Positions 1-64,000 of a stretch of 64,000 nucleotides of DNA are shown here, in pieces. Source of the DNA: Bacteroidia bacterium (GTDB taxonomy: Bacteria > Bacteroidota > Bacteroidia > J057). Within the stretch, counting starts at the first letter, position 1. Every line of letters begins with the position of its first letter. The notes under the pieces are model-generated. The model saw only the letters and a list, made by a program, of their open reading frames with translations, made no database searches and was not told where the DNA came from. The DNA lies in the NCBI GenBank assembly GCA_033391075.1, contig JAWPMV010000001.1:1488001-1552000 (forward strand). The letters run 5' to 3'. A program made the translations under genes and the position numbers.

Positions 1-2
1 TG

Positions 3-266
3 ATGTTTTATTTCATCTTTGGCTTTCTATTTCCTGAGATGCCACGAGCTAAAGTTGCTATGATTAGCATCGGCCTCTGCTTTCTCATCGAAATCAGCCA
101 GTTATACCAGGCCGACTGGATCAATGAGCTGCGTGCTAACCGACTGGGAGGTTTGATTCTGGGCTTTGGTTTTCGTTGGAGTGATCTGCTCTGCTATACC
201 ATGGGTGGGCTTTGGGGATACGGATTGGAAACTTACGGTCCTCTGGCAAAAAGCATAAGGAAATAA
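3..266 (+). CDS. DUF2809 family membrane protein, 5' end cut by window
   Basis: The reading frame is open to the left edge of the window, so the first visible ATG may be internal and the true N-terminus lies outside. The visible 87 residues hold hydrophobic segments and the run DWINELRANRLGG followed by WSDLLCYTMGG, which is typical of the DUF2809 family of small integral membrane proteins. No biochemical function is established for the family. The gene ends 144 bases before the convergent SPFH lipoprotein gene. I see nothing clear in that gap. Confidence 0.7.
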   Translation: MFYFIFGFLFPEMPRAKVAMISIGLCFLIEISQLYQADWINELRANRLGGLILGFGFRWSDLLCYTMGGLWGYGLETYGPLAKSIRK

Positions 267-410
267 GAGAGCTCCCTTGCTGAGAAGGCTTTATAAAAAT
301 GACGATTTTGGCGACAAAGTTTTCAATGCACCTAAAACAATAGGTCCGAATCCCTATGCGAGGATCCGGACACTCAAATTGCAATCAAACAATCGCCATA
401 GCTTGTTTGC

Positions 411-1331
411 CTATTGATTCTTCTTAGCCGTAGTTTGGCTGATATTCATAAAATCCTGAGGAAGTCCCCACAAGGGAATACCTGTCGGATTGATCATCAA
501 TTTGGTATTAGGAGAAGAGGCAAGCTTCGTAAAGGCCTCAATCGCCCGATAGCGTAAAACTTCTTCTGAAAGAGAGGCTCCCAACAATTGATTGGCTTTG
601 GCTTCTGCTTCTGCCTGTAATCGAGTCGCATTTGCATGGGCTTCTGCCCTAAGCGTCAGGGTTTGTTTTTCTGCCTCTGCTTCCAGGATTTTTACTTCCC
701 GTTCTCCCTTGGCCTCGATAATTCTTCTCTCAGCATCGGCCGTTTGTTGCTGCTTTACAAATTGCATGCGCTGAGCCTCTTGTTCAGCTTCCAGCTTTTC
801 TTCAATAGCACGGGTAAGCCCGGCTGGGAGTTTGATACTTTTCAGAAGCACATTGTCAATGATGATCCCGTATTTCTCCAGGATTGAATTCATACGGTTT
901 TTTATCTCGGATTCTATATTTGCCCTTTGCCCTGAGTGCATATCCTTGGCAAAGAATCGAGCCGAAACATCTGAAGTTGTGGATCGGAAAACCGGCATGA
1001 TCAACTGACCCTGATAATTCAGCCCGACTTCCTTCAGTAAAGAAGCAGCCGATGCTGCAGAAACATGGTACTGGATAGATATTTCAGATTGTATCGTCAA
1101 TCCTTCTTTAGAAGGTAAAGGGAGTTCAACCCGCACATTCACGATTTGGGTAGGGATTCTAAAAACGGTGGTATTGAAAGGATTGATATTCACCCGGCCC
1201 TCATATAAGACCTGAGGATCAATAACTCCCCGCACACGTTTGACTCCAACCATTCCCTGATTGATGGTTACACAGGAGTTGAATAAGGATAAAATAAAGA
1301 TCGCCAATAGAAGATTTCGCATTACATTCAT
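411..1331 (-). CDS. SPFH/prohibitin-like lipoprotein
   Basis: This is a 306-residue SPFH (band 7/prohibitin) protein. An N-terminal hydrophobic stretch ends in NSC at Cys20, so it is probably a lipoprotein, although the lipobox is a weak one. The SPFH domain covers roughly residues 25-190. It is followed by a long charged Glu/Ala/Lys-rich coiled coil to about residue 260. SPFH proteins form membrane-bound oligomeric cages or rings that organise membrane domains or regulate proteases. A second start at Met4 is possible. The gene stands alone and is divergent from the FkbM methyltransferase. It is unrelated in arrangement to the second SPFH gene at 7823. Confidence 0.8.
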   Translation of the reverse strand: MNVMRNLLLAIFILSLFNSCVTINQGMVGVKRVRGVIDPQVLYEGRVNINPFNTTVFRIPTQIVNVRVELPLPSKEGLTIQSEISIQYHVSAASAASLLKEVGLNYQGQLIMPVFRSTTSDVSARFFAKDMHSGQRANIESEIKNRMNSILEKYGIIIDNVLLKSIKLPAGLTRAIEEKLEAEQEAQRMQFVKQQQTADAERRIIEAKGEREVKILEAEAEKQTLTLRAEAHANATRLQAEAEAKANQLLGASLSEEVLRYRAIEAFTKLASSPNTKLMINPTGIPLWGLPQDFMNISQTTAKKNQ

Positions 1332-1460
1332 TGTTTAAATGGTAAAGGTGGAAATTGTCTATCGGTATGTGCAGGATAAAATTAGGGAGATTCTCTGGAT
1401 TACTATGACACGCTTGTTCAGGCAAATGACATACTTATACATTCTCAACATTTTCATTCC

Positions 1461-1468
1461 TATCTTTG
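1461..1468 (+). promoter_or_regulatory. -7 element of a Bacteroidota promoter (TATCTTTG)
   Basis: TATCTTTG matches the TAnnTTTG -7 consensus of Bacteroidota primary sigma factor promoters and lies 19 bases before the ATG of the FkbM methyltransferase gene. A clear -33 TTG is not visible at the right distance, so this rests on the -7 element alone. Confidence 0.45.
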
Positions 1469-1487
1469 AGCTCAATTCTAGCTTTTC

Positions 1488-2126
1488 ATGAACTTATCTC
1501 TTCTCAAAAGAAAGATTCTTAACCGGGGTGCGTACTATATTTCCCTATGGAAATTGAGACCCTTGCTAGCTGATTTAAATGAGGATTCTCTCGTCCTGGA
1601 TTGTGGAGCGAATATAGGCGAGATCAGCCAGCAATTTTTGCAAACTGGGGCTGAGGTGATTGCCTTCGAACCGGATCCCACAGCATTCGCCTTATTGGAA
1701 AAAAGATTTAAGGGAAAAAAAGGGATTCAACTGATCAATAAAGCGGTATGGATAGAAAATACCCGGCTTAGCTTCTATTTACATGAAGACCGGGAGGAAG
1801 ACCATGCAGAGCTGACCGTAAGTTCTTCTGTCTATGGAAATAAGAAAAATGTGAGCCAGGAGCATAAACTGGAAGTCGAGGCTATAGATCTTATTGAATT
1901 CATAGAGAAATTGGATAGAAGAGTGAGTTTGATTAAAATAGATATTGAGGGGGCCGAAACGGATATTTTATACAAAATGGTTGAGGCCGGTACATACGAA
2001 AAATTTGACCTGGCAGTGGTTGAAACGCATGAAAGCAAAATACCCGGCCAGGACAAGGAAATCGAAAAGATAAAGGCCTTATTCGAAGAAAAAGACATCG
2101 ACAATATAAAACTCAACTGGATCTAA
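1488..2126 (+). CDS. FkbM family SAM-dependent methyltransferase
   Basis: A 212-residue class I methyltransferase. The SAM-binding glycine loop LDCGANIG is at residues 37-44 and the acidic ribose-binding residue is Glu61 in FEPDP. A later IDIEGAE motif is the signature of the FkbM family, whose members O-methylate sugars, polyketides or surface glycans. The substrate cannot be told from sequence. The stop is 5 bases before the start of the PhoD-like phosphatase gene, so the two are probably co-transcribed, but I see no functional link. Confidence 0.85.
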   Translation: MNLSLLKRKILNRGAYYISLWKLRPLLADLNEDSLVLDCGANIGEISQQFLQTGAEVIAFEPDPTAFALLEKRFKGKKGIQLINKAVWIENTRLSFYLHEDREEDHAELTVSSSVYGNKKNVSQEHKLEVEAIDLIEFIEKLDRRVSLIKIDIEGAETDILYKMVEAGTYEKFDLAVVETHESKIPGQDKEIEKIKALFEEKDIDNIKLNWI

Positions 2127-2131
2127 AACTG

Positions 2132-3751
2132 ATGAAGAAACTTGCTATTCTACTACCTACTATCCTTTTGCTTTGGGCCTGTTCTGAAGTGAAAAAGACT
2201 TCCCCTATGGAAGCGCCACTGAAAGCCCCTTTCGAAAATATCGACACCCTTGCCACCAATGATTGGTGGAACCGAGGCCCAAATGAAATCATAGATCTCA
2301 AGGTCGATAGAAAAGAGGTGATTGCATTTGGGATGTATACAGTGGCCAATCAAACCTTAAAATTGAGTGCCCAACTCTTTCCTCTGTATCCTGATGAGAC
2401 AAGAGAAGTCAAACTGGAAATAAAGCAAGGTGAAAAGTGGGAAGAAGTTCAGACTCAGAAAGTGAATGATCTGGGATGGTCAGCTTTGTTTCGCGTGGAG
2501 AACTGGGATACTTCTCAAGATATCGCTTATAGACTGAGGCATGGAAAAGAGGCAAGTTTTGAAGGCTTAATTCGTAAAGATCCCAAAGACAAATCCGAGA
2601 TTGTACTGGCTGCTTTCTCCTGCAACAGCAATAAGGATAGAGGAGATAGAGCAAACTATGTTCGCAATGTAAATCATCATGACCCTGATCTGCTATTCTT
2701 TGCTGGAGATCAATCTTACGATCATAAAGAGCATACAGCCGCCTGGCTGAAATTTGGGATGCAGTTTAGAGAATTATTTAGAGAAAGGCCCTGTATTACC
2801 ATTCCGGATGATCATGATATCGGGCAAGGAAATATTTGGGGAGAATATGGCAAGAAAGCCTCCTCTTCTGCAGGTCCGGATGGCGGCTATTTTTATCATC
2901 ATGAGTATGTGAAGATGGTGGAAAGGTGCCAAACAGCTCATTTACCTGATCCTTTCGACCCCAAACCGGTTGAACAGGGAATAGGAGTGTACTTCACCAA
3001 TCTAATCGTAGGAGGAGTTGATTTTGCCATCATTGAAGACCGGAAGTTCAAGTCAGGTCCGGAAGGGAAAATTCCTCAACAAGGCCCTCGACCCGATCAT
3101 ATCCGCAATCCGGATTATGATCCTAAAAGTGTAGATGTGGAGGGACTTGAATTATTGGGACAAAGACAATTGGACTTTCTGGATAGCTGGGGAGAAAACA
3201 AAGAGAATAATGTAATGAAGGCAGTACTTTCTCAAACCGGTTTTTGTGGAGGCGCTCACTTGCATGGGAAAAAAGAAAATCGCCTGCATGCAGATATGGA
3301 TTCAAATGGTTGGCCTCAAACGGGCCGAAATAAAGCGATCAAGGCTATCCAAAAAGCCAATGCCGTACATATAGCAGGAGATCAACACCTGGCAACTATA
3401 ATCCATCACGGAAGCGATGAATGGGAAGATGGTCCCTGGGCCTTTGTTGTGCCTGCTATCGTGAACAATTACTATAGTCGCTGGTGGTGGCCGGAAGATG
3501 AAAAAGCCGGAGAAAATGGCAATGACGTTTTGCCCTGGACCGGACGCTACCTGGATGGCTTTGCGAATAAAATCACCATGCAGGCCTATGTAAATCCAGA
3601 TAGCCACTCCAGTGGTGCGGGTTATGGTCTGATTCGCTTTGATAAAACTGAAAATGAAGTAACTTTTGAATGTTGGCCGCGTAGCGTGGATGTAACCCAG
3701 CCCGATGCTCAGCAATTCAAAGGCTGGCCCTTTACTGTTAATATGGACTAA
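2132..3751 (+). CDS. PhoD-like metallophosphatase lipoprotein
   Basis: A 539-residue protein with a lipoprotein signal (WAC, Cys17), a beta-rich N-terminal domain (about residues 50-150) and a metallophosphatase domain. Metal-binding motifs include GDQSY at 192-196, DDHD at 226-229 and a later AGDQH. These match the PhoD/alkaline phosphatase D superfamily of calcium- or iron-dependent phosphodiesterases and monoesterases. It probably acts outside the cytoplasmic membrane on phosphate esters. No Tat motif is visible, unlike Bacillus PhoD, so export is likely by Sec followed by lipidation. It sits between the FkbM gene and a metallopeptidase-like lipoprotein gene with almost no spacing. Confidence 0.85.
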   Translation: MKKLAILLPTILLLWACSEVKKTSPMEAPLKAPFENIDTLATNDWWNRGPNEIIDLKVDRKEVIAFGMYTVANQTLKLSAQLFPLYPDETREVKLEIKQGEKWEEVQTQKVNDLGWSALFRVENWDTSQDIAYRLRHGKEASFEGLIRKDPKDKSEIVLAAFSCNSNKDRGDRANYVRNVNHHDPDLLFFAGDQSYDHKEHTAAWLKFGMQFRELFRERPCITIPDDHDIGQGNIWGEYGKKASSSAGPDGGYFYHHEYVKMVERCQTAHLPDPFDPKPVEQGIGVYFTNLIVGGVDFAIIEDRKFKSGPEGKIPQQGPRPDHIRNPDYDPKSVDVEGLELLGQRQLDFLDSWGENKENNVMKAVLSQTGFCGGAHLHGKKENRLHADMDSNGWPQTGRNKAIKAIQKANAVHIAGDQHLATIIHHGSDEWEDGPWAFVVPAIVNNYYSRWWWPEDEKAGENGNDVLPWTGRYLDGFANKITMQAYVNPDSHSSGAGYGLIRFDKTENEVTFECWPRSVDVTQPDAQQFKGWPFTVNMD

Positions 3752-3752
3752 A

Positions 3753-4538
3753 ATGAAAGTACTTAAATTTCTCCTTTTATTAAGTATGGTTTCCTGGGGA
3801 TGCACTGCTTGTGAAGATCCGGGGCCTCCCATTGCGGAGATAGGAGAAAAACTGGACCCTCCTTTTTCCGGAACCATTTTTCTGGATGGAGATATCATCA
3901 CCTCAGCAGATCCTACGACTTTTACAGGCCTGGTAGACGCGGGGAAAGAAGCCAGAACCATGTACGACCGCCGTGCCAATGATTGGGTACAATTGGAGCC
4001 CTGGCTCTTTAATGCAAGTTATGACGATGGCCTGAGTATAGAGATGCAGGTAAACCCTGAGTTTGGTACACAGGATCAGGCAAGAGTGGAAGCTGAAAAA
4101 TATGCAGAAGTTATCGGCCGCCTTCCCACTTCCTTGAGAAAGGATGTGGAAACCTCCTGGATTCATAAAGGCGTAAATCCCTTTGGAGGAGGAAATAGAA
4201 ATCTCCTCATTCATGTAGGCCAGGCAGATCTGTATGTCAATGATGGCATCCTGGAAGAAACCCTGGTGCATGAAGCCAGTCATACCTCTCTGGATGCAGA
4301 GCATGCGAGCTCAGCTGGATGGAAAGCGGCTCAGGAAGCAGATCCGGCATTCATTTCCACCTATGCAAGAGACAATCCCGAAAGAGAAGATATAGCCGAG
4401 AGTTATTTGCTCCATTTGGCCCTTAGACATAGAGGAGATAGGATTTCCCAGGAATTGAAGGATGCCATCACCCAACATATTCCAAGCCGATTAACTTATT
4501 TTGATTCCCTCAACCTGGACATGTACCCCATTGACTAA
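3753..4538 (+). CDS. Lipoprotein with zinc metallopeptidase motif
   Basis: A 261-residue protein. The ATG at 3753, one base after the upstream stop codon, gives a proper lipoprotein signal with Cys17 (or Cys20). Residues 173-177 read HEASH, an HExxH zinc site, and about 40 residues later comes NPEREDIAES, whose acidic residues fit a third zinc ligand as in gluzincin-type peptidases. The target is unknown. The gene is packed between the PhoD-like phosphatase and a small lipoprotein, which suggests a cell-envelope operon. I cannot assign it to a named peptidase family. Confidence 0.6.
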   Translation: MKVLKFLLLLSMVSWGCTACEDPGPPIAEIGEKLDPPFSGTIFLDGDIITSADPTTFTGLVDAGKEARTMYDRRANDWVQLEPWLFNASYDDGLSIEMQVNPEFGTQDQARVEAEKYAEVIGRLPTSLRKDVETSWIHKGVNPFGGGNRNLLIHVGQADLYVNDGILEETLVHEASHTSLDAEHASSAGWKAAQEADPAFISTYARDNPEREDIAESYLLHLALRHRGDRISQELKDAITQHIPSRLTYFDSLNLDMYPID

Positions 4539-4543
4539 GAGAT

Positions 4544-4867
4544 ATGAAATCGAATCTATTGTATTCTGCTCTATTAATGCTTGGAATTGCTTTCGCCTGT
4601 AAAAGTACTGATCCCCTAACAACTGCAGGAAAAAGCTATCAAATGAAGCAGGATTATATTTCCTTGAAAACAGTTATGGAAGGACTTGAAACTGGAGTAG
4701 ATAAGAGCCGTTTGCAAGAATTATTGGGAGAACCCATTGATATGGGTTTTGATTATCGATACCTATTGGATTCTACAGGACCGGAAGGTTGTGTGGTAGG
4801 TGCAGTATTTCACCTGGATAGTGAAGGAAAAGTGGACGATAAATGGATAGGGGAAATATGTGAGTAA
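4544..4867 (+). CDS. Small lipoprotein, possible BamE/SmpA-like fold
   Basis: A 107-residue protein with a lipoprotein signal ending at AFAC (Cys19). The body contains a helix with GVDKSRLQELLGEP followed by a beta-rich stretch, the arrangement seen in BamE/SmpA-like small lipoproteins that decorate envelope complexes. The sequence is too short and divergent to say more. It starts 6 bases after the metallopeptidase-like lipoprotein gene and is probably the last gene of that operon. Confidence 0.55.
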   Translation: MKSNLLYSALLMLGIAFACKSTDPLTTAGKSYQMKQDYISLKTVMEGLETGVDKSRLQELLGEPIDMGFDYRYLLDSTGPEGCVVGAVFHLDSEGKVDDKWIGEICE

Positions 4868-5086
4868 TTAGCAGTGGCAATCATACCATTGATGCACGAT
4901 GCGGGCAAGCTCATCTAAATGTGAAAGAATTGCCTCTTCCCCTACATAAACCTCTTCTCCATCTTTAAGCGAAATCTCCTCTTCCTGCTCAGAAGGAAGC
5001 AACTTTTTCGCCAAAGATAATTCTTCCAGTTTCTCAACAATGCTTTGATAAGCAGTTGATGTGGGTGAAGCAGTTAAGACAAGCAT
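4868..5086 (-). CDS. Small thioredoxin/glutaredoxin-fold-like hypothetical protein
   Basis: A 72-residue protein if it starts at the ATG complementary to 5084-5086. The longer in-frame version to 5200 would overlap the divergent GNAT gene and is less likely. The C-terminal half, with a V-x-V-G-E-E-A-I run leading into a helix, resembles the second half of glutaredoxin or glutathione-S-transferase N-domains. There is no N-terminal CxxC, and the protein ends in CHC. It abuts the preceding convergent gene with no spacer. Function unknown. Confidence 0.4.
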   Translation of the reverse strand: MLVLTASPTSTAYQSIVEKLEELSLAKKLLPSEQEEEISLKDGEEVYVGEEAILSHLDELARIVHQWYDCHC

Positions 5087-5132
5087 ATGTTCTAATTTAT
5101 TAGGTTCAAAATTAGGGATAAATCCCAAACTT

Positions 5133-5678
5133 ATGGCTGGTGAAATCATTTTCGAAACCTCAAGGCTCCGGATACGCGAATATTTGTTTTCTGATCTCAA
5201 CGCTATTCATGAATACGCCTCCAAAGCTGAAGTTGTTCAGTATCAGAACTGGGGACCCAATCGTTTGGAAGATAGCCGACAATTTTTAGCTGAGGTCATG
5301 AACTGGCCAAAACAAAATCCGCGCATGAGTTATGGTTTTTGTATTGCTTCGAAACCAGACAATCATTGTATGGGGGGATGTGGGATTTATTTGAATAAAG
5401 AGGGCCTGGATAAAGCCAAGATCGGCTATATCTTGAATCCAAAATTCTGGAAGCAGGGCTATACAACAGAAGCTACTCAAGAACTTGCTCGTTATGCCAG
5501 CGAAGAGCTGAAGATTGGGCTTGTTGAAGCAACCTGTGATGTGAGAAATATTGCTTCAAAGCGTGTCCTGGAAAAATCCGGATTTGAGCTGGATCGTTTG
5601 CTTGAGAAACACTATCTCCAAAAAGGAATTATGCGGGACAGCTATCTGTATCGCTATCTTGGTTCAGCTAGCACATAA
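5133..5678 (+). CDS. GNAT family N-acetyltransferase (RimJ/RimL type)
   Basis: A 181-residue GNAT enzyme when started at the ATG at 5133, which gives the usual RimJ/RimL opening ETSRLRIREY. A longer frame from 5061 adds 24 residues that do not fit the family. The central IGYILNPKFWKQGYTTEA segment is the acetyl-CoA-binding region, followed by CDVRNIASKRVLEKSGF, the typical C-terminal signature. Such enzymes acetylate N-terminal amines of proteins or small molecules. The substrate is unknown. Confidence 0.85.
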   Translation: MAGEIIFETSRLRIREYLFSDLNAIHEYASKAEVVQYQNWGPNRLEDSRQFLAEVMNWPKQNPRMSYGFCIASKPDNHCMGGCGIYLNKEGLDKAKIGYILNPKFWKQGYTTEATQELARYASEELKIGLVEATCDVRNIASKRVLEKSGFELDRLLEKHYLQKGIMRDSYLYRYLGSAST

Positions 5679-5723
5679 TGTATTTCTGCTATACGAAAAC
5701 AAAAAACTAATCTCTGCGGTTCC

Positions 5724-6533
5724 ATGAGCAAAACACCATCGATGAACCTTAGATACCTGTTGGGATCACTCATTTCCCTCCCACTTCTTCCGCTAATTTA
5801 TATTCAGTCTCTCAGAATCCGCGCAAAGGTGCCTCAATTACCAGAAGCAGAAGAGAGCCGAGGCATGCAGATCAAAAAATCAGGCTCAGGGCAACGTATT
5901 CTATTTTTAGGGGAAAGTACAGTTGCTGGTATAGGAATAAAAAAACATGAAGACGGGATCGCAGGGACCTTTGCCCGAGAATATTCTGATTATACGGGAG
6001 AAAATGTATCCTGGAGGGTGTATGCAAAAAGTGGGTATACGGCTGAAGAGGTCTATAATCAGATCCTTCCGAATATAGAAGAATCGAAGGTTGACCTTTT
6101 TGTCATTGGTTTAGGAGGAAATGATGCCTTTACCCTAAATTCTCCGGGAAACTGGATCAAGAATATCGAAAAGATCATCAATCACCTACAGAAAAAATAT
6201 CCCGATACAGCTATTGCTTTCCTCAATATGCCTCCCATCAAATTATTTCCAGCCTTTACGCCGCAAATCAAGTTCGTCCTGGGAAACCTGGTAGAAATTC
6301 TGGGGGATGAATTGGAAGCTTATGTAGCTAAGCGCGAAAATGTGTATTATTATGCAAAGCGGGTGAGTGCAGAAGACTGGAGTGAAAGATTAGGAGTAGA
6401 GGCGAGTGCAGAGGATTTGTTTAGCGATGGCGTGCACCCCGCAAAGATCACCTATCAACTCTGGGCGCAAGATATGCTCAGGTATTTGGTAGAAGAAACA
6501 GACTTCGAAAGCAGGATCAGAGTGATAGCTTGA
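5724..6533 (+). CDS. SGNH/GDSL family hydrolase
   Basis: A 269-residue protein with a hydrophobic N-terminal segment (residues 10-28), probably a membrane anchor. The SGNH blocks are visible: GES with nucleophile Ser65, GGND with Asn133, and DGVHP with Asp235 and His238. The family includes lysophospholipases, arylesterases and carbohydrate acetylesterases. It is followed 16 bases later by an SMP-30-like lipoprotein gene, so the two may form an operon. Confidence 0.8.
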   Translation: MSKTPSMNLRYLLGSLISLPLLPLIYIQSLRIRAKVPQLPEAEESRGMQIKKSGSGQRILFLGESTVAGIGIKKHEDGIAGTFAREYSDYTGENVSWRVYAKSGYTAEEVYNQILPNIEESKVDLFVIGLGGNDAFTLNSPGNWIKNIEKIINHLQKKYPDTAIAFLNMPPIKLFPAFTPQIKFVLGNLVEILGDELEAYVAKRENVYYYAKRVSAEDWSERLGVEASAEDLFSDGVHPAKITYQLWAQDMLRYLVEETDFESRIRVIA

Positions 6534-6549
6534 TGGCTAATTCCTGATT

Positions 6550-7497
6550 ATGCGTTTCTTATATTTATTCATTTTAGTATCCCTTTTTTCCTGTTCCCCC
6601 AAGCCTCAAATCTATGAGATTGCCGAGGAGAAAGACATGATCCCAGAAGGGATTGCCATTGATCCTAAAAGTGGGAAAATCTATCTGAGTAGCGTTCATA
6701 AAAAGAAAATAGGGGTCTTTGATCCCGAAACAAGCTCATTCAAAGATTTTATTACCTCAGGTCAATACGGATTCAAAAGAGGAGTGGGGATGAAAGTATT
6801 TGATCAAATGCTTTTCGCCCTGGGAAGTGATGAGGAAAGTGGAAAAGGAGCTTCTATCTTATTGGTGTTGGAGCTCGAAAGTGGAAATCTGATAGATTCC
6901 TTTAGCCTGGAAGATTCAACTTCTCACTTTTTAAATGACCTTGTAATTGATGGGCAAGGCAAGATTTATCTGACTGACACAGAGGGGCATGGGATTTATG
7001 CATTGAACTATCCAGAGGGGGAGATAGAACTGTTTTTTCAGGATGAAAGCATTCGCTATCCAAACGGAATTGCTCTTTCTGAAGATGCATCAAAGCTATT
7101 CATTGATTCCTGGTCTGATGGGATTCGGATTCTGGATCTGGAAAGCAAAGAGATACTTAATGACCAACATACACCAACTTCCGAGTTTGGAATTGATGGT
7201 TTGTCCTATCATGCCGGATCTTTGTACGCCATTCATAATTCAGGTGAGGATCATAGCAAATATGGTCTCTACAGAATTCCGCTATTGGAGAATGAAAAAG
7301 TGCTGGGAGATCCAGAAGCTGTGCTTATTGGACATCCTAAAATGAATGTCCCAACTACGCTGAGTATTCTGGAGGGAACTGCCTATATCCTGGCGAACAG
7401 TCAATTGGATAATCTGGATCAGGAGAAGAACCAGATTTTGTCTTATGAGCAATTAAGTCCTACATTTATTATTAGACTAAAGCTTGATACCAATTAG
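6550..7497 (+). CDS. SMP-30/gluconolactonase-like beta-propeller lipoprotein
   Basis: A 315-residue lipoprotein (Cys15 in LFSCS). The body shows repeated propeller-like blades with phrases such as PEGIAIDPKSGKIYLSS and YPNGIALSEDASKLF, typical of the SMP-30/strictosidine-synthase-like six-bladed propellers that hydrolyse lactones or bind sugars. The catalytic metal ligands cannot be fixed by eye, so an enzymatic role is inference. It precedes the EAD11-like gene by 4 bases, which may reflect read-through rather than shared function. Confidence 0.65.
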   Translation: MRFLYLFILVSLFSCSPKPQIYEIAEEKDMIPEGIAIDPKSGKIYLSSVHKKKIGVFDPETSSFKDFITSGQYGFKRGVGMKVFDQMLFALGSDEESGKGASILLVLELESGNLIDSFSLEDSTSHFLNDLVIDGQGKIYLTDTEGHGIYALNYPEGEIELFFQDESIRYPNGIALSEDASKLFIDSWSDGIRILDLESKEILNDQHTPTSEFGIDGLSYHAGSLYAIHNSGEDHSKYGLYRIPLLENEKVLGDPEAVLIGHPKMNVPTTLSILEGTAYILANSQLDNLDQEKNQILSYEQLSPTFIIRLKLDTN

Positions 7498-7501
7498 GAT
7501 A

Positions 7502-7732
7502 ATGGATATACAAGAAATTCAAAAGCTCATATCTCAAGGCAGGATTCAGAAAGCCCTGGATGCCATTGACAAGCATATCGAGAAAGAAGATCCTCGAAAA
7601 AAAGACTTTATCCTAATATCGTCTCAATTCAATATGCTGAAAAGAGATGAAATGATGGGATTAGTGATGCATGAGGAAGTTCAACAATCCCAAAAGAAGA
7701 TCCTTCAATCTCTTCTTGATTTATTTATGTGA
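7502..7732 (+). CDS. Stand-alone EAD11-like (effector-associated domain) mini-protein
   Basis: A 76-residue protein starting at the ATG at 7502. The pattern IQKLISQGRIQKALDAI, then LISSQFNMLKRDEMMGLV, then a final amphipathic helix ending in LLDLF matches my recollection of the EAD11 family. In that family a helix carrying I..G....AL is followed by LL.SQ....+......G and a helix of the type ...I..LL..L. EADs are small death-like adaptor domains that bring effectors such as CHAT peptidases and STAND NTPases together in bacterial conflict systems. Here the domain stands alone, 90 bases before an SPFH gene and 3 kb before a broken CHAT-like fragment. No effector is fused to it. The family call is by eye. 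Confidence 0.55.
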   Translation: MDIQEIQKLISQGRIQKALDAIDKHIEKEDPRKKDFILISSQFNMLKRDEMMGLVMHEEVQQSQKKILQSLLDLFM

Positions 7733-7745
7733 TTTTTACGCAAAA
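7723..7745. promoter_or_regulatory. Candidate operator (inverted copy) overlapping the EAD11 stop codon
   Basis: ATTTATGT-N7-ACGCAAAA, close to the dyad found at 7795, 30558 and 44749. Read on the minus strand it closely matches the 7795 site (TTTGCGTAAAAA, then CACATAAATA a few bases on). TTTTTACGCAAA at 7733-7744 is an exact reverse complement of 7796-7807. The pair of sites about 70 bases apart would suit a looping or cooperative repressor. Confidence 0.45.
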
Positions 7746-7791
7746 AACTTCTCAATAGCCCAACCTTCGAGACCGATAGCCGTATCTATAG

Positions 7792-7817
7792 TATATTTGC
7801 GTAAAAAATACACATAA
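7792..7817 (+). promoter_or_regulatory. Promoter -7 element with overlapping dyad operator for the SPFH gene
   Basis: TATATTTG at 7792-7799 is an exact TAnnTTTG -7 element, 23 bases before the SPFH ATG. No good -33 TTG is visible. Overlapping it, at 7795-7817, is ATTTGCGT-N7-ACACATAA. Its left half is identical to those at 30558 and 44749, and its right half is similar. A protein bound here would cover the -7 element and start site, so a repressor is expected. Confidence 0.5.
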
Positions 7818-7822
7818 ATACC

Positions 7823-8848
7823 ATGCTAGGATTTAAACACATAAAATTTGATTCCATGACCTATGTTCTCCATTTCAAAAATGGAGAAATAAAAAGAGAA
7901 GGGAGAGGGCTTTCCTTCTTTTATTTTGCTCCCAGTAGCTCAATAGTTGCTATCCCTATGGGCAGCAATGATCTTCCCTTCTTTTTTCAGGAATCCACCC
8001 GTGATTATCAGCAAGTGAGTATTCAGGGCCAAATCAGCTATAAGATTAACAGTCCTCGGATCCTCGCTGACGTTTTGGACTTTACGGTCAATGAGGATGG
8101 AAAGTATAAGAAGAATGATGTCGAAAAGCTCAATCAGCGCATCATCAATGAGGCCCAGACTTCGACTTCCGCTTTTATACACGGGATAAGCCTAAAGGAT
8201 GCTATTCGTTCGGCTCAGGACATTGAAAGCCGTATCCTTCAAGGCTTACAGGAATCTGCTGTGATAAATATGCTGGGAATAGAAATATTAGGGGCCAATA
8301 TTCTGGCAGTAAAGGCCAGTCCTGAAATGGCAAGGGCCCTGGAAACAGAGACACGAGAAAAGCTTCAACAGGAAGCGGATGAAGCCATTTATGAGCGACG
8401 AAATTTTGCCGTAGAACAGGAGCGAAAAATCAAAGAATCAGAATTGAATACGGAGATTGCAGTCGAAGAAAAGCGCAAGCAGATTTCTGAGAAAAAAATG
8501 GAGGCATCGGTCCAGCAAGCAGAAAATGACCGGAAGTTGAGAGAAATGCGAGTCGATGCAGATATTTCAGTAGAAAATCAGCGAAAATCCCTGATTCAAC
8601 TTCGTACCGCCAATGAGAAAAAACAAGCAGAGACCAAGGGTTTTGTGCTGGAAGCAACACTCAAACCCTATAAAGATCTGGATTGGAAAACCTTGATGGC
8701 TTTGGGGAATAATGCAGATCCCAAGCTAAATATAGCATTGGCTTTCCGTGAACTGGCTGAGAATGCAGACAAAATTGGCAATCTCAATATTAGTCCTGAA
8801 TTGCTGGAAAGTATATTGCAATCCGGTGGGAGAGGAGGGCGGAAATGA
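7823..8848 (+). CDS. SPFH domain protein with long C-terminal coiled coil
   Basis: A 341-residue SPFH/band-7 protein without a signal peptide or clear membrane segment. The SPFH domain spans roughly residues 1-175, followed by a charged coiled coil (about 175-270, with QEADEAIYERRNFAVEQERK) and a C-terminal tail ending in GGRGGRK. Its last four bases overlap the start of an NAD-kinase-like gene (ATGA), so the two are translationally coupled. SPFH proteins assemble into oligomers. Comparative genomics has linked some SPFH proteins to NAD/ADP-ribose gene clusters. I infer a scaffold for the partner kinase-like protein. Confidence 0.75.
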   Translation: MLGFKHIKFDSMTYVLHFKNGEIKREGRGLSFFYFAPSSSIVAIPMGSNDLPFFFQESTRDYQQVSIQGQISYKINSPRILADVLDFTVNEDGKYKKNDVEKLNQRIINEAQTSTSAFIHGISLKDAIRSAQDIESRILQGLQESAVINMLGIEILGANILAVKASPEMARALETETREKLQQEADEAIYERRNFAVEQERKIKESELNTEIAVEEKRKQISEKKMEASVQQAENDRKLREMRVDADISVENQRKSLIQLRTANEKKQAETKGFVLEATLKPYKDLDWKTLMALGNNADPKLNIALAFRELAENADKIGNLNISPELLESILQSGGRGGRK

Positions 8849-9765
8849 GCATAGAATATGGAATCCTCGTCAAGACCAAAACGCGGCTTGAATCTTTGAT
8901 CGAAAGATTCAATACGGCTGCTCAGGCAAAATTTTACCTGGAAAGAATGGGGGGAGATTTTGAGGCCTATGAAGAAGAAGATGCGATCTATAAAGAATCT
9001 CTCCTTAAAGTCCAGCGAATCTTTTCTCGTATCCTCAAAAACAAAATCATAGAACGAGCTTTTCTTCCTTCTTACATTTTCACAAAGAAGAATCTCATTC
9101 TTGTGTTGGGGCCAGATGGTTTACTTGCCAATACAGCCAAGTATGCCCAGGGAGTACCGATCATTGGCATCAATCCGGACCCTGAACGCAATGATGGAGT
9201 ATTACTTCCTTTTCAAGCCGATAACTTTGGAGAAGCAGTTGTAAAGACAATCAAGGGGCAAGCACGTATAGAAAATAGAAGCTTTGCAGAGGCAAAGCTA
9301 AACGACGGCCAAAGACTTTTGGCATTCAATGATCTCTTTATTGGGGCAGCCTCTCATGTTTCGGCTAGATATCGAATCAATTTTGAAGAAAGGAGTGAAA
9401 ATCATTCCTCCTCAGGATTGATTGTTTCCACACGCACAGGCTCTACTGGCTGGTTGAGTTCTATCTTCAATATGGCATACGGAATTGTAAAGACGTTTGA
9501 CCAGGAAATTTCCCAATCACAACCCCAAATGGCGGAAAACGAATTATTGTTTGCTGTGCGGGAGCCATTCAAAAGCCTACGATCTCAAACGGATATTTGC
9601 ATGGGATTCATAAATGCTCAAAAATCCCTTCAATTAGAATCACATATGCCTTCCGGTGGGCTTATTTTTAGTGATGGTATAGAAGAAGATTTCCTGCATT
9701 TCAATAGTGGTTCCATTGCGAGTATAGGACTAGCAAAAGAAAAAGCACGTTTGGTGCAGGCTTGA
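8845..9765 (+). CDS. NAD kinase-like protein
   Basis: A 306-residue protein of the NAD kinase/diacylglycerol kinase superfamily. Visible motifs are LGPDG (the usual GGDG with Pro in place of the second Gly), FNDLFIG (equivalent of the NE/D motif) and STRTGSTGW (equivalent of TPTGSTAY, which binds the substrate). The glycine-to-proline change and a long N-terminal extension (about residues 1-85) set it apart from housekeeping NadK. It may phosphorylate NAD(H), another nucleotide, or only bind it. It overlaps the SPFH gene by 4 bases, so a physical complex is likely. No housekeeping nadK is expected at this locus. Confidence 0.65.
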   Translation: MSIEYGILVKTKTRLESLIERFNTAAQAKFYLERMGGDFEAYEEEDAIYKESLLKVQRIFSRILKNKIIERAFLPSYIFTKKNLILVLGPDGLLANTAKYAQGVPIIGINPDPERNDGVLLPFQADNFGEAVVKTIKGQARIENRSFAEAKLNDGQRLLAFNDLFIGAASHVSARYRINFEERSENHSSSGLIVSTRTGSTGWLSSIFNMAYGIVKTFDQEISQSQPQMAENELLFAVREPFKSLRSQTDICMGFINAQKSLQLESHMPSGGLIFSDGIEEDFLHFNSGSIASIGLAKEKARLVQA

Positions 9766-9782
9766 CTCTTTCGCCTTAGTTC

Positions 9783-9804
9783 CGTTTCCCTTAAAAAGGA
9801 AACG
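9783..9804 (+). terminator. Hairpin after the NAD kinase-like gene
   Basis: CGTTTCC at 9783-9789 pairs perfectly with GGAAACG at 9798-9804 around an 8-base loop. It lies 18 bases after the stop codon and before the rlmF gene. There is no strong T tract, so termination is only plausible. Confidence 0.35.
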
Positions 9805-9889
9805 CCCACATTTGGTATTCTTTATTTCGATATTGAATCCGCCCTGGGTTCCCAAATTTTTCCTTATTTAGCACAAATCTTCAAAATCA

Positions 9890-10813
9890 ATGCCCCATCC
9901 TCGAAATAAGCATCAGACTACGTATGATCTCCCAGCATTGATAGGAGCTTTGCCTGAACTAAAGGAATATGTGAAACCCAATAAATACGGCAAGCAAAGC
10001 ATTGACTTCTTTAATCCAAAAGCGGTAAAAGCCCTGAATAAAGCCATACTCATCCACCAATATGGACTCAAGGATTGGGATATACCTGATGGCCAGCTTT
10101 GTCCCCCTATTCCAGGTAGAGCCGATTACTTGCATTATGCGGCAGACCTTTTGGCAGAAGGAAACAAAGGAAAGCTTCCCCAGGGCCATAAAATAACATG
10201 CCTGGATATTGGGACCGGAGCTAACTGTATTTATCCTTTGCTGGGAAGTAGTATTTATAATTGGAAATTTATAGGAACAGACTCACAAGAAAGTTCGCTT
10301 ACTATTGCTCAGAAAAACCTGAATTCAAATCCACAATTGATTGAGTACATAGAGCTGAGGCGGCAGAAAAACAAAGAGAAGATATTCTCTGGAATCTGGG
10401 AAGAAGGAGAATTTATCGATCTGGTGATAACTAACCCTCCCTTTCACGCATCAGAAAAAGAGGCCCGAAAAGCGCAATTGAGAAAGCTTAAGAATCTGAA
10501 GCACAATAAGCAGCCGAAATTCAAATTGAATTTCGGAGGAAATGCAGAGGAACTATGGTGTGAAGGGGGAGAAATAGGCTTCATAAGCCGTATGATTAAG
10601 GAAAGTAAGAGCAGAGGAACTTCCTGTTTTTGGTTTACTAGCCTGCTTGCCCGTGAAAAACATATTCCCCCACTTCAAAAAATCCTAAAAAAAGAGGAAG
10701 CTCTTCAAGTGAAGATCATTCCGATGGGGCAGGGCAATAAAATAAGCCGACTTATTTGTTGGTCTTTTTTGAGTAAGGATCAGCAGACTAAATGGGCAAA
10801 AGCAAAATGGTAG
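9890..10813 (+). CDS. rlmF: 23S rRNA (adenine(1618)-N(6))-methyltransferase RlmF
   Basis: A 307-residue protein, practically the same length as E. coli RlmF (308). The SAM-binding motif is LDIGTGAN at about 105-112 and the N6-adenine methyltransferase catalytic motif NPPF is at 182-185, followed by HASEKEARK, a hallmark of this family. The enzyme uses SAM to methylate A1618 in 23S rRNA. It is a single gene between the NAD-kinase-like gene and the broken CHAT-like fragment. Confidence 0.93.
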   Translation: MPHPRNKHQTTYDLPALIGALPELKEYVKPNKYGKQSIDFFNPKAVKALNKAILIHQYGLKDWDIPDGQLCPPIPGRADYLHYAADLLAEGNKGKLPQGHKITCLDIGTGANCIYPLLGSSIYNWKFIGTDSQESSLTIAQKNLNSNPQLIEYIELRRQKNKEKIFSGIWEEGEFIDLVITNPPFHASEKEARKAQLRKLKNLKHNKQPKFKLNFGGNAEELWCEGGEIGFISRMIKESKSRGTSCFWFTSLLAREKHIPPLQKILKKEEALQVKIIPMGQGNKISRLICWSFLSKDQQTKWAKAKW

Positions 10814-10867
10814 AAAAGATTTTGATGATAAAAGCCTTTTCTTCTGATGTATTAAAAAATACATACA

Positions 10868-11296
10868 ATGTGGATACTCAAAATAGACGTTCATCCCTAA
10901 GTTGAGCCTCCCTATTATGACAATGAGCAGGTCTATTTCAACTGGATCACAGAGGCATATGGATATACCCATGTCAACCTGGATCATAGTAGGGCACAAG
11001 GAGTAGAAGCTGGTGATATCTTCCAATGCATCTACAGACATAAGGTGACCAATGGGAATGCTGAAAAATTTGGAGAAAGAATTGAGAAGGATTATAAGCT
11101 GATAGGTCGCTTTATTCCCTGTGTTGTCGGACACGAAGATGAATTGGCAGCAAAGAGTTCACAGGCTTTTTCAATCGGTTTTTATAAAGCTATTGCCTCC
11201 GGGAGGGAACTGGATTTTGCTTTTAAGTTGGGGCAAAACGCCATACGTCTGGAAAATCCCGATGAAAAGGGCCAGCCTTTCTTGCTGATTAGGTGA
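10868..11296 (+). pseudogene. Broken CHAT-like (caspase-fold) C-terminal fragment
   Basis: From the ATG at 10868 the frame runs ten codons, hits a TAA at 10898-10900, then stays open to 11296. The only later in-frame start I see is a GTG at 11045. The C-terminal part contains VVGHEDELAAKSSQAFSIGF and then AIASG and AFKLGQNAIRL. This resembles the end of CHAT-type effector domains, where a loop is followed by an (A/S)..FS..FY.A...G....A...G...I pattern. The His-Cys dyad is not visible. I read it as a decayed effector gene. A short functional protein from the GTG (83 residues) is the alternative. Confidence 0.45.
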
Positions 11297-11338
11297 ATAA
11301 AAAGGAAATTGTTGCTAGGAAAATGAGCCTAAAGCCGC

Positions 11339-12208
11339 ATGGATATAACTCTTTCTGACGGTCGAAATTTAGCCTATGAAATCTACGGCCCCACGGATGG
11401 ATTTCCCATTCTGGGATTTCATGGGACCCCCGGTTCCCGACTTTGGTTTGTCGAAGATGATCCCCTTCTTTTTGAGCTCAATATAAAACTCATTACCATA
11501 GATCGTCCGGGTTTTGGAGATTCTGATTCACTTCCCAATAGATCCATTTCTGAATTCAATACAGATGTAAAGGAATTGATAGATCAACTTGATCTGTCTG
11601 GATTTTCTCTATTCGGAATTTCAGGAGGAGGAGCTTATGCAGCGGCTTTCGCAGCTCAGGGGCATATCGGCCTTCAAAAAGTGGGTTTGGTCGCAAGTAT
11701 AGGGCAGTTTAAAAGAGGCAAAGCCCCTAAAGAAATGTGCAGACCTAATAGAGTGGCATTTCGTTTGGCTCGAACATTCCCTTTCCTCATCCGCTTCATC
11801 TATCAACAACAAAAATCCCTGATAGACCATAAACCGGAGTCCTATAAAAAATCCTCCAGGCTAGGTATATCTCATCTATGCCCCTCAGATCAGGAAGTAA
11901 TGCAAAAGACAGAAGTATTAGATGCGATGCTTTTGCAGATGAAAGAAGCCTTTAAGCAGGGGGTAAAGGAAGTTCCTATTGAGTTGAAACTCCTTGCCAG
12001 CCCCTGGGATTTTGAACTTCAGGAGATCAAAGTGCCTACTTTTATTTGGCACGGAACTGCGGATACCCTTTCTCCCATTTCATCAGCAATAGACCTGGCC
12101 CAAAAAATCCCCAATGCTCAAACTTTTTTTCAGGAAGGGAAAGGGCATTTTCTGGATGAAGATCCTAAGGTATGGAGACATATCCTTCAAAATCTTAGTG
12201 CCGGCTAA
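11339..12208 (+). CDS. Alpha/beta hydrolase
   Basis: A 289-residue alpha/beta-hydrolase. The oxyanion-hole motif HGTPGSR is near residue 28, the nucleophile elbow GISGGG places Ser95, the acid is probably the Asp in HGTADTLSP (about 243), and the base is the His in GKGHFLDEDP (about 275). The full triad is present, so it should be active on an ester, lactone or similar bond. The substrate is unknown. It is monocistronic, 42 bases after the broken CHAT-like fragment. Confidence 0.8.
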   Translation: MDITLSDGRNLAYEIYGPTDGFPILGFHGTPGSRLWFVEDDPLLFELNIKLITIDRPGFGDSDSLPNRSISEFNTDVKELIDQLDLSGFSLFGISGGGAYAAAFAAQGHIGLQKVGLVASIGQFKRGKAPKEMCRPNRVAFRLARTFPFLIRFIYQQQKSLIDHKPESYKKSSRLGISHLCPSDQEVMQKTEVLDAMLLQMKEAFKQGVKEVPIELKLLASPWDFELQEIKVPTFIWHGTADTLSPISSAIDLAQKIPNAQTFFQEGKGHFLDEDPKVWRHILQNLSAG

Positions 12209-12413
12209 GATGCGAACCCATGGTCTGTTTTCCTTTCTGCTTATTTATCATTTTTCGCCCATTATAGTACAAACTGGGATAGAATATTATATTTTTTGGA
12301 GCACCCAGTAGTCTCTTTATGGGAAAGATTTAATGGAACTTTTGTAAGAAATGGATTGAAGTATAATTATTTGCATTTTTTCAACATTATTGCGAAATAG
12401 GGTATTTTGGTGC

Positions 12414-12429
12414 AGATTAACGTAAATCT
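12414..12429. promoter_or_regulatory. Near-perfect 16-bp palindrome upstream of the Nudix gene
   Basis: AGATTAACGTAAATCT pairs with itself at 14 of 16 positions and ends 8 bases before the Nudix ATG. It may be an operator. It shares ACGTAAAT with the NADAR operator but not the full dyad. Confidence 0.3.
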
Positions 12430-12437
12430 GATAAGGC

Positions 12438-12836
12438 ATGAATAAAGCCTGCCCGGTCCTGCTCCGGCATAAAGGGAAATACACGCAAATTCTTGCTTTC
12501 CGGCATCCGCGGGCTGGTATTCAATTGGTCAAGGGAAGCATTGAGGCCTGGGAAAACCTTCCCAGGGCCTGCGAACGCGAATTGTGGGAGGAATCTGGCA
12601 TCAAGGCCGAAGCAAAAACCTTCCTGGGAGTTTGGGAGGCTGATTTTGAAGAACAAATCTGGGGCTTTTACCTGATGGATTATGAACGGGAAATTCCCGA
12701 GAGTTGGGAACACTATTGTGAAGATGGAGGAGGACATGTCTTTGAATTTTTCTGGCAGGATATCGGGGCTCCTTTGACAGGAGATTGGCATCCTTTGTTT
12801 CAGGGAGCCATAAGATTTTTGAGAAATAGGTGTTAA
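12438..12836 (+). CDS. Nudix hydrolase
   Basis: A 132-residue Nudix protein. The complete box Gx5Ex7REUxEExGU is present: Gly of GSIEAWE, then REL, then EESGI. The family hydrolyses nucleoside diphosphates linked to another moiety, such as ADP-ribose, NADH, oxidised dNTPs or diadenosine polyphosphates. No fused winged-helix domain is present, so this is not an NrtR-type regulator. The substrate cannot be assigned. The YfcE-like gene follows within 40 bases and is probably co-transcribed. Confidence 0.85.
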   Translation: MNKACPVLLRHKGKYTQILAFRHPRAGIQLVKGSIEAWENLPRACERELWEESGIKAEAKTFLGVWEADFEEQIWGFYLMDYEREIPESWEHYCEDGGGHVFEFFWQDIGAPLTGDWHPLFQGAIRFLRNRC

Positions 12837-12872
12837 GCTTTTCCTATCTTGCTCCCGCAAAAGACTGAAGCG

Positions 12873-13346
12873 GTGAGAAAAACCATTGGACTAATTTCAG
12901 ATACACATGGCTTGCTGAGACCCGAAGCAGTAGAGGCCCTGAAAGGCAGTGATATAATTATTCATGCAGGTGATATTGGGAAAGCTGAAATCCTGGAGGA
13001 ATTGGCTAAAATAGCACCGGTATACAGTATCCGTGGAAATATCGATAAAGCCGATTGGTGTCAAGAATATCCGGAGACCGAAGTGGTCGAATACGAAGGC
13101 CTTTTCTGTTACGTGATCCATGACCTCAATGATTTAGACCTCGATCCCAAAGCTGCCGGTTTTCAAGTCGTTATCTCTGGTCATTCACACAAACCCAAAG
13201 AATTTATCAAGGAAGATGTCCTCTATATAAATCCCGGAAGCGCAGGCAAAAGGCGTTTCAAACTGCCCATTACCTGCGCTAAATTATATTGGGATGGAGA
13301 AGTGTTGGAAAGTGAAAGATTCGAATTAATTCAAATTCCTTCTTAG
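12873..13346 (+). CDS. YfcE/MJ0936-type metallophosphoesterase
   Basis: A 157-residue protein if started at the GTG at 12873, which gives the family-typical opening KTIGLISDTHG. A TTG at 12849 would add eight residues. Metal-binding motifs are SDTHG, GDIG, GNID (in place of GNCD) and SGHSHKP, the phosphodiesterase set of the YfcE family. Such enzymes cleave phosphodiesters, possibly of signalling nucleotides. The last four bases overlap the convergent M19 dipeptidase gene. Confidence 0.85.
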   Translation: MRKTIGLISDTHGLLRPEAVEALKGSDIIIHAGDIGKAEILEELAKIAPVYSIRGNIDKADWCQEYPETEVVEYEGLFCYVIHDLNDLDLDPKAAGFQVVISGHSHKPKEFIKEDVLYINPGSAGKRRFKLPITCAKLYWDGEVLESERFELIQIPS

Positions 13347-14677
13347 GCTTGCTCCGACTGAATTTCTTTCGCAATCTTCTGGCACTCATCTAGCACCCGC
13401 AATAGATTTCCACTCCATAATTGGGAAATTTCTTCTTCTGAATATCCTCGCCTTACCAGTTCCAGGGTAACATTAAAGGTCTCGCTGGCATCACTCCATC
13501 CGTCTATTCCACCGCCCCCGTCAAAATCCGAACTGATGCCTACATGGGCCAAGCCCATTTTCTTGACCAGATAATCAATATGATCCACAAAATCCTTGAC
13601 ATCTACCGGGTCGGCTTTGGCTTTTACTTCATCCATGCGAGGCTTGGCAAGCTCGCGGATTTTCATATACATCTCAAAGTATTTGCTTCTTTCCTCCGCA
13701 TTCATCTTTCTGATCTCGCTTCTTTCTACCATCTCAAATCCTTGCTCCTCTGCAATCTCTTTATACAATTCATTGCGCTTTTCATTGAAAGCATTGTGTT
13801 TATCAGTATTGAGGTAGCTGCTGAAGGCAACGGTTTGAACTACTCCACCATTTTGCTTCAGTAGCTCCAATTGCTCATCATCCAGGTTTCGACTATGGTT
13901 GCAAAGTGCCCTTGCCGAACTATGAGAAGCAATGATAGGTGCTTTTGACAGTTCGATCATGTCTATCATGGACTTTTTAGAAGGATGAGAAACGTCTATC
14001 ATCATCCCATATCTGTTCATCTCCTTGATGACTTCCTTCCCCAATTCACTAACTCCATTATGTAACCAAACACTATCGGCTTCTCCTGTATTGGAATCGC
14101 ACAATTGACTATGTCCATTGTGAGAAAGAGACATGTATCGTGCACCGAGATCGTAAAACTTCTTCACATTTGAGATATCTGTTCCAATGGGATATCCATT
14201 TTCAATGCCGATCATGGCAACCTTTTTTCCAGCTTTGCTGATTCTCCTCACATCCTCCGAATTATAAGCCAATTCTATTCTGTCTGGAGCCATTTTTTCA
14301 GCCAACCAATGGATGGAGGTAAATTTATCCATGGCATTTTTGTAGGCTGCTGCGTATCCTTCTTCGTCCAACTCTCCCTGTCCGGTATAAACAATAAACC
14401 AGGCTACATCCAGCCCCCCTTCTTCCATTTTTGGAAGGGTTATCTGTGTGCTGAGGTCCTGGGTATAATTCTTTTCTTCGGTAAAATTGGAAACATTGAT
14501 ATCATCATGCGTATCCAGTGTGATCACTCTTTCGTGAACTCCCTGTGCATATGCGACCAATTCCTCTTCAGACATATCCGCGACATTGATCGCTTGCTCC
14601 TTTACGCCTCCCCCGCAGGAAGCCAGAAAAAGAAAGAGAGAGGATAGTAAAAAGTAAGTAAATAGTAAGCGTTTCAT
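13343..14677 (-). CDS. Membrane dipeptidase (peptidase M19) lipoprotein
   Basis: A 444-residue lipoprotein (LASC, Cys21) of the M19 renal-dipeptidase family. Visible zinc-site elements are THDD near the N-terminus, the bridging Glu in IGIENGYPIG, the His in DVSHPS, ASHSSAR with downstream HSRN, and the Asp in SSDFDGGGG. The enzyme hydrolyses dipeptides, including some with a D-residue at the C-terminal side, and here would act outside the inner membrane on peptides or cell-wall fragments. It stands alone, divergent from the class C beta-lactamase-like gene. Confidence 0.9.
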   Translation of the reverse strand: MKRLLFTYFLLSSLFLFLASCGGGVKEQAINVADMSEEELVAYAQGVHERVITLDTHDDINVSNFTEEKNYTQDLSTQITLPKMEEGGLDVAWFIVYTGQGELDEEGYAAAYKNAMDKFTSIHWLAEKMAPDRIELAYNSEDVRRISKAGKKVAMIGIENGYPIGTDISNVKKFYDLGARYMSLSHNGHSQLCDSNTGEADSVWLHNGVSELGKEVIKEMNRYGMMIDVSHPSKKSMIDMIELSKAPIIASHSSARALCNHSRNLDDEQLELLKQNGGVVQTVAFSSYLNTDKHNAFNEKRNELYKEIAEEQGFEMVERSEIRKMNAEERSKYFEMYMKIRELAKPRMDEVKAKADPVDVKDFVDHIDYLVKKMGLAHVGISSDFDGGGGIDGWSDASETFNVTLELVRRGYSEEEISQLWSGNLLRVLDECQKIAKEIQSEQA

Positions 14678-14842
14678 AATAGATCGAAATTTTGCGTGTA
14701 GAAACCCAAGTAAGTAAAATCAGGCTGCAATTCCGATCCATATCTGCAATATGATCGATTTAGGCGGCAATTCCTTTCTGATTTATTTTCTTTACCCATC
14801 AACTATCCTGAATTTAATCTGTCCTTCTTAAAAATAGCGAAG

Positions 14843-16036
14843 ATGAAAAAACACTACTGCCTCATCCTATGCCTCATGATTCTTAGTTGTGAACCGACAG
14901 ATATGATTCAGACCCTTACTAAACGGCAGCATAATTCCCGGGAACTTAGTTTGCAAATTCAAAAGATCCTGGAGAAGGCAGAGGTCGCAGGCCTTTCTGT
15001 TCAAATTTTCAATAATCATCAACGTGTCTATGAACAAGCCTTTGGTTTTGCAGATTTGGAAAAAGGGGATCGCCTGACTAATCAACATGGTTTTTATGGA
15101 GCTTCCTTCAGTAAGGCTGTTTTTGGATACATAGTGGCTGATTTGGTGGTGAATGGAGTTCTGGATTTGGACAAACCTTTACAATCCTATGTAGGACAGG
15201 CCTTTCCGGATATCCCTTTTGAGAAAGACTGGAAAGGATATGCAAACCTAAAAGGCGATTTGCGGTATGAAAAAATCACAGCCCGTATGTGCATGAATCA
15301 CAGTACAGGTTTTCCCAATTGGAGATGGATTAGCAAGGAAGGAGAGTTTGACCGTGAAGGAAAAATTCAACTCCTTTTTGATCCCGGAAGCAGATATAGT
15401 TATTCGGGGGAAGGCATACATCTCCTGCAATTTGTGATCGAAAAGATTACAGGCAAAGGCTTGGAAGAAATTGCCCAGGAAAAGGTATTCAATCCCCTGA
15501 ATATGAGCATGAGCAGTTATCTCTGGCAGGAGCGTTTTGAAGGGAAATTCTGCTTGGGGCATAAATCAGATGGCAGTACCTATCCCAAAGATAAAGAAGA
15601 TGAAGCAGGGGCTGCAGGTTCTATGGAAACAACTCCTGAAGACTATGCCAAATTCTTTGAACATATCCTTCAATTGTACAAGGCAGATGATACTCGGGTA
15701 GAGCTCATGTTTACTCCAAGTATTAAAATTCACTCTGAGAAACAATTTGGTCCCCAATCCTGGATAGATTCAGGCAGGCATGATAATATTGAGCTGGGCT
15801 ATGGAATCGGCTGGGGCCTTTTACAGAGCCCACATGGCATAGGAGCCTTTAAAGAAGGGCATAGCGATGGCTTTCAGCATTATAGCATTATGTTTCCGGA
15901 GAAGGGCATAGGGATTATACTCATGTCCAATAGCGATCGGGGAGAGAGTACATTTAAGGAATTGTTGGAACTGACGATAGGAGATACTTATACGCCATGG
16001 GAATGGGAATTTTACATTCCCTATGATCAGGAATAA
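14843..16036 (+). CDS. Class C beta-lactamase-like serine hydrolase (lipoprotein)
   Basis: A 397-residue protein with a lipoprotein signal (ILSC, Cys16). The catalytic SxxK is SFSK at 88-91. YSYSGE near residue 190 supplies the YxN-like element, here with Ser in place of Asn. EGHSDGF near the C-terminus is the HxG-like third motif. This is the broad beta-lactamase/esterase EstB/DD-peptidase family. It is not necessarily a drug-resistance enzyme. A second, distant member is at 39190. Confidence 0.85.
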   Translation: MKKHYCLILCLMILSCEPTDMIQTLTKRQHNSRELSLQIQKILEKAEVAGLSVQIFNNHQRVYEQAFGFADLEKGDRLTNQHGFYGASFSKAVFGYIVADLVVNGVLDLDKPLQSYVGQAFPDIPFEKDWKGYANLKGDLRYEKITARMCMNHSTGFPNWRWISKEGEFDREGKIQLLFDPGSRYSYSGEGIHLLQFVIEKITGKGLEEIAQEKVFNPLNMSMSSYLWQERFEGKFCLGHKSDGSTYPKDKEDEAGAAGSMETTPEDYAKFFEHILQLYKADDTRVELMFTPSIKIHSEKQFGPQSWIDSGRHDNIELGYGIGWGLLQSPHGIGAFKEGHSDGFQHYSIMFPEKGIGIILMSNSDRGESTFKELLELTIGDTYTPWEWEFYIPYDQE

Positions 16037-16092
16037 GTGCAAATTCACGTATCAAGTTTGACTGCAAAGCCAGGACAAACGCATACTCAAAC

Positions 16093-16182
16093 TGTCATCC
16101 CGGAATCTACCAGATGTCCGGGACCTCTAGCTACTTCCCCTTTACTAGAGATCCCGGCACTTTTAATAAGGCCGGGATGACA
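16093..16182. repeat. 90-bp palindromic intergenic element (TGTCATCCCGG ends)
   Basis: TGTCATCCCGG at 16093-16103 is an exact inverted copy of CCGGGATGACA at 16172-16182. Inside it CCGGGACCTCTAG (16118-16130) pairs with 16144-16156 at 12 of 13 positions. The nested arms would fold into a long hairpin or cruciform. The structure resembles a REP/MITE-like element. It carries no gene and lies between the beta-lactamase-like gene and the MarR operator region. Confidence 0.65.
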
Positions 16183-16208
16183 TGCTTCTTTTAGGAAAAC
16201 AATTAGAA

Positions 16209-16239
16209 TTTGTATAGTTAGGAATCCTTACTATATTTG
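16209..16239 (+). promoter_or_regulatory. Promoter of the secreted-protein/marR unit with embedded operator
   Basis: TTTG at 16209-16212, a 19-base spacer and TATATTTG at 16232-16239 make a near-ideal Bacteroidota promoter. The spacer holds GTTAGGAATCCTTAC (16217-16231), an imperfect copy of the perfect palindrome at 16283. A regulator bound there would block the polymerase. Confidence 0.65.
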
Positions 16240-16282
16240 GTGCGTGCTTTCAAGAAGGAAGCATTTCTTTTAATCATTAAAA

Positions 16283-16297
16283 GTTAGGAATCCTAAC
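16283..16297. promoter_or_regulatory. MarR-type palindromic operator
   Basis: GTTAGGA-A-TCCTAAC has perfect 7-base arms and lies in the leader between the promoter and the ATG at 16314. It repeats the sequence in the promoter spacer 66 bases upstream. The MarR gene two positions down the same unit is the obvious candidate binder. Confidence 0.6.
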
Positions 16298-16313
16298 ATA
16301 AAATTTAAATCAA

Positions 16314-17045
16314 ATGAAGAAATACTGTATTATCATTAGTTTATTTCTGGCCACTGCTTGCACGGCAGCAGCCTGTCCCGATTGCCCTGCGTATAAAAAT
16401 GAGGATTTTCAGATCAGGTCCACCCGTATCATCCACAAAGCCGATTTGGGCTTGACAGTCTGGGAAATAGAGGTAGAAGGAAGGGCAGGGGAAACCACAC
16501 CTACGCCAGTCGGGCAATTGGATGGAGCTCCTGTTTTAGGCTATGTTTTCCCCACTTCTTTGAAGTCTACGGATGTTGGATTTGGGGAAACGGAAGGAAT
16601 AGTAGCATTGGCATTGACTTCACATCCTGATTTTGATGATACCCCATTATGGGATGAAAATGCGGATCGTGTTTTTGACAATGACGGCATTATCTGGCAT
16701 CCACATTGGGTCGTGTTGACCCAGGATGATCGAGTAGCAGGCGGTCTCTCTGTCAAGCAATTTGACAAGGCCAATGATGCCGTTGTGCTGCCACCCACCA
16801 ATCCAGGTATGCCTATGTACATGGATTCTCCTGGCTTTCCGGTACGGACTCAGGGCAATACCATACGAGTTGTAGTGCCTGAGTATCGAATGAATGGGAA
16901 AACAGATTTCAGCTTTGATGCGGTTAGTTGTTATATGCAAGTCAATACCAGTAAGGCAGATAAACCCATGTTGGGAGTTTATGAGGTATATGGAGTAGCG
17001 AGTGGTGATTTGTCTTTGCCTTATAAAGTCGAGAACCAAGAATAG
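16314..17045 (+). CDS. Secreted hypothetical protein in a MarR-controlled unit
   Basis: A 243-residue protein with a signal peptide ending around residue 20. It has a cysteine pair CPDC early in the mature part, a beta-rich body, repeated aspartates (for example HPDFDDTPLWDENADRVFDNDG) and IIWHPHWVVL. I do not recognise the family. It looks like an exported single-domain beta protein that could bind metal or ligand through the Asp/His-rich middle. It is the first gene after a promoter bearing two MarR-type operator sites and is followed by marR. Confidence 0.6.
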   Translation: MKKYCIIISLFLATACTAAACPDCPAYKNEDFQIRSTRIIHKADLGLTVWEIEVEGRAGETTPTPVGQLDGAPVLGYVFPTSLKSTDVGFGETEGIVALALTSHPDFDDTPLWDENADRVFDNDGIIWHPHWVVLTQDDRVAGGLSVKQFDKANDAVVLPPTNPGMPMYMDSPGFPVRTQGNTIRVVVPEYRMNGKTDFSFDAVSCYMQVNTSKADKPMLGVYEVYGVASGDLSLPYKVENQE

Positions 17046-17104
17046 GTTTTACCTCTACCGAAGGATGTGTAACTTGCCTGTCTGGATTTCCAGGCAGGCA
17101 ATTC

Positions 17105-17722
17105 ATGGATATGAGCAAAAGCAGTTTTGATATACGCTTTCAAGAGAAAAATACAGCAGCCAAGATTGTTGCTGGTTTGGAGAGAATTGCAGAAGCTTTT
17201 CGAGTTCTGATTTGGGAGCGGGCGAAAAAACTGGGACTTAGTCCTATACAAATACAGTTGTTGATATTTATCGCTCACCACGAACAGAAACTCTGTAATG
17301 TCAGCCACCTGGCACAGGAATTTAACCTGACCAAACCTACAATTAGTGATGCAATCCGGGTACTGGCTAAAAAAGGCCTGATTAAAAAAGAAGCATCAGC
17401 GGTAGATAAAAGAGCTTACTTCATTCTTTTAAGTGAGGAGGGGAAAAAAATTGTGGGTCAGACAGAAGGATTTGCACATTCAATCTATGAGGGAGTAGAA
17501 ATGATGGAAGAAACGGTCCAGGAAAGCCTTTTTGGCCAAATCAGTGAGTTGATCCAAAAACTCAATCAACAAGGAATTCTCAGTGTACAGCGCAATTGCC
17601 AGAGTTGCAGGTTTTATAGCAAAAAAGCAGAAGGACATTATTGTCAATTGCTTAGCCTCGATTTGGCTGACACAGACCTTCGGATTGATTGTGCTGAACA
17701 TGAATTATTTAAAGCAGAATAA
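17105..17722 (+). CDS. MarR family regulator with C-terminal cysteine-rich tail
   Basis: A 205-residue MarR-type winged-helix regulator. The recognition region lies around NLTKPTISDAIRVLAKKGLI (residues 74-93), followed by a wing with the DKRAYF motif. The C-terminal tail carries CQSC (165, 168), HYC (178-180) and RIDCAEH (196-199), a conserved cysteine/histidine set seen in some MarR proteins that may bind metal or sense redox state. It is 59 bases downstream of the secreted protein gene, so it probably controls its own unit through the GTTAGGAATCCTAAC sites. The signal is not known. Confidence 0.8.
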   Translation: MDMSKSSFDIRFQEKNTAAKIVAGLERIAEAFRVLIWERAKKLGLSPIQIQLLIFIAHHEQKLCNVSHLAQEFNLTKPTISDAIRVLAKKGLIKKEASAVDKRAYFILLSEEGKKIVGQTEGFAHSIYEGVEMMEETVQESLFGQISELIQKLNQQGILSVQRNCQSCRFYSKKAEGHYCQLLSLDLADTDLRIDCAEHELFKAE

Positions 17723-17745
17723 ATAAACAGACTAAATTTTCTTCT

Positions 17746-18036
17746 ATGGGCGGAGATTGGAAAGAAATGTTGTTAGCAGCAGAAAAGGGCGATTTGGATC
17801 TGCTGACCTATCACATCAAAATGGGAGCCGATCCCAATTACCAGCATCCGGAGTTTTTGACTACTCCTTTGATTGAGAGCATCCGTTTTGGTCATCTGGA
17901 TTGCGCCAAATATTTACTCGACAATGGAGCCGATCCCACGATTAAAGAGGCTTTTGGGCCACATACTCCCCTGGCACTTGCAAAATTTTTGAAAAATAAG
18001 GAAGCCGTCAAATTAGTTACTGACTATCTTCCTTAA
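17746..18036 (+). CDS. Ankyrin-repeat protein
   Basis: A 96-residue protein made of about two to three ankyrin repeats. The motifs TPLIESIRFGHLDCAKYLLDNGADP and a second copy around GPHTPLALAKFLKNKEAVK are clear. It has no signal peptide, so a cytoplasmic protein-binding role is likely. It starts 24 bases after marR and may be on the same transcript. Confidence 0.75.
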   Translation: MGGDWKEMLLAAEKGDLDLLTYHIKMGADPNYQHPEFLTTPLIESIRFGHLDCAKYLLDNGADPTIKEAFGPHTPLALAKFLKNKEAVKLVTDYLP

Positions 18037-18146
18037 ACCTAATTCTCCTGGGATAGTTTGAAGTATAGTAGGGGATAAAATTTGGATGAATGAATGCGTC
18101 CAAAAATATTTATCTTTAATCCCCGGCATCTTTGAACACCTACAAT

Positions 18147-19175
18147 ATGAAAATACAATATTTGCTCTCCTGCTTCCTGGTCATTTGCCTGATGTTGGGT
18201 CTACTGTCTTGTGAAGAAGAGGTCCCCACAGCTGAAATCAGCTTTGACACATTACCAGCTATATTCGAAAACCTTGATGCCAACTATGCTGCGGATCTTT
18301 CCTACGGAGCTTTCCCTGAAAACACCTTCGACATTTTTTTGCCTAAGGTATCAGGACCTACTCCTCTGATCGTATTTATCCATGGAGGAGGCTTTACGGG
18401 AGGAGATAAAGATATCGTCTACAATGCAGCCTCTGCAAATGCAGCCAGAAATTTGCCTGAAGAAATCAGAAAGTACATTGATGCGGGTATCGCCTTTGCA
18501 ACGATCAATTATCGATTGTTAGATGACAGAGATCAGGAGGGGGTCTTGAAACCCCTGGGGGATAGTCGAAGATGCCTTCAGTATATCAGATCGATTGCAG
18601 CTAGCCTCAATATTGACAAAGAAAAAATTGCCCTGACAGGGAATTCTGCGGGCGCAGGTACAGCTTTATGGCTTAGCTTTCATGATGACATGAAGGAAAC
18701 AGGAAGCGATGATCCTGTTTTACGAGAATCTACTCGTGTTTTGGGAGCTGCTGTAACAGAAACCCAGGCAAGCTATGACCTCAAAAGCTGGGAAACCCAT
18801 GTTTTTTCAGATTATGATCTGCAATTGGAGCCCCTCGTGAATTTCGACCAGGAATTGGAGCAAAGATTTAATTCTTTTTATGGGATTAGCGATTTCGCCG
18901 ATTTTGAGTCTCCGGAAACCCAGGCTTACCGGGAAGAAGTAGATATGCTGGCTTGGATGACGGCAGATGATCCGGAATTTTGGGTGAGTAATACGCTACA
19001 GCCTCTGGATACACCCATAGATTTGGGACAGCTTCTTCATCATCCCTATCACGCTCGCGAACTCCTTCGCAAAGGCAATTCGATAGGCCTCCTAAGTTAT
19101 GTTACCTACGGACCATTTGCTGATCCGGGAAGGGAATCCCTCTCTGATTACCTGATACGCATTTGCAGGGAGTAA
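18147..19175 (+). CDS. Alpha/beta hydrolase (carboxylesterase-like lipoprotein)
   Basis: A 342-residue protein when started at the ATG at 18147, giving a lipoprotein signal ending at LLSC. The oxyanion motif HGGGF is near residue 80 and the nucleophile motif GNSAGAG near 170. These are typical of the hormone-sensitive-lipase/BD-FAE-like esterases. The C-terminal DLGQLLHHPYHARELL segment holds a possible catalytic histidine. It probably acts on ester bonds in the periplasm or at the cell surface. The gene is monocistronic. Confidence 0.75.
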   Translation: MKIQYLLSCFLVICLMLGLLSCEEEVPTAEISFDTLPAIFENLDANYAADLSYGAFPENTFDIFLPKVSGPTPLIVFIHGGGFTGGDKDIVYNAASANAARNLPEEIRKYIDAGIAFATINYRLLDDRDQEGVLKPLGDSRRCLQYIRSIAASLNIDKEKIALTGNSAGAGTALWLSFHDDMKETGSDDPVLRESTRVLGAAVTETQASYDLKSWETHVFSDYDLQLEPLVNFDQELEQRFNSFYGISDFADFESPETQAYREEVDMLAWMTADDPEFWVSNTLQPLDTPIDLGQLLHHPYHARELLRKGNSIGLLSYVTYGPFADPGRESLSDYLIRICRE

Positions 19176-19231
19176 AGTAATTTATGCTCATATATTCAGG
19201 TTAAGGGAATTATTCCTATCTTGAAAATATC

Positions 19232-19615
19232 ATGGCAAAGAGCTTAGGCACAACTCAACCCGACGTTATCGTCGATGTCCTTTATGAAAAAGGCCTGCTT
19301 TACTTTGTCATTATCAATAACTCTGACCTGGTAGCGCGCAATGTCCGGGTTAAATTTGACAGGAAGATTGTTGGAGTGCAGGGGCGCGTCGTAATTTCAG
19401 ACTTAAACATTTTTGATGCTTTGGATTTCCTTGCACCACGCAAGGAGATACGCGTATTTATTGATGTAGCTCATGGCTATTTTGCCCGTAAAGGAGCAGA
19501 GAAAATCAGGTTGGGCCTGGAATGGAGAAATGAAGGAAGAAAAAGATTTAGCAAGACGATATATCATAACCTTAGCATTTATAAGGATATGGGGTATCTG
19601 GGAAATATTGAATAA
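19232..19615 (+). CDS. Hypothetical protein paired with tail-tube gene
   Basis: A 127-residue protein rich in beta strands and with no signal peptide. A stretch with GLLYFVIINNSDLVARNVRVKFD suggests an immunoglobulin-like or CARDB-like beta sandwich. It is 15 bases before the gp19-like tube gene and is probably co-transcribed. I do not recognise a named family. A role as a partner or chaperone of the tube protein is possible but unproven. Confidence 0.45.
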   Translation: MAKSLGTTQPDVIVDVLYEKGLLYFVIINNSDLVARNVRVKFDRKIVGVQGRVVISDLNIFDALDFLAPRKEIRVFIDVAHGYFARKGAEKIRLGLEWRNEGRKRFSKTIYHNLSIYKDMGYLGNIE

Positions 19616-19630
19616 TTTAATACTTAAGAT

Positions 19631-20065
19631 ATGGCACGTAATTATCCAATGGCAGGCTCGCACTTTCAAGTGGATTGGGGTGGAACATCGATTAGCTTTC
19701 AAAAAATATCTGGTTTGCGGATTACTCATGAAGTAGTTGAATATCGAGGGGGGGCAAGTCCTGAATACTCCAATATCAAAATGCCTATCGCTACAAAATA
19801 TTCAGATATCACTCTGAAAAGAGGAATTTGTCAAGGAGATAATGAGTTTTTTGATTGGATGAATACCGTTGCTCTGAACACTATTGAAAGACGTGATATC
19901 ACCATTAGTCTTTTAAATGAAAGTCACGTACCTGTGGTGGTATGGAAGGTGAAAAATGCATTTCCCAGGGAAGTTGCATATGGAGATCTTGATGCGATGA
20001 ATGCCAACTTTGCTATAGAAGAATTGGTGATAAGCCATGAAGGGATGACTGTTCAGAATGATTAA
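19631..20065 (+). CDS. Phage-tail/contractile injection system tube protein (gp19-like), orphan
   Basis: A 144-residue protein that matches the T4 gp19-like conserved tail-tube family (also Afp1/Pvc1 tubes of extracellular contractile injection systems). Signs are the FQVDWGGTSISFQKISGLRI opening, then VEYRGGASPEYSNIKMPIATKYSDITLKRG and a closing A-N-F-A-I-E-E-L-V-I-S-H-E-G segment. In an injection machine this protein stacks as hexamers to form the inner tube. No sheath, baseplate, spike or ATPase genes are visible in this window, so it appears to be an orphan pair with the 19232 gene. Confidence 0.8.
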   Translation: MARNYPMAGSHFQVDWGGTSISFQKISGLRITHEVVEYRGGASPEYSNIKMPIATKYSDITLKRGICQGDNEFFDWMNTVALNTIERRDITISLLNESHVPVVVWKVKNAFPREVAYGDLDAMNANFAIEELVISHEGMTVQND

Positions 20066-20071
20066 TTAAAA

Positions 20072-20659
20072 ATGAAGCTTAGCTACACCCTTTCTGAAGA
20101 AGATTTTCTCCAACATCAATTATACCTCGCATCCAATTCCCAGCGCATCCGAAAAAAAGAACAGAGGGCCTGGAAGTTGATTTCTTTTATTTTTTCACTC
20201 ATAGGAGTTATCCTTTATCTTACAGATACGGCCTTCCCCCTTGGCCCCTTTGCTATTTTATTTGGATTTATTACGGTCCTTTTCTACCCCCTTTATGTTA
20301 AAAAACACTATAAGGATCATTACAAAAACTTTATCCAGGAAAACTATCAAAATCGTATCGGATTCCCGACCGAGGTAGCTTTACATGAGGCCTTCCTTTT
20401 TATGAAAGATAAAAGCGGGGAAGGAAAAATCGACCTCTCTGAACTGGAATATCTGATCGAAATTCAACAAAACTTTTTCCTCAGATTAAAAAGCGGGCAT
20501 TCCCTGATTTTCCCTAAAGCTCAAATACAGGATCTGCCGGCTTTTCGGAAAAGCTTTCAGGATATTGATGTACAAGTGGAGCCCGATTTAGATTGGGAAA
20601 GAAAGTTTTTGGGCCTCCCAAATTTATTCACCAAAGCCTCTCCAAAAATCCCGGTTTAG
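20072..20659 (+). CDS. YcxB-like membrane protein
   Basis: A 195-residue protein with two hydrophobic segments around residues 33-75, then a soluble C-terminal domain with NRIGFPTEVALHEAFLFMKDK and RLKSGHSLIFPKAQI. This layout (two transmembrane helices followed by a small beta domain) is that of the YcxB-like family, of unknown function. It follows the tube gene by 6 bases. Whether it is part of the same unit by function is unclear. Confidence 0.65.
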   Translation: MKLSYTLSEEDFLQHQLYLASNSQRIRKKEQRAWKLISFIFSLIGVILYLTDTAFPLGPFAILFGFITVLFYPLYVKKHYKDHYKNFIQENYQNRIGFPTEVALHEAFLFMKDKSGEGKIDLSELEYLIEIQQNFFLRLKSGHSLIFPKAQIQDLPAFRKSFQDIDVQVEPDLDWERKFLGLPNLFTKASPKIPV

Positions 20660-21162
20660 GTATTTATTCTCTGTTTGATCCACTATTCCTAAGGGGAGTT
20701 TTCCCTAATAATTTTTGCTTACTGTTGATTTGCCTTCATGATTCCCGACTAAGAGGATGTAGCAATTATATGGCTAGACGCGAAGCACAATGAAATAGAT
20801 TATTATTCTTAGTATGAAAATGAATAATACCCAAAGCCCTGTTTTTTCTATGCACGTTCATCGCGATTGGAGGGAATTTATTCCTGCATCCTTATGCCGG
20901 AAAATAAAAACAGCACGAGATCATTTCGTATCAAAAAAATTGGCTAAGGTTCATCAATAGCATAATTTTAAGCTAATTGTTATTTCCCGGGATTCCCCTT
21001 TATGGGGAATCCTTTTCTTTTAACTTATCTCCTGAATTTTTGTATCTTTATTTCAGATCAGCGTAACCAGACACGACACCTCTTTTATACTCAACATTCA
21101 TACATAATGCTGGTAAACCTAAATCAGGTCCTGCTTTGGGACCTGGAAAGCTATATGTTAGC
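20660..21162. other. 503-bp gap with a terminator and a possible tiny ORF
   Basis: There is no recognisable gene here. A 48-residue frame (20814-20960, plus strand) starts with an ATG but has no recognised family and no clear ribosome signal. A strong hairpin at 20990-21021 ends the upstream unit. TATCTTTA at 21045-21052 is a weak -7 candidate for the 21163 gene, too far upstream to be certain. Confidence 0.4.
20990..21021 (+). terminator. Rho-independent terminator
   Basis: GGATTCCCC (20990-20998), a 5-base loop TTTAT and GGGGAATCC (21004-21012) form a perfect 9-bp stem followed by a T-rich run. This is the clearest intrinsic terminator in the first third of the window. Confidence 0.75.
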
Positions 21163-21960
21163 ATGAGAATCGTATCAAAATTTCATGACTATTATGACAG
21201 TGTCCAGGCAAGTGGTCAGGACCAAAGTTGTGTGTATGTAAGGAAGGAGGATAAAAGTCTGGTCCACAATACGGACACTCATTACCACAAAATATCCCAG
21301 TTGAAAAATCTGGGAGAAGCTGCATTGTTTAGTAAAGAAAGAGGTCCTGAGCATCAATCCATTCTTTTCTTTCGTGAATTAACCCTGGGCTATTGCGGGA
21401 AACTTTATCCCATATTTCAGTTTGTACATTTCGAAGGCAATAAGGCAAAGAAACTGCATCATTTCTATAAGCCTGAAGATGCGGAAGCCTATTTCCAGAC
21501 GGTCATCGATGACTATCCCTATGATGGTCATTATTTGAATTATTGGGGGAATGGGAAGAAACTGGGACTTGATCATGCCTACAGCTATGAGAGTCGCTAC
21601 GATATTGAAGTAGACGATCTCTTCCACTATTTCCAGGTTCCTCTTTTTATGTTACCTGATATGCCCTATGATTTTTCGGCTTTGGAGGAAGTTTGGGGCT
21701 ATAATCACTTTCGCAGAGGGAAAGATGTAGTGAATATCCTGCTAAATCCTTGTTTACGCAGGCTTGAATTTTTTCGTATAAAAGATCCTTACAGCTGTTT
21801 TCAGGACATTTACCAATACATAAATGGGGTACTGGGAAATACAGAGAATATCGAAACCAAAATGAGCGATCAGGATAAAATTCAGCAACATGGCTTTGAT
21901 CAGAAATACGGTTTCCGCAAAAGACCGGGTAATAAAAAACGCAGAAAAAATAAGAAATAA
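21163..21960 (+). CDS. Conserved hypothetical protein
   Basis: A 265-residue protein from the ATG at 21163 (a TTG at 21136 would add nine residues). The opening MRIVSKFHDYYDSVQASGQD is characteristic of a family of unknown function found in bacteria and some phages. The body is soluble with many aromatic residues and the C-terminus is strongly basic (KKRRKNKK), suggesting nucleic-acid binding, although this is not shown. It is monocistronic, with a strong terminator upstream. Confidence 0.55.
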   Translation: MRIVSKFHDYYDSVQASGQDQSCVYVRKEDKSLVHNTDTHYHKISQLKNLGEAALFSKERGPEHQSILFFRELTLGYCGKLYPIFQFVHFEGNKAKKLHHFYKPEDAEAYFQTVIDDYPYDGHYLNYWGNGKKLGLDHAYSYESRYDIEVDDLFHYFQVPLFMLPDMPYDFSALEEVWGYNHFRRGKDVVNILLNPCLRRLEFFRIKDPYSCFQDIYQYINGVLGNTENIETKMSDQDKIQQHGFDQKYGFRKRPGNKKRRKNKK

Positions 21961-22001
21961 AGGCTAGGCTTTTTTACCCTTAATCTTATTCCTAACAGAA
22001 C

Positions 22002-22649
22002 ATGAATCTCAAACATATTTTTTCGAAAGGCCCTAAAAGCCCTGAAGATAAAGCAGAACGGTTTTGGAAATGGTTCGCAAAGAATCAGCAACAATTTCTC
22101 TTTATTACCTCAGTATCTGTAGAAGAAAAAGACCGTATGCTCAATGAGTTTCTGGAAGAACTTCACAAGTATGATGAGAATTTATACTTCGAAATGGGAG
22201 GGCATCCTGACGACCAAAAAGTAGAGCTTATTATTACGGCTGAAGGCAATATTGAGGCATTCCCTTCGGTAGAACTCCTGGTGGGAAAAGCGCCATCTTT
22301 TGAGTCCTGGGAAGTGATTGCATTTAAACCACCTATGGGTACAGGCTTTACTACCGAATATGGAGGCTACTCCTTTGATCCTGAAAAAATCCTGTTTATA
22401 CCCTTGAAAAACCCTGATAATCCACAGGCCATAGGGCTAAAAGTGTGCTATCCGGATTACAGAGAAGAAGATAGAAATATCTTTATAAATGGAAGCTTTA
22501 TCATGTTGGATGTGATATTGGGCGAAAAATCCTGTGTAGAGGATATCGACTATCTTGATGCTGCCCAAACACCTGAAAATATTGTTGATTACCCTTTTCG
22601 AAGCTTAAGTAACATCAAAAGCTACATTGACGAAGTGAAAGCTCGATAA
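22002..22649 (+). CDS. Hypothetical protein, cytoplasmic
   Basis: A 215-residue soluble protein without signal peptide or membrane segment. A central MGGHPDDQKVELIITAEGN followed by ESWEVIAFKPPMG and a C-terminal YPFRSLSNIKSYIDEVK recall DUF695-like or related uncharacterised proteins, but I cannot match it firmly. It lies 41 bases after the conserved gene at 21163 and may be on the same transcript. Confidence 0.5.
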   Translation: MNLKHIFSKGPKSPEDKAERFWKWFAKNQQQFLFITSVSVEEKDRMLNEFLEELHKYDENLYFEMGGHPDDQKVELIITAEGNIEAFPSVELLVGKAPSFESWEVIAFKPPMGTGFTTEYGGYSFDPEKILFIPLKNPDNPQAIGLKVCYPDYREEDRNIFINGSFIMLDVILGEKSCVEDIDYLDAAQTPENIVDYPFRSLSNIKSYIDEVKAR

Positions 22650-22746
22650 TCATCTGGTACATGTCTTTGAAGGGACAAGTAGGTTTTTAGGAATTCCTTT
22701 ATTTTAGGCTCATCCTCAGAAGATATTGCGTTCTAAGTATTATGAA

Positions 22747-23979
22747 ATGATTGCACCCACTATTCCGGATAATGAGGTTGACCGATTGGCTGCTCTTTAT
22801 GCCCTAAATTTAAAAGAGCAGAGCAAAGAAGATCGTTTTGACAAAATGGTCAATCTGGCTTCAAGCTGTTTGAAAGTTCCTATAGCCTATGTCGCGACCG
22901 TTGATAAGAATCATCAATTGATCCATGCTTCCTGCGGATTGAATTTCGTTTCATCAGATCGAACGACTTCCTTCTGCGGCCATGCCATCCTTCAGGACGC
23001 CCCGCTCATCATTCCTGATACTCATGCAGACGATCGCTTTCATGACAATCCCCTGGTCGTCAATGATCCCTTTATTCGATTCTATGCAGGCTATCCCTTG
23101 ACAAGTCCGGATGGATTTAAAATCGGAACCTTATGCATAGCAGATCATCAGCCTCGAGTTCTTACAAAAGCAGAACTGGAGATGTTCATGGATTTGGGCT
23201 TTATGCTAGAGCAGCAATTGCAATTGTTGCAATTAGGAGAAATCCAGCTACAATTGGTTCAGAGTCGAAATGAAACCTTGCGGATCAATAAGGAGCTTGA
23301 CAATCACAATCAATTTTTTCAGCAAATCTTTGGGAGATATATGAGTCAGGAACTTCTTTCCTCGATTCTCAGCAATGAAAAAAACCTGGAACTAGGAGGG
23401 GAAGAGCGAGAAGCCACGGTAATGATGAGTGATTTGAGAGGATTTACCCCTATGGCTAAACGTTATGGCGCTCAACGGACCGTAGAAATCCTCAATATGT
23501 ATTTGGAAGAAATGATTGATATTATCCAGCAACATGGAGGTTTTATCAATGAAATTTTGGGCGATGGGATATTGGTTGTCTTTGGAGTTCCACATTATAG
23601 AGATAATCCTTGTTACAGTGCCGTGATGTGTGCCAAAGCTATGCATGATGGCCTGGAGCGTGTAAATGAAAAATTGAAAGCCAAAGGTTACCAGCATTTG
23701 GAAATGGGAATAGGGATCAATTCTGGGAACTTAATAGCCGGCAATATTGGCTCCAGTCAACGGATGAAATATGGGGTAATCGGAGATACCGTGAATCTGG
23801 CTGCCAGAATAGAGTCCTTTACCGTAGGAGGGCAAACCCTTGTATCTGAACGAACCTATGAAAATGTGCAGGATAAGATAGAGGCAGAAGGAAATTTACG
23901 TGTCAAGATCAAAGGCTATAAGCAGGTCTTCAAAATCTTTGATCTGTCTAGTGCTAAATCAGCAACTCCCAGCAAGTAA
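22747..23979 (+). CDS. GAF domain class III nucleotide cyclase (guanylate-cyclase-like residues)
   Basis: A 410-residue protein from the ATG at 22747 (a TTG at 22726 would add seven residues). The N-terminal GAF domain (about 25-160) has no haem or flavin signature that I can identify. A coiled linker leads to a class III cyclase domain. Metal aspartates are Asp229 (MSDLRGF) and Asp273 (LGDG), and the transition-state pair is Asn350/Arg354 (DTVNLAARIES). The substrate-specifying positions read Glu269 and Gly343 rather than the Lys and Asp/Thr of adenylate cyclases. The Glu swap is a guanylate-cyclase feature. The product is therefore likely cGMP or mixed. The nearest cNMP-binding gene is at 24763. 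Confidence 0.75.
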   Translation: MIAPTIPDNEVDRLAALYALNLKEQSKEDRFDKMVNLASSCLKVPIAYVATVDKNHQLIHASCGLNFVSSDRTTSFCGHAILQDAPLIIPDTHADDRFHDNPLVVNDPFIRFYAGYPLTSPDGFKIGTLCIADHQPRVLTKAELEMFMDLGFMLEQQLQLLQLGEIQLQLVQSRNETLRINKELDNHNQFFQQIFGRYMSQELLSSILSNEKNLELGGEEREATVMMSDLRGFTPMAKRYGAQRTVEILNMYLEEMIDIIQQHGGFINEILGDGILVVFGVPHYRDNPCYSAVMCAKAMHDGLERVNEKLKAKGYQHLEMGIGINSGNLIAGNIGSSQRMKYGVIGDTVNLAARIESFTVGGQTLVSERTYENVQDKIEAEGNLRVKIKGYKQVFKIFDLSSAKSATPSK

Positions 23980-24033
23980 TTCTACAAGCTGAATTCGAAA
24001 AGAAAAATGAAGGTCTATACCTAACTTGCCTGC

Positions 24034-24747
24034 ATGCAGGAAGAAATCTATGAACCTGGTTTCGTCGAGAAACTCTTTGACCAGATGAGCGATTCCTACG
24101 CTCGGATGAATTATATCACTTCTTTTGGTTTCAGTGAACGTTGGAGAAAGCAATGTGTAAAAGTCTTAGCCATAGAAAAGGGCGCCAAAGTTTATGACCT
24201 GATGACGGGTATGGGAGAATGTTGGAGTCAAATTCTGGAAAACACCGGAGCCGAAGGGGAATTGCATGCCCTGGATATCTCTACCAATATGCTGGCCAGA
24301 GCACACAAACGAAAACAAAAATTCAAGGATCATCAGATACGGATTTTAAAAGAAAATGTATTTGAAAACAGTTTTCCGGATGGGGAGGCAGATTTTATTG
24401 TATCAGGATTTGGAATAAAAACCTTTAATCCAGAACAGTTGGAAATTTTGGCGAAAGAGATGTTTCGACTCCTCAAGCCAGGAGGCAAACTTTCGCTGAT
24501 AGAAGTGTCCATTCCACCCAATAGGCTCCTAAGGATATTTTATATGTTTTACCTCAAACAAATCATTCCTATTCTGGGCTGGATGTTTCTGGGGAGTCCG
24601 GAAACGTATAAAATGCTGGGTGTCTACACCGAGAAATTTGAAAATGCCAAAGACCTGGAACCTATTTTCAGGCAAGCAGGATTTCGCGTAACTTATGTAA
24701 GCTATTTCTTTGGCTGTGCAAGTGGGATTATTGCGGAGAAATCCTAA
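24034..24747 (+). CDS. UbiE/MenG-like SAM-dependent methyltransferase
   Basis: A 237-residue class I methyltransferase. The motif I variant is VYDLMTGMGEC, followed by LHALDISTNMLARA and a later GGKLSLIEV motif, the order found in the UbiE/MenG family of quinone-biosynthesis C-methyltransferases. The usual DxGxGxG is altered, so it is probably a relative rather than MenG itself. It lies between the nucleotide cyclase and a Crp/Fnr regulator, 15 bases before the latter. Confidence 0.7.
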   Translation: MQEEIYEPGFVEKLFDQMSDSYARMNYITSFGFSERWRKQCVKVLAIEKGAKVYDLMTGMGECWSQILENTGAEGELHALDISTNMLARAHKRKQKFKDHQIRILKENVFENSFPDGEADFIVSGFGIKTFNPEQLEILAKEMFRLLKPGGKLSLIEVSIPPNRLLRIFYMFYLKQIIPILGWMFLGSPETYKMLGVYTEKFENAKDLEPIFRQAGFRVTYVSYFFGCASGIIAEKS

Positions 24748-24762
24748 AGCGAAAGACTGTAA

Positions 24763-25344
24763 ATGACCGAACTAGAAGCTTATATTCATTCCTATTTTGG
24801 AATTCAAGACACGCATATGACTGCTCTGGCAGAGTTGTTCAGGGAGACAGCTTTGAAAAAAGGGGAATATTTCACCCGAATTGATACGCAATGCCAGAAA
24901 TTGAGTTTTATACGGTCGGGACATCTCCGTGTATTTGCCTATAAGGAGGATAAAGATATCACCCAATGGATTTCCTCTCAGGGGGAATTTGTTACGGATC
25001 TGGCAAGCATGGTCTTTAAGACACCTTCTCGTTGGAATATTCAGGCCCTTACGGATTGTGAACTCTATAGCATCAGTAAAGAAAAATACGATGAGATCGG
25101 CAAAATTATCCCTCAATGGGATCAATTGGAAAAGCTATTTCTCGCCAAGTGTTTCCTGACCCTGGAGGATCGTGTCTATTCTTTCCTCTCCATGAGCGCC
25201 GAGCAAAGATATCTCCAATTGTTCGAGAAGAAACAGGACCTTTTCAATGAAACCCCTTTGCACTATCTGGCCTCTATGTTGGGGATGACGCCCGAAACCC
25301 TGAGCCGAATCAGGAAGGCACAAAGCCTGGAGAAAAATTCTTGA
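24763..25344 (+). CDS. Crp/Fnr family transcriptional regulator
   Basis: A 193-residue protein with a cyclic-nucleotide-binding-like beta barrel (residues about 25-110) and a helix-turn-helix (LHYLASMLGMTPETLSRIRK, near 170-190). The usual cAMP-contact Arg/Ser pair is not obvious (EFVTDLAS in its place), so the ligand is uncertain. It sits 0.8 kb downstream of a nucleotide cyclase that may make cGMP, but no direct link is shown. It shares a probable transcript with the methyltransferase gene. Confidence 0.75.
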   Translation: MTELEAYIHSYFGIQDTHMTALAELFRETALKKGEYFTRIDTQCQKLSFIRSGHLRVFAYKEDKDITQWISSQGEFVTDLASMVFKTPSRWNIQALTDCELYSISKEKYDEIGKIIPQWDQLEKLFLAKCFLTLEDRVYSFLSMSAEQRYLQLFEKKQDLFNETPLHYLASMLGMTPETLSRIRKAQSLEKNS

Positions 25345-25402
25345 TATAGATCAAGACAAGGAATAGGAGTACTAACGAGATTTGTAAAAACAAGAAACAT
25401 AG

Positions 25403-25888
25403 ATGTTTAAACAACTCTCAATCCTTAGTATCATCACCTTAATTTCCTCAACTCTCATGGCACTTGAATTAAAAACCACCATCCGCATTGAAGCTTCTCC
25501 TGAAGTAGTATGGCAAATCCTGACAGACTTTGACGCCTATCCCGCGTGGAACCCTTTCATCAAAAAGCTTGAAGGAGAAGTATCGCTTGGTGAAAAAATC
25601 CGGGTCGAGATTACGGATATGAAATTCAAACCCAAAATTCTGGCCTTTGATCCCCGTAAAAAACTGGAGTGGATTGGTCGTTTTCTTATGCCCGGAATAG
25701 TAGATGGTCGGCACTACTTTATTCTGGAAGACAATGGGGATGGAAGTACCAGTTTTATACATGGAGAATATTTCAAAGGGCTTTTGGTACCTTTTCTCAA
25801 GAAGAAACTGATGGGAGAAACTCGCGCGGGTTTTGAAGCCATGAATCAGGCATTAAAGAAACGAGCAGAAGCCATGCTTTCTTCCTGA
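25403..25888 (+). CDS. SRPBCC (START-like) domain protein
   Basis: A 161-residue protein with a hydrophobic N-terminus (signal or anchor) and a single SRPBCC/polyketide-cyclase-like domain. The clear signature is VWQILTDFDAYPAWNPFIKK with a later ILEDNGDGSTSFIHGEYF. The fold encloses a hydrophobic cavity for lipid or other apolar ligands. It is 58 bases after the Crp/Fnr gene. Function unknown. Confidence 0.75.
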   Translation: MFKQLSILSIITLISSTLMALELKTTIRIEASPEVVWQILTDFDAYPAWNPFIKKLEGEVSLGEKIRVEITDMKFKPKILAFDPRKKLEWIGRFLMPGIVDGRHYFILEDNGDGSTSFIHGEYFKGLLVPFLKKKLMGETRAGFEAMNQALKKRAEAMLSS

Positions 25889-25926
25889 AAATTGCCTTCC
25901 CGACTTTCAGCAACTATTTTTAACAG

Positions 25927-26436
25927 ATGAAATCGGCGATAAAGGAAAAGGTCCTGAAAATATTTCAGCAGCATAGACAGAATCCCAATCTGTCTTTTGA
26001 AGAGGAATATTTTCTGGACTTTCTTTTTGCCAAAAAGATCAAACAAGGAAGTATCAGAAACAGCTTTCGAGGCCTCGCGCTTTACAATCGCTTTATGGAG
26101 GCCATCCAATTGGAGTTTGGAGTCTGCTTCAGACTGGCGGATAAGCAGAAAAACTATAGCCTTGATGAATTGGTAGAACAAGTGGAGCAAAGTTTAGGGA
26201 ATCCCAAATCTTCTAAAGCTGCCATGCGATACTTGCTTAGACAGCCTTTTGAATGGAAACTTATTCTGTTTCTAAATGTCTTTTTAGGCTTGATTACTGC
26301 TTCTTCTTATCGCCTGACTTTCGTATTTATCTTTTTTCTCATCTTATGGATAGGGGTGAATGGAATATTGATCAATATCTATTATCGAGATAAAGGCTTT
26401 GCAAAGAAATTGGCAGAGAAAGTTCTGGGAGAATAA
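25927..26436 (+). CDS. Hypothetical protein with two C-terminal membrane helices
   Basis: A 169-residue protein. The N-terminal half is soluble and helical (lysine- and glutamate-rich, with FRGLALYNRFMEAIQLEFGV). The second half has two hydrophobic segments (about 115-155) ending in a short cytoplasmic-type tail. No family recognised. It ends 13 bases before the TGTCATTTTGAGC-type repeat. Confidence 0.5.
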   Translation: MKSAIKEKVLKIFQQHRQNPNLSFEEEYFLDFLFAKKIKQGSIRNSFRGLALYNRFMEAIQLEFGVCFRLADKQKNYSLDELVEQVEQSLGNPKSSKAAMRYLLRQPFEWKLILFLNVFLGLITASSYRLTFVFIFFLILWIGVNGILINIYYRDKGFAKKLAEKVLGE

Positions 26437-26449
26437 ATCTAACAAATAC

Positions 26450-26561
26450 TGTCATTTTGAGCCCCAGCGAAGGACCTAAGCCTTCCCCTCATTTCTTTCT
26501 ATATTTCTGATGGATGTTACAAGCACCTGATGGAGATTTCTCGACTCCGCTCTGAATGACA
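26450..26561. repeat. Bacteroidota intergenic repeat (TGTCATTTTGAGC ends)
   Basis: TGTCATTTTGAGC at 26450-26462 is an imperfect inverted copy (11 of 13) of GCTCTGAATGACA at 26549-26561. The right arm also carries GGAGATTTCTCGACTCCGC. This sequence class is widespread between genes in Bacteroidota genomes. The function of such elements is not settled. This copy lies before a short tandem repeat. Confidence 0.65.
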
Positions 26562-26571
26562 CAGATAGCTT

Positions 26572-26603
26572 AACACCCAAACACCCAAACACCCAAACAC
26601 CCA
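26572..26603. repeat. Four perfect 8-bp tandem repeats (AACACCCA)
   Basis: The unit AACACCCA repeats four times in a row directly downstream of the 26450 element, and 29 bases before a small membrane protein gene. Copy number is likely variable by slippage. Confidence 0.8.
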
Positions 26604-26631
26604 ATCCCCAGATTTTCTCTATTTTTACTCC

Positions 26632-26841
26632 ATGAACTCACTACTACAAAAGGCCTGGATTTGGGCGCTTTTATTTCTCTTCATTCTTGTATTGGAAAGC
26701 TTGCCCATTTGGCAAGACTGGAGCCTGGATCTGTCTTTTCTGGGATTTCCTCCCTGGCTGTGGTTTCTCATGGGCGTACACCTATTGCTCATCGCTTTCC
26801 TCTTTCTTTTTAGCAAGCACTACCTAAAGGATAATTCATGA
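26632..26841 (+). CDS. DUF3311-like small membrane protein, symporter partner
   Basis: A 69-residue protein with two hydrophobic helices and a short linker. It overlaps the next gene by four bases (ATGA). Short two-helix DUF3311 proteins are commonly encoded just before sodium:solute symporters and are thought to be accessory subunits. Sequence plus arrangement support that here. Confidence 0.65.
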   Translation: MNSLLQKAWIWALLFLFILVLESLPIWQDWSLDLSFLGFPPWLWFLMGVHLLLIAFLFLFSKHYLKDNS

Positions 26842-28256
26842 TCTATTTTATCCTGATCGCTTATATCGCGATTACCTTTTGGGGAAGTCTCATTGGGGTC
26901 GGCAAACAGGAGTCAACACCCGAGTCTTATTTCCTGGCAAACCGGAACCTCAAAACCCTGGGCTTATTTTTTACCATCCTGGCTACCAATTTCAGCGCCT
27001 TTTACTTTTTGGGTTTTGCTGCAGAAGGCTATAAGATTGGATATACCCATTATATTATTATGGCCACCGGAACGGCTTTGGCGGCTGTTCCTTTCCTCCT
27101 TATTGGTACCAAAGCCTGGAAACTGGGTAAAGAACATGGATACATAACCCCGGCAGAAATGATATACGGGCAAACGGGATCAAGGGCGCTGGCTATGCTC
27201 TTTTCAGGAGTCATGGTCGTATTTACCTTGCCTTATCTATCGCTGCAAATCGTTGGAGGAGGTTACATTCTGGAAAACCTGACAGGAGGAGAAATTTCTT
27301 ATCAGCTTGCCATCATTCTCCTGACCATCCTGACTATTGTGTATGTAATCCTGGGAGGGATGCAAAGTGTCGCCAAAACAGATTTGAAACAGGGGCTGAT
27401 AGTGATCCTCTTTATGAGTTTGGCAGTAATCCTGATCAGTCGAGAACTGGGGGGAATGACCAAAGCCAATGAAATGGCTTCAAGTTTGATACCTGACCTC
27501 TTCTCTCCTTCGGGTGCAAATGGACATTATACTTGGAAGAAGTGGATCAGTTTCCTGCTTTTTTGGCCCTTTTGTATTCCGATGTTCCCGCAATTATTCA
27601 TGCGCTTTTATATCGCCAAAGACCTACCCACGCTCAAAACATCAGCGATCTTATATGCATTGATTCCGGTATTGATTTCAATTTTGCCGGTGATGATAGG
27701 GGTTTGGGGGCATGTTGACTTTCCGGGACTTGAAGGTAAGGCTGTAGATCAAATATTGCCGATGATGCTTAAGGAATATAGCAACGAATGGTTTGGAGCT
27801 CTGGTTATGACAGGAGCCGTGGCAGCCTTTATGTCAACCCTGGATTCGCAATTGTTGGCGATCAGTACGATGGTCACCCGAGATTTTTATCTCCCTTTCC
27901 GTAAAACTCCCTTGGACTTCAAACAAGAGGTCTTTACTGGAAGAGTTTTGGTGGGAATATTTGCCCTAATAGGCTTATTGATTGCTTTTAATCCCTTTGA
28001 TACCATTTTCGATATGGGGAAGATGGCCTTTTCTGGTTTGGCTGTGTTATTTCCTACAGCCTTGTTCTGTAGTCGCTACCGGATTGAGAAACCCCTTTTT
28101 CCCATACTTGGAATTGCCATTGCATTGTCAGGACTCTTTGGCTTTTATTACTCCTGGATTCCTCATAGTTGGGCAGGAGGATTTGAGCCTTTCATGTTGT
28201 TGATTGTTGTTAGTTTTGGCATCAGCGCCCTTGGGGCTTCTTTTGGTAAAACCTAA
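26838..28256 (+). CDS. Sodium:solute symporter (SSS family)
   Basis: A 472-residue integral membrane protein with about 13 hydrophobic segments. The opening SYFLANRNLKTLGLFFTIL and the internal FMSTLDSQLLAIST are hallmark motifs of the SSS family (PanF/PutP type), which couples Na+ entry to uptake of small organic solutes. The solute is unknown. The preceding DUF3311-like gene is translationally coupled to it. Confidence 0.9.
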   Translation: MIYFILIAYIAITFWGSLIGVGKQESTPESYFLANRNLKTLGLFFTILATNFSAFYFLGFAAEGYKIGYTHYIIMATGTALAAVPFLLIGTKAWKLGKEHGYITPAEMIYGQTGSRALAMLFSGVMVVFTLPYLSLQIVGGGYILENLTGGEISYQLAIILLTILTIVYVILGGMQSVAKTDLKQGLIVILFMSLAVILISRELGGMTKANEMASSLIPDLFSPSGANGHYTWKKWISFLLFWPFCIPMFPQLFMRFYIAKDLPTLKTSAILYALIPVLISILPVMIGVWGHVDFPGLEGKAVDQILPMMLKEYSNEWFGALVMTGAVAAFMSTLDSQLLAISTMVTRDFYLPFRKTPLDFKQEVFTGRVLVGIFALIGLLIAFNPFDTIFDMGKMAFSGLAVLFPTALFCSRYRIEKPLFPILGIAIALSGLFGFYYSWIPHSWAGGFEPFMLLIVVSFGISALGASFGKT

Positions 28257-28621
28257 GCTTAAAGGGAGGTCTTTATATGATTTGGGCTGTTTTTCTAGCA
28301 TTTTTAGAAAAGCTGGAGTTAAATATCGTAGAGTCCAAAGTCAAGCGCAGCTGCCGGCACATGTTCCGATGGGCTCTTTAGGACCAGTGCATCAGGTTGT
28401 TTTCGATTTGGAGTGATCTATGCTAATAATGTACGACCTTAAAAATGATTGGCAGGACTATTACGATTTCGCCATTTTGGATGCCTGATGTTTCATTTTG
28501 TCAAAAAGAAGCCTAATTCCCGAATGAATAATAAGGATATTTAGTAGAATTATTCGGGTTTTAGGGTAGTAAAGCCTTTTATTTAAAAGCACTCAGAAAT
28601 TGAGCTGCAAAATGCAATTGC
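28257..28621. other. 365-bp gap after the symporter
   Basis: No recognised gene. A 34-residue frame at 28277-28381 follows AGGGAGG at about 8 bases spacing, an unusual Shine-Dalgarno-like match for this group, but the peptide is not recognised. CCCGAAT (28519-28525) pairs with ATTCGGG (28552-28558) before a TTTT run, a weak terminator. No promoter element matching TAnnTTTG was found directly ahead of the 28622 gene. Confidence 0.3.
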
Positions 28622-29416
28622 ATGAAAAAAACCATCATAGTTCTTTGTTTCTTCCTTCCTCTATGTTCAATGGCTAGCCTGATCAATATGGTAGCCCTGG
28701 AGAAATCCGCAATTCCGGATAAAGGGAAACTGGCACTCCTGCTACAGGAAGATTGGGGCCTTGAAATTGACAGTACGGATATTGAAGGTTCAGATAAAAG
28801 TCTGGCTTTTAATCTTCAGGGAGAAACCATTGGCTTTATGCTGATGGATTTTGCGATCCCCTGGCAGGAAATAGAAGGCCCTTGTCAATATTCTCCTACC
28901 TGGGACGAGGCAAGTGTCGAAATGAAGAAACATAAATCTCACCTGATCATTACCGTCATATCTCAAAAGAGTTCCCTGATTGAAAGAGAGTTATTGCTCA
29001 ATAAACTGGTTGCCTCCAGTCTGAAACTCACCGAAGCCATCGGCGTGTATATTGCGCGAGCCCAATTGGTCCGTTCGAAAGGAGAATTCCTGAATGAATC
29101 CAATCGCATAAAAGCCCGCAGTTTGCCTGTGGGTAATTGGTTGTTTTTTGGGATCGCTGAGACCAAGAAGGGCAATGCCGGATTTACGGTAGGACTGGAA
29201 AATTTTGGCTATCGCGAAATGGAAATTCTGGAATCTGAGAAATCCCTGGGCGATATCTATGTTTTGTTCTACAATACCTCCCATTATGTGCTTACGGAAG
29301 AGGTTGTGTTTAGGAATAAAGCGACCCTTGGGTACACTAAAACACAAAAACTGCCCATTCGCATCAAGAAGTCTACAGTGGCAAAAGGAAAAAAGGTAGT
29401 TTTAATTGACTATTGA
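28622..29416 (+). CDS. DUF4261-like protein with a signal-peptide-like N-terminus
   Basis: A 264-residue protein. Residues about 30-250 follow the DUF4261 layout: GETIGFMLMDFAIPW, WDEASVEMKKHKSHLIITV and SLPVGNWLFFGIAE. DUF4261 is usually cytoplasmic and often lies in toxin-immunity or polymorphic-toxin loci. Here the first 20 residues look like a signal peptide, which is odd for the family and may mean that the true start is downstream. It is 32 bases before a two-helix membrane protein gene. Confidence 0.6.
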   Translation: MKKTIIVLCFFLPLCSMASLINMVALEKSAIPDKGKLALLLQEDWGLEIDSTDIEGSDKSLAFNLQGETIGFMLMDFAIPWQEIEGPCQYSPTWDEASVEMKKHKSHLIITVISQKSSLIERELLLNKLVASSLKLTEAIGVYIARAQLVRSKGEFLNESNRIKARSLPVGNWLFFGIAETKKGNAGFTVGLENFGYREMEILESEKSLGDIYVLFYNTSHYVLTEEVVFRNKATLGYTKTQKLPIRIKKSTVAKGKKVVLIDY

Positions 29417-29448
29417 CGAAAGCTCTTGATCCAAACATAAGGTTAACC

Positions 29449-29964
29449 ATGAAATTATTACCCTTTCGGCAGTTTATCATGCTGAGCAATATGGATAAAC
29501 GCGATGTGATTTCGCATTTGTCCCGAAACCTCCAATCCCGAGAAAAAGTAGAAATCGGTGATGTAGCCCCTCCGGGTAGAGAAAAGAAATACGAAGGCTT
29601 TATCCTGGGAGATACTTTCTCCATCAGCCCCATAGAATTGAAAGACAACTTCTTTAAGCCTGTCCTCGAAGGTTTTTTCTGGGGGAATAAGCGATATACA
29701 GAAATAGAGGTAAGTATGGTATTTCCATTGGGAATAGCCGCATGTATTTCACTTTTCGCTGCCTTGCTGGGCTTTTTTCTGATTTTCTTTTTATTGGAAG
29801 AAGGGCAAAGAGCCCAGATTGACTTCCTGGTCTTATTGATCCCTATACTTTCACTTGCCTGCTTATATTTAAGTTGTCTCCTGCATTTTAAACGCTATTC
29901 CAAAAAAATGAGAACCTTTTTTAAAGAGGTGTATGAGTTTGAAAAGCTATATGAACGGATATAA
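29449..29964 (+). CDS. Hypothetical membrane protein
   Basis: A 171-residue protein from the ATG at 29449 (a TTG at 29413 would add 12 residues). An N-terminal soluble part carries AYFGP-like charged residues with GREKKYEGFILGDTFSISPI, followed by two strongly hydrophobic helices (about 90-150) and a basic tail. No family recognised. It follows the DUF4261-like gene and precedes a HEAT-like gene by 45 bases, so the three may be one transcript. Confidence 0.5.
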   Translation: MKLLPFRQFIMLSNMDKRDVISHLSRNLQSREKVEIGDVAPPGREKKYEGFILGDTFSISPIELKDNFFKPVLEGFFWGNKRYTEIEVSMVFPLGIAACISLFAALLGFFLIFFLLEEGQRAQIDFLVLLIPILSLACLYLSCLLHFKRYSKKMRTFFKEVYEFEKLYERI

Positions 29965-30009
29965 TTCTGATATTTCTTATTTATCCTATCATAAATTTCA
30001 GTAGGTGAT

Positions 30010-30531
30010 ATGCAGCATTTTGAAGATAGACTGAAAGGCGGACATCCCAACTCTTTGGGAAATACACTTGAAGTAGTCGAAGAAGTTCTTGCAGAAGGAA
30101 GTCGGTTTGATGAACTCTTCAACTGCTATTTCAGCGAAGATGAAGTCGTAAGGCTTCGGGTTTCAAATGCCATGAAGCGAGTGGTCAAAGTAAGGAAGGA
30201 TTTGTTGTTGCCTTATATCAATCGCTTTCTAAGTGAAATCGCTGAAATAGATCAGGCTTCCACCCAATGGACCCTGGCCAGCCTTTTCGATAGCCTTTCC
30301 CGGGATCTGAATGATGAGCAATACCTGATGGCTCAAAAAATCATGCAAAAGAATCTCGCCCATCATCAGGATTGGATTGTGCTGAATACAACAATGGCTA
30401 CCCTCGCCAAATGGGCCAAAAAGGATGAAAGCTTACGAAAATGGATGATTCCTCATTTGGAAAGACTGGCTTTGGATGAAAGGAAATCAGTAAAAGGGCG
30501 TTCTCAAAAACTTCTCAAACAGCTCGTTTGA
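30010..30531 (+). CDS. HEAT-like helical repeat protein
   Basis: A 173-residue all-helical protein. Phrases such as DEVVRLRVSNAMKRVVKVRK and LNTTMATLAKWAKKDESLRK are typical of HEAT/ARM-type repeats, which serve as protein scaffolds. About four repeats are visible. It is monocistronic or the last of the preceding unit. A promoter with a shared dyad lies directly downstream. Confidence 0.65.
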   Translation: MQHFEDRLKGGHPNSLGNTLEVVEEVLAEGSRFDELFNCYFSEDEVVRLRVSNAMKRVVKVRKDLLLPYINRFLSEIAEIDQASTQWTLASLFDSLSRDLNDEQYLMAQKIMQKNLAHHQDWIVLNTTMATLAKWAKKDESLRKWMIPHLERLALDERKSVKGRSQKLLKQLV

Positions 30532-30532
30532 T

Positions 30533-30562
30533 TTTGTGAAACAAACAATTGTGATATATTTG
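30533..30562 (+). promoter_or_regulatory. Promoter of the ADP-ribosylglycohydrolase gene
   Basis: TTTG at 30533-30536, an 18-base spacer and TATATTTG at 30555-30562 form a good Bacteroidota promoter, 47 bases before the ATG. Confidence 0.65.
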
Positions 30563-30580
30563 CGTATATTTAACACAAAT
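30558..30580. promoter_or_regulatory. Candidate dyad operator overlapping the -7 element
   Basis: ATTTGCGT-N7-ACACAAAT. The half-sites pair at 7 of 8 positions. The left half is identical to those at 7795 and 44749 and the spacing is the same. It overlaps the -7 element, as expected for a repressor. Confidence 0.5.
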
Positions 30581-30609
30581 AAAAATAATCACATTTCTTA
30601 ATCACTAGT

Positions 30610-31386
30610 ATGTTTGGAGCCATCGCAGGTGATGTTATCGGATCACGTTTCGAAAAGAACAACATCAAAACCAAAGACTTTCAGTTATTTCACAAGGATT
30701 GCAGTTTTACTGATGATACGGTTTTGACGGTAGCCATTGCCGATGCTATCCTTGGAGAAAAAGATTATGCGGAGAATATCCGTACATATGCCCTTAAGTA
30801 TCCATTTGCGGGATATGGGGGAACCTTCAAGAAATGGATGGCAGGTATTATCAAAGGTCCTTACAATTCCTGGGGAAATGGTTCAGCTATGCGGGTGAGT
30901 CCCATCGCCTGGGCCTGGGACAATTGGAAGAAAGCCCTGGAAGAAGCAAAGAAAAGTGCAGCGGTTACTCATAATCATCCGGAAGGCATAAAAGGAGCTC
31001 AGGCGATTACCATGGCTATTGCGATGGCAAGGCAGGGGAGAACCAAAGCTCAAATCAAAAAGATCGTCAATCAATATTTTCCCTATGAGCTGGAGCGGAG
31101 CATAGAGAGCATTCGTCCTACTTATAGTTTTGATGTAAGTTGCCAGGGATCTGTACCTGAGGCAATCATTGCTTTTTCTGAATCCGAAAATTTTGAAGAT
31201 GCTATACGAACAGCCATAAGTATTGGGGGAGACAGTGATACCATAGCCTGTATGGCAGCAGCTATAGCAGAGGCTCATTATGGGCTCCCCTCAGAAGAAT
31301 TTCGGGAAAAAGTGTATGCCTACTTACCACAGTCTTTTATAGATACGATAAGAGCTTTTCACAAAGCCTATCCTGTAAGGAAGTAG
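30610..31386 (+). CDS. ADP-ribosylglycohydrolase (DraG/ARH family)
   Basis: A 258-residue ADP-ribosylglycohydrolase. The family signatures are GAIAGDVIGSRFE at the N-terminus, FTDDT with metal ligands at 34-36, and IGGDSDTIA near residue 210. The enzymes bind two Mg2+ ions and hydrolyse N- or O-glycosidic bonds of ADP-ribose, reversing ADP-ribosylation of proteins, nucleic acids or small molecules. It is monocistronic and its promoter carries the same dyad as the NADAR and SPFH/NAD-kinase-like promoters. Confidence 0.9.
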   Translation: MFGAIAGDVIGSRFEKNNIKTKDFQLFHKDCSFTDDTVLTVAIADAILGEKDYAENIRTYALKYPFAGYGGTFKKWMAGIIKGPYNSWGNGSAMRVSPIAWAWDNWKKALEEAKKSAAVTHNHPEGIKGAQAITMAIAMARQGRTKAQIKKIVNQYFPYELERSIESIRPTYSFDVSCQGSVPEAIIAFSESENFEDAIRTAISIGGDSDTIACMAAAIAEAHYGLPSEEFREKVYAYLPQSFIDTIRAFHKAYPVRK

Positions 31387-31412
31387 GACCACTTCAGAAG
31401 AAGTGATCCTAC
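31383..31412. terminator. Bidirectional terminator hairpin overlapping the stop codon
   Basis: GTAGGACCACTTC (31383-31395) and GAAGTGATCCTAC (31400-31412) pair at 12 of 13 positions around the loop AGAA. It includes the glycohydrolase stop codon and lies between convergent genes, so it can serve both directions. Confidence 0.65.
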
Positions 31413-31441
31413 ATATTACATTAGCAACACAATAGATATTT

Positions 31442-31651
31442 TCAAGCATTGTTCACTTTACAGGAACTAATGCCAAAGATTGCATAGAGAGGACAGAAGC
31501 TCACCGCACTGGTAAGCAGGAATATACCGGCTACAACTCCCAAAATGATGGCGAGGGTTCCGCCGATTACATTTGTAAAGTACAGTCCCGCAACCGCCAG
31601 TACGATGAGTGAACGAATGATGCGGTCCATATTTCCCATGTTCTTTTTCAT
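31442..31651 (-). CDS. DUF2892 (YgaP-like transmembrane) protein
   Basis: A 69-residue protein from the ATG complementary to 31649-31651. Two hydrophobic helices separated by a Gly-rich turn (TLAIILGVVAGIFLLTS) and an end with CPLYAIFG-x-S-S-C match DUF2892, the transmembrane part of YgaP-type rhodanese proteins. The two cysteines flank the helix end. The Crp/Fnr gene just upstream on the same strand is probably co-transcribed. Confidence 0.75.
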   Translation of the reverse strand: MKKNMGNMDRIIRSLIVLAVAGLYFTNVIGGTLAIILGVVAGIFLLTSAVSFCPLYAIFGISSCKVNNA

Positions 31652-31715
31652 TTGCTTTTTCTTTAGGGTTAGATATGATTTAGTATCCCTAAATAAAGCA
31701 GTAGCCAGGAGCTTG

Positions 31716-32348
31716 TCAGTGATTATAGTCACACAACTCGATGCTTTTTCTCGATAAGATGATCTTTCCCTCCAATTCCAGCTTTTTGAGGATACGAGAG
31801 ATCACCTCTCTGGCGGTGCCCATTTCATAGGCGATTTCCTGATGACTCAATTGAATCACAGGCTTCTCAGTACCTTTAACTTTTTTGGCTAAATAATGTA
31901 GAAGCCGTCCTTCCATATTGCCAAAGAGAATATGATCCAGGGACTCTAAGAGATCTGTATAGCGGAGGTTGTAAATATTGAACATATAGGCATTGATACT
32001 GGGATACTTGCGCATCCAGCTCTTCAATTTTTCAGTGGGAATCAACAATGCTTCCGTTTCTCCTTCTGAAACAGCATAAACCTGGCTATTTTTCTGAGAT
32101 ATGCAAGCCTGAAAAGACATGGCGCAACTTTCGCCAGATCGGATATAGTAGAGCAAAAGCTCTTTGTCTTCCTTTCTCCGAAACACCTTTATCCTACCCG
32201 AAACAACAATAGGAATACCCGCAACTCCTCCTCCTTCTGTCAGGATGGTTTGTCCATCAGTAAAAGTCGAAACCTTTAAAATATCCTCCCATTCCTCCAA
32301 TAATTCGGCTTCTATAAAAGGAATATGGGCTTTTAGAAAGCTTTTCAT
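31716..32348 (-). CDS. Crp/Fnr family transcriptional regulator
   Basis: A 210-residue Crp/Fnr protein. The sensory barrel covers about residues 10-110 (with FTDGQTILTEGGGVAGIPIV). The helix-turn-helix is near 165-190 (LSHQEIAYEMGTAREVISRI), close to the FNR-type recognition pattern. No N-terminal cysteine cluster is visible, so it is not an Fe-S FNR. The palindrome GTAAC-N4-GTTAC at 32384 lies 36 bases upstream and suits autoregulation. The DUF2892 gene follows. Confidence 0.85.
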   Translation of the reverse strand: MKSFLKAHIPFIEAELLEEWEDILKVSTFTDGQTILTEGGGVAGIPIVVSGRIKVFRRKEDKELLLYYIRSGESCAMSFQACISQKNSQVYAVSEGETEALLIPTEKLKSWMRKYPSINAYMFNIYNLRYTDLLESLDHILFGNMEGRLLHYLAKKVKGTEKPVIQLSHQEIAYEMGTAREVISRILKKLELEGKIILSRKSIELCDYNH

Positions 32349-32383
32349 GATTTTTAAGTTTGGGAAAATCTGTGAAATTATTG

Positions 32384-32397
32384 GTAACCCCAGTTAC
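32384..32397. promoter_or_regulatory. Crp/Fnr-type palindrome between divergent genes
   Basis: GTAAC-CCCA-GTTAC has perfect 5-base arms and the GTA-N8-TAC geometry of some Crp/Fnr sites. It lies 36 bases upstream of the Crp/Fnr gene and 79 bases from the SUFU start. Confidence 0.5.
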
Positions 32398-32437
32398 ATT
32401 TTTAACAAATCTCCTTCTGGCCTAGCCCCAGATTCCG

Positions 32438-32445
32438 TATATTTG
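32438..32445 (+). promoter_or_regulatory. -7 element of the SUFU gene
   Basis: TATATTTG is an exact TAnnTTTG element, 31 bases before the ATG at 32477. A clear -33 is not visible. Confidence 0.45.
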
Positions 32446-32476
32446 ATAGGTATCCACAACCATAACAACACATAAA

Positions 32477-33229
32477 ATGAGTGAGGAAGAAAAGAGTGAA
32501 TCAGGGAGTCCCGTCTTTAGACACGAAGCCAAAGAAGAAGGCTTTGTTCCTGCCCATGGCGATGAGGCCAATATCCAGGCCATCAGTGATCATATAGAAA
32601 AGCATATCGGTCCCATAGAATCGGTCTTTCATGAGATTTTATCTCACCTGGTACATATTGATGTTCATTGGGTGAAAGCGACTAAGGAGAGACCCTATCA
32701 TGCCTTTATAACTTCGGGTATGAGTGATATTCCCATGCACGTACCCGAAGGCCTGGAAGATCAGGCTTTTGCAGAGGTTTTGATTTTGCTTCCTGCAGAT
32801 TGGGGAATTGAAGGAGGAGTAGGTAAAACGATGGATGAGGCCTTTGAAGATGAGTTGAATTACTGGCCTATCGGATGGTTAAAAAGTATCGCTCGCTTTC
32901 CGCATGAATATGAGACCTATATGGGCTGGGGACATTCAGTGCCCAATGGAGAGCATGCAGAAGCCTTTGCTCCTAATACTGAAATGGGATGTATGCTGCT
33001 ACTCCCTGCTATAGACTTGCCCGTAGACTTTTTTGAGCTTAAGATTCATGAGGGAAAGACCATACGTTTTTATGGCTTGTATCCTATTTATAAAGAAGAA
33101 ATGGAGTTTAAGTTGAAGAAAGGAACGGATGCCCTTGTGAGGAAGTTTGACAAATATGAGGTATCTGGGATTCTGAATCCTACTCGAGTAAATACCTGCA
33201 AAAAGAAAGGATTTCTGGGCCTCTGGTAA
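32477..33229 (+). CDS. Suppressor of fused (SUFU) domain protein
   Basis: A 250-residue protein. The SUFU signature is seen in DHIEKHIGPIESVFHEI, VHIDVHWVKATKERPYHAF with TSGMSD, and LPADWGIE. Bacterial SUFU-domain proteins are often found as immunity proteins in polymorphic-toxin loci and as stress-related proteins. No toxin gene is adjacent here, so an immunity role is not shown. The GNAT gene follows by 6 bases. Confidence 0.85.
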   Translation: MSEEEKSESGSPVFRHEAKEEGFVPAHGDEANIQAISDHIEKHIGPIESVFHEILSHLVHIDVHWVKATKERPYHAFITSGMSDIPMHVPEGLEDQAFAEVLILLPADWGIEGGVGKTMDEAFEDELNYWPIGWLKSIARFPHEYETYMGWGHSVPNGEHAEAFAPNTEMGCMLLLPAIDLPVDFFELKIHEGKTIRFYGLYPIYKEEMEFKLKKGTDALVRKFDKYEVSGILNPTRVNTCKKKGFLGLW

Positions 33230-33234
33230 TTCCA

Positions 33235-33711
33235 ATGTTATGCAACATGATCAGGACGTGTACAATCAGGGATTTAGATCAAATAAAAGCTGAAATTGAA
33301 GATTTTTGGGGACATACCAGAACCCGGGAGATGCATCACCCTATTTTTGTTCATCAATTTGGGGATACCTCAGCAGTGATAGAAGAAAAAGAGAAAATTC
33401 TGGCCTATGCCCTGGGCTTCTATTCTCAGTTGGGAGAAGAATTGTATATTCATCTTGCAGCCGTAAGAGGAGCGCATCAAGCTCAGGGCTTGGGACAAAA
33501 ATTGTACAATCATCTGATTGAAAAAGCCAGATTAGCCGGGAAAAAATCACTCAAGGCTATCACCTCAGCAGGCAATCGAGCATCGATTAAATTCCACACA
33601 GAAAAAATGGGGATGAAATGTCTGGGAGACCGAATGGAAAATGGAATTCTGGTATTTTCTGATTATTCGGGCGAAGGAATAGACCGTATCGTATTTGAAA
33701 AAGTCTTTTAG
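33235..33711 (+). CDS. GNAT family N-acetyltransferase
   Basis: A 158-residue protein (start at 33235 or the ATG at 33247). The acetyl-CoA motif A is clear in GAHQAQGLGQKLYNHLIEKAR (QGLG segment), followed by AITSAGNRASIKFHTEKMGM. The substrate is unknown. It is adjacent to the SUFU gene, probably in the same transcript. Confidence 0.8.
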   Translation: MLCNMIRTCTIRDLDQIKAEIEDFWGHTRTREMHHPIFVHQFGDTSAVIEEKEKILAYALGFYSQLGEELYIHLAAVRGAHQAQGLGQKLYNHLIEKARLAGKKSLKAITSAGNRASIKFHTEKMGMKCLGDRMENGILVFSDYSGEGIDRIVFEKVF

Positions 33712-33738
33712 AAATAAAGCGATTATTTGACATACACT

Positions 33739-34674
33739 ATGCACAGATCGATAAACACAATTTTTCTCTTGTTCCTGACCAGCCTTTTAATAGCTCAAAG
33801 TAAAAAAAACAGCTATGAGGAGATTTGGGCGGATATCAGCAAGAATAACTTTAAAAAAGCCCAGCTCAAAGTAGATCAACTCCTGGACAAAAACCCTAAA
33901 GATTTCCAGGCATATTTGCTGAAAGGGGAAATTTTCATAGGGCAATCAGACATAAGATCGGCAAGAGCCCATTACGAAGCAGGGCTTGCCAAATTTCCCC
34001 GAAACCCTGGTTTTTTTAATGAAAGAGCAAATTTCTATAAAAAAATCCTTGAATTTGATCATGCAATCCGGGACCTGGATCGAGCCATGGAACTGGCATC
34101 AACAGATACACTTCGGAACCATTACCTGACAAATCGAGGGGTAGCAAAAATAGAGAAACGGGACTTTCACGGAGCCTATGAAGATCTCATGATCTCCTAT
34201 GCTTTTGATTCTACAAACATTGTAACTCTCACCAATCTCGGGGCACTTGTAGATGAAATTGGACGAGAAGACGAGACCTTTTTTTATCTGGAAAAAGTAA
34301 TTGAAATCCGTCCTGATTTTGCTCCGGCTTATGGAAATATAGGATTTCGATATCAAACGATTGGGAAACATGAAGAGGCCATCAAGTACTTTGATAAAGT
34401 CCTGGAGCTTAAGCCCAATGATCCCCTGGGCTTTAATAACAGGAGTTATAGCAAAATGAAATTGGGGGATTTGAAAGGAGCGATGAGAGATGTCCAAAAA
34501 TCTTTAGAGATTTATCCTGGCAATGCCTACGCCTATAGGAACCGGGCTTTGATCTATTTGGAATTGAAAAAGAAGGAAAAAGCTTGCGATGATTTGCACC
34601 GGGCGGAGCAGCTGGGCTTCACTACCAAGTATGGCGATGAACTCAAATTGTTGATTATTGTAAACTGTTTATAG
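33739..34674 (+). CDS. Secreted TPR protein, paralogue 1
   Basis: A 311-residue protein from the ATG at 33739 (a TTG at 33727 would add four residues). It has a signal peptide (to about residue 18) followed by roughly seven TPR units, for example NFKKAQLKVDQLLDKNPKD and HEEAIKYFDKVLELKPND. It is a clear paralogue of the next gene, with conserved blocks such as RSYSKMKLGDLKGAMRDV-like and AYRNRALIYLEL-like. TPRs mediate protein contacts. A periplasmic scaffold is likely. Confidence 0.75.
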   Translation: MHRSINTIFLLFLTSLLIAQSKKNSYEEIWADISKNNFKKAQLKVDQLLDKNPKDFQAYLLKGEIFIGQSDIRSARAHYEAGLAKFPRNPGFFNERANFYKKILEFDHAIRDLDRAMELASTDTLRNHYLTNRGVAKIEKRDFHGAYEDLMISYAFDSTNIVTLTNLGALVDEIGREDETFFYLEKVIEIRPDFAPAYGNIGFRYQTIGKHEEAIKYFDKVLELKPNDPLGFNNRSYSKMKLGDLKGAMRDVQKSLEIYPGNAYAYRNRALIYLELKKKEKACDDLHRAEQLGFTTKYGDELKLLIIVNCL

Positions 34675-34699
34675 AATTTTTTTTAAATAAAAGATAAAT

Positions 34700-35650
34700 A
34701 TGCACCGATTGATAAGCACAATACTTTTGCTCTTTTTCTCTCTTCTTTTATTTGGCCAGGAAGATACAGATACCTATGACAAAGTGGCTCTGGAATTAAG
34801 ACAGAGGAATTTCAAAAAAGCCGATGAATTAATCAAAGACCTTATAGCGGAAGATCCGAATGACATACGCGCCTTTGGCTTTAGAACCCAGTATTTTATT
34901 TTGACTTCGGACATCACAGGAGCAGAAGAACATTTGGAAGATGGCCTCAGACGTTTTTCTAAAAACCCTTATTTCTATGAAAGTCGATCTTATTATTATT
35001 ACTCCATATTGCAATTTGATCATGCTATCAGGGATTTAAGTAGAGCAATGAAATTGGCAGCTGATGCGGATAAAAAGAATTACTTTTTGATCAGTCGAGC
35101 CATAGCCAAATCAGGAAAAATGGATCATGAAGGGGCCTATGCAGATTATATGATTGCATATAAATTTGATTCGACCAATATTCATGTGCTGAACAATCTG
35201 GGCGCCATAGCAGATAATTTAGGCAAAGTCGATGATGCCCTGGAATACCTGCAAAGAGTAATTGACCTTCAACCGGATTTTGCTCCGGCTTATATCAACA
35301 AGGGATATCAACTTCAGAAGATGGAAAAACACGAGGAAGCCCTGACTTATTTCGATAAAGGAGTAGAACTATCTCCAGATAGTCCACTTGCCTATAGCAA
35401 TCGGAGTTTTAGTCGGCTGAATACCGGAGACTTGAAAGGCGCGATGAAAGATGTTGAAAAGTCCCTTAAACTTTATCCTGGAAACTCCTATGCCTATCGA
35501 AACCGGGCACATATTTATCTGGAAATGGGTAAAAATGATAAAGCCTGCGAAGATTTGTATGAAGCCGAAAAGCAGGGCTTTAGTAAAATGTATGGGCAGG
35601 AGGTTCAAAGACTCATTATCATCAACTGCTATAATTACGAATCAAAGTAA
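34700..35650 (+). CDS. Secreted TPR protein, paralogue 2
   Basis: A 316-residue protein with the same plan as its upstream neighbour: a signal peptide, then TPR units, including NRSFSRLNTGDLKGAMKDVE and AYRNRAHIYLEM. The two copies lie 25 bases apart and the shared blocks show a recent tandem duplication. Both open with MHR-S/L-I-S/N-T-I-like sequence. The second copy is probably co-transcribed with the first. Confidence 0.75.
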   Translation: MHRLISTILLLFFSLLLFGQEDTDTYDKVALELRQRNFKKADELIKDLIAEDPNDIRAFGFRTQYFILTSDITGAEEHLEDGLRRFSKNPYFYESRSYYYYSILQFDHAIRDLSRAMKLAADADKKNYFLISRAIAKSGKMDHEGAYADYMIAYKFDSTNIHVLNNLGAIADNLGKVDDALEYLQRVIDLQPDFAPAYINKGYQLQKMEKHEEALTYFDKGVELSPDSPLAYSNRSFSRLNTGDLKGAMKDVEKSLKLYPGNSYAYRNRAHIYLEMGKNDKACEDLYEAEKQGFSKMYGQEVQRLIIINCYNYESK

Positions 35651-35664
35651 TCCTAGATTTCTCT

Positions 35665-36171
35665 ATGAAGAAAGTCATTATCCAGGGGAGTTCCCGTTCA
35701 GGAGGAAATACGCATAGCCTTATAAAATTCCTGCAAAGTCGGGGAAAGTTTGATGTCATTGACCTCAAAAATTATGAGATTTCCCCCTATGATTATGAAC
35801 ATAAAAATCGGGAAGATGATTTTCTCCCCTTGATGAGGAAGCTACTAGGGTATGATCTCCTCGTATTCGCTACGCCTATATATTGGTATAGCATGAGTGG
35901 GATCATGAAAAACTTTGTAGACAGATTTACTGATTGTCTGAAGATAGAAAAAGAACTGGGACGAAAACTCAGGGGGAAATCAATGGCGGCCTTTTGTTGT
36001 GGATCTGATCCGGATGAAATAGAAAGTTTTTTTCTCCCATTTGAACTCACAGCTGGCTATCTAGGCATGCAATATCTGGGACAGCTTCATGCCTGGATAG
36101 AGGAGGAAGAGATAGAGGAGCTCGTAAAAGAAAAATTAATTCAATTTATGAATTCCTTTGAGGATGTATAA
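35665..36171 (+). CDS. Flavodoxin-like NAD(P)H-dependent oxidoreductase
   Basis: A 168-residue flavodoxin-fold protein. The phosphate-binding loop GSSRSGGNTHSL is near residue 8 and ATPIYWYSMSGIMKNFVDR is the canonical second FMN segment. Proteins of this family reduce quinones, nitro groups or Fe-S partners with NAD(P)H. The start of the next gene overlaps its last 8 bases. Confidence 0.85.
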   Translation: MKKVIIQGSSRSGGNTHSLIKFLQSRGKFDVIDLKNYEISPYDYEHKNREDDFLPLMRKLLGYDLLVFATPIYWYSMSGIMKNFVDRFTDCLKIEKELGRKLRGKSMAAFCCGSDPDEIESFFLPFELTAGYLGMQYLGQLHAWIEEEEIEELVKEKLIQFMNSFEDV

Positions 36172-36655
36172 TACTGTCAAACTTATAGTTTTTGCTTTGT
36201 TAATGGGTCCCATATTCTTGTTTGGACAAGAAGCCTTCTGGCTGAAGAAAAATCTGGGAAATGGGGAGGAGGTCTTTCAGTTTAGGCTCAAGGATAAACT
36301 CGATTTGGATCAATTGAAAACTCAATTTCCCATTCGTTTAGAAATCGAATGGAGCTTTATCCTTGATAATCATGCAGAAGGACTTAGCTCCTCTGAATTG
36401 AAAAAAATTGGCCAATTCGAAGAGCTCTTCCTGAAAGAATTAGCAGAGAGAAAACTGGGGATTTTTATTGGGGGATTTGATTCTACTAAAAGAAAAAGAT
36501 GGATATGTTATGTGAAAGAGGAAGCAGCAAGCTATAAATTACTAACTGAACTCAAACAAAAATTGCCCAATGGAAAAATGCTGGAAGTTTTTGAAGAAGA
36601 GGATATAAATTGGAAAGAGTATAGACAACTAAAAGAACTTATCTTAGGAGTCTGA
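36164..36655 (+). CDS. Secreted hypothetical protein
   Basis: A 163-residue protein from the ATG at 36164 (a TTG at 36158 would add two residues). It has a signal peptide ending around residue 19 (GPIFLFGQ), then a soluble domain with charged residues and KRKRWICYVKEEAASYKLL near residue 110. No family recognised. It overlaps the oxidoreductase gene. Confidence 0.55.
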   Translation: MYNTVKLIVFALLMGPIFLFGQEAFWLKKNLGNGEEVFQFRLKDKLDLDQLKTQFPIRLEIEWSFILDNHAEGLSSSELKKIGQFEELFLKELAERKLGIFIGGFDSTKRKRWICYVKEEAASYKLLTELKQKLPNGKMLEVFEEEDINWKEYRQLKELILGV

Positions 36656-36712
36656 AGCGAAATATCAGAATTCTGATTTCCTATTCGTCTATAGCTACTT
36701 TACAGATTACCT

Positions 36713-37222
36713 ATGAAAAAAACTGTATTCAGTCTGTTTTGTATCCTCTTGCTTTGTCTGGGGGTAAATGCGCAGCAAAGTTTTCCTGAAAGGTGCGAAG
36801 GCCTGTGGGAAGGAACTATGTATATCAGTTCTAAAGGACAACTTCGAGATAGTGTAGGAATCATTTTTACGGTGGAGAAAATGCAGGAGGAAAATGCATG
36901 GGTTTGGCGAACGAAATATATCTCTGAGAAGTTTCCCATGACCAAGGACTATATCCTCAGATTACAGGATGATAAGAACCAGGTATACCTGACAGATGAA
37001 GGAGATGGGATTGTCCTTTATGATTATCTTTTTGGCGATAAATTGTACAGTGTGTTTGAAACGGGCGGGATATTATTAACAGCTTCTTATGAGTTGAGAG
37101 GAGAAGAGCTGATTTTTGAAGTTACTTCGGGAAAAGTTCAGGAGGAAAAAGTAAAAGACATCAGCAATTACAGCGTCAATAATGTGCAAAGAGTGGTTTT
37201 GAGGCGGAAAGAGACCAAATAA
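36713..37222 (+). CDS. Secreted hypothetical protein
   Basis: A 169-residue protein with a clear signal peptide (residues 1-20) and a beta-rich mature part (LWEGTMYISSKGQLRDSVG and VYLTDEGDGIVLYDYLFG). It resembles small lipocalin-like or DUF-type beta-barrel proteins, but no family can be assigned. It is 57 bases after the previous gene. Confidence 0.55.
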   Translation: MKKTVFSLFCILLLCLGVNAQQSFPERCEGLWEGTMYISSKGQLRDSVGIIFTVEKMQEENAWVWRTKYISEKFPMTKDYILRLQDDKNQVYLTDEGDGIVLYDYLFGDKLYSVFETGGILLTASYELRGEELIFEVTSGKVQEEKVKDISNYSVNNVQRVVLRRKETK

Positions 37223-37273
37223 GGAAAAGAAGAAGAATTGGCTAAGTGGAAAAGGAGAGCAAGCTCAGGACTT

Positions 37274-38569
37274 TTAAACCAGCTTCTTGGGGATTTCTAC
37301 AAAAAATCGACTGCCCTCATTTTCCTGGCTTTTTACATAAATCCTTCCGTGGTGCTTTTCGAGGATTTTCTCACATAAACTCAGGCCAATTCCTGTACCC
37401 TCAAAGTCTTCTTTATTGTGAAGGCGTTTAAAGAGTTTGAAGATCGTCTGTTGATCTTCTTCCTTTATTCCAATTCCATTATCCTCTACGATAAAAAGAT
37501 GTTTCTCTTCTTTGCTTTCATAGCTTATCTGAACCTCAGCTTGTTTTTCGGCAGGAACGAATTTGATCGCATTGGATAGAAGGTTCTGAAAGAGCAGTCG
37601 GAGCAGGCTGGCGTCTCCTTGAATACCCGCCGGCATAGACCCTATAGATATCTTCGCCTGCTTTTCTTCAATCTCTTTCTTAAGATCCATCTGAATATCT
37701 GAAAGTATCTGTTCGATATCCTGAGTCCTTATTAGCAGGTTTTCATTATTGATTCTCGAGAATTCCAGGAGATCATTGGTAGTATCTTTGAGCCGGATGG
37801 CTGATTCCAGGATAAATCCTAAATACTCTTTTTCCTTTTCATCTTCCCTTTCCTTGAACATCTTTTTGAGAACCTTGCTAAAGTTTATGATGTTTTGGGC
37901 TGGAGAGCGGAGATCATGAGCTGCGAGGTAGGCATAATCTTCCAGCATACGATTACTACTCAGCAATTCCCGATTTTTACTCCTCAATTCTGTATCTATT
38001 CGCTTAAATACATAGGTTATTTCATAGTAGATCAGAATTAATGACATACAGGCAAAAACAATCTCCATAATGATCACAAAATTTAGTTTGCGATCCGAAG
38101 ATATTTGCAGACTTTGGACGGTTTTATCCATGTATTCGAGGAAAGAATCCTGGTTTGCCCTTAAGTCCAGAATAGGAGGAGAATTTCCTTTCTCAAGTTC
38201 AAGAATGTAGGCATTGACTTCTTTGAAAAATGGATTAAGAGAGGATAATTGTTGATATATTTTTCTATCGGTCCAGGTCCAGAATTGTTCTTTCTGGGTT
38301 TCGAGAAGGAATTGATGTGCACTATCCCATTCTATATAATAGGCGCGTATATTTATAGGACTTCTTGAATCTTTAAGCTGTAAAGCATAAGCCTCTGCAA
38401 GGATTCTTTGGCTTAACATTCTTTGCCTACCTGCCAAATTGATTATGCTGGCATCCTGCTGTTTTTGGAATAACCAATACTGGATAAAGACCTGATTCAT
38501 AAGGATCAGGCCGATGGCGGCAAGGGTAGCAAAAAAATAGACTTTATTTCTTTGCATCCTGAAAAGCAA
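37274..38569 (-). CDS. Sensor histidine kinase with PilJ-type N-terminal sensor
   Basis: A 431-residue histidine kinase. Two membrane segments (about residues 10-30 and 163-185) enclose a periplasmic PilJ_N/type IV-pili-like sensor carrying NLAGRQRMLSQRI (residues 44-56). The phospho-acceptor is His218 in AAHDLRSP. The ATPase shows NLLSNAIKF (N box), VEDNGIGI (G1) and GTGIGLSLC (G2). The response-regulator gene overlaps its start by 26 bases and lies upstream in the same unit. Output of the pair is not known. Confidence 0.9.
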   Translation of the reverse strand: MLFRMQRNKVYFFATLAAIGLILMNQVFIQYWLFQKQQDASIINLAGRQRMLSQRILAEAYALQLKDSRSPINIRAYYIEWDSAHQFLLETQKEQFWTWTDRKIYQQLSSLNPFFKEVNAYILELEKGNSPPILDLRANQDSFLEYMDKTVQSLQISSDRKLNFVIIMEIVFACMSLILIYYEITYVFKRIDTELRSKNRELLSSNRMLEDYAYLAAHDLRSPAQNIINFSKVLKKMFKEREDEKEKEYLGFILESAIRLKDTTNDLLEFSRINNENLLIRTQDIEQILSDIQMDLKKEIEEKQAKISIGSMPAGIQGDASLLRLLFQNLLSNAIKFVPAEKQAEVQISYESKEEKHLFIVEDNGIGIKEEDQQTIFKLFKRLHNKEDFEGTGIGLSLCEKILEKHHGRIYVKSQENEGSRFFVEIPKKLV

Positions 38570-38951
38570 TAAGTAATGCCTGAAGATTTTCTTTGCTCAA
38601 GGGTTTTTCTATGTAGGAATGTACCAAAGGGTGTGCATCACTTAAGGCTTTATCTTTATGATAATTAGAAGAACTCAGGATCACAATCCAGGGATATTTC
38701 TTCAACTCCATCTCTTCAAATCGATCCAAAAACTCCCAACCTGTCATTTGAGGCATATTTATGTCCAGGAAAATAATTTCAGGAAAGATCTCATTTTGAT
38801 CCTCCAATTCCTGAAAGTATGCCAGGGCTTTTAGAGGTGACAGAAATGACTTGGCTTCTTTCCCCAGCCCGGACTCCTCCATTATGAGTTCATGGAAAAC
38901 ATTATTTGGACGATCATCGTCTATGAAAACCAATAGGTCAAACTTATGCAT
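38544..38951 (-). CDS. CheY-like response regulator receiver
   Basis: A 135-residue stand-alone receiver domain. The acidic pocket is IDDD at 10-13, the phospho-acceptor is Asp63 in FLDINMP, and VILSSS and IEKP supply the Ser/Thr and Lys. There is no output domain, so it must act by protein contacts or as part of a relay. It overlaps the histidine kinase gene by 26 bases. Confidence 0.9.
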   Translation of the reverse strand: MHKFDLLVFIDDDRPNNVFHELIMEESGLGKEAKSFLSPLKALAYFQELEDQNEIFPEIIFLDINMPQMTGWEFLDRFEEMELKKYPWIVILSSSNYHKDKALSDAHPLVHSYIEKPLSKENLQALLIAFQDAKK

Positions 38952-39125
38952 GTTTGATATTAAAAGGCATTACAGTACTCTATGAGGGCGTATTTAACCA
39001 GGACTATGCCCTAAATTAAGTCCGTCAGCTGTGCCTTCAAATTAAAATTTAGTTAATTTTTTACATTCTGGCTTGTTCAAAAAGGAGGAAAAAGCTCCTT
39101 CGCCAAAATTACGACTTGTGGTTTT

Positions 39126-39138
39126 TGGCAATTTGCCA
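39126..39138. promoter_or_regulatory. 13-bp perfect palindrome upstream of a class C hydrolase gene
   Basis: TGGCAA-T-TTGCCA lies 51 bases before the ATG at 39190. No matching site occurs elsewhere in this window. It may be an operator. Confidence 0.35.
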
Positions 39139-39189
39139 TTTTCGCTGCAACCTATCCAGAAAATATTTGTTCTTTTTTGGAAAAGGAGT

Positions 39190-40353
39190 ATGCACAAAAC
39201 ATCTACCCTACTATTGATCATTCTGCTGTGCGTGTTTTGCTGTAAACACTTACAGGCTCAGCCAGCGGAACAAGCCCTTACGGATTTGCTGACTGCCCAG
39301 TTAAACATGAAGGGCAAGAGACCAGTTCCCAATTTTATGGTATATGCCTTGAATCGGAAAAAAGGGCTTGAAGTTCATCTCGGTCTTGGAATAAAAGGTC
39401 GAAATGAAGATGCTATAGAGAAAGATTATCAGTTTCGGATTGCAAGTATTACAAAAACCTTTGTTTCCACCATTATTCTTCAGTTGAAAGAGGAAGGTAA
39501 GCTTCGGTTGGAAGATAAAGTTTCGACCTATCTTTCGGCTGTTGATTCAATTCGATATGATGACTTTCATTTTTTCGAAGGAAGTCCCTATGCAGCGGAT
39601 ATAGATATAGAGATGTTATTGCAGCACCGATCTGGCATTGCCGATATTTTCACAGATGCAGAGACACGTTTCAATTTAAGTGTTCTCACACATAAAAAGC
39701 GGCACTTTAGCCCCAAAAAAGTGGTGGATTTATTCTTCAAGTATAAACTTCATAAAAAGGCACTCTTTAAGCCAGGTGAAGGCAATCACTACTCAGATAT
39801 GAACTATATGCTTCTGGGCTTTATCATTGAGCAAATAGAAGGTATGCCCTTGCATGAGGCTTACCGCAAACGTATTCTTGATCCCCTGGCTATGAAGAAT
39901 ACTTACCATGAGTACCTGGAAGCTCCCCGGGGGACTTTGAAGCAGATTGATGCATATTTAAACCGAATAAATCTAACCCAAAAAGTAAATACCTCTTATG
40001 AATGGGCTGGGGGAGGGCTGATTTCAAGTACACGAGACTTGGGAATTTTTATCCAGGCAATTTTTGACCTGAAACTATTCAAGGAAAAATCTACCCTTAT
40101 GGAAATGATCTCCTTGGAGAAGAATCAAAAGTTTGACAAAGAAGCGGGTATGGGGATCTTTCATTATGAACTGGGAGGCATGGATTTTTACGGACATGGA
40201 GGATACTATGGATCACTTCTGATTTTCAATCCCAAAGAAGAAATACTTTTGTCCATAAATGTTGGTCAGGCAAATGCCCCCTTCGATGCTGAACAGTTGG
40301 TAAGCAAGATGGTGGAAATCATGGCAGATCCGATTTCTGAGAAGAAGGATTAG
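39190..40353 (+). CDS. Class C beta-lactamase-like serine hydrolase (secreted)
   Basis: A 387-residue protein from the ATG at 39190, which follows AAAAGGAG and gives a signal peptide with QAQP. An in-frame start at 39073 would add 39 poorly fitting residues. The catalytic SxxK is SITK at 86-89, and HYSDMNYMLLG is the YxN-like region. It may hydrolyse amide or ester bonds of D-amino acid derivatives. The sequence is only distantly related to the one at 14843. It overlaps the convergent btaB gene by 4 bases. Confidence 0.85.
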   Translation: MHKTSTLLLIILLCVFCCKHLQAQPAEQALTDLLTAQLNMKGKRPVPNFMVYALNRKKGLEVHLGLGIKGRNEDAIEKDYQFRIASITKTFVSTIILQLKEEGKLRLEDKVSTYLSAVDSIRYDDFHFFEGSPYAADIDIEMLLQHRSGIADIFTDAETRFNLSVLTHKKRHFSPKKVVDLFFKYKLHKKALFKPGEGNHYSDMNYMLLGFIIEQIEGMPLHEAYRKRILDPLAMKNTYHEYLEAPRGTLKQIDAYLNRINLTQKVNTSYEWAGGGLISSTRDLGIFIQAIFDLKLFKEKSTLMEMISLEKNQKFDKEAGMGIFHYELGGMDFYGHGGYYGSLLIFNPKEEILLSINVGQANAPFDAEQLVSKMVEIMADPISEKKD

Positions 40354-41000
40354 GCTTTTATTCCGACAAATCTAAAGTACTTCCATAAGCCCAGATAAGC
40401 TCCTGATATTTCCTCAAATTCGGTTTGAAACAGCTCCTTCAATACGGGTACAATGTGAGCATCCATACGCACATGATTATTGCCCATATGACTTTTGAAC
40501 CAGCCGAGAGGAGAATCATGGAAATCGACTACTGCAATGATTCCTCCAGGTCTTAGATCTTTATGAGCTTGCTCCAGAAGTTCTTTCCAGAAAGGATTGA
40601 TCATAGAGAGGGAGTAGCTGAACAGAATCATATCCAGTTTGCCCGTCCAGCTAAAGTTTCCACGCTCATAGGCCTGTTCCTCCAAAACCAGCTGGGCCTG
40701 ATAAGGTTCTGTATTCTCCCGAGCTTTTTCGAGCATTTGGGCAGATACATCCAGTCCGATAATTTTTGCTTTGGTGAAATGCTGGGCCAATAAAGAAAGA
40801 TTGTGTCCTGTTCCACATCCGACTTCCAGAATCGAACGACATTCTGGATTAGCATCCAGGGCATGTTTGATAATAGCCTCTCTGCCAAACAGAAAGGACC
40901 AACGAGTCAAATCATAGATTTTCGCATGGAACTGATAGTATTTTTGCATTCTCTCCACTTGATGGAGGTCCTGAGGAATGCCAGCCTGCGCTTTTGCCAT
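40350..41000 (-). CDS. btaB: BtaB-like SAM-dependent N-methyltransferase
   Basis: A 216-residue class I methyltransferase with motif I ILEVGCGTGHN (about residues 56-67) and the family stretch GLDVSAQMLEKARENTEPY. It lies 24 bases downstream of a btaA-like gene on the same strand. In betaine-lipid synthesis BtaA transfers the 3-amino-3-carboxypropyl group of SAM to diacylglycerol, and BtaB trimethylates the product to DGTS. The gene order fits. The enzyme identity is inferred from context and family. Confidence 0.75.
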   Translation of the reverse strand: MAKAQAGIPQDLHQVERMQKYYQFHAKIYDLTRWSFLFGREAIIKHALDANPECRSILEVGCGTGHNLSLLAQHFTKAKIIGLDVSAQMLEKARENTEPYQAQLVLEEQAYERGNFSWTGKLDMILFSYSLSMINPFWKELLEQAHKDLRPGGIIAVVDFHDSPLGWFKSHMGNNHVRMDAHIVPVLKELFQTEFEEISGAYLGLWKYFRFVGIKA

Positions 41001-41024
41001 GGTAAAAAGTAAATTGAGCCTTGA

Positions 41025-42182
41025 TTATTTAACCTGCGCCAGATAAGTACTGGCATAGGTGCCGACCCTATCCAGTTTGTGTTCCTGACTTGTTTTTTTT
41101 GCCTCAAAAACTATGCGATCTTTTACAAAGTCCGGGAAAAAATCTACTTCTTTTGCCGCTGATCTCAATAATATTTTGCTGCCGGCTCGGCTGTTTTCTA
41201 AAATAAGCCTCCATTCCTCTTCCAATGCCTCTTTATTATTTTCAGCCAACCAGTCCTGATGATCCAGTAAAACAAAATGAGAATATGCAGCGGGATTTTG
41301 AAGTAAAAACTCAGAAAGGGTGCTCGTATGGCTGATAATTCGGTCGCTTCTTTTCCGGATGATCTCATGCTTATCTTCCTTCAGGTATGCCGGACAACAC
41401 GCTTTTGAATAGGCTCCTTCTATATAAACCCGATAGAAATAATTGTCTTGAATCGGCAATTGCGTAAACACATGTCTGAGCCTTTCCTGGATAAATCCCA
41501 TTGCACCTCGACGGTATTCATGGATAAAGAGCTCCTGTTGGCTTCTCGGTACTCCCAGCAGGCACATGCTCAGATGTCGGTTTACCACAAACTCCATCAG
41601 ACGATTCAGTATTTTGTCCTCAATCCGGAAATAAATCTCCTTTTGCTCCGACAAAGTTTTGGCATTTAACAATGCACTGAGTTCTGTCTTCAGTTTTTTC
41701 CGGGACTTCATATAAACAAAAAACAACCAAACCAGGGTACCCGCTGTTCCATAATGGTAGAAATTTTTCCGCAGCCCTTTTTCTGAAAAGTACTTGATAT
41801 GCTTGTCCCAGAAAATCTGATCATCCCCAGATAAATCCTCTCGCAGGCTTTCTTTGTAGACCGTATCATACTGCGGATGCATTCCCTGACCAAAAAATTG
41901 GAATAAAGTCTCATGATTACAATTCCTGAAGAGTGCCAGCTTCAATTCCAATAAGGAATTTTGACGGGGATTCATGTCAATGCAATGAATAGCCTGAGGA
42001 TCATCGAGCAAATACGCCAGGGCATTGCAGCCGGCACTGGTGATCATGACGATTTCACTATCTTCTTTGAACTCCATCAGGTTTCGATCACAGCGAGGAT
42101 CTTCCCAGCAGGTATTGTAAACGAGATTATTGACATGAACTTTGTGGAATACCCAGTTTCGAATTCTGTCAGCTACTAGCAT
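41025..42182 (-). CDS. btaA: BtaA: SAM:diacylglycerol 3-amino-3-carboxypropyltransferase (DUF3419)
   Basis: A 385-residue DUF3419/BtaA protein. The opening with VYNTCWEDPRCDRN and MITSAGCNALAYLLDDP (residues 46-62), then DMNPRQNSLLELKL (69-82), match the family. BtaA forms diacylglyceryl homoserine from SAM and diacylglycerol, the first step to the betaine lipid DGTS, often made under phosphate limitation to replace phospholipids. The probable partner btaB follows. A hairpin lies 25-48 bases upstream of its start. Confidence 0.85.
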   Translation of the reverse strand: MLVADRIRNWVFHKVHVNNLVYNTCWEDPRCDRNLMEFKEDSEIVMITSAGCNALAYLLDDPQAIHCIDMNPRQNSLLELKLALFRNCNHETLFQFFGQGMHPQYDTVYKESLREDLSGDDQIFWDKHIKYFSEKGLRKNFYHYGTAGTLVWLFFVYMKSRKKLKTELSALLNAKTLSEQKEIYFRIEDKILNRLMEFVVNRHLSMCLLGVPRSQQELFIHEYRRGAMGFIQERLRHVFTQLPIQDNYFYRVYIEGAYSKACCPAYLKEDKHEIIRKRSDRIISHTSTLSEFLLQNPAAYSHFVLLDHQDWLAENNKEALEEEWRLILENSRAGSKILLRSAAKEVDFFPDFVKDRIVFEAKKTSQEHKLDRVGTYASTYLAQVK

Positions 42183-42534
42183 ATTTTGTGTTTATATCAG
42201 CTTCCCAAGGTATTTATTTGCCAATACCTTAGGGTTATGCCGAGGTTAAAAATCATTGAAATAGAGGTTAAGGAAATGCTCCTTACTGGAACTGTACTGC
42301 CCATGCGCTACGGGGGTTCGTGCGGCTTTTTGTGAAAAAGGACTTTTTAGAAAGTAGATAATCAGCGGGTAATCAGTTTAGCTGATATAAGGATATTTAG
42401 GCTGTATCTGCCTAAATATGTCCATAGCTCGCAGATATGCTTAGGAGAGCCTGGAACTCCTTGAATACATCTTCGTAATTTATGAATGTAACGGCTTTCG
42501 GGAAAGGATATCCGAAAGCCTTTAGCTTTACACC
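42183..42534. other. 352-bp divergent region between btaA and a membrane AraC regulator
   Basis: Two inverted repeats are clear. AAGGTATT (42207-42214) pairs perfectly with AATACCTT (42223-42230) 25 bases before the btaA start on the minus strand. GGCTTTCGG (42493-42501) pairs perfectly with CCGAAAGCC (42512-42520) directly before TAGCTTTA (42523-42530), a -7-like element 5 bases from the ATG at 42535. The second hairpin may be an operator for the AraC gene or a terminator. No other gene is visible. Confidence 0.5.
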
Positions 42535-43644
42535 ATGTACGAACTATACATTGCAGGAATCTCTATTACGGTCTTTAGTTTACTCTTCATCTTAAAGAGG
42601 GAAAAAAAGAACCTGGCCCTATATTTTGCCTGCCTGATATTGGCAGTATGGGGATGCCGTTTTCTCCTCTACTTTATCAAAGGTCAAATCGATCTGATAA
42701 ATGCACCTCTACTGATCGTTTTGGATCAAAATCTGTTTTTTCTGGATGGCCCATTATTGTATTTCTTAACTCGCTCAATCAATCAGGAGAAATTTATATG
42801 GCGAAAGGATGTATTTCATTTCTTCCCTTTTTTACTGGCACTTGGACATGCTATTAGTACTTATTACGCTATCCCTGCAGAAGAACTCATAAGGCATTAT
42901 CAGGAAATTGCTAGAGAACAAGCAGAGAACAGTTTTTCTCCCCATTGGAAGGAGATAGTTTTCATATCAGCAATCCTGGTTCACAACCTGATCTATGTGA
43001 TTCTGAGTTTCAAAAAGACCGATAGTTACAAAAAAGGCATTAGGTCTTTGTACTCTACCCTCGATAATATCGAGCTGGATTGGCTAGATCTCATTCTGAA
43101 AATCTGGTTAGGACTTATGTTCTTTCCCTTGTTTATCTTTTTCCTCAATTATACCATGGGCTTTATCAGGGCGGGGATTACAGAAATGATCTTTACCGCG
43201 TCTTTATTAGCCTGCATTGTTCTGTATTGCTATAACCTGCTTTCTCACAATTTTGCAGATGTTCCGGGTTTAGGTGCTGCTAAGGAGAAAAAGCCTAAAC
43301 ATAGCCCCGAAGAGGAGAAACAATTTGAAGGCTTACTTGCCTATATGGAACATGAGCAACCCTTTTTAGAGGTAGATTTAAGTTTGGCCTTATTAGCCAA
43401 CCAAGTCGATATGCACCCCAATACCTTATCTCATCTCATCAATACCTATAGTGGAGGAAATTTTTTTGAGTTTGTGAATACCTATCGGGTGGAAGAAGTA
43501 AAAAAAGAACTGGAAGCCAGCCATGAGCACATCATGATCATTGCCTATAATAATGGCTTTAAATCCAAGTCCAGTTTCAATGATGTCTTTAAACGCAAGA
43601 CAGGCCTGACCCCTAGTCAATACCGAAAAAAAATGAGGCATTAA
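42535..43644 (+). CDS. AraC family regulator with an N-terminal membrane domain
   Basis: A 369-residue protein. The first ~240 residues have about seven hydrophobic segments. A linker leads to an AraC/XylS-type DNA-binding domain (about residues 265-369), with two HTH motifs: ALLANQVDMHPNTLSHLI and the C-terminal SKSSFNDVFKRKTGLTPSQYRK. Membrane-anchored AraC regulators of this sort are common in Bacteroidota and probably sense an envelope or external signal. A perfect inverted repeat lies in its promoter region. Confidence 0.8.
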   Translation: MYELYIAGISITVFSLLFILKREKKNLALYFACLILAVWGCRFLLYFIKGQIDLINAPLLIVLDQNLFFLDGPLLYFLTRSINQEKFIWRKDVFHFFPFLLALGHAISTYYAIPAEELIRHYQEIAREQAENSFSPHWKEIVFISAILVHNLIYVILSFKKTDSYKKGIRSLYSTLDNIELDWLDLILKIWLGLMFFPLFIFFLNYTMGFIRAGITEMIFTASLLACIVLYCYNLLSHNFADVPGLGAAKEKKPKHSPEEEKQFEGLLAYMEHEQPFLEVDLSLALLANQVDMHPNTLSHLINTYSGGNFFEFVNTYRVEEVKKELEASHEHIMIIAYNNGFKSKSSFNDVFKRKTGLTPSQYRKKMRH

Positions 43645-43721
43645 TTCGTCCGGATATGTAAATCCGTACGCCCGAGGAGCTGTTTTTCATGAAGTTAGGC
43701 TAACATTAAATTTTTATATCA

Positions 43722-44624
43722 ATGAAAAAGATCCTTATCATTATGCTAAGTCTGGGGTGTGCAGGCCTGATTACTATGGCTTTCAACTCTCCTTTAGTCC
43801 TTATGCAAGAGTATTCACAGGTAGAGGCAGTAAGTATTCCTTTTAAAAGAGCTTCCGGATTGATCTTCGTGAAAGCTAAAATCAATGGGAAAAAGGAAAA
43901 CTTTATCCTGGATACCGGTGCCCCTTCTCTGATCCTTAATTCGGCCTACTTTGAGGAAGGTGAAGAATCAGAATCCCTAAAAGGAGTTTCAGGCCATATT
44001 TCTACCTCAATGGTAGAGGTACAGAAATTTGACTGGGCGGGAATAGCAGCAAAAGATTTTGAGGTAATCAGCATGGACCTCAGCCATCTGGAAGATGCTA
44101 CAGGTGAGAAATTTGCTGGGCTTATCGGCTATGACCTGGTCAAAGATTATGAACTTCTTATCGATTATGAACAATCTGAACTGATGCTATTCAAAGATGG
44201 GAAAAGCGAATACCATCAGGAAGTCCATCCCTATGATGAAATCTCATTTGAATATATGGCGCATATCCCGAGTCTGAAATGTAAAATTGGGACAAAGGAT
44301 TTTGTGTTGGGATTGGATACAGGAGCTGCTAATAACCTAGTCAACCAACATAGTTATCCCAGAATCGAGGAATCCCAAATATCTATTTTAGGGAACGAGG
44401 AACTTAGGGGAGCGAATAAGGGCGTGGCAGAGGTTGTTTCCTTTTCCGTTTCAGATTTCAAAATCTCGGAGCAAAGCTATGAAGGAATGTCATTCGTCAA
44501 AGCAAATATCTCACATTTGCAAGGGGACAAAGAGCATATTGATGGCCTGATCGGATTTCCGGTGCTTTCCAGGCAAATCACCTCCATCAATTTCCCCAAG
44601 CGAAAGATGTACTTCTGGAATTAG
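43722..44624 (+). CDS. Retropepsin-like aspartic protease (secreted)
   Basis: A 300-residue protein with a hydrophobic signal-type N-terminus. Two aspartic protease motifs are present: FILDTGAPS with Asp64 and LGLDTGAAN near residue 198. This is a single-chain, two-DTG aspartic protease of the clan AA retropepsin-like type found in Bacteroidota, often secreted. It lies 78 bases after the AraC gene and may be its target, but this is not shown. An inverted repeat ends the unit. Confidence 0.75.
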   Translation: MKKILIIMLSLGCAGLITMAFNSPLVLMQEYSQVEAVSIPFKRASGLIFVKAKINGKKENFILDTGAPSLILNSAYFEEGEESESLKGVSGHISTSMVEVQKFDWAGIAAKDFEVISMDLSHLEDATGEKFAGLIGYDLVKDYELLIDYEQSELMLFKDGKSEYHQEVHPYDEISFEYMAHIPSLKCKIGTKDFVLGLDTGAANNLVNQHSYPRIEESQISILGNEELRGANKGVAEVVSFSVSDFKISEQSYEGMSFVKANISHLQGDKEHIDGLIGFPVLSRQITSINFPKRKMYFWN

Positions 44625-44661
44625 TTACTTTAATGCATAGGTCACGCATTACGTAGGATCT

Positions 44662-44712
44662 AATCCCGGGATCTTCTCTTTTATAGATGAGATTTTCGGG
44701 ATTTCCCTTTTT
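44662..44712 (+). terminator. Imperfect hairpin terminator
   Basis: AATCCCG (44662-44668) pairs with CGGGATT (44697-44703), with further partial pairing inside, followed by a T-rich run. It lies 38 bases after the protease stop codon. Confidence 0.5.
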
Positions 44713-44748
44713 ATATTTTTTGAGGAAAGAGGCAACCCTGAGGTTTTT

Positions 44749-44771
44749 ATTTGCGTAATAAATACGTAAAT
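44749..44771. promoter_or_regulatory. Candidate dyad operator upstream of the NADAR gene
   Basis: ATTTGCGT-N7-ACGTAAAT, 15 bases before the ATG at 44787. Halves pair at 7 of 8 positions. The left half is identical to those at 7795 and 30558 and the spacer is the same length. TTTATTTG at 44746-44753 is a one-mismatch -7 element that the dyad overlaps. Confidence 0.5.
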
Positions 44772-44786
44772 AAAAACAGCACACTC

Positions 44787-45350
44787 ATGAAGTATTCTCG
44801 TCAATGGCTTATCAATCAATTATCAGATGGGCAATCATTTAAATTTCTCTTTTTCTGGGGGCATCGTCCCACAAGAGATGGGAGCATCAGCCAAAGCGTT
44901 TTTAGCCAATGGTGGGAGGGCCATGCTTTTGAAGAAAATGGGAGTAGTTATGCAACTGCCGAGCATTATATGATGGCCGGAAAAGCCCGATTGTTTCAGG
45001 ATGAAGAAATTCTGGAAAAAATTCTACAAATAGAGAGTCCGGCTGAAGCAAAAAAATTAGGCCGACAGGTCAGGAATTTTGATGCCAACTTATGGGATCG
45101 ACATAGCCAGGATATTGTCGTTCAGGGAAATTATCTCAAATTTTCTCAGCATCCTGAATTGCAGGAATTTCTCTTGAATACCCAAAATCGTATTATCGTA
45201 GAAGCTAGCCCCAGAGATCGAATTTGGGGAATAGGCATGGGCAAAGACAATCCCGCAGCTTCTTATCCGGATCAATGGAGAGGAAGAAACTATCTGGGCT
45301 TTTGTCTCATGGAAGTACGAGATAAGTTGAGGGAAGACAAAGTGGGTTAG
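44787..45350 (+). CDS. NADAR family protein (YbiA-like)
   Basis: A 187-residue NADAR protein from the ATG at 44787 (a TTG at 44751 lies in the operator and is unlikely). Family motifs are FSQWWEGHAFEE, YATAEHYMMAGKARLF with the Glu/His pair, and a C-terminal KDNPAASYPDQWRGRNYLG. NADAR proteins are glycosidases that act on ADP-ribose-type or other N-glycosides, and some remove ADP-ribose from guanine in DNA. Function here is not known. It shares a promoter dyad with two other NAD/ADP-ribose-related genes in this window. Confidence 0.85.
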   Translation: MKYSRQWLINQLSDGQSFKFLFFWGHRPTRDGSISQSVFSQWWEGHAFEENGSSYATAEHYMMAGKARLFQDEEILEKILQIESPAEAKKLGRQVRNFDANLWDRHSQDIVVQGNYLKFSQHPELQEFLLNTQNRIIVEASPRDRIWGIGMGKDNPAASYPDQWRGRNYLGFCLMEVRDKLREDKVG

Positions 45351-45371
45351 CAATGAAAATTTAAAAAAAAG

Positions 45372-45408
45372 ACAGACTTGTCTGTTTTTAAATTTTTCCC
45401 TAGCTTTG
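45372..45408 (+). promoter_or_regulatory. tetR promoter with embedded operator ACAGAC-TT-GTCTGT
   Basis: ACAGACTTGTCTGT (45372-45385) is a perfect palindrome with 6-base arms. TTG at 45378-45380 sits in its centre as a -33 candidate and TAGCTTTG at 45401-45408 is an exact TAnnTTTG -7 element 20 bases on. The ATG at 45413 is only 5 bases after the -7 element, so the transcript is probably leaderless. A bound TetR would block the -33 element. Confidence 0.7.
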
Positions 45409-45412
45409 AAAC

Positions 45413-45976
45413 ATGAAACATTCTTTGGTCCGTGAAACTATCGTCAAAACCGCTTCCCGTCTCTTTTATGAGCAGGGGTATAATTTGACGGGGATCAATG
45501 AGATCATCAAAGAAGCAGGTATAGCAAAAGCTACTCTTTATAGTCATTTTCGTTCGAAAGAAGACCTCTGTGTAGCTTATCTGAAATATCGCAATGAAAC
45601 TTTTTTGGTCGATATAGAGAACTTTTGTCTGAAAGAGGCGAGGGGAGAGGCTCAGATGCTGGGCTTATTCGGTTTTTTAGAAGAGTTTTATGATGATAAG
45701 GGATTCAATGGCTGTTGGTGTATGAATACAGTCTCCGAATTGCCCCGAGATAATGGCAAAGTCCGACAGGAAATTCAGAAACAGAAAAATGACTTTCTGA
45801 AACTTATCCAAAAACTTTTGAGGGATAATTATCCTAAACTGGGAGAAAAGAAGCAGGATCTCCTGGCCAAACAAATTTACCTTATCTATGAAGGGGCAAT
45901 TTCAGAAAGCCACTTACATCTAAGTTCCTGGCCAATCAAATCAGCCAAAGAACTTTGTCAACAAATTTTGGCGTAG
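45413..45976 (+). CDS. TetR family transcriptional regulator
   Basis: A 187-residue TetR protein. The N-terminal helix-turn-helix reads SRLFYEQGYNLTGINEIIKE with GIAKATLYSHFRSKEDL (residues about 14-53). The C-terminal ligand domain (60-187) is of the YxaF/AcrR-like type, with GCWCMNTVSELPRD near residue 100. Perfect half-sites ACAGAC/GTCTGT occur at its own promoter and at that of the SDR gene, so it likely represses both. The ligand is unknown. Confidence 0.85.
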   Translation: MKHSLVRETIVKTASRLFYEQGYNLTGINEIIKEAGIAKATLYSHFRSKEDLCVAYLKYRNETFLVDIENFCLKEARGEAQMLGLFGFLEEFYDDKGFNGCWCMNTVSELPRDNGKVRQEIQKQKNDFLKLIQKLLRDNYPKLGEKKQDLLAKQIYLIYEGAISESHLHLSSWPIKSAKELCQQILA

Positions 45977-45997
45977 ATTTTTTTTACACATAAACAG

Positions 45998-46022
45998 ACA
46001 GACCGGTCTGTATTTAATTTTG
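45998..46022 (+). promoter_or_regulatory. SDR promoter with second TetR operator (ACAGACCGGTCTGT)
   Basis: ACAGACCGGTCTGT (45998-46011) is a perfect 14-bp palindrome with the same ACAGAC/GTCTGT arms as the tetR promoter site. TAATTTTG at 46015-46022 is an exact TAnnTTTG -7 element directly downstream. The ATG at 46028 is 5 bases later, again implying a leaderless transcript. Confidence 0.7.
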
Positions 46023-46027
46023 ATATA

Positions 46028-46774
46028 ATGAACGAATTCAACAAAAAAAGGGCCCTGATCATTGGAGGAACCAGTGGCATTGGCCGAGCGAGCAGTCAGG
46101 CTTTACTCGAGGCTGGAGCAGAGGTTCACATTGTCGGGAGAAATCCGGGCAAAGTAGCAGATCATGCTCGTCTTATCAAACATCAGGTGGATATCACCAG
46201 GAGGGCAGATATTGATAAATTGATCGCGAGTATTGAAGGTCTGGATTCCCTGGATTATCTCGTCAATTCTTCGGGTATTTTTGGTCCCAAACCTTTTCTG
46301 GATCATTCACAAGAAGATTACGATTCTTATCTGGACCTGAATAGAGGTTTTTTCTTCATCAGCCAGGCTGCTGCAAGGAAAATGAAAGAAAGTGGAGGAG
46401 GTTCTATTGTAAATGTTGGTTCAATGTGGGCGAAACAAGCGGTCAAGTCGACTCCTTCTTCAGCCTATTCTATGCAAAAGGCTGGCTTGCATTCTCTAAC
46501 CCAGCATCTCGCTATGGAATTAGCAGATCATAATATCCGCGTCAATGCAGTTTCACCTGCTGTAGTTGATACCCCTGTGTATCATGGAGTTTTTGGTGGG
46601 GAAGCTGAAGCTGCAGAAGCATTAAAAGGATTTCACAACTTCCACCCCATCGGAAGAAATGGCCAGCCCCAGGAAATCGCACATGTAATTACTTTTTTGC
46701 TATCTGATAAAGCTTCCTGGGTAACCGGAGCCGTTTGGGATACCGATGGAGGAGTGAGAGCCGGGAGAAACTAG
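46028..46774 (+). CDS. Short-chain dehydrogenase/reductase
   Basis: A 248-residue classical SDR. The NAD(P)-binding loop GGTSGIG is at 13-19. The stabilising motif is NSSG near 89 (in place of NNAG). The catalytic Tyr and Lys are in the YSMQK motif near 153-157, with the Ser in NVGSM upstream. The VNAVSPAVVDTP segment is also typical. It oxidises or reduces a hydroxyl or keto substrate. The operator in front implies TetR control, so the substrate may be the inducer. A hairpin terminator follows. Confidence 0.9.
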   Translation: MNEFNKKRALIIGGTSGIGRASSQALLEAGAEVHIVGRNPGKVADHARLIKHQVDITRRADIDKLIASIEGLDSLDYLVNSSGIFGPKPFLDHSQEDYDSYLDLNRGFFFISQAAARKMKESGGGSIVNVGSMWAKQAVKSTPSSAYSMQKAGLHSLTQHLAMELADHNIRVNAVSPAVVDTPVYHGVFGGEAEAAEALKGFHNFHPIGRNGQPQEIAHVITFLLSDKASWVTGAVWDTDGGVRAGRN

Positions 46775-46801
46775 TCTTTGACAACATGTATCCAAGCCAC
46801 A

Positions 46802-46829
46802 AACACCGACTATTGTCGGTGTTTTTCTT
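46802..46829 (+). terminator. Rho-independent terminator after the SDR gene
   Basis: AACACCGAC (46802-46810), loop TATT and GTCGGTGTT (46815-46823) form a perfect 9-bp stem followed by TTTCTTT. It separates the TetR/SDR unit from the MerB-like gene. Confidence 0.8.
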
Positions 46830-46860
46830 TTATGTTAATTTCCCTTTCAAAGCAGAAAAT

Positions 46861-47541
46861 ATGCTCAATCACTCCAGCCTTCATTACTACATCCTGAGCT
46901 ACATCCTGGAAAAGGGACATGCTCCGGAATTGGATCAGCTATCCAGCCACTTTTCGGTAAGCGAAGATCAGATGACGGAGGCCCTTCATGCTTTAGAGGA
47001 ATATCATGGAGTCGTCCTTCATCCCAATCAGCCGAAAGTATGGGTGATCCATCCTTTCTCTTTAGCTCCTACTAATTTTCTCCTAGCATCCGCTCGGGGA
47101 AGCTGGTGGGGAAATTGCGCCTGGTGTTCTTTGGGAGTAGCGGCCTTGTTGAAAGAGGATGTTGAGATCAAAACCTCCAGTGGAGCATATGGTGAGCCCC
47201 TTAGCCTGCATATTCAAAATGGAAAGCTTGTGGAAAAAGACCTTTGGGTACATTTTCCTATCCCTATGCGCAAAGCCTGGGACAATGTAATATATACCTG
47301 TAGCACCATGCTTCTTTTCCGAGACAAAGATGAAATCGATCATTGGTCCCAAAGACATAATATTTCTAAAGGAGATGTTCAGCCGGCAGAGAAGATTTGG
47401 GAGTTTTCGAAAAAGTGGTATGGAAACCACCTCAATCCCGCATGGGAAAAGTGGACGGGAGCAGAAGCAAAATCTTTATTTGAGGAATTTGAATTGAACC
47501 ATCCCGTCTGGGATTTGGAAGGAGGCAAAGAGCGCTTTTAA
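46861..47541 (+). CDS. MerB-like (alkylmercury lyase family) protein, altered active site
   Basis: A 226-residue protein from the ATG at 46861 (an upstream in-frame extension overlaps the SDR gene and terminator). An N-terminal winged-helix-like region (1-70) precedes a core with NCAWCSLGVAALL (Cys86, Cys89) and VIYTCSTMLLF (Cys147). In MerB the equivalent residues are Cys96, Asp99 and Cys159. Here Gly92 replaces the catalytic Asp. The protein is thus unlikely to cleave carbon-mercury bonds in the normal way. No mer genes are nearby. It may have another role. Confidence 0.7.
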   Translation: MLNHSSLHYYILSYILEKGHAPELDQLSSHFSVSEDQMTEALHALEEYHGVVLHPNQPKVWVIHPFSLAPTNFLLASARGSWWGNCAWCSLGVAALLKEDVEIKTSSGAYGEPLSLHIQNGKLVEKDLWVHFPIPMRKAWDNVIYTCSTMLLFRDKDEIDHWSQRHNISKGDVQPAEKIWEFSKKWYGNHLNPAWEKWTGAEAKSLFEEFELNHPVWDLEGGKERF

Positions 47542-47646
47542 AGTAATTCCAGTACTTCCTTTTCACAGTATTCCATTTTTCAGGAACAGTTACAAAAATT
47601 TTCGACACACATACCAATTTCCCCTAATCCTGCGAAATTCCCTGCC

Positions 47647-47654
47647 TATATTTG
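47647..47654 (+). promoter_or_regulatory. -7 element (TATATTTG) of the 47730 gene
   Basis: Exact TAnnTTTG, 75 bases before the ATG at 47730. No clear -33 TTG at the right distance. Confidence 0.4.
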
Positions 47655-47729
47655 GGTGCTGATTGTTCGTAAAGAGACTTGAGATTACCTTTTATCATCC
47701 TTAACATACCAAAGGGAACACAATTTCTT

Positions 47730-49427
47730 ATGCTAAAATCAAGTCACTATCTCTCCTTACTCATCTTTTCTTTATTTTTTTCATCTTCTTTATTCGCACA
47801 GATCCCCAAAATTGAGTGGGGATCAAGCACAAATATTTCTAATGACCCTCGAATTTTCTCTCTCATAGGAAACGATAATCTGGGCTACTTTGCTCTGGAG
47901 TATTTCCCCAATGAAATGAAGGCAAATATTCTGGGTGGAATGGCCTCCAAGAATCCTTATTTGAATAAGAATACCTTGTCGATGAACCTCATTCATTATG
48001 GCAAGGATCTTCAGCAGATAAATAGTAAAACCCTTGATTTAGGGGGAAAAGGAAAAAAGAGAATGCTGAAACGTATGCTCTTATCTCAAGGGAAGCTTTT
48101 TGTTTTCTCCTCACTTTTGGATGTGAAGGCAAGAAAACATGGCCTTTATCTACAGGAAATTGATCCCTCAAGTCTGGAAAATAAACGTCCTGCTCGTCTG
48201 ATCAGCGAAATATCTTTCCCCACTACCAAGCCGACAGTTATGGGGGGATTTTCCTACAAATTGAAACCCTCCCAATCGCTTATTGGCAGCTTTGATATTA
48301 GTTGGAATAATGATTCGAGCAAAGTGCTGGTCTCTGCCTTTCCTGCAGCCAAGGATAAACAAGCCAAAACCTATCGATATGGAGATGGCGAATTCATTTT
48401 ATTAGACGGGCAAATGGAGGAAGTTTGGAGGGATGAAATGAGTATTTTCCCGGAAAAGGCCTATGCTTCTATTCCTCGTCCCCTGGTCGATTCGGAGGGC
48501 AATCTATATTTATTCTCCAATAATATGACCCAGGAAGAATACCAGACCTTCCGAAAGCAGAAAGAGAAAAGCTATTCCTATAGATTTTTTGCTTACAAAC
48601 AGCAGAAAAAGCAAATGCAGCTTCTGGGAAAGGTATTTGAGACAGGAAATAAAGGAATTCAGGATCGCAGCCTCACGCTAAATTCAAAAGGAGAACTCAT
48701 CTGTACAGGTGTATATAGTTGCCAAAAATATGAATCGGGCTTTAGCAATGCTTTTGGAGGTACTTTTTTCCTCAGATTGGACCCTAATTCCGGCAACATA
48801 CTTTCAGAATCATTTGAGGAGTTTGACCTGGATTTTATTGCTAAAGGAACGGGATGGTCAAAGAAGGATTTATTGAAGGAGAAAAGTAAAGGGAAAGTGG
48901 TTGAACTGGATGAACATACCTATTCTCTAAGTGCAATCATCAACAGGAAAGATGGGGGAATTACCCAGATATATGAATCCAATTCTGTAGGACCAAGTTC
49001 CAGTGGAGGATATACCGTTTTCCGCTCCAATAATATCATGCTTATATCGATCAATCCTGAGGGCAAATTGGTGTGGACAAAGTTTATCAATAAATACCAG
49101 CGCATGCCGGAGGGGATGGAAATCTATAATTCCCACCTGTTATTTCTGCAAGGAAGCCAGTTATGCTTTCTCTTCAATGACAGCGAAAAAAATAGTTCCC
49201 TGAAGAATATTCAATATCCGGATACCTTCAAAAATCCCAAGAAATCTCGATTGGTTCTTGTTAAAATAAATGAGGATGGTACCTTCAAAAAACAATTATT
49301 AAATAAATTTGAAGACTCTCAAGTGGCTTTAATGCCTGCTTCTCTCATCCAAAATCATGCGGGAGGAGTGCTATTTCTGGGCCAGTTTTCAAAGAAAAGA
49401 AGGCTGGGAAGAATAGAGCTCAAGTAA
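47730..49427 (+). CDS. Secreted hypothetical protein, probable beta-propeller
   Basis: A 565-residue protein from the ATG at 47730, which gives a good signal peptide ending at SLFAQ. The mature part has recurrent strands and phrases such as FVFSSLLDVKARKHGLYLQE and LICTGVYSCQKYESGFSNAFGG, similar to large Bacteroidota beta-propeller or WD-like exported proteins without catalytic motifs. I cannot assign a family. It is monocistronic. Confidence 0.55.
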   Translation: MLKSSHYLSLLIFSLFFSSSLFAQIPKIEWGSSTNISNDPRIFSLIGNDNLGYFALEYFPNEMKANILGGMASKNPYLNKNTLSMNLIHYGKDLQQINSKTLDLGGKGKKRMLKRMLLSQGKLFVFSSLLDVKARKHGLYLQEIDPSSLENKRPARLISEISFPTTKPTVMGGFSYKLKPSQSLIGSFDISWNNDSSKVLVSAFPAAKDKQAKTYRYGDGEFILLDGQMEEVWRDEMSIFPEKAYASIPRPLVDSEGNLYLFSNNMTQEEYQTFRKQKEKSYSYRFFAYKQQKKQMQLLGKVFETGNKGIQDRSLTLNSKGELICTGVYSCQKYESGFSNAFGGTFFLRLDPNSGNILSESFEEFDLDFIAKGTGWSKKDLLKEKSKGKVVELDEHTYSLSAIINRKDGGITQIYESNSVGPSSSGGYTVFRSNNIMLISINPEGKLVWTKFINKYQRMPEGMEIYNSHLLFLQGSQLCFLFNDSEKNSSLKNIQYPDTFKNPKKSRLVLVKINEDGTFKKQLLNKFEDSQVALMPASLIQNHAGGVLFLGQFSKKRRLGRIELK

Positions 49428-49564
49428 TCAAGGCAAAGGGGAAATTGGGTAAACTGAAAGCCCCCTGAGTTTGCTCTTTCCCAAAAAAAGCGTTTCCAGA
49501 AAATTGTTTAAAGAGAAAGAAGGCTTAATTTTGTACTTTCACAATCATAAGAAACACTAATAAA

Positions 49565-50185
49565 ATGAACAAAATCAAGTACTTAGCCTTCCTTCTCTTT
49601 TTCGCTTTCCAAAATTTGCAGGGACAAGATGCAGGAAATTATCAGCTGATCATCGATGGAGATACCCTGAATATAAACCTGGACGAAGCGATTGAATATA
49701 AAGGAGCCAAAGGGAAAAAAATGAACATCCTGCTACGGGAGTCAGACATCAAAACCTATATAGATGATATGGTCTCCTTTCAATACGAAAAGGGAAATGG
49801 AGTTTCCAATACAGTTATAGAGGAGGGCATCGAACAATGTATGATCATGAAATCCACGGGAAGTGGCTTTATGGTTCAGAAATACCAGACCTTTGATCCC
49901 AGTGCTTTAACTCGTTTTATGTTAAGCGAGATCACCAAGGAGAGTGTTAGCTATGGGTATGAGAAGACAGAAGAAGATTTTAAACACACCCTGAAGAGTG
50001 GAGAAACCCTTACTGGAGTGACAGCAACCCTCACCTACAAAGGGGAGAAAGAAATCTATACCGTAGCCTCTTATGGAGAAAAAGACAGGGGCATAATGGT
50101 TGTTACTATGTTATTGGTAGATGATTTCGCAGAAAGTGATAAACCTATGCTTGATCTCTTTCTAAAAACGCTTCGGATTTTGTAG
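49565..50185 (+). CDS. Secreted hypothetical protein
   Basis: A 206-residue protein with a signal peptide (residues 1-20, ending around NLQGQ). A repeating charged domain contains DTLNINLDEAIEYKGAKGKK and GVTATLTYKGEKEIYTVAS. No family recognised. It is monocistronic. Confidence 0.5.
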   Translation: MNKIKYLAFLLFFAFQNLQGQDAGNYQLIIDGDTLNINLDEAIEYKGAKGKKMNILLRESDIKTYIDDMVSFQYEKGNGVSNTVIEEGIEQCMIMKSTGSGFMVQKYQTFDPSALTRFMLSEITKESVSYGYEKTEEDFKHTLKSGETLTGVTATLTYKGEKEIYTVASYGEKDRGIMVVTMLLVDDFAESDKPMLDLFLKTLRIL

Positions 50186-50317
50186 GAAAATAGAACTCAA
50201 ATTTAGTGGTTTTGTCATAAAAATGGCAAAATGATTGGATTGCAATTTGGAATTTGCGATATTTATTAAGGCTCAGGCTATTCTATTTGCCTATTTCTTG
50301 CTTTAATACCCAAATTT

Positions 50318-50908
50318 ATGCCCTATCATCCAGACCATGAGCTCTGTTTGGTCATTTTTGACCAACAAGAAGAAGTGCCCAGATACAAAAAAGGAGGATT
50401 CTGGGATGAATTATTCAAAAAAGGTGAAAGGCTAATTTCCTGGGAAAACTATAAAGAAGTTGTCCATAGAAATGAGATTCGCCTTTATGAAGCAAGAACG
50501 GCAGTTGGTCAGGCAAAAGCGGAAAGGTATATGCCTGTCTATAGTATTTTTCAAAAAGGAGAATACACCATTCTGGCAATAAGAGGAGGAAAAAGTTCCT
50601 GGAGGAGATTTGCCGCTGAGAAAGTTGCCCAGGGACCCTATACCGATAAGATCCGGGCTGCTGTATCCAATGTGGTTGGGAAGAAAAATAACCCCAAAGA
50701 AATCACTTCCTGGCGGGCGGTTTTAAAACTTGCCAGTGAAGCCAAAACAGGAAATCAACAGAGAAATCAACAGAGAAATCAACAGAGAAATCGACAAGGA
50801 AACCGTCAGGGGAATCGAAATTCCTATAATACCAGAAGAAATCAGGAGAGAAATGCCTCAGCTGAGCAAGGAGAACAAAAGCCTGAAGAGCAAGAAAAAA
50901 AAGGATGA
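50318..50908 (+). CDS. Hypothetical protein with C-terminal Gln/Arg/Asn-rich tail
   Basis: A 196-residue soluble protein. The first 145 residues form a compact domain of unknown type (KGGFWDELFKKGERLISWENY). After this the tail is very rich in Gln, Arg and Asn with a repeated RNQQ unit, then ends in Glu/Lys. Such tails are often disordered and may bind nucleic acid. The DNA of the tail has a 12-bp tandem repeat at 50751-50798. Confidence 0.5.
   Translation: MPYHPDHELCLVIFDQQEEVPRYKKGGFWDELFKKGERLISWENYKEVVHRNEIRLYEARTAVGQAKAERYMPVYSIFQKGEYTILAIRGGKSSWRRFAAEKVAQGPYTDKIRAAVSNVVGKKNNPKEITSWRAVLKLASEAKTGNQQRNQQRNQQRNRQGNRQGNRNSYNTRRNQERNASAEQGEQKPEEQEKKG
50751..50798 (+). repeat. 12-bp tandem repeat inside a coding region
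   Basis: Unit GAAATCAACAGA occurs three times exactly (50751-50786) with a fourth, degenerate copy to 50798. It encodes the four-residue NQQR-type repeat. In-frame 12-bp steps mean that slippage would change the tail length without a frameshift. Confidence 0.75.
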
Positions 50909-51027
50909 TGAATTCTTGGGATAGAATATGAGGAAATGGAATAGAGGAGATTTGGGATATTTTGTATAAACCTAAAGTTAATTTTTTCGTATAAAACACT
51001 TTACTTAGCCTTATTCGCACATAAACC

Positions 51028-51684
51028 ATGATCGGTACTTACATCCCCCAGGACCTTCCGGGTAGGCATTTTGTCGTATCTGACATACATGGCTGCCTCC
51101 GAACTTTCAAATCGCTCTTATTTGAGAAAATACAATTGAAAAAAGAGGATCAACTCTTTTTATTGGGTGACTATGTTCATCGCGGACCTGACTCCAAAGG
51201 AGTCCTTGATCTTATTATGGATCTTCAGAAAAAAGGGTATGCTGTATATCCCCTTAAAGGAAATCATGAACTCATGTACTTGAATGAAAAAGCCGCCTGG
51301 CTTCCTCAGAAGTACATCGACTTTATTAACGACTTACCCTATTTTATCGAAACGAGAGATTTTTACTTTGTCCACGCCGGCTTCAATTTTGCGGCTCCCA
51401 ATCCTCTGGAAGACACACGATCCATGATTTGGGGTCCTTATTTTCGTTCAGAACCCGATATGCATCTGCTAAGACATAAGAAAGTCATTCATGGCCATAC
51501 CAAACATAGCCTGAGTGATATCTTTCATGCAGTTGTCAATAAGGAAACCATTATTCCTCTTGATAATGGTTGTTATGAAGGGCAAAGAGGGGAGATGATG
51601 GAAAGAGGGAATCTCTGTGCCATAGACCTTGATAAATTTGAAGTTATTGTTCAGGAGAATATAGATGTAAAGGTCTTGAAATAA
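51028..51684 (+). CDS. PPP-type serine/threonine phosphatase or Ap4A-hydrolase-like phosphoesterase
   Basis: A 218-residue metallophosphatase. The signature motifs DIHGC, GDYVHRGPDS and GNHE are clear and are those of the PrpE/ApaH/PPP group. The C-terminal HGHTKH adds metal ligands. The substrate may be phosphoserine, phosphothreonine or a dinucleotide polyphosphate. It is monocistronic. Confidence 0.85.
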   Translation: MIGTYIPQDLPGRHFVVSDIHGCLRTFKSLLFEKIQLKKEDQLFLLGDYVHRGPDSKGVLDLIMDLQKKGYAVYPLKGNHELMYLNEKAAWLPQKYIDFINDLPYFIETRDFYFVHAGFNFAAPNPLEDTRSMIWGPYFRSEPDMHLLRHKKVIHGHTKHSLSDIFHAVVNKETIIPLDNGCYEGQRGEMMERGNLCAIDLDKFEVIVQENIDVKVLK

Positions 51685-51823
51685 AGCTTTCCATTTCCCG
51701 GAGTATAAAAAGTAGGTAGATAAGATGTTGATTCATTCTATCCGCAACTTTGCATATTTATAGCTTCAGGAAACACAAAAAATGCCGTTTGAACGTTTAT
51801 TACCTTCCCTGAAATCTTAACAA

Positions 51824-52390
51824 TTGAGAAAGAAAAAAGGAAAGATCAAACACCTGAAATGTCCTAGCTGTAAAGCTGAAATTTCTGCAAAAGCAGCAAA
51901 AGCCTGTTTGGAGAAAGATATCCCTTATGGAAATATCTTTTATCGCATTTCCGGTCCCTCTCTCCAAAACCACAAACGTCCCATATGGGCCTGTGATGAA
52001 TGCTTGCAAGTAGGGAAAGCTATAATTGCAGATATTTCAAAACAAGTCTACCTGGATTATGATCCTTATGTGGCTTACGTAGATCGTTCTAAAATCTGCA
52101 AGACATGTGGAGATCATTTTGTTTTTAGCAAAACCGAGCAAAAATTCTGGTATGAAGACCTCCAATTCTGGGTACAGGTTCAGCCCAATAATTGCCTTCC
52201 TTGTAGGAAGGAAATTCGTCATCAAAAAAATCTGAATTCGGAACTCTCCTTTCTCCTGAAAGAAAAAGACGATTGGATACTGGCAGAATTGGAGCGGATC
52301 GTCGAGATTTATATAGAACTTGAGAAGTTTGAGAAAGCTAAATTCTATCAGAGTAAGATTGATAAAGTGGAGCGGAGAAAAAGGAAATAA
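51824..52390 (+). CDS. Zinc-ribbon protein
   Basis: A 188-residue soluble protein starting at a TTG (51824). No ATG is available in frame upstream, so the start is uncertain. It contains four CxxC pairs: CPSC, CDEC, CKTC and CLPC, which could form two zinc ribbons. The C-terminal third is a charged coiled coil. It may bind nucleic acids or proteins. I do not recognise a named family. Confidence 0.55.
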   Translation: MRKKKGKIKHLKCPSCKAEISAKAAKACLEKDIPYGNIFYRISGPSLQNHKRPIWACDECLQVGKAIIADISKQVYLDYDPYVAYVDRSKICKTCGDHFVFSKTEQKFWYEDLQFWVQVQPNNCLPCRKEIRHQKNLNSELSFLLKEKDDWILAELERIVEIYIELEKFEKAKFYQSKIDKVERRKRK

Positions 52391-52483
52391 AGAGTATTTC
52401 TGCTTTCGAACCTTTTTTGAGCATTAAGGTCTTTAGCATATAATGTTCTTCAATTTCAGCTTGAATGAATAAGGCAGATAGCT

Positions 52484-53233
52484 ATGAGTAGTATTGATTT
52501 AGGCTTACAAATTTTTTCCTGGATATTTTTCTTTCTTATTCTGGCCTATGTGATATACAAACATTACTGGACGAGAAAACTATTTGGGGATCTGGACGGG
52601 ATTCCGCTAAAACAACTTCCTCTGTCAATAGAAATTCAGAAAGCGGGTTCAAAAACTGAAGTACGAACGAAAGTTGACTATTCCGGTGAACTGTATGAGA
52701 TAGACAGGAATGCGTATAGTCGCTTTATTATCCTTAAGAAATCAACTTTATCATTTCTTACACACAAATTGGAGGCGCATGCTGAGCTCACGGGTACAGA
52801 TGAAATGGAGGAGCACATATTTCTGATGGCTGAAAGGAGAGAATTGCAAATTCTCAAGCTAGCTGATACCCTTTCTTTAAACAGGTACCATGACTTTGCC
52901 TCCTGGTTTATGTTTGCTGAAAATAAGGAGGATATACCTGAAATTTGCGTAGGTATTGCCTTTCATTTCTCAGACAGGAGTTTGGATTATTGCTTTTGGA
53001 AAGATTTGAATAAGCCTTCCGCTGATACCTTGATTGGGAGATTTCGAAATGGGAATTCTTTTTTTATTTATTTGCCTGAAGAGGATCAGGGTAAAGGGAC
53101 AATAAGACTCCAGGAAGACTTGAATCCCGAAATCCAAACCTATGAACAAGAACTTGCCTACTTCAAGTTTGATAAAGCTAAATTGGATTCCCTGGATTAT
53201 AAGCGAAGTAATATTATGATGAACCCATACTAA
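52484..53233 (+). CDS. Hypothetical membrane-anchored protein
   Basis: A 249-residue protein with one N-terminal transmembrane helix (about residues 6-28) followed by a soluble domain with beta strands (EVRTKVDYSGELYEIDRN and KGTIRLQEDLNPEIQTYE). No family recognised. It is monocistronic. Confidence 0.5.
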   Translation: MSSIDLGLQIFSWIFFFLILAYVIYKHYWTRKLFGDLDGIPLKQLPLSIEIQKAGSKTEVRTKVDYSGELYEIDRNAYSRFIILKKSTLSFLTHKLEAHAELTGTDEMEEHIFLMAERRELQILKLADTLSLNRYHDFASWFMFAENKEDIPEICVGIAFHFSDRSLDYCFWKDLNKPSADTLIGRFRNGNSFFIYLPEEDQGKGTIRLQEDLNPEIQTYEQELAYFKFDKAKLDSLDYKRSNIMMNPY

Positions 53234-53378
53234 ACTTTCCCTCAAATACGCATAGGTTTATTCAAAAAAATGGAGGAATCATACATTATCAGTTTTATCC
53301 TCTGAATAAGCAGCTTTAGCTTTTGAAATTTGGACCCTTTTCTTCATCTGGAGTCTTTAGTATATTAAATGAAGACAC

Positions 53379-54329
53379 ATGAAAAAGTATATTTCTATCC
53401 TTTTGCTCAGCCTGCTTTTTTATTCCTGCGAAAGTTTTTTGGTAGAAACCACCTATTGGCCTAATGGAAACATAGAGTCAAAAAGCAGCTATTTGGAGGA
53501 GGAAGAGCATGGGAAAAAACTCTATGCGTATCAAAGATATTATGAAAATGGAGCCATTCAAGCGGAGGGATTCCTGCTTGGAAAAGTATACCATGGAGAA
53601 TGGAAAGAGTATTACCTCAATGGACAGCTGCTGAGAAATGGCCACTATCATGAAGGCCTAGCTCGAGCAAACTTTACAGAATACCATGCGAATGGTCAAT
53701 TGAGAGCTAAATACCGATACAATAAGGCTTCTCAATTGCAAGGAAAATATCAGGTCTTTGATCTGAAAGGGGATGCACTTATTGACGGCCAGTATCATGA
53801 AGGAGAAAAGCATGGAAAATGGATGTATCAGTATAATAAATGGGAACTCATCAAGATGGGAGAAGAGGATAGCTCAGAAGGATTAGGACTCACTTCTTTA
53901 CATAGAACTCCTGATCCCATTGAAAAGAAATTGGTCTCTTATTGGTCTTACTATATAGGTGAGCAGGGGTATATCGGAATTGTAAATTCAAAGCCCCCAC
54001 AGATACCTGCGCATCTGGATCATAAAGCCTTGGCCCATAAGTTCAATAAAAACCGCTTGAAGAAAGGCCCGGAGTTCTTAGGGCCTGTCAAAAAAGAAAC
54101 GGACTTGCAAAGCTCAAAGAAGATTGTTGAATACGGAGACTTGGGAGCGCAATTACATGCTTATTGGGAAAATGGTGAAGAGATTATAAAAGAGGGGAGT
54201 GGAGTCATTAGGCGAAAGGCCCTCCTTGAGAGTGGGCCGTATCATGTTTTGCGTGAAATTTCCTATGATTATATAGGAGGATATCCACTGGGTAGCAGAT
54301 ATCATGATCTTGAGTATTATTCTCAATAA
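53379..54329 (+). CDS. MORN-variant (YwqK-like) repeat lipoprotein
   Basis: A 316-residue lipoprotein (FYSC, Cys17). The N-terminal half holds YwqK/MORN-variant repeats, typified by WPNGNIESKSSY, YYENGAIQAEGFL and YHANGQLRAKYRY. Repeats of this type are common in Bacteroidota, often as secreted beta-sheet scaffolds. YwqK is also named an antitoxin of the YwqJK pair in Bacillus, but no toxin is seen here. The C-terminal third is unassigned. Confidence 0.75.
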   Translation: MKKYISILLLSLLFYSCESFLVETTYWPNGNIESKSSYLEEEEHGKKLYAYQRYYENGAIQAEGFLLGKVYHGEWKEYYLNGQLLRNGHYHEGLARANFTEYHANGQLRAKYRYNKASQLQGKYQVFDLKGDALIDGQYHEGEKHGKWMYQYNKWELIKMGEEDSSEGLGLTSLHRTPDPIEKKLVSYWSYYIGEQGYIGIVNSKPPQIPAHLDHKALAHKFNKNRLKKGPEFLGPVKKETDLQSSKKIVEYGDLGAQLHAYWENGEEIIKEGSGVIRRKALLESGPYHVLREISYDYIGGYPLGSRYHDLEYYSQ

Positions 54330-54344
54330 AACAAAGGTCTATAG

Positions 54345-56132
54345 CTAGGCAGAAAGAATAGCTTCTTTTTTATCTCTTTGTTCTTCATTTGATCTGTAGG
54401 AATGTTTCCCCTTAAGGAATTCCCCAAAGCGTTCCTTTCCAAAGGTCGGAGTGAATCTGCCCCGTTCCCAGGCCAGCTTTCCATTGATCATCACATATTC
54501 TACTACCTCATCATTTCGATTGACAAGCCGATCACATCCCTCCAGGAAAGGAGCATTGTGGTACTCATGTACTCTATCGTCTAACTTCTCTGGATCAATG
54601 ATCGTAATATCTGCTCGTTTCCCTTCAGCCAAATGGCCAGCATCCAAATTGAAGAAATCTGCATTCTCCTTGGTTAACCGCCAAATGGTTTTTTCATAGG
54701 ACATCAAAGGATCGCCTGCTTCATGCGAAGCTTTTACATATTGAAGAACCCGAAGGGGATTATTGTAGAAAGCCATATTGTTGATATGGGCACCTGAATC
54801 AGCAAAGCCGAGTACCCCATTTTCATCATTGTAAAGCTTTTTGTAGCGACTGGGATCATGATTTCCCAGGGTCGTTTCCCAAAGGATATCTTTGTCCATT
54901 TCGACAACCAGATCCAGAAAAGCATCCACGGGATCTTGCCCTCTTTCCTCTGCTATATCTACAAAGGATTTTCCGATCATGCTTTTATCTGGCGATTCGA
55001 GTACATAAGCATCCCCGAAATCCTTTTGCCAAACTTTAGGCTTGAGTTTATCCCGATAGTTCTTTTTGAAGAGCTTGCGATAAGCTGGATCATTGAGAGT
55101 CGTATTCCTTTTCTGGAGGTCTTTGGATAAATGTCGGGCCAATTCGCCCGCTGGAAACTCCTCAAATATGACCAGCTCCATTCCTTCCGCCAGAACGCGA
55201 AATGGAACAGGAAAAGTCTGCATGCGAAAATCTGCTCCCAACACTTTATTGAAAAAGGAACATAGGCCACTCAGAATCGGACGAATGAAAGGATCACCTT
55301 TCAGGTCCATCATGGCGACCATGGAAGTTCGTAATTTCTTTCGCCAAAGAAAGCCTGCACTCAAAGCCATATACCAAAGTGCGCCTACTCGATTTACCAG
55401 ATTGGGAACCCCCTGCAGATGGGCTCCTCTTCGTCGGACTATTTTGGTGAGCTCATGCCGCTCTGAGGCCTTTGCATAAGCGGCAGGAAGCAATTTCGAC
55501 CAATGCCTTCCGTCCATTTTGTCCCAGGGATTGTGTTGCATAGAAATACCCACAAAACCTTCATCCAAAGCTTCTTCCAGCATATCGCTCATTTCCTCGA
55601 TTTGGGCTTTAGTAGGCCTTTTTCCTTCAGTCAATGAATCATCTATGCCCATGACTGCCGCTCGTATATCCGAATGCCCGATAAAGGAAGCCAGATTAGG
55701 TCCTACCGGCAAACTATTGATATGATCTATCCATTCTTTGGGACTAGACCAGGACTTTTCATCTCTGAGTATGGGAAAAAGAATTTCTCGGGGAAAAGCC
55801 TCTACGCGGGTAAACATATCACAGCAATCTTCCACATCAGCATAAATGAAAGAAAGCGAACAGCCTCCCAGCATCACGGTCGTGACTCCATGTCGTACCG
55901 ATTCGCCCAAACCTGGAGATACCAAAACTTCTCCGTCATAATGGGTATGATTATCAATAAAACCCGGCATGACCCACTTTGCCTGTGCATCAATTACTTG
56001 ATCGGCAGCAAACTCAATTTCTGATTCGCTGATCTTTTTTATGATGCCATTCTGGACGAGAATGTGTGCGATTTTGGAAGGATTTTGGGTTCCGTCAAAT
56101 ACACGGCCGTTTTTTATTAGCGTAGTAGTCAT
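54345..56132 (-). CDS. N-acyl-D-amino-acid deacylase family amidohydrolase
   Basis: A 595-residue amidohydrolase. The metal site opens with DNHTH in FIDNHTHYDGEV, and DSGAH in FADSGAHINN near the C-terminus holds the terminal Asp/His region. The general layout is that of D-aminoacylase/dihydroorotase-like enzymes. The substrate could be an N-acyl-D-amino acid or a related amide. It is convergent with the MORN-variant gene and stands alone. Confidence 0.8.
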   Translation of the reverse strand: MTTTLIKNGRVFDGTQNPSKIAHILVQNGIIKKISESEIEFAADQVIDAQAKWVMPGFIDNHTHYDGEVLVSPGLGESVRHGVTTVMLGGCSLSFIYADVEDCCDMFTRVEAFPREILFPILRDEKSWSSPKEWIDHINSLPVGPNLASFIGHSDIRAAVMGIDDSLTEGKRPTKAQIEEMSDMLEEALDEGFVGISMQHNPWDKMDGRHWSKLLPAAYAKASERHELTKIVRRRGAHLQGVPNLVNRVGALWYMALSAGFLWRKKLRTSMVAMMDLKGDPFIRPILSGLCSFFNKVLGADFRMQTFPVPFRVLAEGMELVIFEEFPAGELARHLSKDLQKRNTTLNDPAYRKLFKKNYRDKLKPKVWQKDFGDAYVLESPDKSMIGKSFVDIAEERGQDPVDAFLDLVVEMDKDILWETTLGNHDPSRYKKLYNDENGVLGFADSGAHINNMAFYNNPLRVLQYVKASHEAGDPLMSYEKTIWRLTKENADFFNLDAGHLAEGKRADITIIDPEKLDDRVHEYHNAPFLEGCDRLVNRNDEVVEYVMINGKLAWERGRFTPTFGKERFGEFLKGKHSYRSNEEQRDKKEAILSA

Positions 56133-56269
56133 GATGGATGAAGCTGGAATTATTTACAATCAAGTGGCAAGTTTAAGTGAAGACTTTGTCTCCCTGGGAT
56201 TTGATCTTTCTTTCATCTAAATCGCCTGTTTTATAAATTACTGGTATATTTTCTTAACTCAAAGCACTG

Positions 56270-57064
56270 ATGTATTTAGTAAACTGGTTTAATTCCTTCC
56301 CTGTTTACCCTCTTTTGATTTCCCTCTTATTTCTTTTCTCCTGTACTGTAGAAAATACTAATCGGGAAGAAAGCGATTCATTTGAAAAGATTATTGAAAG
56401 GGTCGATGGTCCGGCAAATTTTCGAGATAAGGTCAACGGAAAACTTCTTTTTGAATTTTACGATGGTGTGGAGGTTCAGGCAACGAAATTTAGGGCTGAT
56501 TGGTGTGAGGCAGCGACCTATGTGACCTTAACCAAAGAAGAGTATGATAAGGAGACGATCCTTTCAGGAAGTAAAATCCTTGGTCCTGATGGGCAGGAAA
56601 TTGGGCAGGCAAAAACAGATATTCTCGTAGACTTGCTAGAGGAAAATGGAGGAAAGTATAGCGGTTTTCTTTACGGCTATACCCATAAAAACAACATCAA
56701 ACCAGAGTCATTGATAGAGAATAAACTGCTAAATGTCCTGGAATCCAATGAACACAAACTGGAAGCGCATTTGGCGTTTATAAAGAAGCACAGATTTGAG
56801 CCCTTTTCAGAATTTGAGGGGATCGAAGGATATTTCGTATACGAAAATTGGATTACGGATCCTTCGCCCGGTTTTCGCTTGCTTTTGTGCTACAAAGAAG
56901 GACTTTTGTTTTCAATTGTACATAGTCGACCTCTTCCCTTCGAGGATTTTTTTCACAGCGGAACCCAAACCGGTTACACAATAAGTTTTACAAAAAACTT
57001 TCCCAATACTGAGTGGAAAGACTTCCTCAAAGAATTTGATGAAAAATTAGGGATGGCAGATTAG
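56270..57064 (+). CDS. Lipoprotein of unknown function
   Basis: A 264-residue protein with a hydrophobic N-terminus ending in FLFSC (Cys25), so probably a lipoprotein. The mature part is mixed alpha/beta with no recognised motif (GKLLFEFYDGVEVQATKF and GTQTGYTISFTKNFP). It is monocistronic. Confidence 0.5.
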   Translation: MYLVNWFNSFPVYPLLISLLFLFSCTVENTNREESDSFEKIIERVDGPANFRDKVNGKLLFEFYDGVEVQATKFRADWCEAATYVTLTKEEYDKETILSGSKILGPDGQEIGQAKTDILVDLLEENGGKYSGFLYGYTHKNNIKPESLIENKLLNVLESNEHKLEAHLAFIKKHRFEPFSEFEGIEGYFVYENWITDPSPGFRLLLCYKEGLLFSIVHSRPLPFEDFFHSGTQTGYTISFTKNFPNTEWKDFLKEFDEKLGMAD

Positions 57065-57165
57065 CTAAGTATTCCCTTTGCATTTCAACAAGCTTTAGCT
57101 GCAATTCAAAAATTTTCTTTTGATTTCGGTAGGCATTCCTTCCATCTTGAAGAAAATGGAATACT

Positions 57166-57573
57166 ATGAAGTCCCTTCGCTACTTTTTTCTGATTGTTGA
57201 CATCGGTTTTATTCTATATTGGCTCATTACTGCCTTTTCTCTGATTCCTCCCGAGTATCTATTCAATGATTATCAAAATGAGATCCTGCTAAATTGGAAT
57301 TGGTCCTTCTTGCCACTTGATCTTTTTGTTTCAGCCAGTGGTTTGTACAGCCTCTATCTCTTTAGGCGAAAGGATGAAAGATGGTCTTTGTATGCCCTGA
57401 TATCTCTGGTCCTGACCAGTGCATCAGGATTACAAGCTATCTCTTATTGGGTCCTGGCAGAAGACTACAATATATCCTGGTGGATACCCAATCTCTTTTT
57501 ATTGATATATCCTTTCTTTTTTCTTCCTAACTTTCTGAAAGCAAGAAAGCCTTATGAACTCAAAAATTCTTAA
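57166..57573 (+). CDS. Four-helix membrane protein
   Basis: A 135-residue integral membrane protein with four hydrophobic segments (YFFLIVDIGFILYWLI, LPLDLFVSASGLYSLYLF, YALISLVLTSASGLQ and LFLLIYPFFFLPN). No family assigned by eye. The gene overlaps the next one by 20 bases and is presumably co-expressed with it. Confidence 0.6.
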   Translation: MKSLRYFFLIVDIGFILYWLITAFSLIPPEYLFNDYQNEILLNWNWSFLPLDLFVSASGLYSLYLFRRKDERWSLYALISLVLTSASGLQAISYWVLAEDYNISWWIPNLFLLIYPFFFLPNFLKARKPYELKNS

Positions 57574-58195
57574 AACGATTGGCTGGATCATTTTTGCCAT
57601 CTTTCCCCTATTTATCGGTTTATATCCTTTGAGGTATCTTTTGGCGGATGGGGTAGTAGGATTATTGAATACCAAAAATCCGGAGCTGCTTTCAAACCTG
57701 GTTTGGAAGGTCTCTTTCAATGTTCATATCCTTTTTGGAGGCATTGCCCTGATGATTGGTTGGATACAATTTCATAAAGGCTTTCGGACGAAACGGATGA
57801 AGATTCATCGAGGGATAGGCAAGGTCTATGTGATTGCGGGCCTCTTGAGTGCCCTGGGGGGAGTCTGGGCTGGATATTATGCCACAGGCGGACCTATTGC
57901 TCAGATTGGGTTTATGTGTTTGGGAGTTGGATGGTTTGGGACGACCTTAAAAGCCTATTTAGACATTCGCCAAAGAAAACTACAGGATCATCAGCAGATG
58001 ATGATTTATAGTTATTCGCTTTGCTTCGCTGCTGTGACTCTCCGTTTATGGTTAACTCCCCTTCAGAGTATGACGGGTGATTTTATCAGCGCCTATCAAA
58101 TCGTAGCCTGGTTGTGTTGGGTGCCGAATCTTTTGGTGGCATTCATCATTATCCGAAGGACAAATAGGAAAGTTTCAAAGCCACAATTAGCTTAA
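57554..58195 (+). CDS. DUF2306-like membrane protein
   Basis: A 213-residue membrane protein with about six hydrophobic helices. HILFGGIALMIGWIQFHKGF and KIHRGIGKVYVIAGLLSALG are typical of DUF2306, a family whose His residues may bind haem or metal. Function not established. It overlaps the upstream four-helix gene by 20 bases. Confidence 0.7.
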   Translation: MNSKILKTIGWIIFAIFPLFIGLYPLRYLLADGVVGLLNTKNPELLSNLVWKVSFNVHILFGGIALMIGWIQFHKGFRTKRMKIHRGIGKVYVIAGLLSALGGVWAGYYATGGPIAQIGFMCLGVGWFGTTLKAYLDIRQRKLQDHQQMMIYSYSLCFAAVTLRLWLTPLQSMTGDFISAYQIVAWLCWVPNLLVAFIIIRRTNRKVSKPQLA

Positions 58196-58217
58196 CTGAA
58201 ATGTGTAAATTGTTGCC

Positions 58218-58724
58218 ATGAAGACCGCAACAATTCGAGAAATTAAAACTGAACTAGGCTTTAAAGACGAACAGGAACTGATTGAACTTTGTCTGTCTCT
58301 CGCAAAATTTAAAAAAGAGAATAAAGAATTGCTGAGCTATCTTTTATATGAAGCCTCAGATGAAGATCGTTTTATTGAGGGTGTGAATGAGGAGGTATCA
58401 GAACTTTTTTCCGAAATCAATCGCTCCAGTTTTTATTTCGTTAAGAAAAGCCTCCGCAAAATCCTGCGTTTGGTCAAAAAATACATACGCTATTCCAAAA
58501 AGAAAGAAACAGAAGTTCGTCTACTCATTCATTTCTGTAGAGAATTCAAAAAAGTCCTCAATATCTTCAGCCGGAGTCCTATGATGATCGGTCTATACCA
58601 AAGGCAATTAAAAGCGATCAGCAAAGCCATGTCCTATCTTCATGAAGATCTACAATTTGATTATAAACAGGATTTGGAGGAATTGGCCATAGAAACCGAT
58701 GGCTATTGGTACGATATAAATTGA
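58218..58724 (+). CDS. Hypothetical helical protein
   Basis: A 168-residue soluble, helical and strongly basic/acidic protein with IREIKTELGFKDEQELIELC and a later IKKS..ILRLVKKYIRYSKKK region. No family recognised. It is 22 bases after the DUF2306 gene and convergent with the next gene. Confidence 0.5.
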   Translation: MKTATIREIKTELGFKDEQELIELCLSLAKFKKENKELLSYLLYEASDEDRFIEGVNEEVSELFSEINRSSFYFVKKSLRKILRLVKKYIRYSKKKETEVRLLIHFCREFKKVLNIFSRSPMMIGLYQRQLKAISKAMSYLHEDLQFDYKQDLEELAIETDGYWYDIN

Positions 58725-58735
58725 TCCTAAATAGC

Positions 58736-59224
58736 CTAAGATCCCATGCTCGCCTGATAATATATATTGGCAGCATGAAGGGCGTATAAAACCAGCTCCT
58801 CAAGCTCAACCCCGGGCATCCCTATAGCCAATTTTTCTACTTTGAATTGATGTTTACTCTGATACCATTTGCTGGTCCTTCTGAGACGAAAAAGCTCTTT
58901 ATCCAAATCCAGGCTATGAAAAATAAAGATATTGGAATTCCAGGTTTTGGCCTTTAGCTGGTAGCTGCGCAAACGGTTCATGGCATCTTTCACATGAACT
59001 TCCAGGCTTCCATTCCATTTCCACTTAATCCAGCCAACTTCTTTACCGTCCTTCAAGATTTCGTGACGGCTTTTGTACCATTTTCTGGGCTTCATTTGGA
59101 TATGTTGATCCTGAAAACTGGCCGTAGCATGATAATTCCATTTTCCGTATTCCAGATGAAATACAGACTTTCCCTCCTTATGCAACTGAAATTTTTTGTT
59201 CCAATCTTTAGATGTGATTTGCAT
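58736..59224 (-). CDS. Beta-rich hypothetical protein (possible Tubby/LOR-like)
   Basis: A 162-residue protein with repeating strands and several Trp/Lys motifs: WNYHATASFQDQHIQMKPRKW and GWIKWKWNGSLEVHV. The pattern of repeated short strands recalls the Tubby/LURP-one-related beta barrel, but the match is by eye only and weak. No signal peptide. It is monocistronic. Confidence 0.4.
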   Translation of the reverse strand: MQITSKDWNKKFQLHKEGKSVFHLEYGKWNYHATASFQDQHIQMKPRKWYKSRHEILKDGKEVGWIKWKWNGSLEVHVKDAMNRLRSYQLKAKTWNSNIFIFHSLDLDKELFRLRRTSKWYQSKHQFKVEKLAIGMPGVELEELVLYALHAANIYYQASMGS

Positions 59225-59330
59225 AGCTTATTCCTTTAGGTTTCCTACTAAAGTCTTCCTCTAAAAGAGACAAATAAGCTGAAAAGGTTGGAATCATAGA
59301 CTTATTAGCAAATTGTATTGCAGCGGGGTT

Positions 59331-60086
59331 TTAATAGCCAGGTGCTTCTTCCTCTGGGGCATTTTCGTCCCTGCCAATACCGTATTTCTCTTTGGCTGCT
59401 TCCAGCATAGCAACGGTTGCAGTAGCTCCTACGCGTGTTACGCCCAAGGCTTTCACTGCCAATAAATCTTCTAGTGTACGAACTCCGCCAGCAGCTTTGA
59501 CCTGAACTTCGTCAGCTGCATGTTTGCGCATCAATTTGAGGTCAGGATGGGTAGCTCCCTGATATCCGTATTTTCCATCGGCTCCTTTGACCATGCCATA
59601 GCCAGTTGAAGTTTTGACGAAATCAACTTTCAGTTCAGAGCAGATTTCGCAAAGCTTGATTTTGTATTTGTCTTCGGGGAGAAAATCATTCTCAAAAATC
59701 ACTTTGAGAATGGCTCCATGATCATGAGTCGCTTTGCAGATGGCATTTATTTCTTCTTTGATATAGTACCAGTCTTCCTGTAATACCTTCCCAATATTGA
59801 CCACCATATCAATCTCAGTAGCTCCATCTTTACAAGCCTGAATACATTCAGCTACTTTGATGTCTATTCGAGAATTGCCTTGCGGAAAGCCAATTACCGT
59901 TCCCACCAGCACATCAGAACCCTGGAGTTCTTCTACTGCCAGTTTGATCGCATAGGGCTTGATACAAACGGAAGCAACATCATAGACTTTGGCTATCGCA
60001 CATCCTTTTCTCAAATCCTCATCAGTCATCGTAGGGTGAAGCAGAGAGTGGTCGATCATTTTGGCAAGTTCCTGGATGGGGTTCAT
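59331..60086 (-). CDS. deoC: Deoxyribose-phosphate aldolase
   Basis: A 251-residue DeoC. The Schiff-base lysine is Lys158 in FVKTSTGYG, with Asp93 in EIDMVVNIG as a catalytic acid, and the IDHSLLHP start of the family is present. The enzyme cleaves 2-deoxyribose 5-phosphate to glyceraldehyde 3-phosphate and acetaldehyde in deoxynucleoside catabolism. No deoA or deoD neighbour is visible here. It is monocistronic. Confidence 0.93.
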   Translation of the reverse strand: MNPIQELAKMIDHSLLHPTMTDEDLRKGCAIAKVYDVASVCIKPYAIKLAVEELQGSDVLVGTVIGFPQGNSRIDIKVAECIQACKDGATEIDMVVNIGKVLQEDWYYIKEEINAICKATHDHGAILKVIFENDFLPEDKYKIKLCEICSELKVDFVKTSTGYGMVKGADGKYGYQGATHPDLKLMRKHAADEVQVKAAGGVRTLEDLLAVKALGVTRVGATATVAMLEAAKEKYGIGRDENAPEEEAPGY

Positions 60087-60163
60087 AGTTCGGGTCTTAT
60101 AGTGTTAGGGTGGTGTCATGTTATAGCTGTGCTATGTAGCGGTAGAACTTTTGTACTAAATCA

Positions 60164-63100
60164 CTACCGAACTACAACACTTCTTATCCCCCAAAATATC
60201 CCAATAATTCCAAGGATTGCCAAGAACCAGAGCCAGCTATTTGAAGATTTTTCGGGTAAAGGTTGCATATCCCCACTGGCCAGGAAAGCCGCCCAGAAAT
60301 AAGGTTGAGATTCCAACTGATCGCTTTTCTCAATATAGGCCAGTTTTGCTTTTCGTAAAGCAGTAGATTTCTGATCGCCTTCAGCCAAATGCTTGTAAAA
60401 GCTGGTCATGATTTCGGCCGTGCTTTCATCATTTACTTCCCAAAGTGACATGATCAGACTTCTGGCTCCTGCATAGGTAAAAGCCCGACCTAAACTCAGG
60501 ACACCTTCTCCTTCTGCCAATTCTCCTAAAGCGGTTTCACAGGCACTTAGTACGACCATTTCTGCTTTGAGTCTCTGGGTATAAAGTTCTTCTATCATAA
60601 GAGAATCATCATATTCCCCGTTTTCCGATTGACTCAAAGCAATGAAGGCATCTCTTTGCTTTTTTTCAGGAACCATGGCGTGACTGCTGATGTGGATGAT
60701 GGGATATTCATGGGCCATTTCGTAGAAATTGGCTTCATTGGCCTGACTGCCGGAAAGGATCTCCCCTGCATAGAAATCGCTGATCCCCTTCACTTCTGCC
60801 TCACTAAATTTCAAAGGTCCAAAACCGGCTCTTCTTTCTGCGAATAATCCTTCTTCCATCTCTGTATTGGGATAGCTGGGTTGAAAGGCCAAAAGCCTGG
60901 GTTCAGGTCTTTTAATTGGACGAGTTTCTTCCAGATACATCCATAGCCCCATAGAATAGAGATAGGAAAATTCATAGTCGCGGATGGCCCAGGGATAGCT
61001 TCTGATTTTGCCGATATCAGGAGGCATTTTACTTAGAAGCAAATCCATACTTAGCATACTCAATACTCCATCGGGAATGATTTTTAGGGTTTCGATTCCT
61101 GAAAAGTCTTCTTTGGCAGGAAGCAATAACTCATATAGCCTATGTGCCTCTGTTACAAATTTGCCCTGCATTTCCACAAAATCATCATCCGTTTTTGAAG
61201 ATAATGGGGCATAAATCAATTGCCGAAAATCTCTAATACGACCTGAAAAATCTTCATTGAGCTCTTTTCTTGTGAAATCCACCTTATCCTTCCGAATGTC
61301 AAATCTATACACAAAGGCATCATCCAGAAAATAGACAAGCGCAGCCTCCTTTTCTTGAAGAAGTTGATTTTGAATTTCACTCAATTGAGGAATATGGGGA
61401 TCGTATTTAATTCGGAAATATTGAGGATAATTGAGTTCTAATTCTTCAATCAAAGAATCCCGACTTGCGTTGAGTGCGAAGAGAATTTTTGATATACTAT
61501 CCGTTTCTGCAAGTTGATCACGCGTATATCTGCTTTTAAGGCTTTTGGTACTCATGATCTTTCGCTCAAGTTCCTGCTCTTTTTCCAAAACGGACTCAGG
61601 AATCTCCGAGCTTTGCAAGGCTTGCACATGCTTGAGACTCAACAAAAGGAGAAGGGCTTTACTTTTTTCACTTAGACGAAAGGCATTGTTGAGATACATC
61701 TGATCACCACTCTCCTGATATAATTCAAAAGCCAGTTCAATTCCCAATTCATAGAGTTTTCGAGAATTACTGGCCAGTTCAAGTTTACTGGATTCAGTTA
61801 GATATTCACTCCGAGTCGAATCGACAAGCATTTCGGCTGCCAAAATCAATTCAAAAGCTTTCTTGCGGTCTTGTTTTTTACTTTCCGCCTGAAGACAAAG
61901 ACTGTAGCCATGACAAATCCCAAGCATAACGGTGGGTTGTTCACGGCTAAGCTGATTGAGCGGATATTGGTTTCCCTGAGTCCAACCTTCCAGATCCATG
62001 GAAGTGATTGCCTGTTCGTAAAACTCCAATGCTTTTTGAGGATTTTTAAGGTAGTTGAAATAAACAGCTCCCTGTTTTGATTTGAAGTGAGCAATTCGAC
62101 TGGATTTAGGTCCACTTCTGGCAGCTTCTACCTGAGCGGCTTTTTCCCAGTACTCCAGAGATTTTTGATAGGCTTTTTTCTCTTCATAGAGTTTTGCATA
62201 GGCCGTAAAACGCGTAACCATACTGGGATGCGTCTCAGGAAATTTTTCGAGCGCGAGCTTCATCGATTTGTCGAGATAGCTCTGAGCATTTTCAAGATCC
62301 CTTTTATCAAAATAGGTCATCCCAATGTTTGCATAAAGTTGATCCATAAAGGGATGTTGATTGGGAAGACTTTCGAAGAAATCCACTGCTTTTTGATTGG
62401 CTTCCAATGATCGGTCAAAATCATTGATGCCTTTATAAGCAGCTCCAAGACTCATATAGAAGTTTGCTTTTCGGGGACTCATTTGAGGGCCAGAATGGAT
62501 GTCATCTATTCGAATAGCTTCCTGAAAAGCTGCAAGACCTTTTTCGGCCTCCTGCATATTATTATAAATCCCTCCGAGGTAGTAATAAATGATCGCGAGT
62601 TCTGGATGATCAGGAGGAAAGAACTTCTGTTGCAATCGCAGCGCTTCTTCGCAATATTTTCTGCCGGAATACAGTTTCCCAATTACTCCACTGATATATC
62701 CCAAATAAGAAAGGCCATTGATCATATCTGGATGTTCATCTGTGCCATAATGCTCCTCAAATATATTCATGGCGGTTTCTAAAGAAGCATGAGCTTCCGG
62801 ATGTCTTCGCATGAAAATGAGGCTGATGCCATAATCATTGTGTGTGCGGGCCAATAGGTGTTTGCTGATTTCTTCTTTCCGATCAATGAGAGACTCAAAG
62901 ATTTGAATTGCGCCGGGGAAATTCCCTTTTTTCATAAACAGATTCGCCTTGAGGTGCTGTGTTTTTCCTAGCATTTCAGGATCATGGATTTCCCGAATCT
63001 TCCGTGATTCTTCCAAATAGATTTCAATTTGTGGATTTCCAGGATTTTGGCTGATACTGCTAAAGGCCAGATCATACATTAGGCTTGCATACAAGGGCAG

Positions 63101-63430
63101 TTGATTCAGGGAATCTTTTTTTAACAGCTGCCTGGCTTCCTGCAAATACTGAACGGAACTATCCTTCTGACCAATTTTGGTTAAGAGATAGGCTCTTTGT
63201 TTAATCAATTTGACCCGATCCAGGGTATCCAGTATTGGAAAATTCTGTTCAATCTTTCGATTTGATTTCAGGCTCTCTTCATAATTTCCGCTTTCCAATA
63301 AAGCATCAGAATCTTTCAGGGCTTTGGAGAAAGAAGTATTCTGGCTATAGAGAGGAAGAGACTCAAATAATAGGAAAAGAAAGAGGAAAAAGTAAAAGCA
63401 AGGAGATTTCACTAACAGCATTCTTGGCAT
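60164..63430 (-). CDS. Secreted/anchored TPR-CHAT protein
   Basis: A 1088-residue protein. A signal peptide (about residues 1-30) is followed by some ten TPR units (to about 500), a helical linker and a C-terminal CHAT domain (about 740-1050), a caspase-fold peptidase. The dyad appears as His917 in HISSHA and Cys964 in LSACETALG. A final hydrophobic helix (about 1065-1082) suggests a membrane anchor, so the CHAT domain would lie in the periplasm. TPR-CHAT proteins are common in Bacteroidota. Known cytoplasmic CHAT effectors cleave gasdermins or other targets; a target here is unknown. Confidence 0.85.
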   Translation of the reverse strand: MPRMLLVKSPCFYFFLFLFLLFESLPLYSQNTSFSKALKDSDALLESGNYEESLKSNRKIEQNFPILDTLDRVKLIKQRAYLLTKIGQKDSSVQYLQEARQLLKKDSLNQLPLYASLMYDLAFSSISQNPGNPQIEIYLEESRKIREIHDPEMLGKTQHLKANLFMKKGNFPGAIQIFESLIDRKEEISKHLLARTHNDYGISLIFMRRHPEAHASLETAMNIFEEHYGTDEHPDMINGLSYLGYISGVIGKLYSGRKYCEEALRLQQKFFPPDHPELAIIYYYLGGIYNNMQEAEKGLAAFQEAIRIDDIHSGPQMSPRKANFYMSLGAAYKGINDFDRSLEANQKAVDFFESLPNQHPFMDQLYANIGMTYFDKRDLENAQSYLDKSMKLALEKFPETHPSMVTRFTAYAKLYEEKKAYQKSLEYWEKAAQVEAARSGPKSSRIAHFKSKQGAVYFNYLKNPQKALEFYEQAITSMDLEGWTQGNQYPLNQLSREQPTVMLGICHGYSLCLQAESKKQDRKKAFELILAAEMLVDSTRSEYLTESSKLELASNSRKLYELGIELAFELYQESGDQMYLNNAFRLSEKSKALLLLLSLKHVQALQSSEIPESVLEKEQELERKIMSTKSLKSRYTRDQLAETDSISKILFALNASRDSLIEELELNYPQYFRIKYDPHIPQLSEIQNQLLQEKEAALVYFLDDAFVYRFDIRKDKVDFTRKELNEDFSGRIRDFRQLIYAPLSSKTDDDFVEMQGKFVTEAHRLYELLLPAKEDFSGIETLKIIPDGVLSMLSMDLLLSKMPPDIGKIRSYPWAIRDYEFSYLYSMGLWMYLEETRPIKRPEPRLLAFQPSYPNTEMEEGLFAERRAGFGPLKFSEAEVKGISDFYAGEILSGSQANEANFYEMAHEYPIIHISSHAMVPEKKQRDAFIALSQSENGEYDDSLMIEELYTQRLKAEMVVLSACETALGELAEGEGVLSLGRAFTYAGARSLIMSLWEVNDESTAEIMTSFYKHLAEGDQKSTALRKAKLAYIEKSDQLESQPYFWAAFLASGDMQPLPEKSSNSWLWFLAILGIIGIFWGIRSVVVR

Positions 63431-63621
63431 GGTGTAATTGTAGCTCAGATCCTAAAGCACACAATAAATCTACTAAATAATTGACAATATTGCGGCCCTA
63501 TGTTTTCGAAACAGGACTTTGATAAAGGATTGAAAATATGGAGAATGGATTATGCGCCTAATTGAATTAGTCTGGTTCATTTAGGAAAAATCTTGCCCCA
63601 ATTGACTGAATTTTAGTATAT

Positions 63622-63629
63622 TAGATTTA
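63622..63629 (+). promoter_or_regulatory. Possible -7 element (TAGATTTA)
   Basis: One mismatch to TAnnTTTG, 30 bases before the ATG at 63660. No clear -33 TTG seen. Confidence 0.3.
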
Positions 63630-63659
63630 GCGATACACATTTACTCTAAAACTACTACT

Positions 63660-64000
63660 ATGAAAAATCTTTTGATTGCATCTGCTGTTGGCTCTGTAAT
63701 TATCTTTATGTGGCAGTTCCTGTCATGGGCTCCTTTAGGGATACATGAGGGTCAAATGGCACATACTGATAAGCAAGATGCCGTTTTGCAAGCGTTGGCA
63801 GATAGTGATTTGGCAGAAGGTGCATATTTCCTTCCGCGTCTTCCTGCCACTGCATCTAATGATGAAATGACGGCTTTTCAGAACGAAATGACGGGAAAAC
63901 CCTGGGCAAGGGTTAGTTATCACAAATCCTTCAACTCAAACATGGGTTTGAATATGTTCAGAGGATGGTTGATCAGTTTCGTTTCTGTATTCCTCCTTTC
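63660..64000 (+). CDS. Membrane protein, 3' end cut by window
   Basis: The frame opens with an ATG at 63660 and is still open at the window end after 113 codons. There is an N-terminal hydrophobic helix (residues 3-19), a soluble stretch with EGAYFLPRLPATAS, and a second helix starting at the window edge (RGWLISFVSVFLLS). This arrangement suggests a small membrane protein. It is not recognised further because the C-terminus is missing. It is divergent from the CHAT gene. Confidence 0.6.
   Translation, partial: MKNLLIASAVGSVIIFMWQFLSWAPLGIHEGQMAHTDKQDAVLQALADSDLAEGAYFLPRLPATASNDEMTAFQNEMTGKPWARVSYHKSFNSNMGLNMFRGWLISFVSVFLL

Follow-up and report, generated by a model that had tools for sequence, protein, structure and literature searches.

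Few bacterial guanylate cyclases have been proven according to the sources cited here, namely Cya2, XC_0250 and the Rhodospirillum centenum system. Cya2 of Synechocystis PCC 6803 (PDB 2w01) carries a Glu-Gly specificity pair (PMC4215837) and contributes in vivo to the level of cGMP, not to that of cAMP (PMC4284465). Replacement of its Glu488 by Lys makes it an adenylate cyclase; either form is specific for its own nucleotide, with little of the other product, and phytochrome-Cya2 fusions without the C-terminal extension of Cya2 were almost inactive (PMC5995499). A Tyr of Cya2 was reported to raise guanylate cyclase activity strongly (PMC4215837, citing Rauch 2008). XC_0250 of Xanthomonas campestris is a class III cyclase with TPR repeats that makes cGMP, and it adjoins a cGMP-binding CNBD-GGDEF protein by which the nucleotide is read (PMC3770947). 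In Rhodospirillum centenum, cGMP is read by the CRP homologue CgrA (PMC4681086). The guanylate cyclases predicted for Bacteroidetes in PMC4886424 have a Glu-Lys/Arg pair and represent another family. Literature searches on bacterial, Bacteroidetes/Bacteroidota or Flavobacteria guanylate cyclases returned no study of the protein type described below.

The window, a 64,000-nucleotide stretch of a Bacteroidia bacterium genome (assembly GCA_033391075.1), contains one gene whose product resembles Cya2. Its parts, all on the forward strand, are as follows.

22747..23979, forward strand: GAF-cyclase gene, 410 amino acids, predicted guanylate cyclase (open frame; start backed by orthologues)
22828..23217, forward strand: GAF sensor domain, residues 28-157 (Pfam PF01590, 5.9e-13; phmmer to chain 4zmu_A, 5.3e-31)
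23167..23334, forward strand: long signalling helix, residues 141-196 (predicted model)
23329..23340, forward strand: FGRY cyclase transducer element, residues 195-198 (alignment; motif name from PMC5995499)
23410..23931, forward strand: class III cyclase catalytic domain, residues 222-395 (Pfam PF00211, 5.6e-25; best structural match 2w01)

The reading frame begins with an ATG at 22747 and its stop codon ends at 23979. A TTG at 22726 is a possible upstream start; the ATG is at the position where the Flavobacteriaceae orthologues L108 and L119 begin, with a peptide near-identical to MIAPVIPENE. The score for PF00211 (Guanylate_cyc) was 88.4 bits against a cut-off of 21.9, showing that the protein is a class III cyclase. 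The GAF domain was absent from the initial annotation. In the predicted model a single long helix joins it to the cyclase domain and runs into the FGRY element. Inspection by eye revealed neither a transmembrane nor a secreted part, and an NCBIfam search of the protein gave no named family above cut-off.

The solved proteins closest to the whole protein were 6fht (2.6e-54) and 2w01, which is Cya2 (1.2e-49); the next cyclase was the adenylate cyclase CyaB (2.2e-30). The first of these is an artificial phytochrome cyclase built on the Glu488Lys form of Cya2, i.e., with Lys at the position of Glu269. The window protein and Cya2 were 44% identical over 208 columns with zero gaps. The model had a pLDDT mostly above 90 in the cyclase part and low to middling values in the GAF part, and its best solved matches in Foldseek were again 6fht and 2w01. 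With VIA-align, 2w01_A scored Z 29.4 (1.3 A over 191 residues) and CyaB was tied with it at Z 28.8, indicating that the fold confirms the family, not the substrate; guanylate and adenylate cyclases were not separable by fold alone. The match of model residues 216-407 on Cya2 residues 435-625 placed Glu269 on Cya2 Glu488. The residues that bear on substrate and catalysis are listed here.

23431..23433, forward strand: metal-binding Asp229 (alignments)
23551..23553, forward strand: Glu269, first substrate-specifying position, equivalent to Cya2 Glu488 (alignments, structural match)
23563..23565, forward strand: metal-binding Asp273 (alignments)
23767..23769, forward strand: Lys341, common to 25 of 25 Cya2-clade rows (clade alignment)
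23773..23775, forward strand: Gly343, second substrate-specifying position (alignments)
23794..23808, forward strand: Asn350 and Arg354, the transition-state pair, and Ala353, which is Tyr in Cya2 (alignments)

Glu269 lies three residues ahead of Gly272-Asp273 and is aligned with a Lys in CyaB, and Gly343 with a Thr, so the replacement of Lys by Glu and of Asp/Thr by Gly described in the initial annotation is real. The danger it had named, a pairing of residues misread in the alignment, was ruled out by the gapless alignment to Cya2, which has the same Glu/Gly pair. Asp229, Asp273, Asn350 and Arg354 were all intact, showing that the class III catalytic set is complete. CyaB of Pseudomonas aeruginosa (3r5g) shares the fold but differs in its Lys/Thr pair and in an Asp at the Lys341 position, and it lies outside the Cya2 clade. 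The abstract of the Cya2 structure paper (Rauch 2008) reportedly mentions an "interacting lysine", which we infer to be the residue aligned with Lys341.

A tree was built from 95 domains: 44 other cyclases of the same genome, 49 from the window and relatives, Cya2 and CyaB. Twenty-five rows, including the window protein and Cya2, fell on one side of a branch with an SH-aLRT of 99, and the window protein formed a group of four with three Flavobacteriaceae proteins (SH-aLRT 99). The same 25 and the same four were recovered when the four specificity columns were masked (SH-aLRT 98 and 99, respectively). The protein thus shared a group with Cya2 and not with the K-type or Q-type cyclases, and none of the 44 further cyclases of the genome fell with it. 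A forced tree that joined it to all 44 was rejected (p-AU 1.45e-5), although this is a weak test as the paralogues are themselves mixed. Members of the clade came from Cyanobacteriota, Pseudomonadota, Rokuibacteriota, Rhodothermota and Bacteroidota. Within the 25 rows the first position was Glu in 24 and Asp in one, the Lys341 position was Lys throughout, and the Gly343 position was Gly in 20 and Ala in five; a Tyr before the catalytic Arg was present in only two rows, both from Synechocystis. The six Glu rows among the 70 outside the clade did not have the Lys. Of the 22 Lys-type rows, 17 had Asp, Glu or Asn at the Lys341 position and none had Lys there. Such a swap of charge between the first position and position 341 would be expected if both side chains meet; shared descent alone could also produce it.

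The genome encodes 45 class III cyclase domains above the Pfam cut-off, and the combination of Glu with the equivalents of Lys341 and Gly343 occurred in the window protein only. The first specificity position was Gln in 34 (three quarters of the total), Glu in seven and Lys in four. The other six Glu domains, L019 (Glu/Asp) and five almost identical ones from a tandem cluster (Glu/Asn), all lacked the Lys341 equivalent. The six domains with the best PF00211 scores (L017-L022) formed a separate group; their motifs, KI[KQE]T[IV]GD, we take to resemble those of animal cyclases. These six kept Asp at the second position and had Lys (three), Gln (two) or Glu (one, L019) at the first. The L020 domain is about 1.4 kb from the CNBD L061, which has an intact-looking motif, on the opposite strand. 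The tandem cluster spans L106 5745-18679 (contig C1, about 7,295,700-7,308,700) and L107 6648-15497 (about 7,316,500-7,325,400) and comprises ten genes on one strand, each encoding a cyclase domain at the N-terminus and most of them TPR-like C-terminal parts. Among nine genes compared, the cyclase domains were near-constant within two groups, five being 90-97% identical (Glu/Asn type) and four 88-96% (Gln/His type). The remaining parts were only 13-34% identical, apart from two pairs (87% and 70%). In the 70% pair, D7303/G7317, the cyclase domains came from different groups (50%), as if cyclase domains had been swapped or homogenised between sensors.

Relatives of the window protein were sought by two approaches. 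A scan of genome contigs with the window/Cya2 alignment gave 30 loci; it used two peptide patterns, and Glu is over-sampled among these loci because one of the patterns demands it. A protein-only search, free of this bias, of 395 genomes of the phylum found matches at E<=1e-40 in 14 genomes, the window's own included; the other 13 comprised five of Glu/Lys type (L138-L142) and eight of Lys type. In a class-wide sample of 395 genomes, the window's own was alone at E<=1e-45. Among the 60 nearest genomes (own counted), ten matches were obtained at E<=1e-30: the own genome, eight genomes of the same family and one (G023, L086) over the GAF half only. The matching cyclases of the eight were of Gln type where readable; L089 was too partial. 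No orthologue of the window protein was found in 12 same-family genomes. In the genomes searched, full-length GAF-cyclase orthologues were limited to the three Flavobacteriaceae (L108, L114 and L119, from Flagellimonas and an uncultured member of the family; 51-53% identity), and these alone among 54 relatives compared shared the GAF domain. They had the same length and layout and kept Glu, Lys and Gly, but their gene neighbourhoods were different: the neighbours of the window gene were not found there (tblastn E<=1, one chance-level match). The patchy distribution fits lateral transfer of the window gene, but its GC content was not unusual.

The window protein differs from Cya2 in three respects, although both belong to one clade and have the Glu/Lys/Gly trio and the FGRY element. 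Cya2 itself has CHASE2 and a transmembrane part (PMC5995499) where the window protein has GAF; CHASE2 was also present in L116, a close relative of Cya2. The Tyr before the catalytic Arg is replaced by Ala353, and the C-terminal extension of about 120 residues is absent, as it is in the three orthologues. Among 21 clade loci measured, at least 120 residues followed the domain in 13 and at most 27 in eight, some of which may have been truncated by contig ends or frames. The clade loci L109, L110, L113, L115, L116, L117, L121, L131 and L138-L142 share a conserved C-terminal extension, about 120 residues long. The extensions of four of eight tested clade members matched PilZ at E<=1, the best being the L110 extension alone (2.3e-05, 25.1 bits, cut-off 22.5); the whole of L110 scored 20.7 bits. 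PilZ domains often bind c-di-GMP, so the extended members, likely makers of cGMP, may be under c-di-GMP control.

These data allow a mechanism to be proposed. The enzyme would be a dimer held together by the signalling helix and the cyclase domains, and each active site would hold two metal ions on Asp229 and Asp273 of one chain, with the base pocket (Glu269/Gly343) and Asn350/Arg354 supplied by the other. Guanine would be selected by Glu269, with Lys341 close to the pocket, so that the product would be cGMP. A ligand or redox signal at the GAF domain would be passed along the helix and the FGRY transducer element and set the activity. We consider it likely, judging from sequence comparison, that the protein prefers GTP over ATP, since it has the gapless likeness to Cya2, the same Glu/Gly pair, a counterpart of the residue of the Glu488-to-Lys switch, and a place in the shared clade. 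There is likewise good reason to regard it as a cytosolic class III nucleotidyl cyclase that belongs to the Cya2 clade, is regulated by its GAF domain and makes cGMP. As a prediction, the guanylate cyclase reading of the initial annotation thus holds: Cya2 is the nearest characterised relative, the clade has 99% SH-aLRT, the Lys is conserved and the Glu-to-Lys switch is published. The two missing Cya2 features call for caution: with Ala353 and no extension, the enzyme may be less active or under different control.

An enzyme of dual or ATP-leaning specificity, in which Glu/Gly without the Cya2 Tyr discriminates weakly between bases and the cell uses cAMP or both products, is unlikely. It would agree with Ala353 in place of Tyr, and the EGY triple mutant of Ma1120 was equally specific for ATP and GTP (PMC4215837), showing that the specificity residues alone do not always impose GTP. 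However, Ma1120 as a scaffold is distant, the Glu488 form of Cya2 is specific (PMC5995499), and the retention of Glu/Asp with Lys in all 25 clade rows points to a retained function. It is considerably less probable that the domain is degenerate or very weak and is kept for its GAF part or as partner of another cyclase; the extension on which the Cya2 fusions depend is absent and the 12 same-family genomes gave no orthologue, but the metal, transition-state and specificity residues are all intact, and the three orthologues, likewise without the extension, keep them. That the enzyme is a pyrimidine cyclase belonging to a Pycsar-type anti-phage system is highly improbable: PADLOC PycC models matched the cyclase domain (best 5.3e-24), but these matches did not exceed that of the general Pfam cyclase model and fell far short of Cya2 (173 bits), and none of five neighbours scanned (21136-25888) matched a Pycsar effector model.

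The gene neighbourhood was compared with those of the known cGMP systems. The Crp/Fnr-type gene that the initial annotation had placed about 0.8 kb downstream does exist.

24763-25344: Crp/Fnr-type gene, 0.78 kb beyond the cyclase stop

Its product matched Pfam cNMP_binding (1.5e-11). Nucleotide-binding CNBDs have a phosphate-binding motif of Gly-Glu and Arg-Ser/Thr-Ala; the pocket of this protein reads GEFVTDLASMVFKTPSRWNIQA, without Arg-Ser/Thr-Ala. At 14 homologue loci in relatives (L152-L165, each with about 1.5 kb of flank), neither the cyclase nor the methyltransferase was present. With the motif missing and the neighbourhood not conserved at these loci, the link to the Crp/Fnr-type gene was rejected, and nothing indicates that cGMP acts through it. 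The closest homologue locus (L152, 54%), in a same-family genome, adjoins a 48.6% homologue of the SRPBCC gene at 25403; as the two are neighbours there as well, the Crp-type and SRPBCC-like genes (window 24763-25888) may be a real functional pair. By eye, L108 and L119 (Flagellimonas) had a Crp/Fnr-type gene of another kind, which lies upstream in divergent orientation and has the Gly-Glu but lacks the Arg; L114 had none. Neither a CgrA-type nor a CNBD-GGDEF layout was seen around the window gene, which in this respect differs from XC_0250 as described in the literature. Promoter-like and terminator-like sites around the gene were at chance level, and the genes downstream follow at short distances (54 and 15 bases), which would allow co-transcription. 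No match to the cGMP phosphodiesterase models PF00233 or PF02112 was found in the genome; PF00233 was also silent in all control genomes, so that this blank is uninformative. A 144-residue protein at window 19631-20065 looked by eye like phage-tail or contractile-injection tube proteins. Of 33 CNBDs in the genome, three (L061, L065 and L068), all multidomain, had the R-S-A/G motif in register. It is conceivable, though fairly doubtful, that the genome has a dedicated cGMP circuit apart from cAMP, in which the window enzyme would be a laterally gained GAF-sensing GTP cyclase, the five tandem Glu-type cyclase-TPR proteins would be further cGMP makers, and one of these three proteins, not the Crp regulator, would be the reader.

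The window protein is probably a GAF-controlled guanylate cyclase and, on the evidence of its sequence, a new and patchily distributed member of the known Cya2 clade. As a guanylate cyclase, it would overturn nothing already known. With its soluble GAF sensor and an obvious single-residue control (Glu269Lys), such a member of the Cya2 clade would be a compact system in which to ask if cGMP is made by the entire Glu/Lys clade.
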